Source: Centroberyx gerrardi
Taxonomy: Eukaryota; Chordata; Actinopteri; Beryciformes; Berycidae
Assembly (NCBI RefSeq): GCF_048128805.1
Contig: NC_136012.1
Coordinates: 5,745,121 to 5,809,120 of the forward strand
Direction of reading: 5' to 3'
Length of the DNA: 64,000 nt
Shown: one piece after another, positions 1 to 64,000 of the stretch
How positions within the stretch are numbered: position 1 is the first letter of the stretch
Layout of the letters: every line of letters begins with the position of its first letter
The notes under the pieces: model-generated
Database searches by the model: none
What the model was told of the DNA's origin: nothing
What the model saw: the letters and a program-made list of their open reading frames with translations, nothing else
Program-made: the position numbers and the translations under genes

Positions 1-3000
1 ATCCTCTCAAACTTTTACCACTGAGTCCTGACAGATACACAACACTTTAATCCATTTTAAAATAATTTTTGCCTTTGATGTTGCCCTATAGCTAGAAATA
101 GAGGGGGAGGATATGACTGGAAAGAAGGGAAAGAAAGGGAAGAAGGGGAAAAAGGCAGACTCCCAATTAACACCACTGTTAAAATTCACCTTTTGTGTCT
201 CTCCCTACTGAAGCTGCCACATATTTTGTTATTTTTGAGAACGAAATTCATGACCATTGAAACCCACCTGTCTTAAAAATGGCAGTTAGCACTATAATGC
301 TAGCTGGCTAACTATGGCTAAATCACAGCTGGTCGCATGTTGTGACATAAGCACATATTTTACATATATATATTATGTGTTAATGGAAAGTTAGGGGTAC
401 AGTATTTGTCATGCAGAAAATGCGCACAACAACTCAGGTGCACAGCAAACTGGACTCACATTAAGTTACCAGTGCTAACGTTAGCTTGTTAGCTACCATT
501 TTGTCTTTTTGCCGTTCTCAACTAGTGACATAATTCCTGGTCTGTGACCCTGAATGAAGACACATTTTTTGTGGTCAGGCAGTTGTCTGACCACAAAACA
601 GAAAGATGTGTCACTGACAACACTTGTATGATACTGTTTCATTGAAACCCAAAATATCTTGACGGACTGAGTTCTTAACATTACTGGCAATGGTGAGAAC
701 ACCTTCCTTTCCCCATGCTTCCATGTTGGAGCTCCACTCTGTTTCTATCTGCAGTTTCAAAAGTAGTTAGACAATTATTAATAATAATACTGATTCTAAC
801 TCTTAAAATATTGCTTGAGGATCCATTGCCTCTGCTCAGTTGTCAGATTTCCAGCCATGACCTAAAGCGTACCTGGAAACAGGAAATATATTTAATACAA
901 TACAGTGAGTATTAATACTGTATATAAAAATGTATAGCCTACCTCCTTTTGAGGCTGTGTATGGCAATCAACTCTTTCTCTTTCGTTTTTTTCTGTCTCC
1001 ACAGGACAGTGTGAATTCAGAACAGGAGGGACGTACAATAGAATTGCTGTACATTGCTGGTTAATTTTTAATGCTGTCAGTTTAACTGCTATAAACCTTG
1101 CAGTGCCTGTGGGTCTGTAGAGCGCAGGTCGTGTTTTATGAGCTGAATGGGGCGTTCTTACAAAATCATCTGCTGGGAAGGCATTTAAGAGGGCAGGGTT
1201 CACGTTCGTGTTCATCTCATTCCTCTTCATCTTTCGTTTTTCTTTTTTCAAAGGTACAATATAAGTGTTTTATTACATCCCTGTGCTCATCATCTAAGAT
1301 ATTGCGGTTTCACCAGGGTGACCCAAAGAATATTTTTCCTATAGATATTCTTTTTTTTAGTTCTGAAAGGTTTAAAAACTGCAGAAATAAATGAAAATAT
1401 ATTTGATGACAAGAAATGAGTATGCATTTATAAAAGTGAGTCAATCCCTTCTGGGACAAATGTATGGAAACTCATATCAGTACAAACACTTGATTTGGAC
1501 CATCCAAATATACTGTGTTACTATACTGTCAAAAGTCACTGCAGTTGACTGTTTCTCAACACAGGCTACTAAAAACTTTGCTTCTGTCATTTCAGTCACA
1601 CTCAATTTATAGTTTGTTGACACAGTGAGCTATCCAAGTAAAATGGAACAAATTTGGCAACAAATAAGTGGCCAAAACTGTTGACTTACACAAAATAATA
1701 TCTTTTACAGCTGAGATTGGCAACTTTGGCAGTGTATAGTAGGGGAAAACATAAGCAATGTAGTAAGTACATGGGGGAGGAAAGTGTGAGTATATATATG
1801 AGCATGTGTTATTCCCCTAAGAAAGCTAAATATCATATATCAAATCATATTGTGTTAAACTTTTGAGGGCAGTTTACTTCATAACTCTGGAATTTTGCTG
1901 TGATTTCAAGTTAAATGCATACATCTCTTTAAAACTCTCTTTAAATGATAATAACTATTTTTCCTATTTTTTCTTCAAATTTTAAATTTGTACATTTGAT
2001 GTAATTAAACACATTTGCCGGATTAGCGTGCTTTGAAAAAACCTTTGATAAAAACAATTCTGTGAGACTTTCAACACACTTTTCAAGCTATGCTCTTCCA
2101 AGGTTAAGCACATTGTCCTGTGAACTTGAATATGTGTATGACACTGTTGGTAGTGATGCCTCGCACCACCACTGCAGCGCCACGGACAGCGCACACTGAA
2201 ACAAACAAGTTCAGGGTACGCCGGTGTTAGAGGGGGTCATCGGATGAGCCACAGCTGGCAGCTCATCAGCTCACACACCAGTTGCAGGTTGTCAGAGGCA
2301 GAACGAACTCCAGCCACAAGCACAGCAGAGGGTTCAATATGACACAGTGAGGGGACACACCTGCCCTCTGTGTCATCTACCCTCTGTTTTCTGTCAAATC
2401 CGAAGCGCCCCTTTCCACCTGGCATTATGCATCTTGTTTCCAGCTCGAGTCTAGGTATGATTGAGCTGGCTCACATTTCTGACAATAAAATGAGTCTCCG
2501 TTACACACAGTGACACCTGCAAAACGCAGATTGCCATATGCACCATTTCCTCTCATAATATTTCTGTCCTCTAAAACTGACAGTAAACGTCGCGTCTCAC
2601 TTGTTCTCTATCCACCAGTTTCCTGACAATCCAATTTTGGATTCATATACAAACTTTTATTTCCATTCAGGTGGTTGCTCTATGTAGATTGGAGACTAAT
2701 TGCATTTACACTTTGTTGTCAATGTGGCCAAATGCGTCTCTGACCACTCCAGAGGTGGTTTGGGTGATTCAGTGTGTCTTGGATGCGTTTACACCTGGAT
2801 TTTACTGCATTTTTGCTTCATCAGAATATAATCTGATCACCCAAAATGCATGTTAATGGCAGATGGAAAGGGTGTCTGATTGAGTAGGACCTCCATGGCT
2901 GCCAAACCTCAACCTCCAGGCTTCTTCAGGCTGAAACCACAGACCTTTGGGCCCTGGAACACTACTAATAATTCCCCTTCTTCACTGTCCTACACCCAAT

Positions 3001-3900
3001 CTTGCTCCTTTCCATTCTCTTTATTGTCGCACAATATAAAATGCCTGATGGGGTTTTATGCTGGCATAATTTGTGTGTCGACTGGTTGCGACCTTCCCCA
3101 TGCACTAGAGTTTGTTAAATGTTACTAAATGTCAGACATTTCAGTTCCACTGAAACACAGCCTGGCTGTGTCCTAATAAAAGGAACTTGAACTTGAAGAG
3201 TTTCGTGGGAGAAAGGATGGATGCATTCTTTGAAACAAGCCCAAACAAGGTAATTGTCTGGTGAGGGGAGCAGGACACTGTCGAGCCTGCCTGGCCTGTA
3301 GAACTAACTATGATTTTTTTTAAATCAAAAACAAGACAGTTACAATCACTTAATGTACTGGGAAGTCACATGATGTTCACGCTTAAACTATTCCTACAAA
3401 CTACGAAAACATCTACATGAAATGCCAGATTCAGCAATAAAAGTTGAATGTAGCAGAACTACTTTACTTTGTATGCTACTTTTTTAAAGTAGCAAGTTTG
3501 ATGAACAACAATGATTGTATTATAAGTAACGTATGATTTACAAGCAATTTAAGTTGTTTCTAGTTGGGTAAACTACAGTTTCAGTTTGCGTCCAAAAACT
3601 GCATAAGAGGCTCAACTTCTAAAAGAAGAGCTGAGTGTTGACAGAATCAACATGCGGTCTTGAAATCCATGGTGGAGGGACACAAAAAGTTGAGAATCTT
3701 CATCTATTACCACAACTCCCTCTGCAGTTGAAAGCCAACACTGGCTTTGTCAGGTTTTACCATCATCTCTCACGATATCCAGTTTTGCGTCAAGCGTCCA
3801 CCATCGCAATCTGAACACAACATTAGAGGGAGATGATATACGGTCTCATGTCTTCAACATTGCAGGGGTGACATTAAAATCCTCACTATCTCTTTAAGTG
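1..3900. other. No gene recognised
   Basis: Unique AT-rich sequence. GCTAAC/GTTAGC words cluster at 285-310 and 470-495. A hairpin lies at 559-612 (see findings). 3131-3196 (CTAATAAAAGGAACTTGAACTTG) may be a retroposon tail. No convincing exon. Confidence 0.6.
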
Positions 3901-4019
3901 TGAAGAGGAATTAAAGTATTGGGTTGGATTGGTGTTTAAGTGACAGAGCAGATCTCCTTCGGCACCCTGCCAACCTCTGAAATGACAGTTATTTAAAACC
4001 CTCTGATGTAGAAAGAAAA

Positions 4020-4300
4020 CTGTGTTGGGGGGGCCAAGAGACAGCAAGAGCAAGAGAGAAATAATGAAGAGGAGATGGGGAAAGAGAGACTGAGGGAAAG
4101 GAAAAGACACAGAGAGACGGAGACAGAATAAGAAACAGAAAGAGAATGAAAAAAACAGAGAGCGAATGATGAACAGGTACAGGCCTTCGTACACAGTTTG
4201 AAAGAGGAAGACAGAGAGAGAGGCAGAGAGGAAAACAGAACCATAGAGACAGAAACAGACAGAGAGAAAGAGAGAGATTGATAGAAAGCAGATCCCAGCC
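4020..4300 (+). repeat. GA-rich tract
   Basis: Purine-rich plus strand of AGAGA/GACAGAGA words. The minus-strand S/L-rich open frames of 102-150 codons over it are compositional. Confidence 0.75.
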
Positions 4301-4704
4301 CACTACACGGTCTGCTGGGTGACCTGCTGCTGACAAGAGGAAGGAAAGAAGAGGACAGGATTTTCCACTCCCTGAGAAACAACAGATACATAAAAGTAGA
4401 TTAATAACGCAACGGGCCATCTGGTCTTTCTCTGACCTCATGTCCCAGTCTGACTTTTGAAGCCCCAGTCAGGAGCGGCGTTAAGTCGCCCCCTGTTGAA
4501 GTGATGTCGCCTACCACTGGTTTTGTTTCCATAGTGATTTATCGGATTGAAGTCATTATTTTTCAACTCTAAAATTTGCTGTCTGAGCTTTTGATACAAG
4601 GACTGCAAGTCCCTCCAAGTCGGTCTCCTGAAAGATTAGAACAAGATTAAAAATAAGCCCCTATAACTCATCCAGAACCCCGCAGACGTCCTTGTTCAGT
4701 CCTT

Positions 4705-5220
4705 CAGACCATGGTCCAGTCCTACACCCCCATACCTCCAGACCATGGTCCAGTCTTACACCCCCATACCTCCAGGCCATGGCCCAGCCCTACACCCCCA
4801 TACCTTCAGACCATGGTCCAGTCTTACACCCCCATACCTCCAGACCATGGCCCAGCCCTACACCCCCATACCTCCAGACCATGGTCCAGTCTTACACCCC
4901 CATACCTCCAGACCATGGCCCAGCCCTACACCCCCATACCTTCAGACCATGGTCCAGTCCTACACCCCCATACCTTCAGACCATGGTCCAGTCCTACACC
5001 CCCATACCTTCAGACCATGGTCCAGTCCTACACCCCCATACCTTCAGACCATGGTCCAGTCCTACACCCCCATACCTCCAGACCATGGTCCAGTCCTACA
5101 CTCCCATACCTCCAGACCATGGTCCAGTCCTACACCCCCATGCCTCCAGGTCATGGTCCCACACCTCCATACCTCCAGGTCATGGTCCAACCCTACACCC
5201 CCATACCTCCAGACCATGGA
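4705..5220 (+). repeat. 34-bp minisatellite, about 15 units
   Basis: Tandem units of the form CCATGGTCCAGTCCTACACC + CCCATACCTCCAGA (34 bp). Variants are TCCAG/CCCAG/TTCAG and a few shortened units near 5150-5180. Because 34 is not a multiple of 3 and the unit holds no stop in any forward frame, all three plus frames are open over 500 bp and give the same repetitive peptide; none is likely to be a gene. Each unit carries one CCATGG. Confidence 0.95.
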
Positions 5221-5600
5221 GACAAAGAACAACATAAGTCTGTTTTGAAATGTTTGAAAGAGTCAACCTACATCCAGTGGTGTAGTCATTCCATATGTTA
5301 TGTATCACCTGAAAGTATAAAAAGTTTAAAATTTCAGTCAACTCAAAAAACATGGACATGAAAATGTACTGCTTTGCTCTTTGTCTGAAAGATTTCAATG
5401 GGATTTTCTGTTGGATAAACCCTGCACAAATCACACACACAACAGATAATATTCCCAGACAACCTCATCTCTCAATCCATCCATCTATCCATCCCTCCAA
5501 TCCAGCTGCAGATTTGCACACAGCTCTCGACAATATTCGATCTCAATGATAATCATTTCCCCATCCTGTAGCTTCTATTCCACTATTTTCACAGTAATTC

Positions 5601-5615
5601 TGTGTCTCTCTGTGT

Positions 5616-5665
<50 letters not shown>

Positions 5666-5680
5666 GTCTGTGTGTGTGCG
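5601..5680 (+). repeat. (TG)n microsatellite
   Basis: TG dinucleotide run of about 30 units with a few C, A or T substitutions near both ends. Confidence 0.95.
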
Positions 5681-5749
5681 TATACGTCTGTTGTTTTATG
5701 TCAGAGTAAAAATTCCTCTCCTGTCCACCCCTCAGGCTAACAGACTGCA

Positions 5750-7250
5750 CCTTGCTATCCGTTGGTTTTATGTCATGTCACATTTCCCACCTGCAGTGGA
5801 AATTGAACATTCCTCCTCCGCAAGTATTCAGTTTAATTAAAATGGGGATGCCAGTTGGAGTGAGTGACAGTAACCCATTGTTTTTGATGTAAACAGGTGT
5901 TTCTTTTTTATGTAAATGATGTCTGGATGGAATCACACGTTTTGTCCCCAAGACAGAAAATACATCCAGGTTTGAAGGTTTGTGTGTCTAGAAAGTTTTA
6001 GAAACACTACAGAAAGTATTGATTTGCTACAGAGTCTGGGTTTTCTCCCTGGCTTTTAGAGAGGCTTAGTTGTCGGTGAGGTGGGTTTTACATGGAGGGT
6101 TGGGAGTGTTGCTTAACCTTAGCCTTTGGGAACAAACAGGAGGCTATTGGAATGCACTGTGAAGCAATAAGCAAGGAAAAATGACTATAGAGTCTAATTC
6201 ACATGTTTTATCTGAGGAAATGGAACAAACTGTACTAGACAGTAGCCTGCTTTTAATCCTTTTATGCCTGTGCCACCAAGCTGCTATGGTTCAGCACCAC
6301 GGACAGCGCTTTTATCAAAGGAATCTGCCTGTCAAGTGTTTTAGCAATTGTGCAATGGTGTTTTAGCAATGTGTTGGGGTTAAGGATTTTGTTGTTCTAA
6401 TTACGCTTCCCAGTATTTCAGATTTAGCGTATTATAATTCTATGTAGTAGATGAGCAAGGTAATTATTGTTATATCATTGTTTATACATTGTTGTTTTGC
6501 CTATACTCCCAATGTGGAAGTAATGTCTGTAACCATGGAGACAGGCTTCTAAACACTAGGGGTGAGCCGAATGGTCACACGAAATGACTATCCTGTACGG
6601 ATATTGTGTTTTTTCTGACTAAGATTGTCATCCAATCAGGAGATGGATCTGTTTTACTAGTAGGCTATTGGCTACGAGTGGCAGACTTACACTGCAAAAC
6701 TTTCACAGACTTGAATCACAATGTACAGGTCATTCTAAATCAGACCCTTTCCACTTTGTAAAACATGACTGTCATGTGTGCCACCTTCTAGTTTAATGTT
6801 TGTGTCACCTAATGTAGCTTATTGCGCTAAATTGTGCAGCCAATTTCTATGTTTATCTCATTTGAATGACTTATGACTTGAGATAAACTTAGAAATTGGC
6901 CACAAAAAAACTTGCTTTTCAGGGTTTCCATACTTTATGATTCCTACCACCACATTTGTCTCATTATGCCTAAACAAACTGCATGACTACCTTTTAAAAA
7001 TGCCATTTGTATTGGTTTCAGTGGAAAGGTTTAGAGTCACATGGTCTGAAAGGCTTTTCTACACCAACCATGAAACATTTCTGGGGGAAACACTGGTCAC
7101 ATTTTCAATTAGGTAGTCAGAATAGAAAAAGCACTTTGGTAGGCATGCCAAGTGCTTAATAGGCAGGGAAAGGCAATGAGAGCCAAGGCCAAGCTTGTTG
7201 AAGATGAATGACTGAGAAGAGGCTATGCCTGTTTAGTAGCAAGCCACGAT
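5750..7250. other. No gene recognised
   Basis: Unique sequence apart from the 62-bp hairpin at 6839-6900. GGGGTGAGCCGAATGG at 6559 resembles the start of a dispersed fish repeat, but no second end was found. Confidence 0.6.
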
Positions 7251-7292
7251 CTGGCTGCAGAGAAGAGAATGGAGAGAGAGTGAGAGAGCGAG

Positions 7293-7709
7293 AGAGAGGT
7301 TTCATCTCATCTCCCCTCTCTTGTTTCTCCTTCTCTCCTCTCCTACCCATTATCCTTATCCCCTCCTCTCCCATTCTCCCACCCCCTATTCTCATTTCTT
7401 TCCCTCTCTTCTCTTGTCCTCTCTCTGCCTTCTTGTCTTCTTTCTTTTCTTTTGTCTTCTCCTCTCCTCCCTCCACTCCTTACTCTCCTCTCTAGCTCTC
7501 CTGGCTGTTGTGTGGAGTTGTACATGTAGGTGGGAGTCGCTGGGTCTCTTGCTAAGCTCCTCCTAAACCCTGGGAACAGGAGATAAGGAGGTGAAGGAGG
7601 TAGATCCCTCCTCTGGGCCTTTTTCTCTCGCACTCGCTCAATCTTTTCTTTTTCCCTGTGATCTCCCTCTTTGCCCAGGCGTCGATTTTTTCACTGGTTT
7701 CCCTGTGAT

Positions 7710-7771
<62 letters not shown>

Positions 7772-7990
7772 TCTCACGTTTTCCGTCTCCCCGTCTCATT
7801 TTCTCACTCATTTCCCCGCCATCCATCTCGATTGCGCGCTTTCTCAAAGTCTCTTCCTATCTGTGTTTGTAAGTGTTGTTGTCTCTCTTTTTTCTTTATC
7901 TCCCTCCCCTCCTTCTCTCTGTCAATCTCCTTCCTCTTGTCTCCCTCGCTTTCTGCTCGTCTCCCTCCCGCCATCTATCTTTCTCTCTGA
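7293..7990 (+). repeat. Pyrimidine tract with (CT)27
   Basis: C/T-rich plus strand for about 700 bp, including a pure CT run at 7711-7764. A non-pyrimidine island at 7500-7600 contains AACAGGAGATAAGG. The many open frames on both strands are compositional. Confidence 0.88.
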
Positions 7991-7999
7991 TCATAGCAG

Positions 8000-9617
8000 T
8001 GCCCCGGTGCTGAGCACCCTGTGATGCTTCAAAAGAACAACAGTAACTCTGCTTTTTCCCCCGATGGCGACGTCTATCTCGCTGAGCGCCGAGGATGTCG
8101 GCGCGAAAGACGTGGCGAGGGAGGAGAAGATACTGAGGAGAGAGGGGAGAGATAGATGGAAAAAGATGAAAAGACAAAAGAACAGATTAAAGACGAATCT
8201 CTGGAAGGCAAAACAAGACAAAAAAAAGAGAAAGGAAATAAAGAATGAGAGCGAGAAGACATGGAGTTCTCTGTTGTAACAATGCATTTGAAGATCGCAG
8301 CGTGAGTGGTGCACATACGTCAGAAAGTCGATTTGATAGAGTTGTCTGTTTTTTTGCGGAATAAGACATTAAAGAGAAGCTAACTTTCATAATCATGGGC
8401 CATCTGGAGTTCAATATGATCCCAAAAAATATGCTCATGGCCACAAAGATCAAGTGGAAAAAATCCTCTCAGTGTTCTGCTTGGACCATTTTTTTTATTG
8501 ACGCCTGACATCTCCCCTATACTGAACATATTCAATGATCATGCGGCCATGGCAAGCCTTTGAAAATGATTTGCAGATCAACAATACATGAGCGTCAGTG
8601 GGAAAAGTCTCTAATGCTGCTTAAGTAATGGAGCTTGTCTCCCACATGTAGTCTACATTTCAATACCCTGGGATCACGTCATTGTTAATGCATGATGAGA
8701 TCACAAGCAACGCGACTCATATAACTCAAGTCATGGCCCCCACATTAAGTATAGAGAGATGTGGGGATATATCATTAGCATTATAGAAAACTCTTTTATG
8801 TTGAAATTGACAGGTGACATCATCTTCCTTGGGTTTCATGATCCTACAACCAAGGCAAATGCTCATAATGCATGATGAAATCATAGACAACACTACCTGA
8901 ATAACTAGTCATGACCTCCATTTCTACTGCAGGAATGTGTGTGTGTGTACACAAGCGTGTTTCAACTTAATTCATTCTTCTTTATTGACACATTTATCAG
9001 CATTCCCTTAGAATCTCCTTGCTGCAGATATTTGGTTTCAGCTAAACCTTGTACATTGACTTTTGCAACTAAATGTAACTAATGCAGGGGCAGTCTGCAG
9101 TGAAAAAAGTGTATACAAAGTGCATACACACAGAATACCAAAATACACAATGCAATAAGTATTTCATGCAGCACACTTAACCTGTGGCATTAACCACCTA
9201 ATGAGGTATGCTGCAACCCAATCTCACAGCCATTGTCTGATTCGACCCAAAGTGTAAAAAAACAGCATGTGATCATTATCTAATAATGGAGCAAGGCCAA
9301 AGATCTCAATTTGCTCAGCTAATGTGAGACAAAGTTGATCCGTTAATCGTTGGATTCTACTAATCAAAGCAGCTGCCTTGATAAACAACAGCAGCTGCCT
9401 TCACAGAAGTTTTTAAAGTGCAGTATCACTATATTGGTGAAGCCCTCACTCAAAGAGTGGAAACACTGTTGCAATAATTCCACTCAACTATGAAGAGTTA
9501 TCAAGTCTAACAAACATAGCTTGCTTGCTAACATTAGCTTAAGTTTAGCATTCTCAGACTCAGTGTCAACATTTTGTCCTCTCTCAGAATTTTTTACCTT
9601 ATAGCTTGCATGCTAAA
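8000..9617. other. No gene recognised
   Basis: Short lysine/arginine-rich open frames at 8064-8279 follow from AAAG-rich sequence. AATGCATGATGA recurs at about 8688 and 8869 with similar surroundings (ATGATGAGATCACA, ATGATGAAATCATA), a weak local duplication. Confidence 0.55.
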
Positions 9618-9786
9618 ATAAGATTTTTTTGGTGGCATCTCTGCTTTATTGGACAGTCACAGTGTAGCGAGACAGGAAAGATGGAAGAGAGAGGAGGATG
9701 ACATGGGACAAAGGTCTTGGGCCGGATTCCAACCCTGCTGCATTTACATGGTACATGCCTTAGACCACTGAGTCACCAGGACACCC
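9618..9786 (-). mobile_element. tRNA-derived SINE
   Basis: Read on the minus strand it begins GGGTGTCCTGGTGACTCAGT with GGTCTAAGGC (A box), has a B-box-like GGTTGGAATCC, then a body with CCCATGTCATCCTCCTCTCTC and a tail CAATAAAGCAGAGATGCC ending in an A-run (T7 on the plus strand near 9624). This head-body-tail order is typical of teleost tRNA-derived SINEs. Confidence 0.75.
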
Positions 9787-9979
9787 TTTGAAAATAGCAA
9801 TTAATTGTAAAATTATATATATAAATCCTTACTTGCATACCTCTGCTGTCGACTTTGTGAAGTTACTGATTGGTCAGAAACTGTGAGGCCGGACAAAAGA
9901 AAAATGTTGTGGATATTTGGCCTGGCAGGAGACGTCACATGACTTCTGTCCTGGAGGTGGAGGTCTGCAGACAGGGCCT

Positions 9980-10485
9980 TCTCACTTTATTAGGTGCTCC
10001 TAATAAACAGTGCTAGTACTGTGTAGGATCCCCCTTTTGCCTCCAGAACAGCCTGAATTCTACTAGGCTGGATTCAACAAGGTGCTGGAAACGGTCCACA
10101 GAGATCTCGGTCCATGACGACTCAATAGCGTCACACAGTTCCTGACGATTTTTTTGGCAGCACATTCATGCTGCAAACATCCTGTTTCACTTAGGTCTCT
10201 ATTGGGTCAAGATCTGGACTGAACTAAAATCACTGTCCAGTTCCTGGAACCATCTTGAGATGAAGGAGCATTATCCTGCTGGAGGTTTCTATTTGAAAGA
10301 GGGCAGACTGTGGCCATGAAGGAATGCACCTGGCCAGCCAAAATGTTTGGACCCATACTATTACACCACCAGCAGCAGCCTGTACTGTTGACACCAGGCA
10401 GGATGGATCTATGGATTCATGCCAAATTCTGACAAGACTGGGTCCCAGCATAGTCGTGCCCATACCATTTCTACCAGATGAGCTA
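9980..10485 (-). mobile_element. Tc1/mariner transposase relic
   Basis: The minus strand encodes the C-terminal half of a Tc1-like DDE transposase in broken frames: VRIWHESIDPSCLVSTVQ with GGVIVW (about 10440-10350), HPFMATV (about 10310), the catalytic-region motif QQDNAP (10265-10281), then shifted frames corresponding to the region before the element end (HLVESS.., EFRLFWRQKG). CTTTATTAGGTGCTCCTAATA at about 9986 resembles the inverted-repeat end of a widespread fish Tc1-type element. At least two frameshifts are needed and the N-terminal DNA-binding half is missing, so it is a dead fragment. Confidence 0.8.
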
Positions 10486-12335
10486 GAAAGGCTTGAGGCG
10501 AACAATCTTTGGTTGAACATTAGCCATGTGGAGATTTTTATGTCCTATAGACTTAATGTCAAACAGTTTGTCATTAGACACAAAATTGCTGAAAACACAT
10601 GGGTAGAGCTGCTTTACAAGTAGCATGGATGTGTGTTTGTTTATGTAAACAGAGACATGAACTTCGAAGGAAGTGAAAGTGAAACAAGTGCAATCTCCTA
10701 ATCTCCAATCAAACAACAGCCAACAGAACAAAGATGAAAAAGGGGGCATCCTTCATCATGTGGACATGGTTTGGATTTAAAACGTCAGGCATTTAGCAGG
10801 AACCTATCATCTGCAAGCTGTGTTGCACAGCTGCCATTCCCAGGGGTGGAAACACCAGCAAACTATTTTACAAACTGAAGAACAAACATGTGTGCAAGTA
10901 TGAATGTTGTACGCTTTTTCTTTTTTTTTCAGTTTTATCCAAAAGTATACATGGGTGTTAATACTGAATATTTAATATATAAACCATTTACGTAAACTTT
11001 AATGGTGTTTCAATGGTAAAGTGTAGAAATACTTGAAATTTGTGAAAAATAACCATGGTTACCAAATTATGGCTCACAGCAAGCTGTGGATTTCTCTAAC
11101 TCCCATTTATATCTTTCTTCAACATATACAGCTAGAAAAGCTTATAAAATATTAAAATATCTATTAATTTACACCTAATAAATTAAATATCCCAATATCA
11201 GAGGGCCTGCTGTCTATTCTCCATCACAAAAAGGAAATGAGAGGATGAGATGGATGGGGAAGTTGAGAAAAGAGGAAAGATCCATTTTAAATGTGTTCTA
11301 TTTAGTTGGCACTGTGTTTGAGTGAAACACCATGGGCTGGTCCAACCTAATTTTCTTTTACTCAAGGCAAAAGAGACAGATTAATAGCTCAACAAGTTGT
11401 GCATATATGACTCTATGGGTTCAAAACTTGGCTTCTGCTAAGCTGATGCATCGCTACTTGTTTTTCTGTATGAACTTGACTGGACTGTCCATTTGCAATT
11501 CAAAAAAGAAGCACAGCAAGGGATTTTTTTGGAGAAAAATTTACAAAGCTTTAAAATAAAAACCAACATGTGTCAGCTGCAAAATAGCCTCTGTCAGGGT
11601 TACAGGATTGCATGCATAGCCAATAATAATGTCTTCAATGAATCTAAAATGGCCACCTCTGGTCCCATCGACCAATCAGACACCAGTGTTGATCTCAGAT
11701 TTGATCTCAGGTTAGCAGGGCTTACATGTTGGTCCTGAGATGAGGGTCTTAACCACTCTACCATCACTGGTTCATAGCTTTAAAATATCTTGATCTAATG
11801 TCATTCTTTTCATGTTTACCTTCAGTACAAAGCAAAAAGAATGGACGAGACCAATATCACAAGGTGAGAGGGGAGAGAAAATCCATTTGAGTTGCATTTA
11901 CTTAGTCTCTCGCGCTTGCTTCCCATTCTGTCCACATGCCCAAGAAGTTTGTATTAAGCACAGGAAATTCAAATTGAGTCCACATAATCTCTTAAAGTTC
12001 CTAAAACTTTGCCTGAGCATTTAAAATCTTCTGTGTCCCCAGCCTCTCTTAGACTCAGGCTTTAAATCGAAGTTTGACGCTGTGAGCTTTGAACTTTGCT
12101 AAGAAGTTGGTGGAACCTCCATTGTTCTTTCCCATACCCTTGCCACTGTGAGGTTAATGTCGAAGAGAGACCTGTTCATTAGTAAGACAGTCAGTGGCTG
12201 TAAGCGACAGACTGGATTATGGTGAGAGATAGGGAGAGATGGGTGGAAGGAGGAAGAGGAATAGGTAGGGAAAGTTGTAAGGAGGGAGGGAGGAAGAGAG
12301 AAAAAGACCCTATTTTAAGAACTGTGTGACTGCTA
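10486..12335. other. No gene recognised
   Basis: AT-rich unique sequence. 11690-11760 contains TAGAGTGGTTAAGAC on the minus strand, a possible tRNA-like A box without a matching B box. Otherwise nothing supportable. Confidence 0.55.
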
Positions 12336-12599
12336 CACTGCAAAAAATGTCCCGTTTAACAAGTAATGTTGTCTCATATTCAGCCTTAAAATCTCATAAA
12401 AATAAAAAAAAAGCCAAGGGGGTGAGATAACCACTTGTTATCAATGCAGTTTTACTTATTTCAGCAATTTTCTAGCAACAAGTGTCAGTACATTGAAACA
12501 AGGTAGAATAAGACTAACTAGAATCAAGAAAATGACATTTGATTCACGAAAATTCTTGGAACAAGTTCATTTGCATTGGAAACAAGCAAAATTATGACA
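12336..12599 (+). mobile_element. CACTGCAAAAA foldback element, copy 1
   Basis: Starts CACTGCAAAAAATG, then CAAGTAATGTTGTCTCATATTC, GGGGTGAGATAA, AACAAGTGTCAGT and a right half (ATTGGAAACAAGCAAAATTA) that is partly the reverse complement of the left half. The right terminal repeat is missing. Copies or pieces also lie at 18495, 19666, 22783, 33107 and 33765. Confidence 0.65.
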
Positions 12600-13140
12600 C
12601 TAAATCGCAAATTTCATTGTATGTAAGGAGGAGTGTGCAACTGTTTCTATAAACTACATTGACCAGAAACACCATGTTTGTCATGCAACTGCGCTACACA
12701 TTGGACCAAAAGGTTGGAAGAATGGTTACAAATTTTTAGAGTACAAAGAGAGAGAACAAATATGTGACATGTTTCAACCACAAGGGGTGTGGAAGTGTTT
12801 CTTCTCTACTTTCTGCCTCATGTGAAATGTAAAACCTGGCAGAACTGTTATGTTTCAGTGTGTACCTATCCTCAAAGTCAAATATTATTTGCATCATGTT
12901 CAAGGATGCTTCTCTTTTCTTTACTTAGTTGATTACCGGCATCCTTTTGTAGTCCACTTTGAGTTTCTGTGCTTTCAAATGCGCCATTCTGTGTCCCCAA
13001 ATGAACTAAACAGATAGCAACACACTGGTACCAAGGTAGTCACTTTTTTGAATGGGCCAAGAGGAGGGCTGTGTTTCATCTTGAGAGGTGTTGGATAGAT
13101 CAATGAACAGACAAGGACACACACACAGTCCTGAAACTAA

Positions 13141-15790
13141 TTACAAGAGAAAGTATTTGAGAGTTGAGAGAAAAAAGGACAATGTGGGGCGAGAGAGAGA
13201 ACAGTAGTGACAAATATAATTTTTCTCTCCTGTTCTCTTTGATGATACATAGTCAATAGAAATCGTATTTGTTATCAAGGTCTTGAGCAAAGCCAAGAGA
13301 TCAATAACATCCCCTTCTTGCGTAGCCTTGTGTGTGTGGTGTAGAGAGCCAGTTTGCTTGGCCAAGGAGGAAACTGGCCAGAGTGCCCCTTCCCTTTTCT
13401 CTTGGGAATAAGGAACTGAAAACACAAAATGATAAAATGATTAAACAAAAACCCAACTTGCCTAGAAAAGAGCACAATAAGTCTAACAATGGGAACAGAT
13501 CCAAGAACTCAGGGCAAAATGGACAGGTAGACATAATGAGTGGGTTGAAATGGGAAATAAAGCATTGGTGGGGATGGCAGTATGGAGAAGCCTCCACCCC
13601 AAGACCCCAGATCTATTTTGGACAGGGGGGTAATATAATACCCTCCATATAGGCAAGACCTCCACTGGAGCCTGGATGTGACTCTGAAACTTATTGTCAG
13701 GCCGATCTGCTAGCTGTGTAACATTGATTGCCTTGACACAGAGGTTTTACAGAGATTCCTTCCCAGTTTTGGCTAAGCTGAGTGGCTAACATCCTTGAAA
13801 AGCAAGCAGCTGTCCCCTTCTCTCCACAGCTTCTGCAGCCTTTGGAGAGACTAAAAGGTCTGGGAAAGTCACCTCCACCATTTCGTCAGTCACGTAGCTG
13901 TGTGCATCAGTCCTGAGGGCCTTCACCAACAAATTTCGCTGACCTCATCCCAACTTGGGCTGAAATTTCCAGTGGTGTCCTCTATTTCCCTTGTCCAGCA
14001 AATTACCTAATTTAGAGACGCTCTTCTTCATATATGCCAAAGCCACCCCTTCACCTACCTTCTGCTGGGTAGCTATGAGCAGACTTCAATACCAATAGGC
14101 TTGTCCTCAGATCTCGAAAAAGGGAGTAGATTCCAGGCATTGAAAACTGTGTCATAGAACAAAGGGAAAGAAAGATGATTAAGAGCTGTTTGCTTCATTA
14201 GAAAATGGTCCAGACCAATCTAGACCAAAATCCATGCATTGTAGCACCATGAGGGTAAACGCTAACCAAGCCGCTCTATCCTTGGGATAGAGAAGGTGTT
14301 GAGCCGCCTGCAGTCACAGTGCTGCCACCTTACTGGCCAGATGAACTAGGCCCTGCCCCCCCTCAGAAACAGGAAAGAAAAGTGTGATCTACCCAGACGC
14401 AAACTTTTTCTTGGTCTAAGGAGAGAACACCAAAGTTCAGGTTGAGCTGCTTAGTTGCTGTAATCTTATCCCTAACCAAAAACAGGTTGTCAAAGGTAGA
14501 CCTCTTCGGGATACGGTATGTCTGATCACTATGTATTGCAGAGCTCATGATGGGCTGAAATTTGCTGCTGGCTGCTTCAGTTAGCTCACCATAAGAAAGT
14601 GATCCATCACACTGCTCAGCGCTGTACAAATCTGCATAAAATGATAGGACACATGAACGAATCTCCCAAGGGTCATCTGTTACTGTACCGCAAGGGAGTT
14701 TAAGGCATTGCAAGAAACCACTTGCAATTGTCTGCTTGAGTGGGGACATCCATATCATTAAATTTCAAGTGATACAGGCTTTAACCAGAGCTCCCTGTCC
14801 CTTCCCTTCAAGAAGACTCCTGAGTTGTAATTTTCTTTGTCTGAGAAAACTTGCAACATCAGCTGCATTCCTCCCACACGCCTGTCAGGTGTAGTAACTG
14901 TTGTTCAAGTGCTTTAGTTTTCCTTTTAAATGCCATTGCTGGTTGCATATAGTGGACAGAATGGCTTAATTTGGACATTACCAAGGTCCCACCATTGTCT
15001 CAAGTTCTGGTACTGCATCTTCTGTCTCCATTTCTCCCAGATACAGGTTAACGCTCCCACAAAGGCCTGGTCCTGGTCCTGTTGACACTGCAATGGAGAC
15101 ATAATGATGGCCATGGGTGTACTCCTAAAGAAACATGCTCTATCATCATGGGAAACATAAAAGTGGTCAAGCCTGGCCATATCATGCTCCAATTAAGTTC
15201 CAACCAGCTGTACTGTTTTATGTCTGGGTAGGTCACCCTCCATATGTCAATCAAATCATGACAGATAATTGCACTTTTCAGGGTGATGGCAGACTAAGGG
15301 TGAGGGTTCTAATCCATGGTGTGATCCAGAGTGGTATAAAAATCTCCACCCACCACTGACTGTGTCCTCTGAGCAGCTTTTGAGGGCATCTAACATTTCA
15401 TTCAAAAAATAACCTATCTTGACACACTTCTGGGCATATAAATTGAAAAAAGGAAAATGCAGGCCATTCAAGGTTGCGTCCACTCTCAAAAGTCGGCCGT
15501 GCACCATGTCTTTAACAGAGAGAATATTCCAAGAAAGTAAGGAGGACAAAACTGTGCCCACCCCAGCACTTACATTTAACATGACTCAGGAAAACTTTCC
15601 CCTTGCAGTCACTTTGCCACTGTAACTGATTATCATTGTCAGAATGAGTCTCCTGCAAAAATACAACAGAAGCTCTTTTCATCTGAATGTATTCTATAAG
15701 AGCTGCTGTCTTAAGTGTATCCCTACCACCATTGATGCTAAGCGACCCTATATTAAAGGTTAATACTGGTTATTTTCAACCTTATTACCC
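13141..15790 (-). mobile_element. L1/Tx1-like LINE relic (ORF2 pieces)
   Basis: Decayed non-LTR retrotransposon on the minus strand. Near 15690-15640 the AP-endonuclease motif VVFLQETHSD is read, followed by LSHVK.. and NILSVKDMVHGRLLRVDATL (about 15560-15470), a damaged GG(D)FN-like site (about 15330), DIWRVTYPDIKQYSW and ARLDHFYVS (15250-15150). The reverse-transcriptase part at 14758-14363 has SFYADLYSAEQC, then DQTYRIPKRSTFDNLFLVRD and SLDQEK..VDH. The usual block between these two RT segments is absent, so the RT core has an internal deletion. Weaker C-terminal similarity continues to about 13141. Several frameshifts and stops split the frame, so it is dead. Domain order and motifs match L1/Tx1-type ORF2. 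Confidence 0.85.
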
Positions 15791-16033
15791 TAGTTTTTAC
15801 CTTCATGACGATTGATTATTTTCAAAATTTCATCACTTACGTACAAACGTTACGTACCTCCAGTTCACCGGGAGCGCTGCTCTCCAATGCACACTGTAAG
15901 GGCCAAAGCAAGCGCCAACAGTTGAACCCAAAAGGTGATTAAAACATGTCCTTGGCTGATATCCTCGCCCTCACATAACAGTTTCAAAATAGTAACGTTT
16001 TGGCTTGTCTAGTTCATCATAATTTGCATTTCG

Positions 16034-16361
16034 GTGGGCAGTGGTGGCCTAAAGGTTAGAGAAGCGAGCTTGTGACCGGAAGGTCGTCAGTTCAATCCCC
16101 CGGACCGGCAGGATAAATCTGGGTGGGGAAAGTGAAAAGCGGCGCTTGCCCCTCCCTCATTACCACCACTGAGGTGCCCTTGAGCAAGGCCCTTAACCCC
16201 AACCGCTCCAGTGGAGCTGCTCAGTGGCCAGCAGATTAGACTGTGGTTGTACTGATCAGCTTCCAGGTGTGAATGTGATCAGGGTGTTCCTGAAAAAGAG
16301 AGCATTGCTCTCAGTGAAACTGCCCTGAATAAATAAAGGTTAAAAAAAATAATAATAATAA
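16034..16361 (+). mobile_element. tRNA-derived SINE, family S, full-length
   Basis: Near-complete SINE. The head has A box TGGCCTAAAGGTTAGAGAAG and B box GTTCAATCCC. The body contains CCCTTGAGCAAGGCCCTTAA and GGTGTGAATGTGATCAG. The tail is GAATAAATAAAGGTTAAA followed by (AAT)n. The CCTTGAGCAAGG core is shared by several teleost SINE families. More diverged copies lie at 17731, 20477 (reverse) and 56034. Confidence 0.85.
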
Positions 16362-17730
16362 TTTCTAATGGCCGTTGTGCAGAAGGCAGCAAGTAGATCA
16401 AAATAAGCAAATGTAGATGAAATACGTACTTGCAATTCCCTGTAGTATTGTCCATCTTCTCAGACTGGGCACTGTCAAACACATTGGCATCCTCCATTTC
16501 CACCTCCTCATATTCCTCAAAATCAGTGTCCCAATCATCCTCCCCCCTGACCTCTGCTGGGGAATCTACATCCTCACAGAAATAGTTGGAAATAGTTTAG
16601 CCCATTGATATTCCAAGGAGTGCGTCCTGCTCCCATGCTTGCCCTCACCACTGTGGTACTTTTTCTAATTTTCTCTCGTGTACTCCGCTATTTGTCTCCT
16701 GAAGCATCCAAAGTGCTCTAACTCTAGCTCTAACTGGTGCTTTGGAGCTGAGCAAAATTGTTTTCGTTGGACCGGTCTGTTTTCTATAGTGAGTGAGAAT
16801 TCTCTCTAACATCTCATTGCACATTTGACAAGAACGCTCTCTTGCACGGGGAAGAAAAGGGTAATACGCAAACCAGAGTGTCCTTAATCTCGAGTCCCTC
16901 CGCTACTAGTTGACCCACAAGCTTTACCTCCGATAGGAAAGAAACAATCGATTTATTCATCTGAGAGAATCATTTAATATTCTTCCCTCCTACAACTTTG
17001 CTTACTCCCAACAACACATCACCCACTGATACCAATAGGTCTGTAATAAGCCATGTTTGACCGTCAATCGGGTCTTAGTAGTATTGGTGCTTTCTCCAGG
17101 CGTTCCTATGCTTGGTGTTTGCGTTTGTTTATTGCCATAGAAAGGCACTAGGCCAAGCCAATCAATACAGGTCAACAGTTATACTGTAACACAATTTGAG
17201 CAACAACTCCCAGGGGGAAAAAGAAAACAAAACAGCCAAAAAAACACAAAAAACACAAAAAAGGTGCAATGTCCAGAGACAGAAACAGAAGGCAAGAAAT
17301 AAAGAAAGAAATAGGAAGTCCAACGAGGAAAGAGAAATAGATGAACAGAGAGAGAGGAAAAAAGAGGAAGATCGATGCTTTATCAGTGTTCCCAGACCCT
17401 AAAATCCCTTTTGGCTCCACATCAAGATAATTGTGGTTAACACTGTTTTTTCCTAGCACTGTTACAATTGATTTTATAGTTCAATTAATTAATTTATTTC
17501 CTCGCTGTAATTGCAGATTCATTCCCACACACACTTTCTGGTTATTTTTACGCAGAGTGGTTTTGCTTGTGTAGGGAGAGAGTTAGAGGAGGAGGGAGAG
17601 AAAGCAGAAAAGAGAGGAGGGTGGAGAAAGAGAGGTTCATCATAAAGTAATTGTCTGGAAGGTTAATTGCAGGTTTTGTTTCACGGCAGTTGGTGGGTAA
17701 TGTGATCTATCTACTCTCTTCTCTTCTCCC

Positions 17731-18030
17731 AGTGCAATAGCCTGGGGGAAGGCTAGGCTTGTGACTGTGGGGTTGCTAGTTTGAATGGTGGACCAGCTGG
17801 GAAAACTGGGAAAATCAGCATGGGGATTAAGAAATGCTCTCCTCTCCCTTAAAAATTACTATTGAGATGCCTTTGAGCAAGGTGTTTAACCCCCCAATTG
17901 CTTCAGTGGAGCTCCCAGATGTGAATATGTTTAACTATATGAATGTGAAGCAGGGTGTTGCTGGAAAAGAGCATGGTGCTCAGCCAACTTTCCCTGGAGA
18001 CATAAAGATTAATAATATTAATAATAGTAA
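17731..18030 (+). mobile_element. SINE family S, diverged copy
   Basis: Diverged copy of the 16034 SINE: degraded head (GGCTAGGCTTGTGACTG), conserved body CTTTGAGCAAGGTGTTTAACC, CAGATGTGAATATG, GAAGCAGGGTGTTGCTGG and tail CATAAAGATTAATAATATT. The open frame crossing it into the adjacent hAT-type element is incidental. Confidence 0.65.
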
Positions 18031-18122
18031 CCTCAAACCCCAGATCATAGCAGTGCTTGCACCTTGCTCATTCACTTACAGAGGACCACTTCATGGGTCA
18101 TGGGCATCCAAACTGAGTAAAC

Positions 18123-18456
18123 CAGTGGTTCTCAATGTGGGGTCCGGGGACCACCTTGTCCTTGAGGGGGTTCCAGGGGGTCCCCAGCAAGCAATTGCTA
18201 AACTTCACCATTATTTAATTTACAAGTAGTTAACATAATTAGAGAATGTAGAAGAATGACTGTTTTGATCATAGTTTCACTGTTATTTCTCTACCTACAG
18301 TACATATAGTCATGGAATTCTGGACAAAATCATATCTAACAATAAAAATATCCTCAGATTTGGGTTCGAGAGACAAAATCTCATCAAATGGGGGTCCGTA
18401 GCTCTAATGTGGACTAAATTAGGGGTCCTTGATATGAAAAAGGTTGAGAATCACTG
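18123..18456 (+). mobile_element. hAT-type MITE with 8-bp target duplication
   Basis: A 334-bp element bounded by inverted ends CAGTGGTTCTCAA and TTGAGAATCACTG and flanked on both sides by the identical 8-bp duplication GAGTAAAC (18115-18122 and 18457-18464). The ends and 8-bp duplication are the signature of hAT-superfamily transposition. It has no transposase and is non-autonomous. A shorter relative lies at 56288-56528. Confidence 0.88.
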
Positions 18457-18494
18457 GAGTAAACCATCACCCATACCTTAGTTGTTGTGTACTA

Positions 18495-18827
18495 CACTGC
18501 AAAAAATATCCATCTGAACAAGATATTTGATATAGTTGTGATGGCAACATCTGCCAAAGAGGTGAGATAATTCCACTTGTTTCCAATGTAAATCGACTTG
18601 TTTCAAGAATTTTCATGAATCGAGTGTCATTTTACTTGATACTAGTGGAGTAATCTGCCGTATGCTGCTTTGCTTCAAGATACTGGCTTTCTAGGGAAAT
18701 TCTTAAGTGAAAGTGGATTAGAAACAAGTGGAAGTTTTCACGTGTAAGATAAATAAGGTTTTACATTAGGTTTTACGTCTGAATATGAGACTAAATGACT
18801 TGTTAAGATAGACGTTTTTTTGCAGTG
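18495..18827 (+). mobile_element. CACTGCAAAAA foldback element, copy 2 (complete)
   Basis: A 333-bp element with inverted ends CACTGCAAAAAA and TTTTTTTGCAGTG and an internal foldback: GAGGTGAGATAATTCCACTT and CTTGTTTCAAGAATTTTC on the left, TGAATATGAGACTAAATGAC on the right. It is the most complete copy of the family in the window and lies 38 bp from the hAT-type MITE. No target duplication is evident. Confidence 0.75.
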
Positions 18828-19220
18828 CATCAAAGAGTTTTCAACCCACCCCCGTACCTGCGTCACCCTTGGGTGATGTCACCACCAGAGCCTTCGTAAC
18901 AGCGAGGGAACGCTCTTGTGTGTGGCTTTATAGCCAATACCCAGAGGGACTCCCACAGCCTTCAGGTGAACATCGAACAACAAGTGACGCGCTCCCCTCA
19001 TCCTCCCTGGACTCTTCCTCACGTTGTTTTCTGCCCCCGCACTCGTCTTTCTCATCTCTCCGAAGGCCTTCCCCTCCACCCCCGCACCTCTCCATCCACC
19101 TCACTCTCTCTCTTTCCTTCTATCTCTTCCCCTCTCTTGTTGGACATTCAAGTGAGATCCTCGGCCGCCCAAGGGAATACCTCTCCTCCCACGCGTGCCT
19201 CCGGAGCCCACTTTTATACG

Positions 19221-19222
19221 CG

Positions 19223-19258
<36 letters not shown>
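19221..19258 (+). repeat. (CA)n microsatellite
   Basis: CA run preceded by the CpG-bearing TATACGCGCACG. A second CA run lies at 19879-19910. Confidence 0.95.
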
Positions 19259-19263
<5 letters not shown>

Positions 19264-19665
19264 AGGGAGAAAGAGCGCCAACTTCCTTTCAAGTCTTTTC
19301 CGAGCCACCGGAGTGCATTAATATGAATGCATATCTCATTATTCCACATTCAAAGAGCAGGTATTCACCTCATCTGCCTGCCACTCAGAAGTGAAACATG
19401 ATAAACCGCTGCTTTACACAGAACTAAGAAATGTTCTGAAGTGTGCACACTTGGAACACTTGGAAGAGAAGGAGGAAAGAGACAAACAAACTAATAAAGG
19501 CACAGACAGAAGGAGAGAGAAGGAGGGACACAGGATCAAAGAAAGGAATCATGGGAGGAAATAAGGTTGGAAGGAATGAAAAGAGGCTTAAAACAAGTTA
19601 AATCTGCCAATGGGGGAACTCGATTTCAACATATTTAAATAATTTTCTTCTTCTTCTTCTTTTTC

Positions 19666-19806
19666 TTGATACTAGTTGAGTGATCTGATCTTGTTTTGAG
19701 ACTGTGATGCTTATTTCTAAAAATCAAAGTGGAAAAATTTAAGTGGAATTATGTCACCCCACTGGCAGGATTTTTCACTTGTTTTCATAAAACTTTTATT
19801 TTGAAA
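19666..19806 (+). mobile_element. CACTGCAAAAA foldback element, fragment
   Basis: Shares CTTGATACTAGTTGAGTGAT with copy 2, and AAGTGGAATTATGTCACCCC and CACTTGTTTTCATAAAAC are family-like. Both ends are missing. Confidence 0.5.
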
Positions 19807-19875
19807 TACAAAGTCCTGTCCTTTATTGATTTATTACTCACTCAAATACTTCACATGTAGTTCTTCGTGTACAGG

Positions 19876-19912
<37 letters not shown>

Positions 19913-20476
19913 AAGTATATTAGTCACAGCTGTTAAAAAGCCAAAATGACAGCCAGTCCTTCACAATCTCCCTGACTCACCGCTCCTCATTGAAAACACC
20001 CCAATAGACTCAACGGGAATCCCTTTCAACCACAATAGCACCACTGAATACCCTTCTTTCTGTGCAAGTGTGTGTGTGTCTCTGTGCTTATGTGTGTCTA
20101 AAATCAACTTTTTATTAGCTGAAAGACACCGTTATGTTCTGTGAATGAATATCAGGTGCTAAACCCACATACCAGGGAATATCACAGGAATATCCCTATG
20201 ATTTACAATCCAGGGTTCTGGCTGTGGTTTCCTCTGAGGAGGCAGCAAAGGGCTACAGCAGCGACTTTCCTCCAACAGCAGAAACTAATTGGGCCTTTCA
20301 GAATAAGCTGCCATCTGGATTGCCATAACAAGAAATCACCGTTGCTGTCATATTTTGGCAATATTTTGACACTAGTATCTCCTATGAGTGGCAAAGCAAT
20401 CATAGGAAACACAGACGTCTTCATCAACAATGCAGTATATAGCCTTTTTCTTCATTTTAAGAATTTGTTCCAGGCT

Positions 20477-20650
20477 TTTTAACCTTTATTTATCCAGGGA
20501 ATGTTGACTGATCATCATGCTGTTTTCCAGCAACACCCTGCTTCACACACATACAGTTACACACATTCACACCTGGGTTTTCCCATGTTTTGAAGGGATT
20601 CAAACTGGCAACCTAAGCTTCTCTAACCTCTAGGCTTCCTCAAGGCAGAT
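20477..20650 (-). mobile_element. SINE family S, internally deleted
   Basis: Reverse-oriented copy of the 16034 SINE: tail TTTTTAACCTTTATTTATCC at its left, CAGCAACACCCTGCTTC and CACATTCACACCTGGG in the body, and a head complement CTTCTCTAACCTCTAGG at its right. The CTTGAGCAAGG core block is missing. Confidence 0.7.
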
Positions 20651-20802
20651 CCATGTTTGAAAAGTGCAGGGATAAGCGATCCTGTTCGAAAAACTAAGCA
20701 TCATTAATTATATGTTGAGAATTGATCAGACCATTGGTTGCAATTTGTCTTCCTGGTTTTGAGATAATGAGCCTGTTTCTTTATAGTGCTCAACTCAGTA
20801 GA

Positions 20803-21123
20803 GAACACACACACACACATATACATACACACACACACTGGTACACAAACATCTGTCTGCATTATCTAATCCACACATACTGTACAGACACATTCAAAAG
20901 CACACACAAGAGCACATCCACCTACTCACCCACACAAACACACACACACATTCATATGCACACACATACACACACTTGCATATTCATATGTACACACACA
21001 CTCATATGCACACATAAACCCACATGCTCATGCACACTAGTATGCGTGCACACACCCAAATGCACACTCATGCACACACACACACACACATACACACACA
21101 AATGCGCACTCATAGGCATGTAT

Positions 21124-21155
<32 letters not shown>
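20803..21155 (+). repeat. Degenerate CA-rich tract
   Basis: About 350 bp of CA dinucleotides broken by CAT, CACTCATATG and GCACAC words, ending in a pure CA run at 21125-21153. The H/T/C-rich open frames are artefacts. Confidence 0.9.
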
Positions 21156-21156
<1 letters not shown>

Positions 21157-21557
21157 TAAGTTAATTAGCTAATACATCTTTTCAGGGCCGAGCCATATCT
21201 ATCACTGTAGGTATAAAGTTACTCACACAGGGAAACAGACAATGGCCTGCAACAACAAAGAGTTTCAACAAACTTATCTTGTTTCTAAGGGAGGAAGAGG
21301 AAGAGGGGAAAGAGGGAAAGAGAGAAAAATGAGAGGGTGGAAAGGGGGAGAGAATTACAGAGATAACACAAACTTATCTTCCCAACTGCACACACACATA
21401 CACACACACACAGACACACACGCACACACACACTCTACCTGCCACAGTGTATTATGTATCTATTGGCGGTTTCACAGAGCAGTCCTGTGTTTACATCACA
21501 AATGGTTTACTGTAGCACACTGAGATAGCTCAATACAGTACCGGGGAACAGATGGTC

Positions 21558-21558
<1 letters not shown>

Positions 21559-21611
<53 letters not shown>

Positions 21612-21650
21612 TGTGTGTGTTTTGTGGGAGTGAGAGACAGAGAAAGAGAC

Positions 21651-21702
<52 letters not shown>

Positions 21703-21786
21703 GTGGGAGTGAGAGACAGAGAAAGAGACAGTTTGTGTGCGTGTGTGTGTGTGTGTGTTTTGTGGGAGTGAGAGAGAGAAAGAGAC

Positions 21787-21864
<78 letters not shown>

Positions 21865-21917
21865 TTTGTGTGTGTGTGTGTGTGTGTTTTGTGTGAGTGA
21901 GAGACAGAGAAAGAGAC

Positions 21918-21998
<81 letters not shown>

Positions 21999-22025
21999 TT
22001 TGTGTGAGTGAGACAGAGAAAGAGA

Positions 22026-22096
<71 letters not shown>
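21559..22096 (+). repeat. Compound TG satellite with purine spacers
   Basis: Long (TG)n runs alternate with a conserved spacer TTTTGTGGGAGTGAGAGACA + GAGAAAGAGACAGTTTG (near 21619, 21698, 21757, 21888, 21997) or with short (GA)n blocks (near 21853, 21950). The order shows amplification of a whole TG-plus-spacer unit. Cysteine/valine open frames across it are artefacts. Confidence 0.93.
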
Positions 22097-22098
<2 letters not shown>

Positions 22099-22227
22099 CT
22101 AGAGATACCTGGGAGGTTTTTGGATCAATATTGTTCTCATTTATATGGTATCAGACATCCAAGGAGCAACCACTGTCCTAATACAATCAATGACCTACCT
22201 ACTGTTGTCTGTTTGTGTGAGAAGAGG

Positions 22228-22229
22228 GA

Positions 22230-22260
<31 letters not shown>
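22228..22260 (+). repeat. (AAAG)n microsatellite
   Basis: Eight AAAG units just beyond the unique spacer that follows the compound TG satellite. Confidence 0.95.
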
Positions 22261-22261
<1 letters not shown>

Positions 22262-22615
22262 CATATATGTAGAAGGCTTTCAGGTGATGCAACACAGCCA
22301 TATTAGAAGTCAGCTTATTGTTCCCCTCAGCTCTTGGGCAACAGTGGTTGTGAACAGCTGGTTGTGTGTCTAAATGTACAACTTGGTCTTCTCAACAGAA
22401 TTCAATAGACATGGTTAATTTCTGTGCTGTTTTGGACTGAGAACTGATTCATCACTGATACATCTGATTGATTTTGTTTTTAGTTAGGCTAATGTTAGCT
22501 TGTTAGCTGGCTAACCATAGTATCTAAGCTAACTATCACCGTTGTGTTGTAAACATAGGCTATGTAGACGCTAGCTTTAGTATTAGCTACTAGTCACATG
22601 TTAACATATGTTGCT

Positions 22616-22637
22616 AACCCTAACCCTAACCCTAACT
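22616..22637 (+). repeat. Short telomere-like run
   Basis: CTAACC words repeated about three and a half times (TGCTAACCCTAACCCTAACC + CTAAC). This is short enough to have arisen within the surrounding GCTAAC-rich sequence. Confidence 0.7.
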
Positions 22638-22782
22638 ATTTTGGTTTAACTGAATTAACTCCTCTCAAGCTACAATGCAAATAGGGTGAACATACAACGT
22701 CTCAAATAGCCTCATTTAGGCTGATTAGATGGTTGTATATTTACATAAAAATCTTGTCTACTGCAGCTTTAATCTACTATTG

Positions 22783-23190
22783 AGTCTGCAGGTGGGGTGA
22801 TATTCATTCTGATACAAATCAACTTGTTCCAAGTGTTTTCTTGAATCAAGTGTCGTCCAGAAGCTGTAAGCGTCATACGTTTGATATGATTGGTGCAGCT
22901 CAGATCAGCGAGTCAATTGGTGCGATTAAGATTGAATCTGTAAACCTTTCTCACTACCAGATAATCTTTGTGGGTCATCGGTCCAGACCAGGCCTCAGAT
23001 CGGGGATTCCCCTCCTGATTATTGGGAGTCCAAAGTGTTGATCGGCCCAATAATCCTGCTAATGTGTCTTCAGACTTATTCTACCTTGTTTAAAGATACT
23101 GATACTTCTTTCTTTGTTTTTCAGTGGGTTTTAGAAACATAATATTTTAAGACTGAATATGAGATTATATTGAAAATATTTTTTGCAGTG
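22783..23190 (+). mobile_element. CACTGCAAAAA element interrupted by other sequence
   Basis: The left part (GGTGGGGTGATATTC, CAACTTGTTCCAAGTG, TCTTGAATCAAGTGTCG) and the right end (AAGACTGAATATGAGATTAT to TTTTTTGCAGTG at 23190) belong to the family. About 220 bp between roughly 22855 and 23075 has no counterpart in the other copies and looks like a later insertion or replacement. Confidence 0.55.
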
Positions 23191-23883
23191 TACATCATCG
23201 TTTTGAGCACCAAGGACACTACTGACAACACATCTTTATGCCTCTGTCACGACTCATCAACCTAAAACAGTCTCTTAATCAACAAGCACAGAGGTGGAGA
23301 AGTGGAAATGTTTTCCCTCTGCTGCAGCGGTGCAGGAGACGGCTGAAGGAGCCGCTTGAGTGTTTCCTTTGCTGTTTGGAAAGGACGCCATTTATTGACA
23401 CTAAAACTCTCCATTAAACACATACTATTAAAAATTCTTTGAAGTAGCATGTAGCACCATGCGGCAATAAATCTAAGACGATAGATAAGCGATACTAATG
23501 AAACTCTAGTTGGTTCTCTGCTCTTCCAGGCAGGTCGGCCCACCCTACTTCCTCAGTGTCAGGGGAAACACTGTGGTGCTGTGACCCACCAGTCACACTG
23601 TGTCAAAGGTTATTAATAGGCTGATAGGAAGGTATTCTCTGTATACCTAGAGAAAGCGGTGAGTACATTATGAAGACAGACTTTTTCCTAGCAGGGATTA
23701 TTACTTCCTTCTTCCTGAAACCCAGTTGTCTGAATATAATATTATAACCCATTTAACAAAGAAAAGCTGTCACATTAAGTTAACATGCAACAATGCTTAT
23801 TTCTGATAAATATGCTGCCTACCACCGGGACAAGCTGGCCTCGAGGATGTAGATGATGTTTCTTCTTTTACGAGGGGCAGGAT

Positions 23884-24455
23884 ATTTATTTAGAGGGAGG
23901 TATATTGAGAAGGTGGGGAAGGTGGGGAGGCGTTGGGTGGGTGTGAGGAAATCAGTTCATTAGTTTCATTGGCAGGGCTCGTCTCCACAGCCGGCAGCAG
24001 GATCTCCTGGTCAGTGAAGCTCGACACTGGAATAATCTTGTCTCCTCCTTTGGCGTGGAAGGTCTTCATCCTCACAGTTGTCATTCCTCTTCCTCTGCAG
24101 GGGAGGCGCCACCACAACGGGCATCAGCTGCTGGTTGAAGTTGGCCACTGGCTGTTGGTTGATGAAAATGAATGGATGCAGCAGGGTAGATGCCTCTGAG
24201 TGCCTAGTATTGCATGGTGCCCACCGTCTGGGGGGCAGGCTGGTGAATCCCAATGGGTGCCAATGGAAGGAAATTAGTTGGTGCCCAATAATGGTAATAA
24301 GTGGGTATCTGATGTTGGAAATGAATGGCAAGCTGCTGAATATTATTTGATATAGGCTGCTGAATATTAAGACGTGCAGCCCATTGAATATTCATTAGCA
24401 CAGGTGACTGGATATTATTTGGTGCAGGCTGCTGGATACTGGATGTCACTGTGTC
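23884..24455 (-). pseudogene. Decayed P/Q-rich exon-like stretch
   Basis: Not a recognised gene. On the minus strand, 24434 down to 24315 is five in-register 24-bp units encoding eight-residue repeats of the type QQPxxNNI (QQPAPNNI, QSPVLMNI, QWAARLNI, QQPISNNI, then a diverged fifth), followed by Q/P/Y-rich sequence (HQIPTYYHYW, GIHQPAPQTV). That frame stops near 24205. A second frame continues P/Q-rich (FINQQPVANFNQQLMP, VVVAPPLQR) and a third ends in QEILLPAVETSPANETNELI and a P/S-rich tail, with stop TAA at 23890-23892 overlapping an AATAAA (23885-23890). The composition recalls secreted P/Q-rich proteins such as the SCPP family, but the frame breaks, the missing signal peptide and the lack of clear splice sites make it a probable pseudogene or a misread. 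The family assignment is inference only. Confidence 0.35.
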
Positions 24456-24619
24456 AACTTACAGTAATACAATATGAGTGAAGAAATAATAAATAACTTA
24501 TAACCAGTGCTTCCCTCAGAAATGTTTCTTGGTGGGGTGCAGGAGCATCTGAAACAGCATTAAGACCACATGGCACAAAAAACACTTTCAATTAAAAACG
24601 ATGATGATGATTTCACCCT

Positions 24620-24682
24620 CACTGGCATGAGGGTGAGTATATAATGACAGAATTTTCATTTTGGGGTGAACTACTCCTTTAA
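24620..24682 (+). mobile_element. Right-end fragment of the TTAA element
   Basis: GGCATGAGGGTGAGTATATA, AATGACAGAATTTTCATTTT and GGGGTGAACTACTCCTTTAA match the last 65 bp or so of the 42971-43390 element. Confidence 0.55.
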
Positions 24683-25370
24683 CAGATGATTTCGCAAGTC
24701 TAAACTCATTTCAAACGTAGCTTCAGCAAAGGCCCGATAACCTTTACTCTTCAGCCTGAACTGAAGGTTTAAAAGTTAATATGAGAGTCAGAAGAGAGAT
24801 AATACTACGAATATAGGAAGAGAGGGACTGCGCACACACACACACACACACACAAATAATATTCTTACATGAATTCAGCTTGTAAAGAGCCAAGATCCAG
24901 TGATATCCATTCAACACAGGTCAGCTTCCGACATCCGAGGATATGATATGATGGGATTGGATTCGGTATATTATCATATGATGAAAATGTAATTCTAAAG
25001 TAAACTCTTACACAGGACACAATACCTTTACATCTATTCACTGCATGGGAAGATATATAGCTAGGGTGCGCTTTACTGTAGAAAGCAGGACAGACAATAT
25101 CCTTTAAATACACATTACATTATAGGAGCCATCCATGCTACTAGGCATTCAATCCAGAAAGCTTTAGGATATGAAATTAGAATGTAATATGATTAGGATA
25201 GAATGTAATACGATTTAATTTGATGGAGTGAGCTCATATGCGAGAGAGAAAGAGGTGTCTATTCTGTTCTGTGCCTTTCTATGGCATGATGTGATCAGGT
25301 TTTTCTATTAGCGCTATAGTGATGACAGCTCTACAATAGCGTCTGCTGGCGCTCCAACTCAACTGAAGGC

Positions 25371-25900
25371 AGGAGATAAGAGCTTCAGCCTGCTACCTGC
25401 TGCTGCTTCCCTGGGTGTTTCTCTGCCTGGATCTCCCTCGTTCTTTCTCTCCCTCTGGTTTCTGATGCAGAAACTGGATTGGAGACCAGAGATAAGAGGA
25501 CGAGCAAGTCCTGTTTTATTTGCTCTCTCTCTCTCTCACTCTCAGTCTTCAATCCTATTCACTTTAATTCTCTTGTAATCTTAAATTCTCTTATTCGGTG
25601 ACCAACCTACTGCTATATCCCGGGCTCTGTCTCGTTTCCCTTACTTCTTCTCTTTTCTTCTTCCTCACTCTTTTGCAATCTCTCTCTCTCTCTCTCTCTC
25701 TCCCTCTCCTCGCTATCTCTCATCCTCTGTTTGGTTTCTGATTCTTAACTGGACTGGAAGACAGGAGATAAGAGGACTAGCTCGGTTCCCGCTGCTAGAT
25801 CCCAGTTCCTTCTCTTTATTGAGTTTCTCTTTCTGTTTCTCTTTCTTTCTCTCTCTCACTCTCTTTTATTCAAAACCAGGTTTAAAACAGGAGATAAGAT
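25371..25900 (+). promoter_or_regulatory. Cluster of AGATAAG motifs
   Basis: The heptamer AGATAAG (consensus for GATA factors) occurs four times, near 25374, 25490, 25767 and 25892, each within a similar context (ACAGGAGATAAGA or ACCAGAGATAAGAGG) and with CT-rich or CTGGATCTC sequence nearby. The context suggests an old tandem duplication of a block of roughly 120 bp. A fifth, AACAGGAGATAAGG, is at 7573. Function is inference. Confidence 0.35.
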
Positions 25901-26653
25901 GGGCTAGGTGCCTCTTTACCCCCTGGATCTCTCTCCTTCCATCCTGCAAAAAATACATTCCACATGTACTTCAGAATAAGTCTAGAGATACGACAAAGCA
26001 AATTGGCCAAAAACTGTACATGTAGATGGCATTTATGCAAAATATACAGTATTTTGGATACATGTAAAAGACAGATAGGCCTATTGCATTTTGTTCCTAT
26101 GTGTCATTAACAGTATATAGTATAATTGCAAGTATATCCAAAACATGTCTTTGGTCACTCAAAATATATTTTGATACAGTAGAATTTTTTTGTATATCTT
26201 TTAAGGTTTATTGAGTTTCTACATCAAAATGTTTGTACCATAGTAAACATGAACAAAACACCCCACGCCCCACTCCCAGTTACAGAGAGCATGTAAAATA
26301 TTTAAAAAGAGATCTACATATATATTGTAAGAAAGCGAAACATGTTACAGTAATATTACTTTTCCCAGTAATGAGATGTAATAATATTACAGTAACCAAT
26401 CAAGAACATAAGTCTTAGCTAGACTTAAGTAACTTAAGTAAGATAAGACTGAAGACCAATGAAAAAGGCAAGGGGTAAGAAGCCTAGCGCTCTTTCTCAG
26501 TTATCTAGTTTAGCTAGTGAGCTAGCCTGCTGACCTTCCAAGATCACGAATGCCATGGTCATCAGTGAATGACAAAAATAAGTCATTGCGTTCATATTTT
26601 TTATTTAGATCAGTAGTGATTTGACCAGAGTTCATTCTTTGCCAACTTGTGCT

Positions 26654-27031
26654 TAGTGTTGCCAGCTCTCTTCCAAGGAAAGTAACTATTGGCTGCTAAA
26701 AAATTTGCTATAAATTATTAGATTATGTGACATGCTAATTTGCTTATGAATAGATTTGCTACAGCAGAGAGAGGGGGCTTTGTTGTCTATGGGAAGGGCT
26801 GTGATCATCGGACATGTTTGGATTAGACAAGCATGAAGCGCAAATACATGCATCGGCAACAGCTTTACTGATTTGTCACCAAGTGCTTTGGGAGTCAACA
26901 CATTAACGTTATTCCCTATGGCCTGAAAAATTAGCTAAATTTGTCATTGGTCACTTTTGAGAAATAAAGTCTCTACGGGAGTCTGAAAAGTCACTAAATC
27001 TAGCAACAAAGTGACCAAGTTGGCAACAGTG
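26654..27031 (+). mobile_element. hAT-like MITE
   Basis: Inverted ends (T)AGTGTTGCCA and TGGCAACAGTG bound 378 bp of non-coding sequence. Flanks CTTGTGCT and CTTGCACT match at 6 of 8 positions, as expected for an aged hAT target duplication. No transposase is visible. Confidence 0.55.
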
Positions 27032-27059
27032 CTTGCACTCTGAAAAACTGTGGTTCTTT

Positions 27060-27330
27060 AGCTCCGCCCATTAAGGTTTAACTCAACCAATTAGATATTT
27101 ATTCCTCCAAAGCAGCTCTGCCTCTGAGAAATGTTTGAAGAACTAAAACTCCAATCTGCTTCGAGGCTGAATTATGAAAAAGTTGACTTTCTCAGGGTGG
27201 AAGTATTCCCACTACGTTGACTTAAATCAAGCACAAGGACAACAAGAACATCGCACATCAATACTGTTTGGTTTCCTGATCGTTCACAGGAGAGGAAACT
27301 GAGTTATTCTGATTTTTTAAGGTAAGAGAG
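27060..27330 (+). repeat. Dispersed repeat family R2, copy 1
   Basis: Contains AGTTGACTTTCTCAGGGTGG, AAGTATTCCCACTACG, CATCAATACTGTTTGGTTTC, CTGATCGTTCACAGG and TTTTTTAAGGTAAG. The same order is found reversed at 32270-32425. Both copies keep AAGGTAAG, which looks like a splice donor. Confidence 0.6.
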
Positions 27331-27584
27331 AACGCAATCGATGATTTTGGGAGATGTAACGGAAAAATAATTGAAGCAGTGTGATGAATTACTGCTCCCA
27401 GGGAGTAAAAAGTAAAGCACTGACATTATTTTTGTTATGAGTAATACGTTACTGTTTTTGTGTTATGAACCCAACACTGGTAATATATGCCTGTGTGTAT
27501 AGGTGTACATACAGGTGCTGTATATGTATATGTTTGTGTTTCTGTTTGTGTTTGCATTCATATATCCAGGTCTGCATTCATATA

Positions 27585-27587
<3 letters not shown>

Positions 27588-27630
<43 letters not shown>
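27588..27630 (+). repeat. (TG)n microsatellite
   Basis: Pure TG run of about 21 units; TATATCC, which borders it, occurs twice just upstream. Confidence 0.95.
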
Positions 27631-27633
<3 letters not shown>

Positions 27634-28111
27634 GCCCCTCTCCTTTGTGGAAGACTGAGTGCATGGATGTCTGTACATGTGTTTTGTATGCATGGTGTGC
27701 ATCAGTGTGTGTTTGTGTGTATGGCATCCAAGGCTAACCCTCTGGACAATATGCTCTTTGTCCCTGGATGAGTCACTGGCCATTGTACAGTGTACAAGAC
27801 TGATGTTGGTGACAAGGTCAGGGTGTACTTATACAACATTTCAGTGCTCCATGTAGACACTGTTTTTGATCCTTCAAAATGAATATCAACTCTATAGAAT
27901 GACTGCACCCTGATAGAATGGAAACACCCCTGAATGGTAAACAACAGATGTTCTTTCCAAGGCTAGTCTGTGGACAATAACCTCTTTGTACCTGGCTAGT
28001 GGTTTTTACCTTTCAGAAAGATGCTTCCAAGGACATTTTCTCAGAGGAGTGTGGGCAGTGTGACATACCGCCAGTAGAAACCTTGTATCTCCAAAAATCC
28101 ACTTTACAGTT

Positions 28112-28340
28112 GTTAAAGTAATAATCCACAACATTTTCGTAAATGTCCGCTTTGCTACTCTCTATCGTTGATTGATACAACACAATAGTGGTTCAACCTA
28201 TATCCAGTTCATGAAAGCTTTTCCATGTGCTGTTCTAAACACCTGGTGTCTGGTAGCTCTTTCCTGTGAAACAGACAGAAATTCCAAGGAAAAAGACGTC
28301 ACAGTACAGAACACACTGTTTGATTGACCAGTGATCTCGC
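28112..28340 (-). repeat. Dispersed repeat family R1, copy 1
   Basis: Reverse-complement match to the copies at 40965 and 50118: GCTACTCTCTATCGTTGATT, CAACCTATATCCAGTTCATG, AAAGCTTTTCCATGTGCTG, CACACTGTTTGATTGACCAG. Family identity is unknown; it has no coding capacity. Confidence 0.7.
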
Positions 28341-30057
28341 AGATAACCACTTTAAGGAAACTGGTAGATTTGCGTTTGAGATATTTTACAATGCGTCTTC
28401 AGTGGTTTGAGTTTGTCTCAGCATCATGGCAAATGTTCTACACATGGGAGAAATGCCAGAAAAACAAAGTATACATTTGGAGATATCACTTTTCTACTTG
28501 GCAATCGATAGCTGAGGCAGTGTGTCTTGATTCATGGTTAGACAGCACCGGATTACATGTAATGGTAATACAGTAATCTGATTATGAAGAATGTAATCTG
28601 TTCAGGGTAATATTAAAAACATAGTGATCAGAATACACATACTTTTGACAGTATAGTTGCTTACAAGTAGGATTATACAGAAACATAAACATACATAAAA
28701 ATCATTGCCTGATGTTCATCATTCAATATTTCTGTAACACAGAGAGCCAGTCAGTGAAAGTGTTGTCATTTTGTCAAACACGGACTTACTGTAACAGCTT
28801 ACTATCCTTTAAAGAGTACCTTGATTTTAGGTTTTAATTTCATGCTATAGATCATTTTGAGAGAGTAGCTGTCGACAGTGGATACCTCATTTCATAATAA
28901 AACTCTTCAACTAATGTTTGATAATGGTCGTACATGATGATCACTCTGTAAATTGGGATAAATGGTTTGTTCAGTTGCACACTTTAAGGGTTTTTAGGCA
29001 GAATAATCCAAAAGTAAAGGAAAATGATCAGCATACATGAATAGGATTATGTTACTGATTACAATTTGACGCAGGTAATGGATTATAATTTGCAAGTAAT
29101 CAACCCACTCCAGACATGAGTAGTTTATATTCCCAAACTCCTCTGCTTCAGCTCTGATCCACTGATTATATTTTTTCATTAATCCAGAAATGATTAATGG
29201 TGACACAGACAGATGACTGTATCAAAAACAAGCCAACCTTCACGAGAAAAATGGAAAGAGACACAAATTAAGAGAGAAATCATTTTGATGTACAATTACA
29301 TGCAACAGCAACTATAAACAAAATGAATAAATCAGTAGAGACAGACAGACATTGTTCTTTTTGTCTGTTGCTGCTTTATTTTATATTATCCAGTAAAGAG
29401 AGACAGGAAAGATGAAAGACGGAAAGATACAAAGACAGAGAAAGACATAAACAGACAAAGACACTGTTTGTCATTTTTTGAAAACTTACATATTGTATTC
29501 TGCTTTGGCAATATTGTTACAGATATTCATACCAATGAATTAACTGAGCTGACTGAGAGAGATGGGTATAGATCAGTGTTTATGTCAAAACAGTCTATGC
29601 TTCACTGCACCTGGAAAGTGAAAGCACAGAAACTGATTTTGAAGTATGATTATGTGCGGCGTCAACTTTAAACAAACCGTAATATAACTTTTGATGGATC
29701 TCACAAATCCTGGATATTACTAACTTTCCACAACCACATCGTGGCTGACAAGGTATGAAGGATTCCATTCCGAAAGCGTGATATATCCATTTTCAGAAAC
29801 GTATTGCTGTGTGAAATTCATCCCGTCAGTATTTCCCCAAAAAACAGACAATTCTATCCTCCACAACAGATCTATTTTGTAAAGCAAAGATCTCAAGATG
29901 ACTGATAACTCTCATGGAAATCTTCAATATTCTAGACTTTCATGCCGGCAATAATCTTGTCAGAGAAGGCCTCACTCTTTTCAAATGGTGGAGATCATCT
30001 TATTTTGGAATGAAATACTTCATACTGATTGCAGATGGAGACAGAGAAAGAATGACT
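28341..30057. other. No gene recognised
   Basis: Unique AT-rich sequence with no recognisable coding exon, RNA gene or repeat boundary. Confidence 0.55.
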
Positions 30058-30217
30058 TGATGGATGGATAGATGGATGGATGGATGGATGGATGGATGTC
30101 CAAGGAAATACCAATAATATGCTATGTTGGGTGTGTGGGTGAGGGAATAGACAGAATTTACGTAAAACAGAAAGAAGGTACTGAATATCCCACAGTCTGT
30201 GTGCGTCATCAAAGCTT

Positions 30218-30297
<80 letters not shown>
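30058..30297 (+). repeat. (TGGA)n and (TG)n microsatellites
   Basis: TGGA run at 30058-30098, then about 120 bp of unique sequence, then a TG run at 30219-30297 with one AGG interruption near 30253. Confidence 0.94.
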
Positions 30298-30299
<2 letters not shown>

Positions 30300-30486
30300 G
30301 CTGTCATTAAGTACCCTAACCTCTAAAGCTTAAAGGGTCAGCTTCCCTCCTGTGAGTTTCCAAGACCATTAGGCCACCTACAGGAGAGGAAGAGAGGAGA
30401 AAGAGAAGAAAACAAGACAGAAGAGAAGAGAAAAGAGGAAAATGGAGGCAAACAGAGGGAATTGTACAAAGTTAAAGAAAGAGTTA

Positions 30487-30640
30487 AAGGAACACACCAA
30501 GTCTCGTTGGTCAACTTACCTGTTGAGTGTTGAGAACATAGATACCAAAATCATCCATATGTCCCTGGTGGATTATTGGTTCTGGAGCTCCATGCTAACA
30601 CTTTAGCTACACTATGTTGAGTGATAGTAGGCTCCATGCT
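30487..30640 (+). repeat. Dispersed repeat family R3, copy 1
   Basis: GGTCAACTTACCTG, GAGAACATAGATACCAAAAT, GATTATTGGTTCTGGAGCTC and CATGCTAACA match the reverse complement of 52735-52895. It runs straight into the 45-bp tandem repeat, whose unit derives from its right end. Confidence 0.6.
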
Positions 30641-30831
30641 AACACTTTAGCATACACTATGTTGAGTGATAGTAGGCTCCATGCTAACACTTTAGCATAC
30701 ACTATGTTGAGTGATAGTAGGCTGCATGCTAACACTTTAGCATACACTATGCTGAGCGATAGTAGGCTCTTTGCTAACATTTCAACATACAGTATACTAA
30801 CACTTTAACATAGGCTACACTATGTTGACCA
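30587..30831 (+). repeat. 45-bp tandem repeat, about 5 units
   Basis: The unit is CTCCATGCTAACACTTTAGC + ATACACTATGTTGAGTGATA + GTAGG. The length is divisible by 3, so it yields an in-frame 15-residue repeat that means nothing by itself. The last units are diverged and shortened. The unit arose from the right end of repeat R3. Confidence 0.9.
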
Positions 30832-30837
30832 GTAGGC

Positions 30838-30895
30838 CTAATCAAACCCAGGTCCTCCTTGCTACAAAAGTGCTAGCCACCATGCCACTCAAATA
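30838..30895 (-). mobile_element. tRNA-like SINE head fragment
   Basis: On the minus strand it reads GGCATGGTGGCTAGCACTTT, then GCAAGGAGGACCTGGGTTTGATT, which resembles the A-box and B-box head of a common teleost tRNA-derived SINE. No body is recognised. Confidence 0.45.
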
Positions 30896-31177
30896 TACAG
30901 CCTCAATTTGCTATATTCTTGTTTAGATTCTATTTTGATATTTATATTCTATTCTTTCCCTGATGTATTCTATTATTATTATTTGCTGCTGCAACAATGC
31001 AATTTCCCCATAGGGATCATGAAATTATCATTTTATCTAACTTGAAATCTTATTTCAAGGATTATTTAGTTTTGGAAACACACACAAAATTGATTGGCAG
31101 GTGACTGGTACACTATAAATACTAGAAAACCTCAGAACTCAGAGATGAAAAATACAAAAAAAAAATACATTTTATAG

Positions 31178-31505
31178 GGCCCGACTGATAGTTTGACTGA
31201 TAGAGTTTTTGAAAAACAGATAACAGTATTGTTGGAAGCTGCCATTAGCTCATACATTGTGTCGATATTCAATCCATCTTTAAATTTGACCATTTTCATA
31301 CCCAAAAAAATCCCCAAAATCACAAGTAGGCCTATTCACTGTTTTCCCAGTCTATCACGTCAGTTCAGGTTAAGGTCTTCCCCTATATAACCAGTGTAGT
31401 GTTGATCAACTCTACAATAAATACATAATCAAACAAACTGCATCATATCCATCATATCGAAGGTACAAGGCCAATATCGGCCTGATCTATCGGTTTAACC
31501 CTAAT
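31178..31505 (+). mobile_element. Repeat with TAGGGCCCGACTGATA end
   Basis: TAGGGCCCGACTGATA on the left and TATCGGTTTAACCCTAA on the right are imperfect inverted ends. The internal segment CAGGTTAAGGTCTTCCCC, CCAGTGTAGTGTTGATCAAC, TCTACAATAAATACATAATC recurs at 34876-34945. Confidence 0.5.
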
Positions 31506-32269
31506 ACCTTTCCCATTTCCCATTTATTGCTCACAAAATGAATGTTTGGATTGTGACAGGACATTAATATATGCTGCAAAAGGTGTTGTGTTGTGGAGCG
31601 GTTCTGCATTTCAGCCATTATAGCAAAGGGTCACCTTGCTAGAGGCTTTTGCAGGGGATTTTCACAGCTCGCTGTTGTGACTCAGCTAGTTAGTAAATCA
31701 GTGGAAAACATTCGCCCTAGGCGACTGGACATTTGAGGTTTAAAAAGCAGATAAAATGGACACCGACTGTAAGACAGAGACGAGTTTTGACAAGCAATCC
31801 TCGAGCGTTAACTAAACCTGAAATAAAAGACTTTATGGTAAATGGTTTTAAATGTGTCTCTATTAGATGGAATGCAGTACAGAGAGGCAGGAATGAAGAG
31901 GTACAGGGAGATAACAGAGAGAAAGAGACCAAGGGAAAGAGAGAGAGAGAGAGAGAGAGACTTTTGGCTTTTTACTGTTGATGATCTTTAATGACACATC
32001 TCACAGAGGACAAAGAAGGCTCAGCCAACAAAGGTGTAAACCACAACTGTGAGTTCAAATCCAACTTGCAACCTTTGTCACAAGTCATCTCTTCTCTCTC
32101 CAGTCTGTCCTGCCTCTCTGTGATGTATTCCATCTAACACCGCTGATATACTATACCATAAAGAAAGTGAGGGAGAAAAAGATCAGTACTGGTACTAATA
32201 ATAGTACTCATTAATCCAATGCAGTACTCATTACTTTTCCATTGCACCTCCCAATTTGGCGATTCCATC

Positions 32270-32425
32270 TTCCCTTACCTTAAAAAATCAGGATAACTTC
32301 TTCTCCTCACCTGTGAACAATCAGGAAACCAAACAGTATTGATGTCCGATGTTCTTGTCGTCTTTTTACTGGATCAAATCAAAGTAATGGGAATACTTCC
32401 ACCTAGAGAAAGTCAACTTTGCTGC
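32270..32425 (-). repeat. Dispersed repeat family R2, copy 2
   Basis: Reverse complement of the right-hand 150 bp of the copy at 27060: CTTACCTTAAAAAATCAGGA, GAACAATCAGGAAACCAAAC, AGAAAGTCAACTTTGCTG. Confidence 0.6.
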
Positions 32426-33106
32426 CATTTCTCATCTAGGCTAGTTTAGAGAGAGGACGACCACCAATAATGACAAAAATGAATTGGGGGCGATGGAGGT
32501 GGGATCAGTTTCTGGATAATGCAACTTCAATCTGATATTTAGAGGGGGTGATAGCACAAGTACTGACTTATTTTTTGATTGGTAACTTTAATATAATGAC
32601 TGAAACTGAAAAAGTATGATAAGGTGATAATATTAGTGTAACCCGATGGAGACAGATAGACGGTGGAGCGGTGGGAGCCGGAGTGAACAAAAGAAAGAAC
32701 GAATAAAAGAAACAGAAGAAAGACAATGGGAGACAGAAAATGACAAAGAGGATAAGAAAATCATTCTCATGAAGCCCCTCGCCTTCTTCGTCTCCCTCAC
32801 CCTGCCTCATCCGGTATGATGAGTCACTGTCGGGCTGCGTCTCCGCCAGCCGCCGATGGAAAATCCTGTTTGATGAAGCGCCAGTGCCTCGCTAATCCAA
32901 GCCCTTTGGCAGTGGAGGTCAGCGGAATCAAACTGGTATAAAAAGAGAAACAAAGGCAGGCTTTCCTCTGCATAGTAAATAACCTGAAACTCCATTTGAC
33001 CTCCTGCATTACTGATATCCCAGGAAAAAAACAACAAGCTTTGTTCGTTCACAATATTACTAATTCAAAGTTGAGCATAAACTTAACACATTTCCATTGT
33101 CATTCA

Positions 33107-33260
33107 GACTCATATTGAGTCTTAAAATCATACTTTTCCGAAAAGAAATGAAAAAGTCTACCATTGGGGTGAGATAATTCCACGTTTCCAATTCTGTCTC
33201 ACCTGCTTCAGAAGTTTTCTAGAAACTAGCGTCAATGTCTTGAAACAAAGCATAGTCATG
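33107..33260 (+). mobile_element. CACTGCAAAAA element fragment
   Basis: Contains CAGACTCATATTGAGTCTTA, TTGGGGTGAGATAATTCCAC and TTTTCTAGAAACTAGCGTCA, all family segments. The terminal repeats are lost. Confidence 0.5.
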
Positions 33261-33359
33261 GAATTGTGCTGTAACAATCACGTATTTCATTCGCAATTGC
33301 ATGTATCTCGATGCTTTAATTTGTTTATCATATGCATATGATATGCATATCATCGCTGT

Positions 33360-33530
33360 CGGGTGAAAACCTTGTATCTCCACAATGTCATCTTTTCACG
33401 AACTTCGAAAAACAGTGTTGCTTTTGGCTTGATGATAACTTATTTTTTGAGTTTAAAACCAATGGGGTTTTGAAAGTGTTTCATAAGCCCAAGAGGCTGG
33501 AGAAATTTCTCAACTCATAGAGGAACCATG
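33360..33530 (+). repeat. Probable dispersed repeat
   Basis: GTGAAAACCTTGTATCTCCA also occurs in part at 28079 (GAAACCTTGTATCTCCA). The 62-codon open frame here is incidental. Family unknown. Confidence 0.35.
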
Positions 33531-33764
33531 TAATCCTTCAGACGTGAAAACATGAAAATTACCAACATTTGAGTTTTAAGGTTTTCACATTTTCACATAT
33601 ACATACACGATATTCAGTATTTTTCATACGTTTTTCATACATTTCTACATATGTGCTGTAAATCCATACATTTTCATATTTTTCATTCATATGTTTTCAC
33701 TTAATATGTTGTAGTGCTTAACTCTCAATTGAAACAACTGAGGCTCTTTAAGAATAAGGCAAGA

Positions 33765-33855
33765 ATGACACAGTGACTCAAGAAAATTATTCAAAAAATT
33801 GATTTGTACTGGAAACAAGTGAAATGATCTCAACTCAATGGCAGATTGGGTTTCT
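33765..33855 (-). mobile_element. CACTGCAAAAA element fragment, reverse
   Basis: AATGACACAGTGACTCAAGA and TACTGGAAACAAGTGAAATG match the reverse complement of copy 2 across about 90 bp. Confidence 0.45.
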
Positions 33856-34135
33856 AAATGTTGCAGATTATGACTTTAAAAATGTCCCTAGTCAAAATGC
33901 AGTACCATTTCTGCAGCTTTGTTTTCACCTGACCATAAAACAAGTTCTGGTTCTTGACAAGTTGAACCAGCACCTAGAGTTCAACTGTGCAAGAATCCCG
34001 TTAAGAAAGTGTCTCATCCCTCAGATCAATAGCCATTTCTCTGTGAGCCAACGTCCCCAGAGATTAGTCAACATAATGTCCTGTTTGTCCCACGCAACAC
34101 ACACCGCGGGACATGTGAGTGTCTGATGGAGCAGT

Positions 34136-34138
<3 letters not shown>

Positions 34139-34174
<36 letters not shown>

Positions 34175-34320
34175 TGAGTGTGAGCGATACGATGGTGTAT
34201 TTGTCCTCTGTGGGGTTATAAAGTTAACAGGCGTAACCAACATCATAAAGACTGATCACGGGAAGTCAGGCTTCCCTGAGGCTCGCTCGCACACACACAC
34301 ACACACACACACCCACACCC
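34139..34320 (+). repeat. (TG)n and (CA)n in opposite orientation
   Basis: TG run at 34139-34171 and CA run at 34289-34320 separated by about 118 bp; being reverse complements they could pair as a long hairpin. Confidence 0.92.
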
Positions 34321-34849
34321 ACTCACAAACATACAAACACACATATCCGCATCACCCACTGCAGATCAATCCATCACAGTAGTGCGACATTTTACTGCAT
34401 GGACTGACTGCAGCAGTGAACGACTCCCACTCTATTACTGTGTTCTTGGGAAGGATTTCTTGGAAAATTGAATATTTGGCATAGGGAACGAGGCGTGAAG
34501 GAGCGAGTTTACAAAAGACAGAGAACTCCGTGAACTCCGTAAAAATGAAAAATCTGCCTTAACAATGAAAAAAGTATTTACTAATGTATCTAAACATATA
34601 GTGGTAGCCATAGTAGTCCATAGAAATCTCTTATTCTGCATCTATCCTGCATTATTTTTTTATTAACACTGACAAGCACAAGTGTAAAAAAGTTATTTAT
34701 GATATTTAGGACGTTTCTATTCAGCTTTTCTCATTCAATAAGATTCTGGTGAGGGAACAATATTCATATTCCAATATTCTTGGATTGACCGGAATTTTGT
34801 ATCAATAATGAGAAGAATAAGAAGATATTCATACACACTTGGGTAGAAT

Positions 34850-35091
34850 CTGATCAAAATGTTGCATTCAAATAAATTCAGGTTAAGAGCTTCCCATAGA
34901 CAACCAGTGTAGTATTGATCAATTCTACAATAAATATATAATCTAACAGCACCATTTCCATATCAGACCAGATCCCATTTGTAAAAAAATTTTTAATACT
35001 GGCCCCATATATTGGCCAAATTCAATACATTCAATACATTCTAATGTATTGTATATGTGTGTATGGAAATGCTTGGATGGAAACCCAGCTA
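34850..35091 (+). repeat. Related repeat plus a GCTGGGTTTCC-type end
   Basis: 34876-34945 repeats the inner part of the 31178 element. 35071-35090 (CTTGGATGGAAACCCAGC) is the reverse complement of the sequence starting at 61105, so it marks one end of a second repeat family. Confidence 0.45.
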
Positions 35092-35539
35092 TGACTCACC
35101 TTCTCCTTCTCTCTCTCACTCTATCTCCCCTTTCCCCACTCATTTCTCCCTCTATTTTCTCAGTCACCTCTCCCCGGCAAACATTTTGAATAGATGTTGA
35201 TATGACAGCCTGCACCAACATTGAATACTTGTCTAAATATAGTGCTAAATTGAAAGTTGAGGTGGCGTCCGTAGTTGCATAGCTGCTACCTGCATCGTTC
35301 AGTGAAACCCGGACCTAAATATCTTAATGATATGAGTTCAAAACACATTCCAAAGCTGTTTTAATATGTTCTTTTTACTATGCCATAATACGATATTGTG
35401 AAAATTTGGTGTTTGGGTTTACATCCTGCACATCACACTGTCAAATGCTTTCTGAGCAGCAGAGGTAATGCAGGATAGATACGGGATTGATGCATGATGA
35501 ACTATAACAACAAGTGCTAATTCAGGATAGATGCAGGGT

Positions 35540-35945
35540 AATAATAATAATAATAATAATTATAATAATAATCTTTATTTATATAGCACCTTTCATACAG
35601 ACAATGCAGCTCAAAGTGCTCAATACAACGGATAAAAGCATAAAATAAAGAGAATAGGCGTGCTTGACTCAAAAAACAAACTATAGAAAAATGTCCGCAC
35701 TCATGCAGTATGTATTTATATTTACACATACGTTGCTGTTGCTGCTGTGCAAATTAATGACTGTCATAAATACATACCACGTGAATGTGGACATTTTTCC
35801 TATAATTAATGGATAAAAGCATAAAACACTGAAATGGGGAATGATAAAATAAAGAGAGGAGAAAAAGCACAATAAGAGAGGAATAAATACCAAAATATTG
35901 CAGAACAGAAATTAAATAAACTATGAAATAAAAAAATAAATTAAA
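35540..35945 (-). mobile_element. LINE/SINE 3' tail, interrupted
   Basis: (AAT)n followed by CTTTATTTATATAGCACCTT, TCATACAGACAATGCAGCTC and AAAGTGCTCAATACAACGG is the reverse complement of a common fish retroposon tail. The segment GGATAAAAGCATAAAA occurs at 35631 and again at 35811, on either side of the inserted MITE at 35681-35805. Confidence 0.5.
35681..35805 (+). mobile_element. 125-bp MITE inside a retroposon tail
   Basis: Inverted ends of about 38 bp: CTATAGAAAAATGTCC.. with CAGTATGTATTTATA on the left, ATAAATACATACCACG.. with GGACATTTTTCCTATAA on the right. No coding capacity. Confidence 0.6.
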
Positions 35946-36170
35946 AAAAAACACCTGAAGCAGACAAGTATGATAAAAGTACACAGCAATATGATAATAA
36001 TGATAAAAGGATTGGAGACTTCAACCACAGCTACCACTGTAGCACTAATGCAGGATAAATACATTATCGTCCTGGTGGTGATGGGTATTGATTAGGAAAA
36101 GGCTGTTTGTCCAACATTTTAATCTCTGAAGGCTCGGTCTCTGTGATGTTACCCACAATGCACTGGGACT

Positions 36171-36245
36171 GTTCCGGCTCAGTGGGTAGAGCGAGGCACT
36201 CACACTTCCAAAGGTTAGGGGGCTTGGATCCCGCCGAGGATGGGA
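36171..36245 (+). mobile_element. tRNA-like sequence, probably SINE head
   Basis: GGCTCAGTGGGTAGAGCGAG looks like an A box and GGGGCTTGGATCCCGCC like a damaged B box about 45 bp later, separated by CACTCACACTTCCAAAGG. Spacing and sequence fit a tRNA-derived SINE head; there is no convincing cloverleaf or anticodon arm for a functional tRNA. Confidence 0.5.
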
Positions 36246-36570
36246 ATCAATACCGAAGATACTTTTCCTGCATCTTTTTCATGAAAATGTGTATCAAAAC
36301 CATATAGAAAAACTCTGGATAGCCTGTAAAACATCATTAATTCATTATCATAATGCTATTTAATGCTCTAAAAAAATAATATTTAATCAGTTCTGACAAC
36401 TGGACCAATTCTGACTCTGAATTCTGAGTGTGGAAGCTTCATTGAAACTACTGGCTGGCATTCCCATCCATAAATTTGAGGGCTTGGCTTTGGAGGCTGA
36501 AGAGGGATGAAGAGGTGCTTATAAAAAAAAAAAAGAGGCTACTCCATGACACTGCAGATTTGTGTTTTCT

Positions 36571-36863
36571 AGAGGGGGAGAGAATGAGAGAGAGAGGGAT
36601 AGAGAGAGAGAAGCAGCACCGAGAGAGAGAGAGAGGGAGAGATTGGCGTGAAAGCCTCTTAAAGGATGTTGAAAGAATGAGATGCAGATGACACCTCGCT
36701 GTTGTAAACAGCGCACCCTGACAACAATGCACAGAGGCGTATACAGAAATACACACACACACACACACACACAGAAACCTCATCTCTCTCACCTTCACGC
36801 TGACTTAAACTTCTGCCGCTAACGGAGACAGAAGCTGTTACTTCAGCTTTACTGATCAATAGG

Positions 36864-36906
<43 letters not shown>
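36571..36906 (+). repeat. (GA)n, (CA)n and (TG)n group
   Basis: GA-rich run at 36571-36640, CA run at 36751-36772 and TG run at 36864-36906 within 340 bp. Confidence 0.92.
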
Positions 36907-36907
<1 letters not shown>

Positions 36908-38177
36908 CTGTGCATATGTGTGTGTGCGCAGATGTGTGTGCTTGCATTCCTCAGTTGAATAGATCTATAAGAAAATAGCTTTTTTCACCTTACAGGCTTC
37001 ACTGCATCTCTAGCTACGGCTGCAACACATTCTCCATACAGAGAAGGTGAAGAAGACGAAGGGTGAGACACATGCACTCTGTATGTTATTTGTGTGTGTT
37101 TGTGTGTGTGTAGAACAGAATTGAACAGAATAGGGATCTAGTCAGCAGTATTGTTACTTGTCAGTGTCAAAGACAAGGCAGTCATAGGAAGGCCACAGCA
37201 TTCTGGCTATTTGTCTCCATCACTTTTCTTCCTCCACCCATCTGTTCTTCTCTCCTAGGCCTCCTTGCACTGAGACCCTGGTTGAAGGAGGGTGTATGGA
37301 GCGGTTCATCAGCGGTCCAGAGAGCAGATCATCTCACATGATGCCTCCCTGCTGTTCCTTTGTTCTCACTGAGACATACGGCAGATCACAGCCATGCTAA
37401 TATCGCCGCTCTCTCTGCTGCAGCTTCAGGTGTCATTTTCTTTCGTTCCTTTGCTCTCACACTTATCTGTTTCTTCATTTGAGAAAACCTTTGCAATTGA
37501 ACATTTCAACGTCAACGAAGTCAGTGTAACCAAACTACATTTCAGCATATTACATATCTATTCCATATCTTCCTGATATTGAGTTGAAGCCCCTTTTGCA
37601 CAATCCACATCTCACTTGTCTCAAAGCTTCAAAATTCTTCTCTAACTCGTCTGCTTCTCTTTATCTACATCTCCTTTGTGATTGGTAGAGATGTAATAAG
37701 TGAAATGAATAAGGGATAATGGCTTTTACCAGGATTCACCTCATCAGTCTGCTTCATGATAAGAGCAAGTGTCCCTAATATGTTGTACATTCAGTGTATG
37801 TTACAGTCCAGTTTATACACCTAGCCAGCTATAGTAGCCCACTTGTGTTGGCCAGATAGCTTATTATTAAAGCTGACAGCAAGACATTTTCTCTGCAGGT
37901 CATTTCATTCAGCTTCCTCCATGCTGTAAAAAGTTCAATAGTAATTCTGCCATTATTCAAAGCAATAGCCTAGCTAGTGTCACCTGCCTATAGCACGCTA
38001 ACTAGCTTAGTTAGCATGAATAACATTTGCCATGCTATTGCGCTGATATGTGCATCAAGTTGCATGGCTCTGGTGTCTGTGCATACAGTAGCAACTACTG
38101 AATAGAGTGCCATATTATTGTCTTTCTGTTGATAGTGTTGATTTTTTTTTTTCAATTTCTCATATGTATATGCAGGG

Positions 38178-38301
38178 TTAGGGCCGGCTGAAGCCATGTT
38201 CAAAACAAAGCGATGCATCGATCGTGAATAGCCCATGCAAAAATCGATGCATTTGCACAGTCAACATTGTCGATGACACCGACTAAACACTGCGGCCCTA
38301 A
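38178..38301 (+). mobile_element. Short MITE with TTAGGGCCG ends
   Basis: TTAGGGCCGG at 38178 and CGGCCCTAA at 38293-38301 are inverted ends of a 124-bp stretch containing GCGATGCATCGATCGTG and AAATCGATGCATTTGC. The ends resemble hAT-related fish MITEs. No target duplication is seen. Confidence 0.5.
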
Positions 38302-38361
38302 TTTCAATTCCTGTCACTGTAACCCACTCTGCCCTTCTTCACATTGTTGTCCTTTATTGCA

Positions 38362-38475
38362 GGCCCACTTGACAATTTCCCAGAAGAGCTTGGCACCCTT
38401 ATCAGTACATTTCCTGAAGACGTGACACCCTTCTCTCTCCCGGGCGACTTCAACCTTCCCCACAAAGGACTTTAA
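38362..38475 (+). mobile_element. LINE endonuclease fragment
   Basis: The plus strand reads PLDNFPEELGTLISTFPEDV and then PFSLPGDFNLPHKGL before a stop. The GDFN motif with this preceding helix is typical of CR1/L2/Rex1-type LINE endonucleases. Nothing else of the element is recognised nearby. Confidence 0.65.
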
Positions 38476-39992
38476 TTCTATTATCGCCTCCTATCGTCAG
38501 TGGATCTCTGCTCGTCTGCGTCCCCACCTGCTCATAAAGCTGCCAATAGAGTTCCACTGCTTGCTTAGTTTAGTATGGCATAGGTGTTCAGAGCCCTAAG
38601 CGGTAAAGGGTAAAACTTTGAACAAGAGGTTTAAACTTTTAACAAAGTAGCACTTTGCTCTGCACAGGTTTTCAATAGTCGCACAGCACCAGCGTGACAC
38701 ACAAGGACCTTTTATAATACTGTTAGTCAGTGTTGGGGCCATTCATGAACTGAATTGAGAATGCATGGTAAATTCCAGTTCAATTCCTGCAGTTGGAATT
38801 GGAATTGTACCCAGCTCTAAGGAAACAGAACTGGAATTGATTTGGAATGACAGGAAACAGAATTCCATGAAATTACATGAAATTCCACTTCTAGGAGAGT
38901 TTGTCTCAACTTGCTAAACATTATATATAAATCAAACATTATGAATCAAATAAAACACAGTTAAACAAATCAATCATAATGTATGTATTGTATTACAATT
39001 ACATGTTCTGCATCAAATACCACCTGTAAGGTCTCTGTAACATTTTATGATATTCAGTATTGATAAATATAACAGTGTGTAATCTCAGATATGTGGTAAG
39101 AAAAAACAAAAAAACATGGAATTTCACATAATTTCATTGAATTCAATTCAACTTCTGGAAATTCCTATTCAAATTCAAATTTCCAATTGAAATTGATGAG
39201 TTCATTCATGAATTGAATTGAGCTAACCCTGCTGTTAGCTAAAAGAACTAATATACTACAGCATGAATATCAGTCTAGCCTGGCAAAAGGGAGGGTTTAG
39301 CAGTCATTTAAAAATGGCTGTGTAAGCAGTTTATGGAGAATGGACTTCTCCATATACTTCTCATATAGCTGTGAAACAGTGAAATGATGAGGAAGTCAAT
39401 AAGGAACTCATGAGGTTTGTAAAATGATATAGTGTCATGCTATTGATATTTATACACACTGTTGCTCTTGACATTTTCCTATTATCTTATCAAAGATGCT
39501 TTTTGCTGGCGGATATTCAGCTCGCATACGAATCCCAGCTCGTATAATAATGACTGTCGGATGCGTGGAGGATAATTAGGATAGAAGAGGAGCGGGGAGA
39601 GAAGCGCCACACTTTGACACCTGCACAAAACTCCACATTCTATGAATTTCATCGGCAAACGTAGCCACATAATAGGATTACGTCGCTAAATTTGACTGAT
39701 TCAGTGGATTATGCTTCTGATTCCGAATACAGTAATAAAACACAAATTGGTCCTACAAGGTTTCCACAGCACAAGTGAAATGCTTAAAGTCAAAGCTTAC
39801 GGGGTGAAAAAAAAAATGAGTGTAGGATGAAGGGAGGATAAAAGCAAGAGGAGAGGGAGAAGGAGAGGACGGGGGCCAGATTTTTGCTATCAGCCCACAG
39901 CTAGAAAGTCTTATCCGTCTCTCTTCATGTGGGCTATTTTTACCTTCCCCCTTAATCCCTCGCTCTTTGATGAGAGGAGGATGGATTCAAGA

Positions 39993-40156
39993 TTTTTTTT
40001 TTTTTTTTTTTTTTTTTTAATCTGTTTTTGGGGTGACAGAAAGAAGGAGAACCACTTGTTAGGAAAGTCCAACCTCATTACCAGAGACTTTACTCTGGAA
40101 ATACGCACGCACACACACACACATACACACATACACACACACACACACACACATAC
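39993..40156 (+). repeat. Poly(T) run and (CA)n
   Basis: T run of 26 at 39993-40018, possibly the A tail of a reverse-inserted retroposon although no body is recognised, and a CA-rich run at 40104-40156. Confidence 0.9.
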
Positions 40157-40301
40157 AAGCACATATGCATGAACACGCAAAGAAACAGGTTGGTAATCAT
40201 TGATTTTACAGCTTGTAATCAAATGTGTGTGTTTGTGTGTGTTCATGTATTGGCATCTGAGTGTCACGAATGTGAGTATAAATACACATGCACCTTTGTA
40301 T

Positions 40302-40332
<31 letters not shown>

Positions 40333-40964
40333 CGTGCGTCTTTGATCAAGCTGAGCGGTGTTAGCGCTAAGCTTGGTCCTGTCTGTCATAGAGGCTAATC
40401 ACAGGCTTAATAGAGCAAGGAGGGATATGAGGCTGATTTTATATAGAGAGTTGAGACACACACACATACACACAAACCTACCTCACACATACTACACTAT
40501 GGATTACAACTTCTCCTGCTTCAGACAGAGCAAAGCGCAAGGAAGATAATAGACTTCTTATTTAATCTGCATGGTCCAAATCAGTAATCTGTAGTCTAAT
40601 CTCTACGAGTTGAGATCTGTAATTGGCCGACAATGACAGCAGAGCGCTTGTAGATCTACTTTAAGCGGAATAGACGAGATTTGCGGAGTTTACATTTGAT
40701 GTTTGAGGTTTGAGTCAGGAGGGGAAAGCAAATGAATGTCTGACGGCGGCTGGAGGATGGGAGTCCAATCTAAGAGACGAGTAATAACATAGAGGGATTT
40801 CTGCATGCTTAGATCTATGCCAGGGGATCTATGTGCTCTGATTAAAGTCAACTAGGCTGAACAGGTGAAACTTTGATGGGCCTCTGGGTGCAGGGTTAGT
40901 TACGTGCCGGTTGGTGCGATTTCTGATTGGAATCTTTGAGTTGTAGAGAAAGCATTCAAGTTAA

Positions 40965-41256
40965 AGTGGTAATCCTCGAGTTTTCTTTTTTTTTCTGTTT
41001 TTTTTTTTATTTCTCCATCTTTGGTGCTCAGCCTCATCACTGTGGTGTTTCTGCACTGCACTTCCCAGAGATCAGCTGTCAAGCAAGCAGTGTGGGCTTG
41101 GGTTTTCTGTTGCAGTTTGAGTTTCTGTAGGTGGCGCAAATGGAAAAGCTTTGAACTGGATATAGGTTGAATCACTATTATGTTATATCAACTGGCAATA
41201 GACAGTAGCAAAACAGACATTTATTTATATGAAAATGGCGTGGATTACTACTTTAA
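40965..41256 (+). repeat. Dispersed repeat family R1, copy 2
   Basis: Shares with the 50118 copy TGTGGTGTTTCTGCACTGC, CTTCCCAGAGATCA, AATGGAAAAGCTTT, GAACTGGATATAGGTTGAAT and a closing ATTACT.CTTTAA. Both plus-strand copies begin in a T-rich stretch. Confidence 0.7.
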
Positions 41257-41419
41257 TATTAGCAGTAATACAATTTAAAGGGACATTTCAGATCTTTGCA
41301 TAGTGTGGTTGGGGTGAAATGAGACTGAAAAAGATAGAGAGAGACAATGATAGATAGCGATGAAGAGAGGATTGAGAGGCTGAGAGTGACAAATAGTGTG
41401 TGAGATTGAGATTTCACAT

Positions 41420-41420
<1 letters not shown>

Positions 41421-41456
<36 letters not shown>

Positions 41457-41623
41457 AGAGGGAAAAAGAAAAAACAGATAGAAACAGAAGAGAGGGGAAG
41501 AAATACATGAAAAGGGAGAAATAGTGCAGATGATTTTCAGGCACCATAATGAGATGTGTGGGTTGAGGATTAGAGTGTAATTTTAGGGACACTGTGTCCT
41601 CGGAGTAGTCAGTTACCTTGGCC

Positions 41624-41673
<50 letters not shown>

Positions 41674-41787
41674 TGCGAGTGCGCTGCGGTGGGGATTTAT
41701 TAGAATTCAAATGGGAAACAAAATAGCTATCTCCCTCTTTCTTTGTATTCTATACTGACTTTGTCTTTTTTCGCCGTCTCTACCTTA

Positions 41788-41822
<35 letters not shown>
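41421..41822 (+). repeat. (GA)n, (TG)n, (CT)n microsatellites
   Basis: GA run at 41421-41453, TG run at 41629-41672 and CT run at 41791-41822. The GA and CT runs are inverted relative to each other. Confidence 0.93.
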
Positions 41823-41825
<3 letters not shown>

Positions 41826-42188
41826 CTCTCCCTACAGTTCACTGATAATGTAAAACCTTTCACAAGAAGTCTCAGGGCAACCTTGACTCTCATTTCAATT
41901 TTGATGAACAACTGAAAAAAAAGTTTGCTCAGTCCTGCTTCTATCAGTTGAGAGAGATAAAAGAAAAAAGTCAGGTTTTTGTCTTTTACTTATCTGGAGA
42001 AAGTCATCCATGCGTTCATTTCTTCAAATTGATCAATGCAACTTTCTTGTGTCAGTCGCTGAAACTACACAGAATGACCATTTCACTCCAGTTTTACCTC
42101 ATTAAACTGACTACTAGAAGAAGAACTAGTAGTGCAGTTGATTTTAAAATCTTTGAGTTTCTCACAAATCAAAAACAGTATAAAACGC

Positions 42189-42761
42189 TTAAAGGTCCCA
42201 TATGGTGTAAAACAGGATCCCCCTTGCCTCTTTGAATATAAAGGAGTTGGATGTGCTATCTAAACATGGTGAAAGTATCAAAACGCACGGTCGCCAACTA
42301 AATCCACACAATCCATATTAGAAAAGCGAGCCTCTAAACGAGCCGTTTGGACTTCCGTAACTTTGTGGCGTCACAAAGGTTCGCTCATTATCATTTCTGT
42401 AAGAAATAATAGACTAACAAAGTGTTTTTTTCAAAGAGGTTGAGCGGTTGTCATTGTTTATTACCGGAGAGTTTTCCCTACCTGTAGCTGCCGGGCCGCG
42501 GTGTCTCATGTTTCACTCTTGAAATGGTTAGCCAATCAGAACAGAGGGTCGTTAATATTAATGAGCCTTAAAGACACAGCGACAGAAACAGCCTGTTCTT
42601 GGTAAGGCTCAGAGAGATGCTGGAAAATGAACGGATTAAATAAAATGGATGAATAAAAATGGATTGAGAGTGTTTTTGGTACATGACACCACACACACAG
42701 CTTTGAATGGACCTCAAGACATAAAATAAAACACTGGAAAGTGGAGAATATGAACCTTTAA
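42189..42761 (+). mobile_element. TTAA-flanked non-autonomous element
   Basis: A 573-bp element with TTAA at both ends and inverted termini TTAAAGGTCCCATAT and ATATGAACCTTTAA. TTAA target sites are used by piggyBac and Kolobok transposons; I cannot tell which mobilised it. The inside is non-coding and fairly CpG-rich. Confidence 0.7.
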
Positions 42762-42970
42762 AAGTGACACTTTGTTAAGAAATACAGAAAAGCGAAGAAA
42801 TTAGGCAATATATACAGACTTGAGAAGGAAAACAGTAATAAGAGAAGAGACAAAAATAAATAAAATGTAAATATAATATAATAAAACATTATTAACATCC
42901 AATATATTTGTTGGTCAGACTATTAGGACATACCAGCATTCGTCACACACCATTTCACTTAAAAGAATAG

Positions 42971-43390
42971 TTAAAGGAATTACCAAAACCTCGCGAGGCC
43001 ACCGTGGCCGCGCAAGGTTTGTGTGTGCGACAGTGAGACCTCCATCTCGTGAGGTTTGGTAATGTGGAAGTAAATGTACTGCCGATCGACTCGGATTTTC
43101 ATGAAATAATGGATCAAATTTAGTTTTTTTCGACTCATAGAGCGATCATCCCTCATCAGAAGACTTTGATTATACTACACGAGCTTTATGGAGTAATTTT
43201 TTGGACATTTATTGCCCTTTTTGAAGCAGAACGTCCGGCTCCCCATTCACTGGAAGAAGCTCCTCCAGCAGCGAGCCTGGAGAACTCCAGGTAAGTTGTA
43301 TGAAGAAAAAACACTCACCCGAGTTTGTACTGGCATGAGAATGAGTAGATAATGACCAAATTTTTATTTTTGGGTGAACTATTCCTTTAA
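42971..43390 (+). mobile_element. Second TTAA-flanked element
   Basis: A 420-bp element with ends TTAAAGGAAT and ATTCCTTTAA, 209 bp from the preceding TTAA element. The right end GGGTGAACTATTCCTTTAA recurs as a fragment at 24620-24682. The inside includes the CpG-bearing CCTCGCGAGGCCACCGTGG. Confidence 0.7.
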
Positions 43391-43788
43391 CTACCTATCA
43401 TCATCAAAGTATAATATGAATGATCTGATTTTAAAATCGTATTACTTTGACAGCAGGTAAGCCCCAGTCTACATTCTTATGAGCAAAAGTCCAGACTCAG
43501 GTCTTGAGGCAAGACACTAAACTAAATATACTAAAGGTCATTGTGTTACAGTTCAGAACCCATCTGCTTTGGAATAAACTGCTTAAAGATATTATGCGGA
43601 TAGATTCTGTTTGTATTTTGAAATCTCTTCTGAAACCCCATCCAGCAAACATTTTGACATTGATGCATGGATACATTTTGATGCTGATATGTCGGCCTGC
43701 ATCAACTCATGTGATGACAGTAGAATGAAGGCATGGACATTGGAGTCGTGGACATGATGGATGCTTTCTGTTAGGAAAAGCTAAGATT

Positions 43789-43860
43789 TAGCAGAGGATG
43801 GTTTCGATCCATCGACCTCTGGGTTATGGGCCCAGCACGCTTCCGCTGCACCACTCTGCT
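43789..43860 (-). tRNA. Initiator tRNA-Met (CAU), copy 1
   Basis: Cytosolic initiator methionine tRNA. The 72-nt minus-strand sequence has the eukaryotic initiator hallmarks: A1:U72 at the acceptor end (AGCAGAG/CTCTGCT), three consecutive G:C pairs in the anticodon stem (GGG CCCATAA CCC) and an ATCGAAA T loop with A54 and A60. It differs from copies 2 and 3 by C-to-U at about position 11, turning a D-stem C:G pair into a U:G wobble within the A box. A TTTT run (43776-43779 on the plus strand as AAAA) lies about 10 nt past the 3' end and should terminate Pol III for this gene and for the tRNA-Arg directly upstream. Confidence 0.94.
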
Positions 43861-43866
43861 TTCAAT

Positions 43867-43939
43867 CACCCCAGATGGGACTTGAACCCACAATCCCTGG
43901 CTTAGGAGGCCAGTGCCTTATCCATTAGGCCACTGGGGC
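43867..43939 (-). tRNA. tRNA-Arg (CCU), copy 1
   Basis: Cytosolic arginine tRNA reading AGG codons. The minus strand folds into a full 73-nt cloverleaf: acceptor 5' GCCCCAG pairs with CTGGGGT (G1:U72 wobble, as in vertebrate tRNA-Arg-CCU), the D arm carries a normal A box, the anticodon stem CTGGC/GCCAG is perfect around loop CTCCTAA, and the T arm holds the B box GGTTCAAGTCC. This is the best-preserved of three Arg copies in the array. It is the upstream partner of the tRNA-iMet whose 5' end lies 6 bp downstream; the gap (ATTGAA on the minus strand) has no T-run, so a Pol III terminator is missing between the two genes. No CCA is encoded and there is no intron. Confidence 0.95.
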
Positions 43940-43989
43940 TACACCTACAGCCAGCTGTGGTGTCATGATTTAGAGCCAGTATGGCAAAT

Positions 43990-46366
43990 GGTCTTATCGG
44001 TTAAAACTGTTTATTCATTTAATTATTTGTTTTTTTGCTTATATTGTCCTTGTATTACATTTTAAAAATATCCTTTATTCATTCAGATTTCATTTTTCCC
44101 CTTTAACCATGACAGCTAGTGAGTCTACACAGGGAAGAGAAAAAAGAATATGAACATTTATCTTTCAATTGTTCATAAAACTAGCAATAAACATTTGAAC
44201 CTAGGAACGCTGAATTGGAATGTGCACCTTGCCTTCAGCCGGCGTTCTCATGTGAAGCAATTCACTGACGGATGATAAAGAGACTGACAGAGACAGTGGC
44301 AGTATCAATATTGCTAGTTCCCGTCTTATGAGCATCTGCTCCGTGACAGCGGGCCACTCATCTTTAGTGTGTTATTTTATTTATTCAGACAGTTGGAAAA
44401 ACCAGAGGAGGAGAGACAGAGGCAGGAGGAGGAGCGGTGGGGATTTGATCCTATAGGCCAGCAGGGATGCAAATAGCTCAAAAGGACACAACTTTTGATC
44501 TTTCTCTCTTGCCAGTAGAAAATGACAGAGACGGATGGAACGATACAGCGCTCCCAGTCAAAACATCGCCGTGACACTGCAGAGGCGACTCCTAATTCAA
44601 ACACTGCACCATGGAGAACAGTCAGATTCACAGCAAATACGATTGCATGCTTTCATGCATTGTTAATATTGTCAGAGTTATTTACTGTGGCTGCAGTTTT
44701 GATGTTGTTGTCGTTACTTTTGGATTGTCCATAGTATCAGTATTTAACCCCTTGCACCCTGAGTTTCCCCTTAAATTTCCTTTTAAGTAACTTCAAAGTT
44801 ATAAAAAACATTTTTCCACACTGTACGACATATTCTGTATCTGCTCGTTCCAGCGCTTCATTTAAGCTATAGCTGCTTATATTGAGTGAAATATTCAAAT
44901 CCAAGATGCATTTTTTATGGCTTCACCACTACAACAAATGGACAAAAAAAATAGATATTTGTGCACCATTTTATCCACATTCCCCTGTAATTCAGCATGA
45001 CATATTTGTTGTCTTTGGAAACCTTGGGATCTTGACTAGAATTTAAAATACATTTCTGTGGGTTTGAACAAAGCTTGGCTGTGAAACGTGTTCATAATGA
45101 TGGTCCCACGTGAGGAACTGTCAGGGTAGAAGCGGTTCTTTGTGTTATTCCTTGTTCTCATTGAGGGTCTTGTCATTTTCACTTATTGTTGTTGTTTCAT
45201 AATGTGGGCTTTGTGAAGCCCTTTGAGACTGTAACTGTGACTAAGGGCTATACAAATAAACTTGACTTGATTTTACATACTGTAGCAATGGTCAGTCTTG
45301 AGGAACTACATTTGTTTGCAAAAAAACAATTGAAAATGCTGTTTTATATTATTTTATATATGAAAATTGTTGTACTACATCAGTGTCCACATCTAATGGT
45401 AGAGCATGACCTTGAGTGTATTATTGCTTAATTGTAAAACTCATCACAACTTGGTGACCGTTGCATTTGCAGAAAATTAGTCTGTAATGTGATCTCAGCT
45501 GAATGTGTTTTCTCTGTTCCCTCCATTTCCTGCAAACATGGAAACATGGGGAAAAAGATTTTAACAATTTGCCAGCACAATCGAAAGCCATGTATGTCCT
45601 CACTGATGGCAGGTGTCTGTCAAATGTATTTAGGAATACGCAGCTGATTTCTACACTTTGGTTGTGCACAAAAGGAAACAGCAAAAAACCAAGAGAATGA
45701 GAGATATATCAAGAAAATGAGTGAGGAATGGAGAAACAAAAATGTCTGAGATCATTGTTGCGCGAGGCTGGTTTGATGAGTGAATGAAAGACAGAGATCA
45801 ACAAGAGCCAAAGAGAGAGAGATAAAAACTGACTCAAGTCTTCGGTTCAAAGCAACATTGTCCCCAGAGGGCGAATTGCTATTAAAATGAAACCCTTGTC
45901 GACATCAAAAACGTTGCAACAGGGTTTTTGTGCCGGAACAGATATTGTGTCTAATCTTGTGTTCCTACACAAGAGCATGTTGGAATCTTAGAATTCATTC
46001 CCAATTGAAAGACAGCAAAAGGGCATCAGAGTCCTTGATCTCTCCACTGTATCCACTGTATCACTTGTAACACCCATATCCACCCCACCACACACAAAGA
46101 AGTCACCTAGGTCCGACGACTGATGTTATGTTACATGACTTCTGGGTAATGAAGTCCTCACAATTCAAACAGTTACCTCTTGCTGCCACTTGGTGCCGCC
46201 AATGTGCAAAATTGCCTAATGCAGCTTTAATTGCATTTCTTTGACAGTTGTGCATGTTTACTTGGTGTTGTAGCTCATGTTGATCTGTCAGTTTTTGTTG
46301 TTTCCGTCTAAATACGACATTTAACCCAGATTATTAGAGGGGGAGTCACTTTATAGAATCAGGTGT
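43990..46366. other. Spacer between tRNA pairs 1 and 2
   Basis: Unique sequence apart from the retroposon tail at 45186-45262. The spacer between pairs 2 and 3 is only about 0.6 kb, so this region is either an insertion into the array or the original distance. Confidence 0.6.
45186..45262 (+). mobile_element. Retroposon 3' tail
   Basis: GTGAAGCCCTTTGAGACTGT, AACTGTGACTAAGGGCTATA and CAAATAAACTTGACTTGATT form the standard 3' end shared by many teleost LINE/SINE families. No upstream body is recognised. Confidence 0.5.
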
Positions 46367-46566
46367 CAAGTGTGTTTTAAATGAGGATGGCTGGCATTGG
46401 TGTTTAATAGCAAGAGCAAGAGTCCTGCAGTGGCCGGGAACAGAAATTGCCTCAGCCATCTCACTGTCGACATGGGTTGATTACTCATGTGATGACAGGA
46501 GAATGAAGACATGAATGTTGGAGTCGTGGACATGATGGATGCTTTCTGTTTGGAAAATTTAAGATT

Positions 46567-46638
46567 TAGCAGAGGATGATTTCGATCCATCGACCTCTGG
46601 GTTATGGGCCCAGCACGCTTCCGCTGCGCCACTCTGCT
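46567..46638 (-). tRNA. Initiator tRNA-Met (CAU), copy 2
   Basis: Second initiator tRNA-Met gene, 72 nt, minus strand. The acceptor, D and anticodon arms match the vertebrate initiator pattern (AGCAGAG start, GGG/CCC anticodon stem, CAT anticodon). One change in the T stem gives a G:U wobble (G53:U61), which is tolerable. An AAAA run on the plus strand 10-14 nt to its left supplies a minus-strand TTTT terminator. The 6-bp gap to tRNA-Arg copy 2 (minus-strand ATTGCA) has no terminator. Confidence 0.92.
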
Positions 46639-46644
46639 TGCAAT

Positions 46645-46717
46645 CACCCCAGATGGCACTTGAACCCACAATCCCTGGTTTAGGAGGCCAGTGCCTTATC
46701 CATTAAGCCACTAGGGC
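46645..46717 (-). tRNA. tRNA-Arg (CCU), copy 2, decaying
   Basis: Second Arg-CCU gene of the array, 73 nt on the minus strand and 6 bp upstream of iMet copy 2. The anticodon CCT is kept, but several stems are damaged relative to copy 1: C31/A39 no longer pair in the anticodon stem, G53/G61 clash in the T stem, and U5:G68 and U12:G23 become wobbles. Two outright mismatches make a stable tRNA doubtful, so this may be a pseudogene, although the internal A and B boxes remain recognisable and could still drive transcription of the downstream iMet. Confidence 0.75.
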
Positions 46718-47044
46718 TACACACATAGCTGACTGTGGTGTGGGTGTCTGAAAGCTTATGCAGACAAAGGCCTTCAGTGCTTTCATTACCCAAATACTCA
46801 TGTCCCGCAGGAACCTCTGTTGTGAACAGTGGCTTCTATTTCTCATTATGTATGATGGAGAAGGCACACATTTGCATGTTACCAACAGTACCATGCTTAG
46901 TATGATTTTAGCGCTCAGCACGCCAGACATTAGGAGTTTAAAACAAATTACAGCACATAGAAAGCTCCTTTATTGGACTTTGCAAGCACCCTCTGTCTCC
47001 TGTGTTTTGACATTTTCCTGCCATAAAGTAGAAGAGAAGCCATA

Positions 47045-47126
47045 TGGCAGTGGTGGGATTTGAACCCACGCCTCCAGAGAGACTGGAGCCTAAATCCAGC
47101 GCCTTAGACCACTCGGCCACACTACC
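47045..47126 (-). tRNA. tRNA-Leu (UAG)
   Basis: Class II leucine tRNA of 82 nt on the minus strand. Acceptor GGTAGTG/CACTGCC pairs throughout (one U:G wobble), with discriminator A. The D arm GGCCGAGTGGTC is the usual leucine A-box form. The anticodon arm is CTGGA-TTTAGGC-TCCAG with anticodon TAG, followed by a long variable arm and a T arm carrying B box GGTTCAAATCC. It sits between tRNA pairs 2 and 3 and is not part of the duplicated unit. No run of four or more T occurs on the minus strand for about 65 nt past its 3' end, so its terminator is not obvious. Confidence 0.95.
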
Positions 47127-47312
47127 AGCTGCTCTGCTTGCATCGCCGCTACGATGCTTGGGAAGCAGCTATGGTGTCCACTGCAGCAGAGAGGAGAGAA
47201 GGCATGTCAAAGTACACATGGGCTGATTACTCATGCAATGACAGGAGACTGAAGGCAGGAATGTTGGAGTCGTGGACATGATGGAGACTTTCTGTTTGGA
47301 AAAGCTAAGATT

Positions 47313-47384
47313 TAGCAGAGGATGGTTTCGATCCATCGACCTCTGGGTTATGGGCCCAGCACGCTTCCGCTGCGCCACTCTGCT
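47313..47384 (-). tRNA. Initiator tRNA-Met (CAU), copy 3
   Basis: Third initiator tRNA-Met gene, 72 nt, minus strand. It shows no departures from the vertebrate initiator pattern that I can see: AGCAGAG/CTCTGCT acceptor, GCGC-type D stem, GGG/CCC anticodon stem, ATCGAAA T loop. A TTTT terminator lies about 10 nt past the 3' end (plus-strand AAAA near 47300). The 6-bp gap to tRNA-Arg copy 3 reads TTTGAA on the minus strand, only three Ts, below the usual Pol III terminator threshold. Confidence 0.95.
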
Positions 47385-47390
47385 TTCAAA

Positions 47391-47463
47391 CACCCCAGAT
47401 GGGACTTGAACCCACAACCCCTGGCTTAGGAGGCAAGTGCCTTATCCATTAGGCCACTGGGGC
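47391..47463 (-). tRNA. tRNA-Arg (CCU), copy 3
   Basis: Third Arg-CCU gene, 73 nt, minus strand, 6 bp upstream of iMet copy 3. Acceptor and T arms are as in copy 1. One substitution in the anticodon stem (CTTGC against GCCAG) leaves a U29/C41 mismatch, and one variable-loop base differs (A to G). The anticodon CCT, A box and B box are intact. It is probably transcribed with the downstream iMet; whether the tRNA is stable is uncertain. Confidence 0.85.
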
Positions 47464-47571
47464 TACGCCCACAGGCTGCTGCGGTGTCACGATGTAGACC
47501 CAGCACGGTAACGGCCGTTCTCAGCTAAAACTGTTGCTAATACATGCTGCTGTGGTGTCCAACCCATGTCA

Positions 47572-47715
47572 ATGTCGACATGGGTTGATTACTCATGTGA
47601 TGATTACTCATGTGATGACAGTAGAATGAAGGCATGGACGTAGGAGTTGTGGACATGATGGAGGCTTTCTGTTTGGAAAAGCTAAGATTTAGCAGATGAT
47701 TTAACAGCCATTCTC
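47572..47715 (-). pseudogene. Fourth array unit with its tRNA pair deleted
   Basis: This stretch repeats the flank found on the left of each Arg-iMet pair (ATTACTCATGTGATGACAG, GGAGT.GTGGACATGATGGA, CTTTCTGTTTGGAAAAGC, TAAGATTTAGCAGA). Where the iMet gene should continue it jumps after TAGCAGAtG to sequence resembling the right flank of the other units (AACAGCCATTCTCA, compare AACGGCCGTTCTCAG near 47510). Only the last few bases of the iMet 3' end remain. A short internal duplication (ATTACTCATGTGATG twice) sits at its left. Best read as a unit that lost both tRNA genes by deletion. Confidence 0.7.
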
Positions 47716-48415
47716 ACTATTTTACCACTCAAGGACTTTCTACCAATGTAGCTGGTAGAGTAGTCAAACTTCTGACCATAGCCTGGTGGCCAATGTTAAT
47801 TTCCCTCCCATTTGGATGGCCTATAAATATCTCCATTACATAACAAGTATTTAGACATACTGTACTTTTCTCAGTTGTCAAATAGAAAGAGGAAGAGTGT
47901 GTGCATGTATGTATGTATGAATTTTGGTTGAATTAGGTCCATGACACCTCCAGGAGACTCAACAGTTAAGTTCCAGCCAAATACAGTTTTTTCAAATCTC
48001 TCTTCCCCGGTTGAAATTTTCAATTCTGTTGAATCTTTGTGAGAATTCACCATCTCACTGGAATACAGAGCTGCTAAGCTCCGCTGTCAGGCATCCAACA
48101 AACATCTACTGGCATGACATAACAACTGCAAAAGCAAAGCAAGCCGACAGCAATCTGTTGTCATCTATATCTCTTTTTTTTTCTTTTTTTTTTGGACCAA
48201 AAGAGATTTTGTCTGGCTCTTTAGGTTTATGCTTTTGCCTCAAAAACCCAAGCGTTCTGTCCCGAATCGATTTGGATGGATCTGAGCTCTAAAATATGAA
48301 ATTTCCTTTGGTGCCTTTGGCCCGAGTCTGGTTTAATGGTTTGGGTCTCTGCTATTAACAAATTACATGAAAGACCTCAGTCTGCTGGGTGCTCTGCTGC
48401 TGATTGGGTCTATTT

Positions 48416-48418
<3 letters not shown>

Positions 48419-48464
<46 letters not shown>

Positions 48465-48579
48465 CTCCACTGACATACAATGATGAAATCCACCTTGGTG
48501 CTTCTGAAACAGCCAGATGTTGTGATAGGCCGACTCCTCCTACATTTTCTATTGCCAGTCAGTCATTTTCCTCTGTTCC

Positions 48580-48631
<52 letters not shown>
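48419..48631 (+). repeat. Two (TG)n microsatellites
   Basis: TG runs at 48419-48461 and 48583-48631 separated by unique sequence. Confidence 0.95.
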
Positions 48632-49711
48632 TAATCGTGATACCCTGCACCCATCAGAGGCAGCCGGCACCATTTTGGTCCCGAGACACACCTTAAGAAG
48701 CTCCAGTTTAGAGGATAATTGGCAGGTATGACATCGGACGGAACAGCAGGAGCTAAACCTCATCTCTCTCCCTCCCTTCACACAGGGAAGCTTCCCACAC
48801 CAAAAAATGAAAAGGAAAGTAAAAATAAAAGGTTATTATTCTGTCTGACTCTGGTTCACTCTCAGTCTATGAAAATGCCTGCCACTCACACGTATATACA
48901 GTAGGAAAAAGGGAAAATGCTCTCTCTCTCTTCTCTTTCTCTCTCTCTCGCTCTCTCTCTCTCTCCCTGAATACACAAGTTATTAATTCTCTGTCTCCCT
49001 CCCTCCCTCCATCCCTCTATTCATTCCCTGAATACACAGATTATTAATTAGACAGAGACCCAGGTGGTGGCGGTGGAGGCAGCGCAGGGGCCCCGGCACG
49101 CAGCTCGCTCCCAGGGCCCCCGGTCCTCAGTGTGCAGCTTGTTCCGGGGGCCCGCCACACCGACCCCGAGCAGACGAAATCTCATCTCCTCCGATTGTTT
49201 TACTTTAATTTGCTCTTAATTGAATCTAAGTATATGTCTCGAGCCGCGGTGGTTTCCGTATGTGTGTGTGTGTGAGTGCGTGGGTGTGTTGGCGGCAGGG
49301 TTTTTTACAGACGCAGAGAGAACCGGATCGAGCCAGAACGCTTACCCTCATTGCGTCGCCTCTCTTTCGTTTTCATTTTAGAAAGGAACTTTTTTTTTTC
49401 TTATTCTCTGCGAGCGAGAGAGTTGGAGAAATGAGATTTAAGCTCACACTGTGCCATCAAACATCGTGTCAATTACGCTCCCAACCGGGGGCTTCTTAAA
49501 GGTGCAATCCACAACTTATTTCACAACCTGCATCTCAGGTGGGGAGGGGAAAGAAGCATTCTGACAGTTTCCAAAAACCCATCATACCTCCAAATGCAGA
49601 TGGAGCTTCAGTATTTACCAAGATTACAGATGTAAACAAACCTTTCAAAGCTTCAAAATACATCATTGAACTGTCGCATTCTGCCAGTCTTCACATCAAA
49701 AACTGTGTGCA

Positions 49712-49712
<1 letters not shown>

Positions 49713-49761
<49 letters not shown>

Positions 49762-49953
49762 GCCCTATAGTTTCCAGGCAGAACATGGTCTCTTTTATTC
49801 TCACGAAAGAATCTGGAGGTCAAAAACCAAGGACACACACACACACACACACACACCTGTCAAATCTCTCTGTGCCTCATCAATATCTCTTTAGTCGGTC
49901 GAATGATTTAGAGGGAACCAGTAACATTGATTAGAGACACACACACACAGGCA

Positions 49954-49985
<32 letters not shown>
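49713..49985 (+). repeat. (TG)n / (CA)n / (CA)n group
   Basis: TG run at 49713-49759 and CA runs at 49832-49857 and 49936-49985; the TG and first CA run are about 72 bp apart in inverted orientation. Confidence 0.94.
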
Positions 49986-49988
<3 letters not shown>

Positions 49989-50117
49989 TGTGCAGCCAAA
50001 ATGCTTTCACTCTAAATGACTCCCACTTTACATTTGGCATTTCTTCACTAGTTATGTGTGGGTGAGGAAAAAAACTCCACAGAATCATTTCAAGTGGTTT
50101 TTTTTAAATTATGATTT

Positions 50118-50366
50118 AGTCTCCATCTTTGTTGCTGTGGTGTTTCTGCACTGCTCTTCCCAGAGATCACCTGTCAATCAAACAGTGTGTCCCAGGATTT
50201 TTTATCCCAGGAAAGATCTACCAGACTACCGGTGTTTAGAACAGCAAATGGAAAAGCTTTCATGAACTGGATATAGGTTGAATCCCTATTGTGTCATATA
50301 ATCAGTGACAGAGAGTAGCAAAACTGACATTTAATTATATGCAAATGTCATGGGATATTACTTTAA
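50118..50366 (+). repeat. Dispersed repeat family R1, copy 3
   Basis: Best of the three copies for comparison with the reverse copy at 28112 (ATCTACCAGACTACCGGTGT against its complement). It ends GGATATTACTTTAAAG. Confidence 0.7.
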
Positions 50367-50765
50367 AGGAGGTTTCTTCTATTCTTTTTCTCATTTCCTT
50401 CATATCATCTGTAATTTACTTCACCTGTAGGATGTTTCCCATTCCCCTCACAATCAATCTCTGGTTGGTTTAGTGCGAATATTCTAAAAAAGCAAAGCAT
50501 TGTCACTAGTTAAAATATGCGTGTTGGCAAATACGGAGTTGATGTGGCTTATTAACACCGAGGTGTTTGTGTATTGACACTGCGGCTGAATTTTCATGGT
50601 CAATCTTGCCACGGCTGTCAGGCTAATTTTACGGCCAGCGTTCGGGAAGTAATTCATTTAGCGAGGTGGCCTCCAACAGGTTTTAAGAGGGCTGCTGCTT
50701 TGTCGGAGAGAGTCTGGTGGTTTATGGAGCCGCTTCTGCTGTTAAAATGGGTCACTGGGGGGGGG

Positions 50766-50772
50766 AGAGAGA

Positions 50773-50820
<48 letters not shown>

Positions 50821-50941
50821 CAGAGAGGGTGGAGGAGAGAGACAGGAACAAATTGCAACAAATTGTTCCACAAATGCCTCAGTGAAATCTTTCGTTCTTT
50901 CTTTCTTTCTTTCTTCCTTTCTTTCTTTCTTTCTTTCTTTC
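50766..50941 (+). repeat. (GA)n and (CTTT)n microsatellites
   Basis: GA run at 50766-50816 preceded by G9, and a CTTT run at 50891-50941 with one CTTC variant. Confidence 0.94.
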
Positions 50942-51018
50942 TGACATGCAAACACACCCAGTTGTATGGTGTGTGAGTGATTATTGCCCATTGGCATTTA
51001 CCTACGCTGAAGACCACC

Positions 51019-51210
51019 TGTGTGTGTGTGCGTGTGTGTGTGCGTGCGTGTGTGTGTGCGTGCATGTATGTGTGTGTGTGTGTGTGCATGCATGTGCACC
51101 ATAATCTGCTGCCTCTCAGCCAGTATTGCTGAAGCAAAGGTCTGCACATTTAGGATTCATGGAGGAATGCCACTAGCACAGACTTTACTAAGCCAGCGGA
51201 GGAGTATTTG

Positions 51211-51246
<36 letters not shown>

Positions 51247-51321
51247 ATGGTAACCACGTGCAGGAATGGTACGGTTTGCCACCTGACTGTGTTGAGGCAT
51301 GCCATCTGGCACCGCAGCACA

Positions 51322-51374
<53 letters not shown>

Positions 51375-51773
51375 ATAAAGAGAGAGTAGGAGAGAGTGCG
51401 TGTGCATTTTTGCCCATATATCATGCATGTGTATGGGACAGAGAGAGAGAGATGTTGCGTTATGGGCAGCAACTGTGTGTCACATATGGCTCCTGAGATA
51501 TTACCAGAGGAAGAGGGAGAGAGAGAGAGAGAGAAAATTAGTAATAAGGTATTATCCATTGACCTTGCACAGTGGCACCAGGAGGCAAAGCAACAGTGGT
51601 ATTTAGGCACTCAACAGTACCAAGGGGGCAGCCATTTAGTGTGCGTGTGTGTGCGTGTGTGTGCGTGTGTGTGTGCGTGTGTGAGTGTGTGCGCGTGCGT
51701 GCCTGTGCGTTCACCCATCTGCTGTGTCCGCCCCAGGGACAGTGGTGGCACTGTATGCTAACCAATTTGGATA

Positions 51774-51809
<36 letters not shown>
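51019..51809 (+). repeat. Five dinucleotide arrays in 0.8 kb
   Basis: TG-type arrays at 51019-51088, 51211-51244, 51328-51371 and 51640-51712 (many GC-bearing variants) and a CA array at 51774-51809. GAGAGA blocks occur at 51439-51451 and 51518-51534. Confidence 0.93.
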
Positions 51810-51813
<4 letters not shown>

Positions 51814-52327
51814 TAGAGATAGAAGCGTAGAGAGATTAATACTAATTATACATAGAGACAAATTTACAGACTGTATCTATGTATCTGTATCTAGTATCAA
51901 AAATGATGTTTGAATTAAAAAAAAAATTCAAACATTTTTGAAACAACTCCAACTACTGATAACTGTTGACCTCTGACATCTGAACAAACAACTCTTTTGA
52001 TTTTCATTTTGATCCGTTATCAGAATCATATTATTCCTGTGTTTTCAAATTTCTTCTTGGCATATTTCTGCTCCATAAAGACACTGTCAGTTTATTGTTT
52101 TGAGAGTTCTGGCATTTTTTTCCATTATGGCCAGTTGATGTGTGTCTCCAATTAAAGCAGCTAGCTGTCACACTGACATTAACAAAAATACTAATTACTC
52201 AAAATATCACCCTGTTAAATGTGTAGAATTTGAACATCAACACATCAATAATAATGAGACATTAGTATAATTAGTGTAAACAAACGAGACCGTTGATGAG
52301 AAGATTGGCAGCCTGTACCGGCCTCTA

Positions 52328-52330
<3 letters not shown>

Positions 52331-52375
<45 letters not shown>

Positions 52376-52412
52376 ACACACATACACACACACACACACA
52401 CACATACACACA
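52331..52412 (+). repeat. (CA)n microsatellite
   Basis: CA run of about 40 units with four CATA interruptions near the right end. Confidence 0.95.
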
Positions 52413-52734
52413 ACTTTGCACTTCCACTATTCTAATTACATAGTTTCATTATTATTGACATTTGCTTACCTGGTCTGAATGCATATTGGCTGTCATCAAG
52501 GTTTGTATCGTCTCTCTTTCTTCTTCTTGCTCTTCAGAACAAGCAGAGCAACATCGTCCTCCATCCTCTATGGCAGGAAGCAATGGGCTTTATGGGAAAT
52601 GTAGTTTTAATTTACAGAAACACTACCAATCTACAACACAAAACTGTCAGACTTAGCCACATAACTTGATATAAAAATGAAAAAATGATTTACGTTTTAG
52701 CTTTACAGCTGCTACAAGTTCTCATTTTCTCACT

Positions 52735-52895
52735 TTTGAGATGATGCTAGTCGCTGCTATCACTCAACAAAATGTTAGCATGGAGCACCAGAGCCAATGA
52801 TCTACCGGGGAACCATGGGTAGTTTTGTTGTCTATGTTCTCAGGTAAGTTGATCAACAGGCTAATCTCCCAAAAACTTGGTATATTCCTTCTGTG
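52735..52895 (-). repeat. Dispersed repeat family R3, copy 2
   Basis: Read in reverse: ATACCAAGTTTTTGGGAG, GATCAACTTACCTGAGAACA, TAGACAACAAAACTACCCAT, GATCATTGGCTCTGGTGCTC and TTGAGTGATAGCAGC. Unlike copy 1, the right end is not tandemly amplified. Confidence 0.6.
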
Positions 52896-53610
52896 TGGGA
52901 TGTTTGTTTTTTTTCTGTCAATTCAGATGTTGTCACTTTCATTTATGAAGCATGGCGTTAATGTTCCCCTGACCGTCAGCTGATCCAAACAAACACCAAT
53001 CATGTTTGACACTTCAAACAAGGAAGTGATTTAAGCTGCCAACTCTTCATTCTTCCCTGTGGTTCCTTGCTACCACATGCCACCGCTGACTGGCTGTGCT
53101 GCTTTCTTTTTGCTTTTCTTTTTCTGTTCTCGCACAAAAAAATTCTACATAGCTCAGTATTTGCTCTGACGAGAAGTAGACACTGTCGTTTGTGGTGCTT
53201 TACTGTCTCACGCTGAAGATGTCTTGCTTGGAGCCTTGTGAAGAATCCTAGGAGGCAGAAGAGGTTATTCTGAATACTCAAATGAAAATGGATATAGAGC
53301 TTGGAAGCTTGAAGAGCTTGGTTACAGCACCAGTACCACCAACTAAGACTTCCTCTTCTCAAAATGATTTTTTCACATGCAAATCACATCACTGCTTCAC
53401 TAAGAATGCTGGGAACTGTAGTCCCCGCTGTCCCATCTGAGGTCCCCTTCTTCCCTCTTGCCGCTGCAATTTCACCTAAACTGAGTATTAATGTTTAGAT
53501 TTGTTCTTTGCTATCATGTTGCAAGCTACATATTTACATCTAAAATCAAAATGTATTACTAAATATGAATCATTAGTAGGTGGTTGGCTGGGCTTCATTT
53601 TTAAGAGATT

Positions 53611-53865
53611 TTAAGAGTAACTAAACTCCAAACGCAAATTTGTGGTGAAGCCTGACACCTAATGTGTCAGGTGAAAACTAGGGTACTGAACTGACCTTCT
53701 GCTATTGGCTGGTCTTTTGTACCAGTTGATGTCACCTTCTATAGAGTACAACAGGTGGTGACATCATCTGGCACCAAAGATCAGCCAATAGCAGATGACC
53801 AGTTCAGTACCCATCTTTTCACCATTAGCTGTCAGGTTTGGGTTTGGAGTTTAGATACTCTTTAA
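53611..53865 (+). mobile_element. Palindromic TTAA foldback MITE
   Basis: Almost the whole 255 bp is an imperfect palindrome. The ends are TTAAGAGTAACTAAACTCC and GGAGTTTAGATACTCTTTAA. The inner arms GACCTTCTGCTATTGGCTGG and TCAGCCAATAGCAGATGACC pair around a loop of about 20 bp centred near 53747. The TTAA termini suggest a piggyBac- or Kolobok-type target site. Confidence 0.78.
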
Positions 53866-54410
53866 TATCAGGTAATGTTTGTTATGGAGGTTTCATTCAC
53901 TCCATGCTGAATCTTTAGCATGCTGCTTGGCTTCACACAGGGAGCACAGAGAGCTGAACCTGTACAGCCAAATACTACCATTCGTACAATAATGGTTTTA
54001 TCTTCATAACAAGAGTGTTCCTGACTGCAATGACTTGCATATTTCAGACTTGGAATGCACATTCACTTGAACTGAAAAGAAAGCTACAAACCCTCTTGAG
54101 GCTGTGAATTCCCGTTGACCTTCGTTGGCGACGTTAAGACAAACAAAGTCTTGGTGACAGCAAGAGGGACATGGATCAGATGAGATTTCCTTGATTGCTC
54201 CCATGAAAAAGGTAAACTTGTATATTTTTGGATTCTCAGTGCATTGGGTGGCATCATGGTGTGAGTCCAAACTTTGTTGCAGGTAACTTAGTTGTCTTTC
54301 TGGCTGCTCAACACTTAATGGTGAAAAGCAGAAATGCCCTCAAACCACAACAAACACTGACTCTGGTGTCAGCAGACTGCAAAACAACTGACTGACTGAC
54401 TGGCCGTAAC

Positions 54411-54860
54411 ACACACACACACACACACACAGGAACACACACACAGAGCACAGATTGACTGAGTATATCCAACAACACACAGACCCCCCTATAAAAGCCG
54501 AGGGAATGCATATGTCAGCTTTGATAAAGACTTAAAATACTGTGGGTGAACCACTATGGATTTACTTATCACATTAACATGCAGAAGACACACACACACA
54601 CATACACACAGAGATAAACAGGGAGAACACACATGTTTAATTCATAGCCTTAACTGAGTGGGAGTTATCTCGTCTGGTTTGCGGGTTGATAATACACACA
54701 CACACACATGCACACACACACACATATGTGCAAAGATTGTCTCGCTCTCTCTAACACACACATACAAAAAGCACAGAGAAACAGATGCACAAATGCGCTC
54801 ACACACATCCATAAACACACAGAGAGATATTCGAATGCAATCAGACGCACACTGAACACA
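54411..54860 (+). repeat. CA-rich patches
   Basis: CA runs at 54411-54431 and 54693-54725, with looser ACACA sequence to about 54815. Confidence 0.85.
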
Positions 54861-55230
54861 GATCCAAGGTCTTGCGGTCCTCAGAGAGCTGTGATAAGGT
54901 TGCTGTGAGACAAAGAGAAAATGTCAGATAATGATTTAACTTTCACTAGAGGGGTAGTAGATTTGATTTACACTGTCAAAACGCCACGGATTCTAATATG
55001 ACACAGATAAGGACAGAAGCAGAGCCACAGACGATATGCTATGGGGACCATGTTGCTGTCGCTATGCTCTACAACTATATTTGCCATCTATGTAAGATTA
55101 ATACCTGGAGAGAGTTATATGCTTCTCAGCATGGTGATGTCACATATTGCAGGCCATAATTTTTGCTCTTTCTACTAACAGTTCTAGAGAAAAACATGTA
55201 GGAGATAAAATGGGGAGAAGTACGGTATGT

Positions 55231-55660
55231 GGAAGAGGATTAGGGCCACTGAATTTATTTGAGTTTTGAGATTCTGAGATTAAAGTCAGAATTCAAATAC
55301 ATTTTTCACATGTGCTCTTTAATCTCAGAATTCTGAAAGAATTTCTGGCTTTATGCTCAGGATCTCAGAATTCTGACTTTGAGTTCTGAGACTAATCTGG
55401 AAGTCAGAATTCTGAGATTATCGATTTTTAACTCATTGCTGAGCTATGCTCTGTTGCTTATTGCATGTCTTACTGTTGATTGTACTGATGTCTTATTACT
55501 GGTGCTTTATTGTTTATTGTATGTTCTATTACTGATCTTATATGATGTAAGGTGACCTTGAGTGCCACTAAAGGCGCCATTAAATAAAATGTATTATTAT
55601 TATTATTATGATTAATCTCAGAATTCATAGACATTTTTCATGTGACCCTAATCCTCTTCC
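55231..55660 (+). mobile_element. Composite repeat with 19-bp inverted ends
   Basis: The ends GGAAGAGGATTAGGGCCAC (55231-55249) and GTGACCCTAATCCTCTTCC (55642-55660) are inverted repeats with one mismatch. Inside, 55253-55430 is a degenerate palindromic repeat of CAGAATTCTGA units. About 55430-55615 resembles a LINE/SINE 3' tail (GGTGACCTTGAGTGCCACTA, AAATAAAATGTATTATTATT), probably inserted into the element. Confidence 0.6.
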
Positions 55661-55794
55661 TTAGAACTATCACTGATTAAGAAATAATTTAGTGTATGTA
55701 GAGAGTGAATGGAGGCATGAGAAAAGGGGATGTCATTCCTCTTGGTGACTCTTGCTATGAAAAGCAAGAATCATCATCACCATATTAATTCCTA

Positions 55795-56033
55795 TAGCAC
55801 TTTTTAAAAACACAGTTACAATGCACTTTACAAAGGATTAAAAAAAAAAATCAAGGGCAAAAGCAACAAAAACAAGGTAAGAAATATAAAAGCGAGGCGA
55901 AAGTCATTAAAGGGAGGTCGAAAACAATAAAAGGTCTATAAACATGAGTTTTAAGAAGCCTAAGCTCCTCAGACAGATTGTTCCGGAGTCTAGGAGCGCT
56001 GATGGCAAAGACCTGATCGCTTCTTGATTGTTG
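55795..56033 (-). mobile_element. L2/CR1-like LINE 3' fragment
   Basis: The minus strand reads DQVFAISAPRLRNNLSEELR followed by LLKTHVYRPFI, the typical C-terminal end of L2/CR1-type LINE polyproteins (the family usually has AAPKLWNSLP then SFKSxLKTHL). Towards the left it runs into AAATATTTCTTACC.. and the tail complement CTATAGCACTTTTTAAAAAC. The reading frame opens only for this stretch. Confidence 0.65.
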
Positions 56034-56150
56034 AAGTGCCATTAAGGAAGGCACTTAGCTCCCAGCTGCCCCAGAAGTGTGAATGGGAATGTGAAGCAGG
56101 TTGTGGCTGAAACAAAGATTTTAAGCAATATCTTGGATAAAGATAAAAAA
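56034..56150 (+). mobile_element. SINE family S, 3' fragment
   Basis: Carries only the 3' half of family S: AAGGAAGGCACTTAGCTCCC, AGTGTGAATGGGAATGTGAA, GCAGGTTGTGGCTG and a degenerate tail GGATAAAGATAAAAAA. It abuts the LINE fragment to its left. Confidence 0.55.
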
Positions 56151-56287
56151 AACACCAAAATGCCTAAAAACAGGGAAAATGTGAGACAAAACAACCGCCC
56201 TCCCCAAATCTAAAGTCCTCCTCCAATAACCTCATCAATCATTTGAATATTTCCTCCGGCTCTTGCAAGGAAATCATTGGTTTAGTA

Positions 56288-56528
56288 AAGTGGTTCTCAA
56301 CGTGGGGTCCGGGGACCACCAGGGGTCCTTGAGGGGGTTCCAGGGGGTCCACTGTTATCTCTCTACCTACAACACAGATAGTCATGGAATTCTGGACAAA
56401 ATCATATCTAACAATAAAAATATTCTCAGATTTGGGTCCGAGAGACAAAATCTCATCAAATGGGGGTCTGTGGCCCTAATGTGGACTAAATTAGGGGTCC
56501 TTGATATGAAAAAGGTTCAGAATCACTA
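56288..56528 (+). mobile_element. hAT-type MITE, second copy
   Basis: A 241-bp relative of the 18123 element: shared start AGTGGTTCTCAA, TGGGGTCCGGGGACCACC, TAGTCATGGAATTCTGGACA, GGACTAAATTAGGGGTCCTT and end AGAATCACT. The outermost base of each end is mutated. The flanks are GTTTAGTA (56280-56287) and GCTTAGTA (56529-56536), a 7/8 match to a target duplication. About 90 bp present in the first copy is missing near its left end. Confidence 0.82.
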
Positions 56529-57109
56529 GCTTAGTAGGCAAAACTGGAGTCCCAACTAATTCTTACCACAATTCCCCTGCCATACAGGTGAACATTACTA
56601 TGATTGGAATTATTGGGGCACTAAAGTCATGGCAGGTGAGCCTTTAACGTGAGAGGATCTGCCAGTGAGAGCAGCTTACAAATGCGTCTGATTGGCTGTC
56701 AAAGTGTCACCGATGCTCATTAAAGATTTTATTTGTCGACTTGAATTCCAGTCAGAGTGCCGAGTTCTCGTGGGGAGAATGTGTTGATAAAAGTTTGGGA
56801 TATTGTAATGTGTGTGTGTGTGTGCGCAGACATCGGCATCATCTCTCCACCACGCTCACATCACAGAGCGTCTTCCCTCACCTCCTCCGCCCCCGCAGAG
56901 CAGCGGAAATGGAACCTGCCGCTTGGGTTTCCCCATTGATTTTTCAATTTGGACCAAATGCCAAAGATACAGACTGTAGGGCAGACATGGGAAAAACAAA
57001 ACAAAGAATAGGCTAATCAGCAATTCCACTGCCAGGAGAACGAATTAGAAATCAGCCGTTGCCCTCAGTTGGCACAGTGTGGACACTGTTTGCAAGCAAA
57101 CAACACTTT

Positions 57110-58440
57110 TCCGCTAGAAAATGGGAAAATGATTTAATGTGATTATAATGTAATACATACAAGTGGGCAAAAAGTCAGGATTTATCGACTAATTGAACAG
57201 TCTGTTTAATAGAAACCTGCAAACTTGCTTCTTCCACATTACTGTCCTGCTGCCAACACATGCAATTATGTAAAATGACTTTAAGATCTACTGCTTACCA
57301 AAGAAAACCAACACATATTTGCATGTTTAATCTGATTTCTGATATCTACTTTTAATAGAGCAACACCAGCCACTCTAATACAGTTTATATATGAGCAAGA
57401 ACCTCAGTTACTATGAGCAAGAACCTCAGTTATTATTATGCTAACACAGTATCAAAGCCCTTTAGGAGACTCTTATCCTCCAAACTTCAATATTCTAGGG
57501 TTTGAGAAAACAAGAGCTGATTTTTCCACTGACACCAATGTATTTTTGATATTTTGCTATGCATTTTGCAATGTGATGTATTTCCTGTTTAAACAGCATA
57601 TTTGGGCGGGACATAATGTGGAGAGGGCCATTCAAAAGTGTAAACCAATGGGATATCAGTTAGGGAGAGAAAGGCAGTTTAGTTTGATGGGAGGGGCGGG
57701 ATTGTTTAAAACGCTGTGATGGTTTTATTGGTTGGAATTTTTCACCTCCTGGTACATGATGAAGTCACCACTAAAGATTTTCCGTTTTCCAGGAAGTAAA
57801 AGTAATGAGACTGTGATATAAAAATACAATAAAATATTTTTTGGTCTTTTTTTTTGTCATAAATTGTCAAACAGGCATAGAATGAGTTACAATGGCAAAA
57901 GTCATTTTTAATTTCAGTGTGACTTTAAAGTCTAAGTTTACATGCTACCAATTACTTCACAATGGAAGAAGCTGAACTACAGCAAACCTTCCATCAAGAG
58001 AAAGTGCAAAATCTGTTTCTGTTCTAACTGTGCTAACTTTCTCGTATATATAATGTCCATGTATATGTACAGTAGTTTTGCTTGTAATGTCCATCACTCC
58101 TACATTTTCACTCCAGAGACTGTGTGGACGCAAACCCAAACCAAACCAATTCAGCTTCTTCACAGAAAACAATTGGAGGGAATGCCATCTTTCTGTTGTA
58201 TGCCAACTAAAGAAATAAAAGGTTTTTGGTAACATCTAACTTATGATTTTAAAGTCAAAAGTGATTGGGAGTTGCAGTAGCATATGCTTCAAAATGAGGA
58301 AAATAAAGTAATAAACTACTAAAAACACCATCCAGCAACCTTTCAACCAACTTCTCCTAATAAGTTCTTAAAAACGAATAGTATCCACCCACCGAAAGCG
58401 AGTACATGCTCTATATCTAGACTTACTTCGTCTTCCTTTA
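57110..58440. other. No gene recognised
   Basis: Unique AT-rich sequence with a 22-bp tandem duplication (ATGAGCAAGAACCTCAGTTA twice) at 57391-57434. Confidence 0.55.
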
Positions 58441-58449
58441 TAACTTACT

Positions 58450-58740
58450 TCATATTGCCAGTGACTCGAGGCTTTGCTGCGGTACTCCCAACGGCTGCTG
58501 ATGTGTGTGTTTTTTTAGATTTGACACCATTGCTCTCTTGTGGCTGCTTCTTCTAACTGCGTCTGGCGGAGCGACAGGTATCTGGAGTCGGAGGGAGGGA
58601 GAGAAAGGCTCGCGTCCCTGTGAGCTTGTATACAGCTGCACAGAACAAAGCCTATGGATCATCCCCATTTCAATGGGCTCAGGCAAGCGAGCTGAACCGA
58701 CAGCGCGACAGCCAATCTCGCCCCGCTTTCTCGCTTAATT
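58450..58740. promoter_or_regulatory. CpG-rich exon/promoter-like patch
   Basis: A CpG-richer island in AT-rich surroundings. Plus strand: T8AG acceptor-like site at 58512-58520, then a hydrophobic frame (FDTIALLWLLLLTASGGATG) and a GT at 58578, which would make an exon of about 58 bp with signal-peptide character. Minus strand: a TATGAA/GTAAGT donor-like site near 58452 and an ATTGG (CCAAT complement, near 58712) in CpG-rich sequence could mark a first exon read the other way. Either or neither may be real. Confidence 0.3.
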
Positions 58741-58950
58741 CAAATGGAAGATTTGAAGCTCTCTCACTCTCTCTTTCTCTCTCCCTCTCTTTCTTTTTCA
58801 ATTCTTTCCCCCCTCCCCTCACCTTTCTCTCCCAATTTCTTTCCTCTCCCCCTGTCTTCTCCCTCACTCTTAGCATGTCTGGCTGCACAAACACGGACCA
58901 AGAAAGCCCCTTGCGGATGCCAATACTGCTCAGCAGAATGCCGGCTTTAC

Positions 58951-58991
58951 ACACACACACACACACATATGCACACACACACACACACACC
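58951..58991 (+). repeat. (CA)n microsatellite
   Basis: CA run with one ATATG interruption, between pyrimidine-rich sequence on its left and the purine tract on its right. Confidence 0.93.
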
Positions 58992-59045
58992 GCTGGCTCA
59001 GGATGCCATCTTATTGGATTGGACTAGTATTGTTTGATTAAATGC

Positions 59046-59752
59046 CTCTGGTGGGGGAGGGAGAGGAGGAGGGAGAAGAAGGACGGGGCAAATCTGAGAA
59101 ATCATTTTCAGGAGCCTCTCAAAACCAACTTTTCTTAACACATGCACCGAGATAGAGGGAGGGAGAGAGACATAGGGAGAGAGAAGGAGGAAAGAAGGGA
59201 GAAGATTGTGGGCATCAAGCAAGGGAGGAGTGGAGAGAGAGGTGGATGGAGGAAAACATGGAGGGAGGGAGGGGTTGATAGGGGTTGATGGAGATGGAAA
59301 AGGAGAGATGAAGGGAGGAGAGAGAGAAGAGAAAGAAAGGGAGGGAGAGAGACAGGAGGGAGGCTGGGAGGGATGAAAGGAGGGATAGAGGGAAGGGAAG
59401 GAGAGAAGGGAGGGAGGGGATGAGAGAGGGAAGGAGGGTGAGAAAGAAAGAAGAAGGAGAGGTAGGTAAAGAGGGACAGAGGAGGGGATGAAGGAATAGA
59501 GAGATAGCGGGACGGGAGATGAAGGGAGGCATCGAGGAAGAAAGGGAGGGAAAGAGGGAGGAGAGAGTGACGGAGGGAGAGGCAGGGAGGGACACAGAAG
59601 GAGGGAAGACAGGAGGGAGGAATAGAGAGCGGGAGTGAAAGAGAGTACTAGACAGAGTAAGAGAGAGACAGAGGTCAAGGGAGGGATACAGCAAGGAAAG
59701 GAGAGAGAGATGGACTAAGGAGAGGGAGGGAGGGAAGGAGGTAAAAAGAGAG

Positions 59753-59790
<38 letters not shown>
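59046..59790 (+). repeat. Purine tract (GGGA/GA-rich)
   Basis: Roughly 740 bp with almost only G and A on the plus strand, built of GGGAGGGAGA-like words and ending in a (GA)n run at 59761-59788. The long serine/leucine/proline open frames on the minus strand are a consequence of the composition. Confidence 0.9.
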
Positions 59791-59793
<3 letters not shown>

Positions 59794-59904
59794 AGCAGTG
59801 AATGTGGTATTGATAGCTTATTATGCTCACATTCCCTCCACTAGAAAAGCTGCTTTATTGTCAGAAACACTCTGCTGCTGTCACTAAAAACCTGATTACT
59901 GTAA

Positions 59905-60415
59905 AACAGAGAACAGAACAGAATAAACTAGGTCAGAACAGAATATAATATAGTAGAATACAGTAGAACAGAATAGAATAGAACAGAACAGAATAGAATA
60001 GTATAGAACAGAACAGGACAGAACAGAACATAAATAGGATAGAACAGACAAGAATAGAGTAGAATAGACTAAAATAGAATAGAATAGCAACTTTTTATTA
60101 CAGAACAGAGCAGGGCAGAACAGAATAAAATAGAACAGAACCGAACAGAGTAGAACAGAACAGAATACAACAGAACAGAATAGAATAGAACATAGTACAA
60201 CAGAACAAAACAGGACAGAACATGAATAGAATAGAACAGACTAGACTAGATTACAATAGAATAGAATAGAATAGAATACAGAACAGAGTAGAACAGAACA
60301 GAATAAAATAGTACAGAACAGAAAACAACAAAGCAGAATACAATAGAACAGAACCCAATAGAACAGAATGCAATACAACAGAAAAGAATAGAATAGAATA
60401 GAATAGAACAGAGAA
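59905..60415 (+). repeat. Pentanucleotide satellite (AGAAC/AGAAT)n
   Basis: About 510 bp built almost entirely of two five-base words, GAACA and GAATA, in irregular order, with occasional GGACA and ATACA variants. The interruption at 60089-60105 (CAACTTTTTATTACAG) separates two blocks, and the second block repeats much of the first block's word order. Confidence 0.93.
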
Positions 60416-61103
60416 AAGCTGTTTGATTCCCATTGACTCCCTGTGTATTTTGGTCATGTCATGGTTTTGCTTGGACACACGAGGATCATTAAGAGGTCAG
60501 CTGTCAGTCACAGTGAAAAATATAACATCAGAACTGGAGATACAAGCTTTCTGCAGAACCCATATCATTGTTGGTGTGTAAAAGTGTATTAACGCAAAGG
60601 TCAGAGCTATATTTTTTAATTTCCTTACTTGAATTGAGAGTTTATAGAGTCCGCTGTATGTTGAATGGGGTTCCATGACCTTAAAATCAAAGATCTCTAT
60701 TCACATGCTGTAATTTTCTCAGGTTAGAGCCTTGGCTTTTTGATTCTTGACTTTCATCGGAGTCATTTATATCCACAATATTCATTTATTGGTCTAAGGT
60801 CACGGGGAGAAAGTTGTTGTTATCGGGTGGATTTCCACTTTAAGTCAATTTTGGGTGTCTGTGCCCTTTCTATTAACTTCCCAAACTCTTCCCCCGCCAT
60901 TTTCCACACAAGATTCTGGGGAAGGCCAAAGGCAATTTCCCTGCTCCTCTTCACCTAAAAAATCTCTTTATTTCCACCTCTATCCTCCATCACCAAAATC
61001 ACTCCTTTGATTGCCTTCTCTCTTCTCTCATCTTTCCTCATTGCCAAGTAACAGCGCACCAAATAGGCAGCCTTGTCAAAAATGCTTCAGTCTCTCTCTC
61101 TAT

Positions 61104-61510
61104 GGCTGGGTTTCCATCCAAGTCTTTTTTCTGTGAGTTATATGTCGAATTAGAAAAGCTGAATGGAAATGCCAAATTTCTTTAATATTGCAAAACGTTT
61201 TATACGCATTGGATGGATTTAGCCTTAGTGTTCGGTCGCTAAAGAAATTATCTGATAAATAGCGATGGAAATGCATTTGTCAAATAAATGACATACAATG
61301 TTTATCTGTAGAATATCTGTCCATCAAGACATTAACTCCTAGAAATTTCATACACGCTTGTCACTTATGCAATAAAACCAATGGAAACATATTTGATGCA
61401 TAGGCTTGGCTTGATCGGCCAACCAATGGTTCAGTCTCATTGCACAGTTCAAAAGTGGCTGACTGTCATACCTGCTGTTGCTCCTATGTATAAGAAGCCA
61501 TGGTCATATG
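61104..61510 (+). repeat. Repeat beginning GGCTGGGTTTCCATCCAA
   Basis: The start matches the inverted end at 35071-35090. The body (GAATGGAAATGCCAAATTTC, AGCGATGGAAATGCATTTGT) has the recurring TGGAAATGC typical of a fish dispersed repeat. The right boundary is not found, so the end coordinate is approximate. Confidence 0.45.
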
Positions 61511-62789
61511 GTCTTTAGACAGATGTAATATGGCCAACATTAGCTGACAGTAAGTAAGGGATAATGCTTTGTTTCGTGTCGGGTCTTGATTCACCCTGTC
61601 AGGGCTTATTTTGGAATATTGACCAGCTCCCTGTACATTATCCCTCTTATTACACGCCTACTTACCGGTGACATTAATCTTACTGACCTAAGATGATTTT
61701 ATTACAAGCTAAAGTAATTTACAAGCTTCCGTCAAAAACATAGTGCGGCAGAACTACAGAAACGTCTGTAGCTAGCATCTATGGCTACACTGTAGCAGAA
61801 CTGTGACCATAGAAACGTCTAGCTAGCACGAACATAAACAAATCTGGTTCAGCCTCTAACCAGCGATCAAAAGTTTTGTGTTCTGAATTAATAAAGTATT
61901 GTAAGAACCTTCCATGTTTCTAACATTGGCTAGCCAAGTGTTTGTCTACAGTAAACAAGCAGAAACATATTTTTGACACAAGGTGTTGCTAGTTAATTTG
62001 ATTAGACATTAACCAACTGGAGCAACTTCTTAATTGTAGAGTGATATGATTGTGAAACAGTGGTTTGTTGTTTTATACAGTTGTATAAACAAAGCTATTC
62101 ATCAAGTAATGGTAATTTGAGAAAACAGATGATTTTTCTTTTATTCGTCTCCGCCAACAAAAACAGTTCCCTCAGGATTCCACTGCCAAGTGTTGCCAAG
62201 CAACAGATAAACTCTTTCCCGACTGCAGGCTAGCTAGCTACTTTGAGGTTTACACAGACAAATTCAGCTTACTTTCTTCCCAATCGTCCTCCTCTGATGA
62301 CCGTTCATAACTAAGGTCAAATGTATCCATATTTGCGCTGTCGCTACTAGGTGTGAATGAAGTTAGAGTTTTGTGTAGCTTAATCAAGGTTATATTTGGA
62401 ACACCTCTGAAGCGGAGTGATACATATAGTAAACAGTCCCTGATAAAGAACAACAACAACTTGCCCAATACTGATAAGACACTTTCGATTTTCTGGTGGT
62501 TGTGTTTTCTGACTTAGCTCCTCTCCTCTACATCTATTTCACTTTAACTCAGCTAATGGGAACTCACCTAATTCACAATTTATTTTTGTGACATTTCAAA
62601 TGTTTGCTTAAAATTCACTGCCGACAGCTTATGTCTATGTCAGCAGCACCCCACCCCCCACCCCCCTCTCTCTCTCTCTTTCTCTGTGGGTCTCTCGCCC
62701 TCTTTTTATTACTTTCTTTCTGTACGTCTCTGTTTCTCTGCCCCCCTCTTACTGTCTCTCTCTCACTGAGCCATCCAACAGTGCGCACG

Positions 62790-62792
<3 letters not shown>

Positions 62793-62821
<29 letters not shown>
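62793..62821 (+). repeat. (CA)n microsatellite
   Basis: Pure CA run of 14 units following C/T-rich sequence. Confidence 0.95.
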
Positions 62822-62823
<2 letters not shown>

Positions 62824-64000
62824 GGCAGCCATAGCTCTAAACAGTGGGGAACATCTGATTCAGACAGAAAGACCCCCATGTATTTATCTCTATAATTACC
62901 ACTCTTTCTTTCTCTCTGTCTGTCTCTCTTTTCATCACAGTCCCTCAAACAACCCTCTTCCCTTTCTCCTCTCCTCCTGTCTACAATCTTATCATTTTTG
63001 CCCCTGCTACTCTCCCATTTTATCCCTCCCATCACTCCCTCGCTTTTTCTCTCTCCGCCATTTACTCTTTCACTCTCTCACTGCTATCAGTGACTAGTCA
63101 CATGCTGCAATCAGACAGCAGAATCTGCCCTTTGTGACTCTGTCTGTCTGGCTGGCTAACTGTCTGTCCCTCTTTGTCTGTCTGTCGGCCTTTTAAAAAG
63201 CCCATCATCCACAGTTCAAAGTTTCTCTGTCTCTTTCGCCTTCTCTTTCTGCTCCTCTCTGTGTCTCTCACTCTCTCTCTGCCGGCTAGATCTCTCTAAA
63301 ATGAGAAGGGTTTGAAATCGAATTCACTCTGGTGAAATAAGTTTTAAACAGATCCCTGTAGAGGGGTTTGACTCTAATCCACAGGCTGTTGGGGGGGGTG
63401 ATAGACTAGGCAATGTTCTGGGGGGCAACGCACCCTGCTGGAGTGCTGGAGGCAACAAAGTGAGACACAGTTGCTGAGAAAGTTGCTCTGTTTATCATTC
63501 CTTTCAAGCACCTCACACCAGGATCATACATAATGTGTTGAATGTGTTTGCTCTCTGTTGGAAGTTCATTCATGTCAAAGGAGAGGATTAGTTCCGCTGC
63601 GTCCTTGCACTGCAGATGCATTGCATTGCGATGATGATGCATTTGATTCATTCATGTGCTCATAATGCATTCATAAACTAAATCAGTGTAGCTTTTGCCC
63701 ACTCTTAGTGAAGTTTGTGTGATGAAAACATGTCAGTGAATCAAAGTTGCAATTAAAATTCATGTTGTAATACTACAATCACTAATCATGTCTGATCAGA
63801 GCCTCGCTTGGCACTCTGCACAGCACTTGCAGCTACACAAATGTATTACAGATTAAGTGTGATCCAAGCGCTAGCTTGAAGCAAGTTAACATATGCACAG
63901 TCAGTGCAATATTAAGTAGCTCCACTAGCAACACTGACAGATTCTCCCAGTGCAATTTTGCAAATATATACAGGCAAGATCAGGTGCAATGAGTACTAGA

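Follow-up and report, generated by a model that had tools for sequence, protein, structure and literature searches.

The window, i.e., the whole 64,000-nucleotide stretch of Centroberyx gerrardi DNA that was analysed, contains three pairs of tRNA genes on the minus strand, in each of which a tRNA-Arg(CCT) gene is followed after 6 nt by an initiator tRNA-Met (iMet) gene (Table 1). ARAGORN and Rfam confirmed the pairs as given in a preliminary description of this DNA, whose three linker sequences were likewise read from the window as listed there, and its TTTT about 10 nt past iMet corresponds to a T-run starting 9 nt after the gene in 3/3 window pairs. The term 'triplicated' used there holds for the number of pairs, but these are unequally intact and members of a larger genome set, with a truncated fourth copy nearby. 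Compared with the commonest genome form, the Arg and iMet halves carry 0 and 1 (copy 1), 4 and 1 (copy 2), and 2 and 0 (copy 3) substitutions, such that two of three halves of either kind are changed, and the Rfam scores of the Arg halves are 67.3, 47.8 and 59.2 for copies 1, 2 and 3, respectively. The copy 1 dimer is predicted to fold into two separate halves, the Arg half being a full cloverleaf, whereas the predicted fold of the copy 2 dimer is not one of two cloverleaves. Ten ORFs of the window gave no match in Pfam.

Table 1 Coordinates of the paired tRNA genes and associated features within the window
Feature	Position	Strand	Remarks
tRNA-Arg(CCT) copy 1	43867..43939	-	identical to commonest genome form; ARAGORN, Rfam
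Linker copy 1, 6 nt	43861..43866	-	ATTGAA; sequence
Initiator tRNA-Met copy 1	43789..43860	-	one substitution, D stem / box A; ARAGORN, Rfam
TTTT after iMet copy 1	43776..43779	-	presumed Pol III terminator, starts 9 nt downstream
tRNA-Arg(CCT) copy 2	46645..46717	-	four substitutions, probably decaying; ARAGORN, Rfam 47.8 bits
Linker copy 2, 6 nt	46639..46644	-	ATTGCA; sequence
Initiator tRNA-Met copy 2	46567..46638	-	one substitution, T stem; ARAGORN, Rfam
TTTT after iMet copy 2	46554..46557	-	starts 9 nt downstream
tRNA-Arg(CCT) copy 3	47391..47463	-	two substitutions, one in anticodon stem; ARAGORN, Rfam
Linker copy 3, 6 nt	47385..47390	-	TTTGAA; sequence
Initiator tRNA-Met copy 3	47313..47384	-	identical to commonest genome form; ARAGORN, Rfam
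TTTT after iMet copy 3	47300..47303	-	starts 9 nt downstream
Truncated fourth copy	47590..47700	-	only 3' flank and last few iMet bases
tRNA-Leu(TAG)	47044..47127	-	between copies 2 and 3, also in the C16 tandem unit; ARAGORN, Rfam

Read from the sequence, the Met genes of the window carry A1:U72, a GGG:CCC anticodon stem, C33 and A54/A60, which are features of vertebrate initiator tRNAs, and these rule out an elongator Met as the paired gene. The elongator-Met pattern itself had 35 matches, confined to contigs C1, C6 and C9.

Pairing across the readable genome

Scanning the readable genome with a pattern for iMet 5' halves (at most 2 mismatches in 35 places) identified 22, namely 21 on contig C16 and one on C21, and all 22 sit behind an Arg(CCT) gene or an Arg remnant; these counts refer to readable bases, many iMet-sized places reading N. 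Among the 20 full-length iMets at 95% identity or more, a full-length Arg lies upstream in ten and a broken Arg in the other ten. Apart from remnants, the ten readable full-length pairs comprise nine on C16, including the three of the window, and one on C21, and the gap is 6 nt in 10/10 as in the window. Viewed from the other side, scoring 40 of 49 candidates gave 14 Arg(CCT) matches with 93% or more across 68 or more of the 73 bases. Ten of these have a readable iMet 6 nt behind, two (both on C14) a decayed one, and the remaining two run into unreadable bases. Each near-intact readable iMet found thus has a tRNA-Arg gene, whole or as a remnant, six bases upstream of it, and the Arg-iMet unit is the only iMet source found in the readable genome. 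The two genes of a pair lie closer together than chance would give: across 20 further tRNA regions taken from the genome, the smallest of 15 gaps between adjacent tRNA genes measures 100 nt. C16 carries an array of 2984-bp tandem units besides the window copies, and the copies on this contig are not independent of one another; in the array unit at 5.6 Mb, six of the seven Arg places read are broken.

Conservation and decay of the unit

The single C21 pair is identical to the C16 form at 145/145 tRNA bases and differs at 3/6 linker bases (Fisher 3.6e-5), while the flanks of the two are no more similar than shuffled sequences, and one 10-kb stretch gave only short weak matches shared beyond the tRNAs. 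Because the tRNAs are identical whereas the linker differs and the flanks are unrelated, both tRNAs look selected, and the C21 pair apparently persists under selection. Furthermore, the 6-nt gap is retained in seven pairs of which one or both halves have decayed (one each on C4, C9 and C13, two on C14 and two at C16:4.43 Mb), which argues that the pairing is old in the lineage of this genome. In the pair at C16:3.89 Mb the gap is too decayed to be read.

Five decayed iMet-like sequences are exceptions to the pairing among decayed copies: those on C11, C22:19.35 Mb, C21:8.37 Mb, C7 and C24 had no significant Arg upstream in a shuffle test, in which 336, 320, 80, 485 and 37 of 500 shuffles, respectively, reached the Arg score. 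The pairing tally leaves out iMet fragments on C12 (34 nt) and at C16:5622115 (35 nt) as well as a third iMet-like sequence on C14, whose upstream stretch is unreadable. Exact junction and iMet patterns had no match in bacterial or archaeal genomes or viral contigs, as expected for collections without fish.

Position of T-runs

TTTT starts 5-9 nt behind iMet in 20/20 full-length iMets at 95% or more, compared with a frequency of 0.078 for TTTT in a 13-nt stretch of window DNA; this supports the two-tRNA unit with a T-run after iMet proposed in the preliminary description. Its statement that no terminator lies between the two genes holds for 3/3 window pairs but is not universal, given that one of the 20 linkers, that of the C21 pair (ATTTTC), contains TTTT. 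In two of the pairs with a decayed half the T-run is missing or displaced: the C9 pair lacks a TTTT within 60 nt downstream of iMet, and one C16:4.43 Mb pair has its first TTTT at 17 nt. For comparison, TTTT starts within 25 nt downstream in only 8/30 other tRNA-like genes of the genome, so that the missing TTTT in the 6-nt gap is weak evidence when taken alone; this sample comes from the best-scoring Rfam match places, is rich in repeated tRNA-like genes and is a poor guide to working genes. By tRNA type the control was mixed, with TTTT near the 3' end in 1/5 Arg(CCG) loci, 0/5 Leu(TAG) genes and 3/3 elongator Met loci, two of the latter sharing near-identical flanks.

Discussion

The arrangement described here is probably of a type best known from fission yeast, in which two tRNAs are made as one RNA that is subsequently cut. 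The Met gene of the fission yeast Ser-Met dimer encodes the initiator tRNA, and a short gap separates the two genes. According to PMC7721064, which cites Hottinger-Werlen 1985, the downstream Met gene owes its Pol III expression to the Ser gene, and a dimeric SER+MET transcript is named in a passage of PMC6173581. Both systems pair an upstream tRNA with a Met tRNA, but here the partner is Arg(CCT) rather than tRNA-Ser, the genome is that of a fish, the joint transcript is predicted, and the iMet also occurs behind broken partners. Budding yeast is said to produce a dimeric tRNA-Arg/tRNA-Asp precursor, reportedly described by Engelke in 1985; it likewise has an Arg tRNA in a two-tRNA unit, but it is fungal and its partner is Asp instead of iMet. 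In fishes, 65% (zebrafish) and 87% (stickleback) of tRNA genes and pseudogenes are clustered, and the zebrafish pairs are mostly heterogeneous and nearly all parallel, with K-N, K-S and R-T being the commonest, as excerpts of Bermudez-Santana 2010 (PMC2888827) state; clusters there are defined by distances under 1000 nt, in contrast to 6 nt here, and the word dicistronic is absent from those excerpts. For trypanosomatids, single-gene units were inferred from T-runs after each tRNA and called common among eukaryotes, as stated in a section of PMC2695483, and the portions consulted of PMC10886601, PMC2871053 and PMC2229849 have little bearing on the pairing. An Arg-iMet pair was not described in the parts of the literature covered by the search, in agreement with the novelty tentatively suggested in the preliminary description.

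Considering the observed anatomy of the pairs, the pairing throughout the readable genome, the contrast in conservation and the position of the T-runs, we infer co-transcription and cleavage, and favour with reasonable confidence that Pol III transcribes an intact Arg(CCT)-iMet pair as one dimeric (dicistronic) gene. The tRNA-Arg A and B boxes would recruit the polymerase, which would start just upstream of Arg, meet no oligo-T in the 6-nt linker, read on through iMet and stop at the TTTT about 10 nt past it, whereupon RNase P (at the iMet 5' end) and RNase Z/ELAC2 (at the Arg 3' end) would separate the two tRNAs. The iMet retains its own internal promoter and may give rise to transcripts of its own, mainly behind a broken Arg. 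Such an old unit would have been amplified on C16, as 2984-bp tandem units and window copies, while the single pair stayed on C21.

We consider it unlikely that the two genes are instead transcribed independently, with iMet using its own A/B boxes to start within the linker, Arg ending at weak or non-canonical sites or reading through to no effect, and the pairing having arisen by accident and become fixed through duplication. In other vertebrates iMet genes are, as far as known, autonomous, and here three iMets unchanged from the commonest form, all at one position of a unit that occurs three times, lie behind Arg remnants that lack the B box; iMet may therefore be autonomous in this genome as well, which weakens the case for a strict reliance of iMet on the Arg promoter, a dependence that the preliminary description considered possible. 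The TTTT in the C21 linker and the lack of a nearby TTTT in many tRNA-like genes of this genome point in the same direction. These points are countered by the C16 linkers, which hold nothing that would stop Pol III, by a site for an iMet upstream factor that would fall on the Arg gene body, and by the pairing being kept by every readable iMet 5' half found.

Compatible with dicistronic transcription of the array and C21 copies is the possibility, which we rate slightly below an even chance, that most of what the window holds are relics of local duplication without function and that the C16:5.6 Mb array and C21 supply the working dimers. No window pair is unchanged in both halves, the Arg of copy 2 scores 47.8 bits vs 67.3 for copy 1, the fourth copy is truncated, and most Arg places are broken even in the array unit read; on the other hand, the Arg of copy 1 and the iMet of copy 3 are of the commonest form, the iMets of copies 1 and 2 have a single change each, and the T-runs are retained. 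We regard it as very improbable that the unit is a retroposed, SINE-like element composed of two tRNAs instead of a tRNA gene pair. The copies scattered over several contigs show little similarity beyond the dimer, and the term 'dimeric tRNA' occurs in two SINE papers (PMC3272025, PMC8010984), but these copies are few, their flanks inspected by eye have neither an A-rich tail nor a shared non-tRNA body, and the C21 tRNAs are perfectly conserved while their linker has diverged; a retroposed origin is set aside on these grounds, not disproved.

The usual description of a vertebrate tRNA gene is that of a single Pol III unit. With all near-intact readable iMets found being downstream halves, the favoured dicistronic reading would imply that an essential vertebrate RNA is made from an operon-like unit of two tRNAs. 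More tentatively, and with somewhat less than even confidence, the whole supply of iMet and tRNA-Arg(CCT) may come from dicistronic Arg-iMet transcripts, of a unit old enough to occur in many related fishes; if true, the capacity for translation initiation would be coupled with the decoding of AGG and with cutting of the 6-nt linker by RNase P and RNase Z. As a natural test case, this genome could show whether the supply of initiator tRNA is affected by Pol III dimers, linker cleavage and promoter choice.

Three Arg-iMet pairs in the window

The three pairs of tRNA-Arg(CCT) and a downstream tRNA-Met claimed in the preliminary description are confirmed by ARAGORN and Rfam at the stated positions. 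They lie on the minus strand, joined by 6-nt linkers (ATTGAA, ATTGCA and TTTGAA) and followed by a TTTT that starts 9 nt past the Met gene in all three. By its A1:U72 pair, C33, A54/A60 and an anticodon stem with three G:C pairs, the Met half is an initiator (iMet). The three are duplicates of one another, 89-92% identical across 259-308 bp, flanks included, and they are unequally intact.

Location of the window pairs and of related or neighboring features. C1, C9, C13 and C16 are contigs of the C. gerrardi genome; substitutions are counted against the commonest genome form.
Feature	Location	Strand	Substitutions Arg/iMet	Rfam Arg score	Remark
Copy 1	window, iMet 43789-43860, Arg 43867-43939	minus	0/1	67.3	
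Copy 2	window, iMet 46567-46638, Arg 46645-46717	minus	4/1	47.8	
Copy 3	window, iMet 47313-47384, Arg 47391-47463	minus	2/0	59.2	
Truncated fourth copy	window, 47590-47700				
Long TG dinucleotide run	window, 48420-48461				adjoins tRNA cluster
Long TG dinucleotide run	window, 48582-48630				adjoins tRNA cluster
Near-identical 2984-bp units (regions L039, L040)	C16:5594000-5607000				Arg, iMet and Leu(TAG) genes
Tandem tRNA matches	C13:3030293-3088037				spacing mostly 1602 bp; first 8 kb (region L066) with Lys(TTT) in every unit and two Ala(AGC)
Elongator tRNA-Met pattern matches	C1:29061669-29121434				recur about every 2184 bp
Elongator tRNA-Met pattern matches	C9:393158-397529				recur about every 1.1 kb

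Pairing across the genome

A 301-bp query was run against the genome that holds the window (about 779 Mb; the window is on C16), and the 40 candidates scored out of 41 yielded at least 82 matches. They include a large cluster, at C16:5.595-5.622 Mb, that contains 2984-bp tandem units, two of which were 99.6% identical when compared. In the unit that we read, Arg-derived places number seven: one is an intact Arg, two lack the anticodon arm and four lack the B box. Behind them, the iMet can be read at four places and consists of N at three. With iMet alone as query, 31 matches were obtained, of which 20 span the full length at ≥95%, and a pattern scan allowing up to two mismatches found 22 iMet 5' halves (21 on C16, one on C21; reversed-pattern control, 0); these counts cover readable sequence, many stretches of 61-74 bases being N. 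Several of these coincide exactly with iMet places that follow an Arg and linker, and solo iMet genes elsewhere could sit in such stretches too. An Arg or Arg remnant precedes all 22 readable 5' halves, that is, 20 audited full-length iMets and two fragments. Among the 20 audited, the upstream Arg is full length (at most four substitutions) in 10 and broken in 10, while TTTT starts 5-9 nt past the iMet in every case and lies inside the linker in one. One iMet copy (region L041, C16:5619693) has the anticodon TAT (Ile) according to ARAGORN.

With Arg as query, 40 candidates out of 49 were scored, for at least 40 matches. Fourteen of these matches cover 68 or more of the 73 bases at ≥93%; a readable iMet lies 6 nt downstream in ten, a decayed one in two (both on C14) and N bases in two, and one of the 14, a paired gene at C16:4487433 (L044), carries the anticodon CTT (Lys) by ARAGORN. 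No unpaired Arg(CCT) was seen among the matches scored (40 of 49 candidates). More distant matches without an iMet-like neighbor include five regions that ARAGORN calls Arg(CCG) (L050, L051, L052, L058 and L083) and two without a call, L054 (C15) and L084 (C16:19.58 Mb).

Expected transcription, termination and processing

Since oligo-T is the normal stop signal for Pol III, transcription of an active Arg gene in the C16 copies should continue into the iMet and end at the T-run past it. The absence of a terminator between the halves, as previously proposed, is consistent with all three window linkers, and the C21 linker, ATTTTC, speaks against it as a universal rule. Control counts of TTTT are mixed: among 30 other tRNA-like genes of this genome, 8 have it starting ≤25 nt downstream; it also follows each of the 3 elongator Met loci sampled (of which two have near-identical flanks), lies within 45 nt of one Arg(CCG) locus out of 5, and is missing from the 60 nt after each of 5 Leu(TAG) genes. 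Its absence from the linker is therefore weak evidence, and its constant presence past the iMet is the stronger fact. Of seven decayed iMets, five have TTTT starting 6-8 nt downstream and one has it at 17 nt, with none within 60 nt in the C9 case. The oligo-T threshold for termination is lower in vertebrates than in S. pombe. Most T-runs past iMet in the genome consist of 4 Ts, a length at which termination in S. pombe is negligible (PMC4982682).

A dependence of iMet on the Arg promoter, also suggested earlier, may not hold in its strict form, given that Args without a B box precede three iMets of exactly the commonest sequence, all at a single unit position that occurs three times. The copy 1 dimer is predicted to fold as two separate halves, its -59.1 kcal/mol being about the sum of the halves (-30.2 and -28.6 kcal/mol), and its RNA is a plausible substrate for RNase P and RNase Z; the predicted minimum-energy fold of copy 2 differs from the two-cloverleaf form.

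Relation to known dimeric tRNA genes

An Arg-Asp dimeric tRNA precursor is reportedly established in S. cerevisiae. The S. pombe Ser-Met pair is an established dimeric tRNA gene (PMC7721064, PMC6173581), and tRNA gene clustering in fish is described, with no Arg-Met pair in the sections examined (PMC2888827). No description of a vertebrate Arg-iMet dimer was recognised in the literature searched, by titles, abstract starts or passages, a coverage with subscription journals mostly outside it.

Conservation and age of the pairing

By shuffle test, no significant Arg was found upstream of five decayed iMet-like sequences. The linker-like ATTGAC or ATTGAT directly precedes the decayed iMet in regions L055 (C21:8.37 Mb), L056 (C24) and L053 (C22:19.35 Mb), all without a significant Arg. 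L053 and L049 (C11:26.47 Mb), both decayed iMet-like without Arg, have by eye an alike 3' flank (CCAGTTTCC...) and are perhaps a small iMet-derived repeat family.

The 6-nt gap also persists in seven other pairs in which one or both halves have decayed: two on C14, one each on C9, C4 and C13, and two at C16:4.43 Mb, one of which has a deletion in the iMet and its gap read by eye. In the C9 pair, 38 of 145 tRNA positions differ, and the Arg-iMet pairing is therefore old. At all 145 tRNA positions the C21 pair is identical to the commonest form on C16, but it differs at three of six linker positions (Fisher 3.6e-5), and its 60-nt flanks match the C16 flanks no better than shuffled sequence (score reached by 33 and 71 of 300 shuffles). 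Considering that a recent copy should share the linker, both tRNAs of the C21 pair appear to be held by selection.
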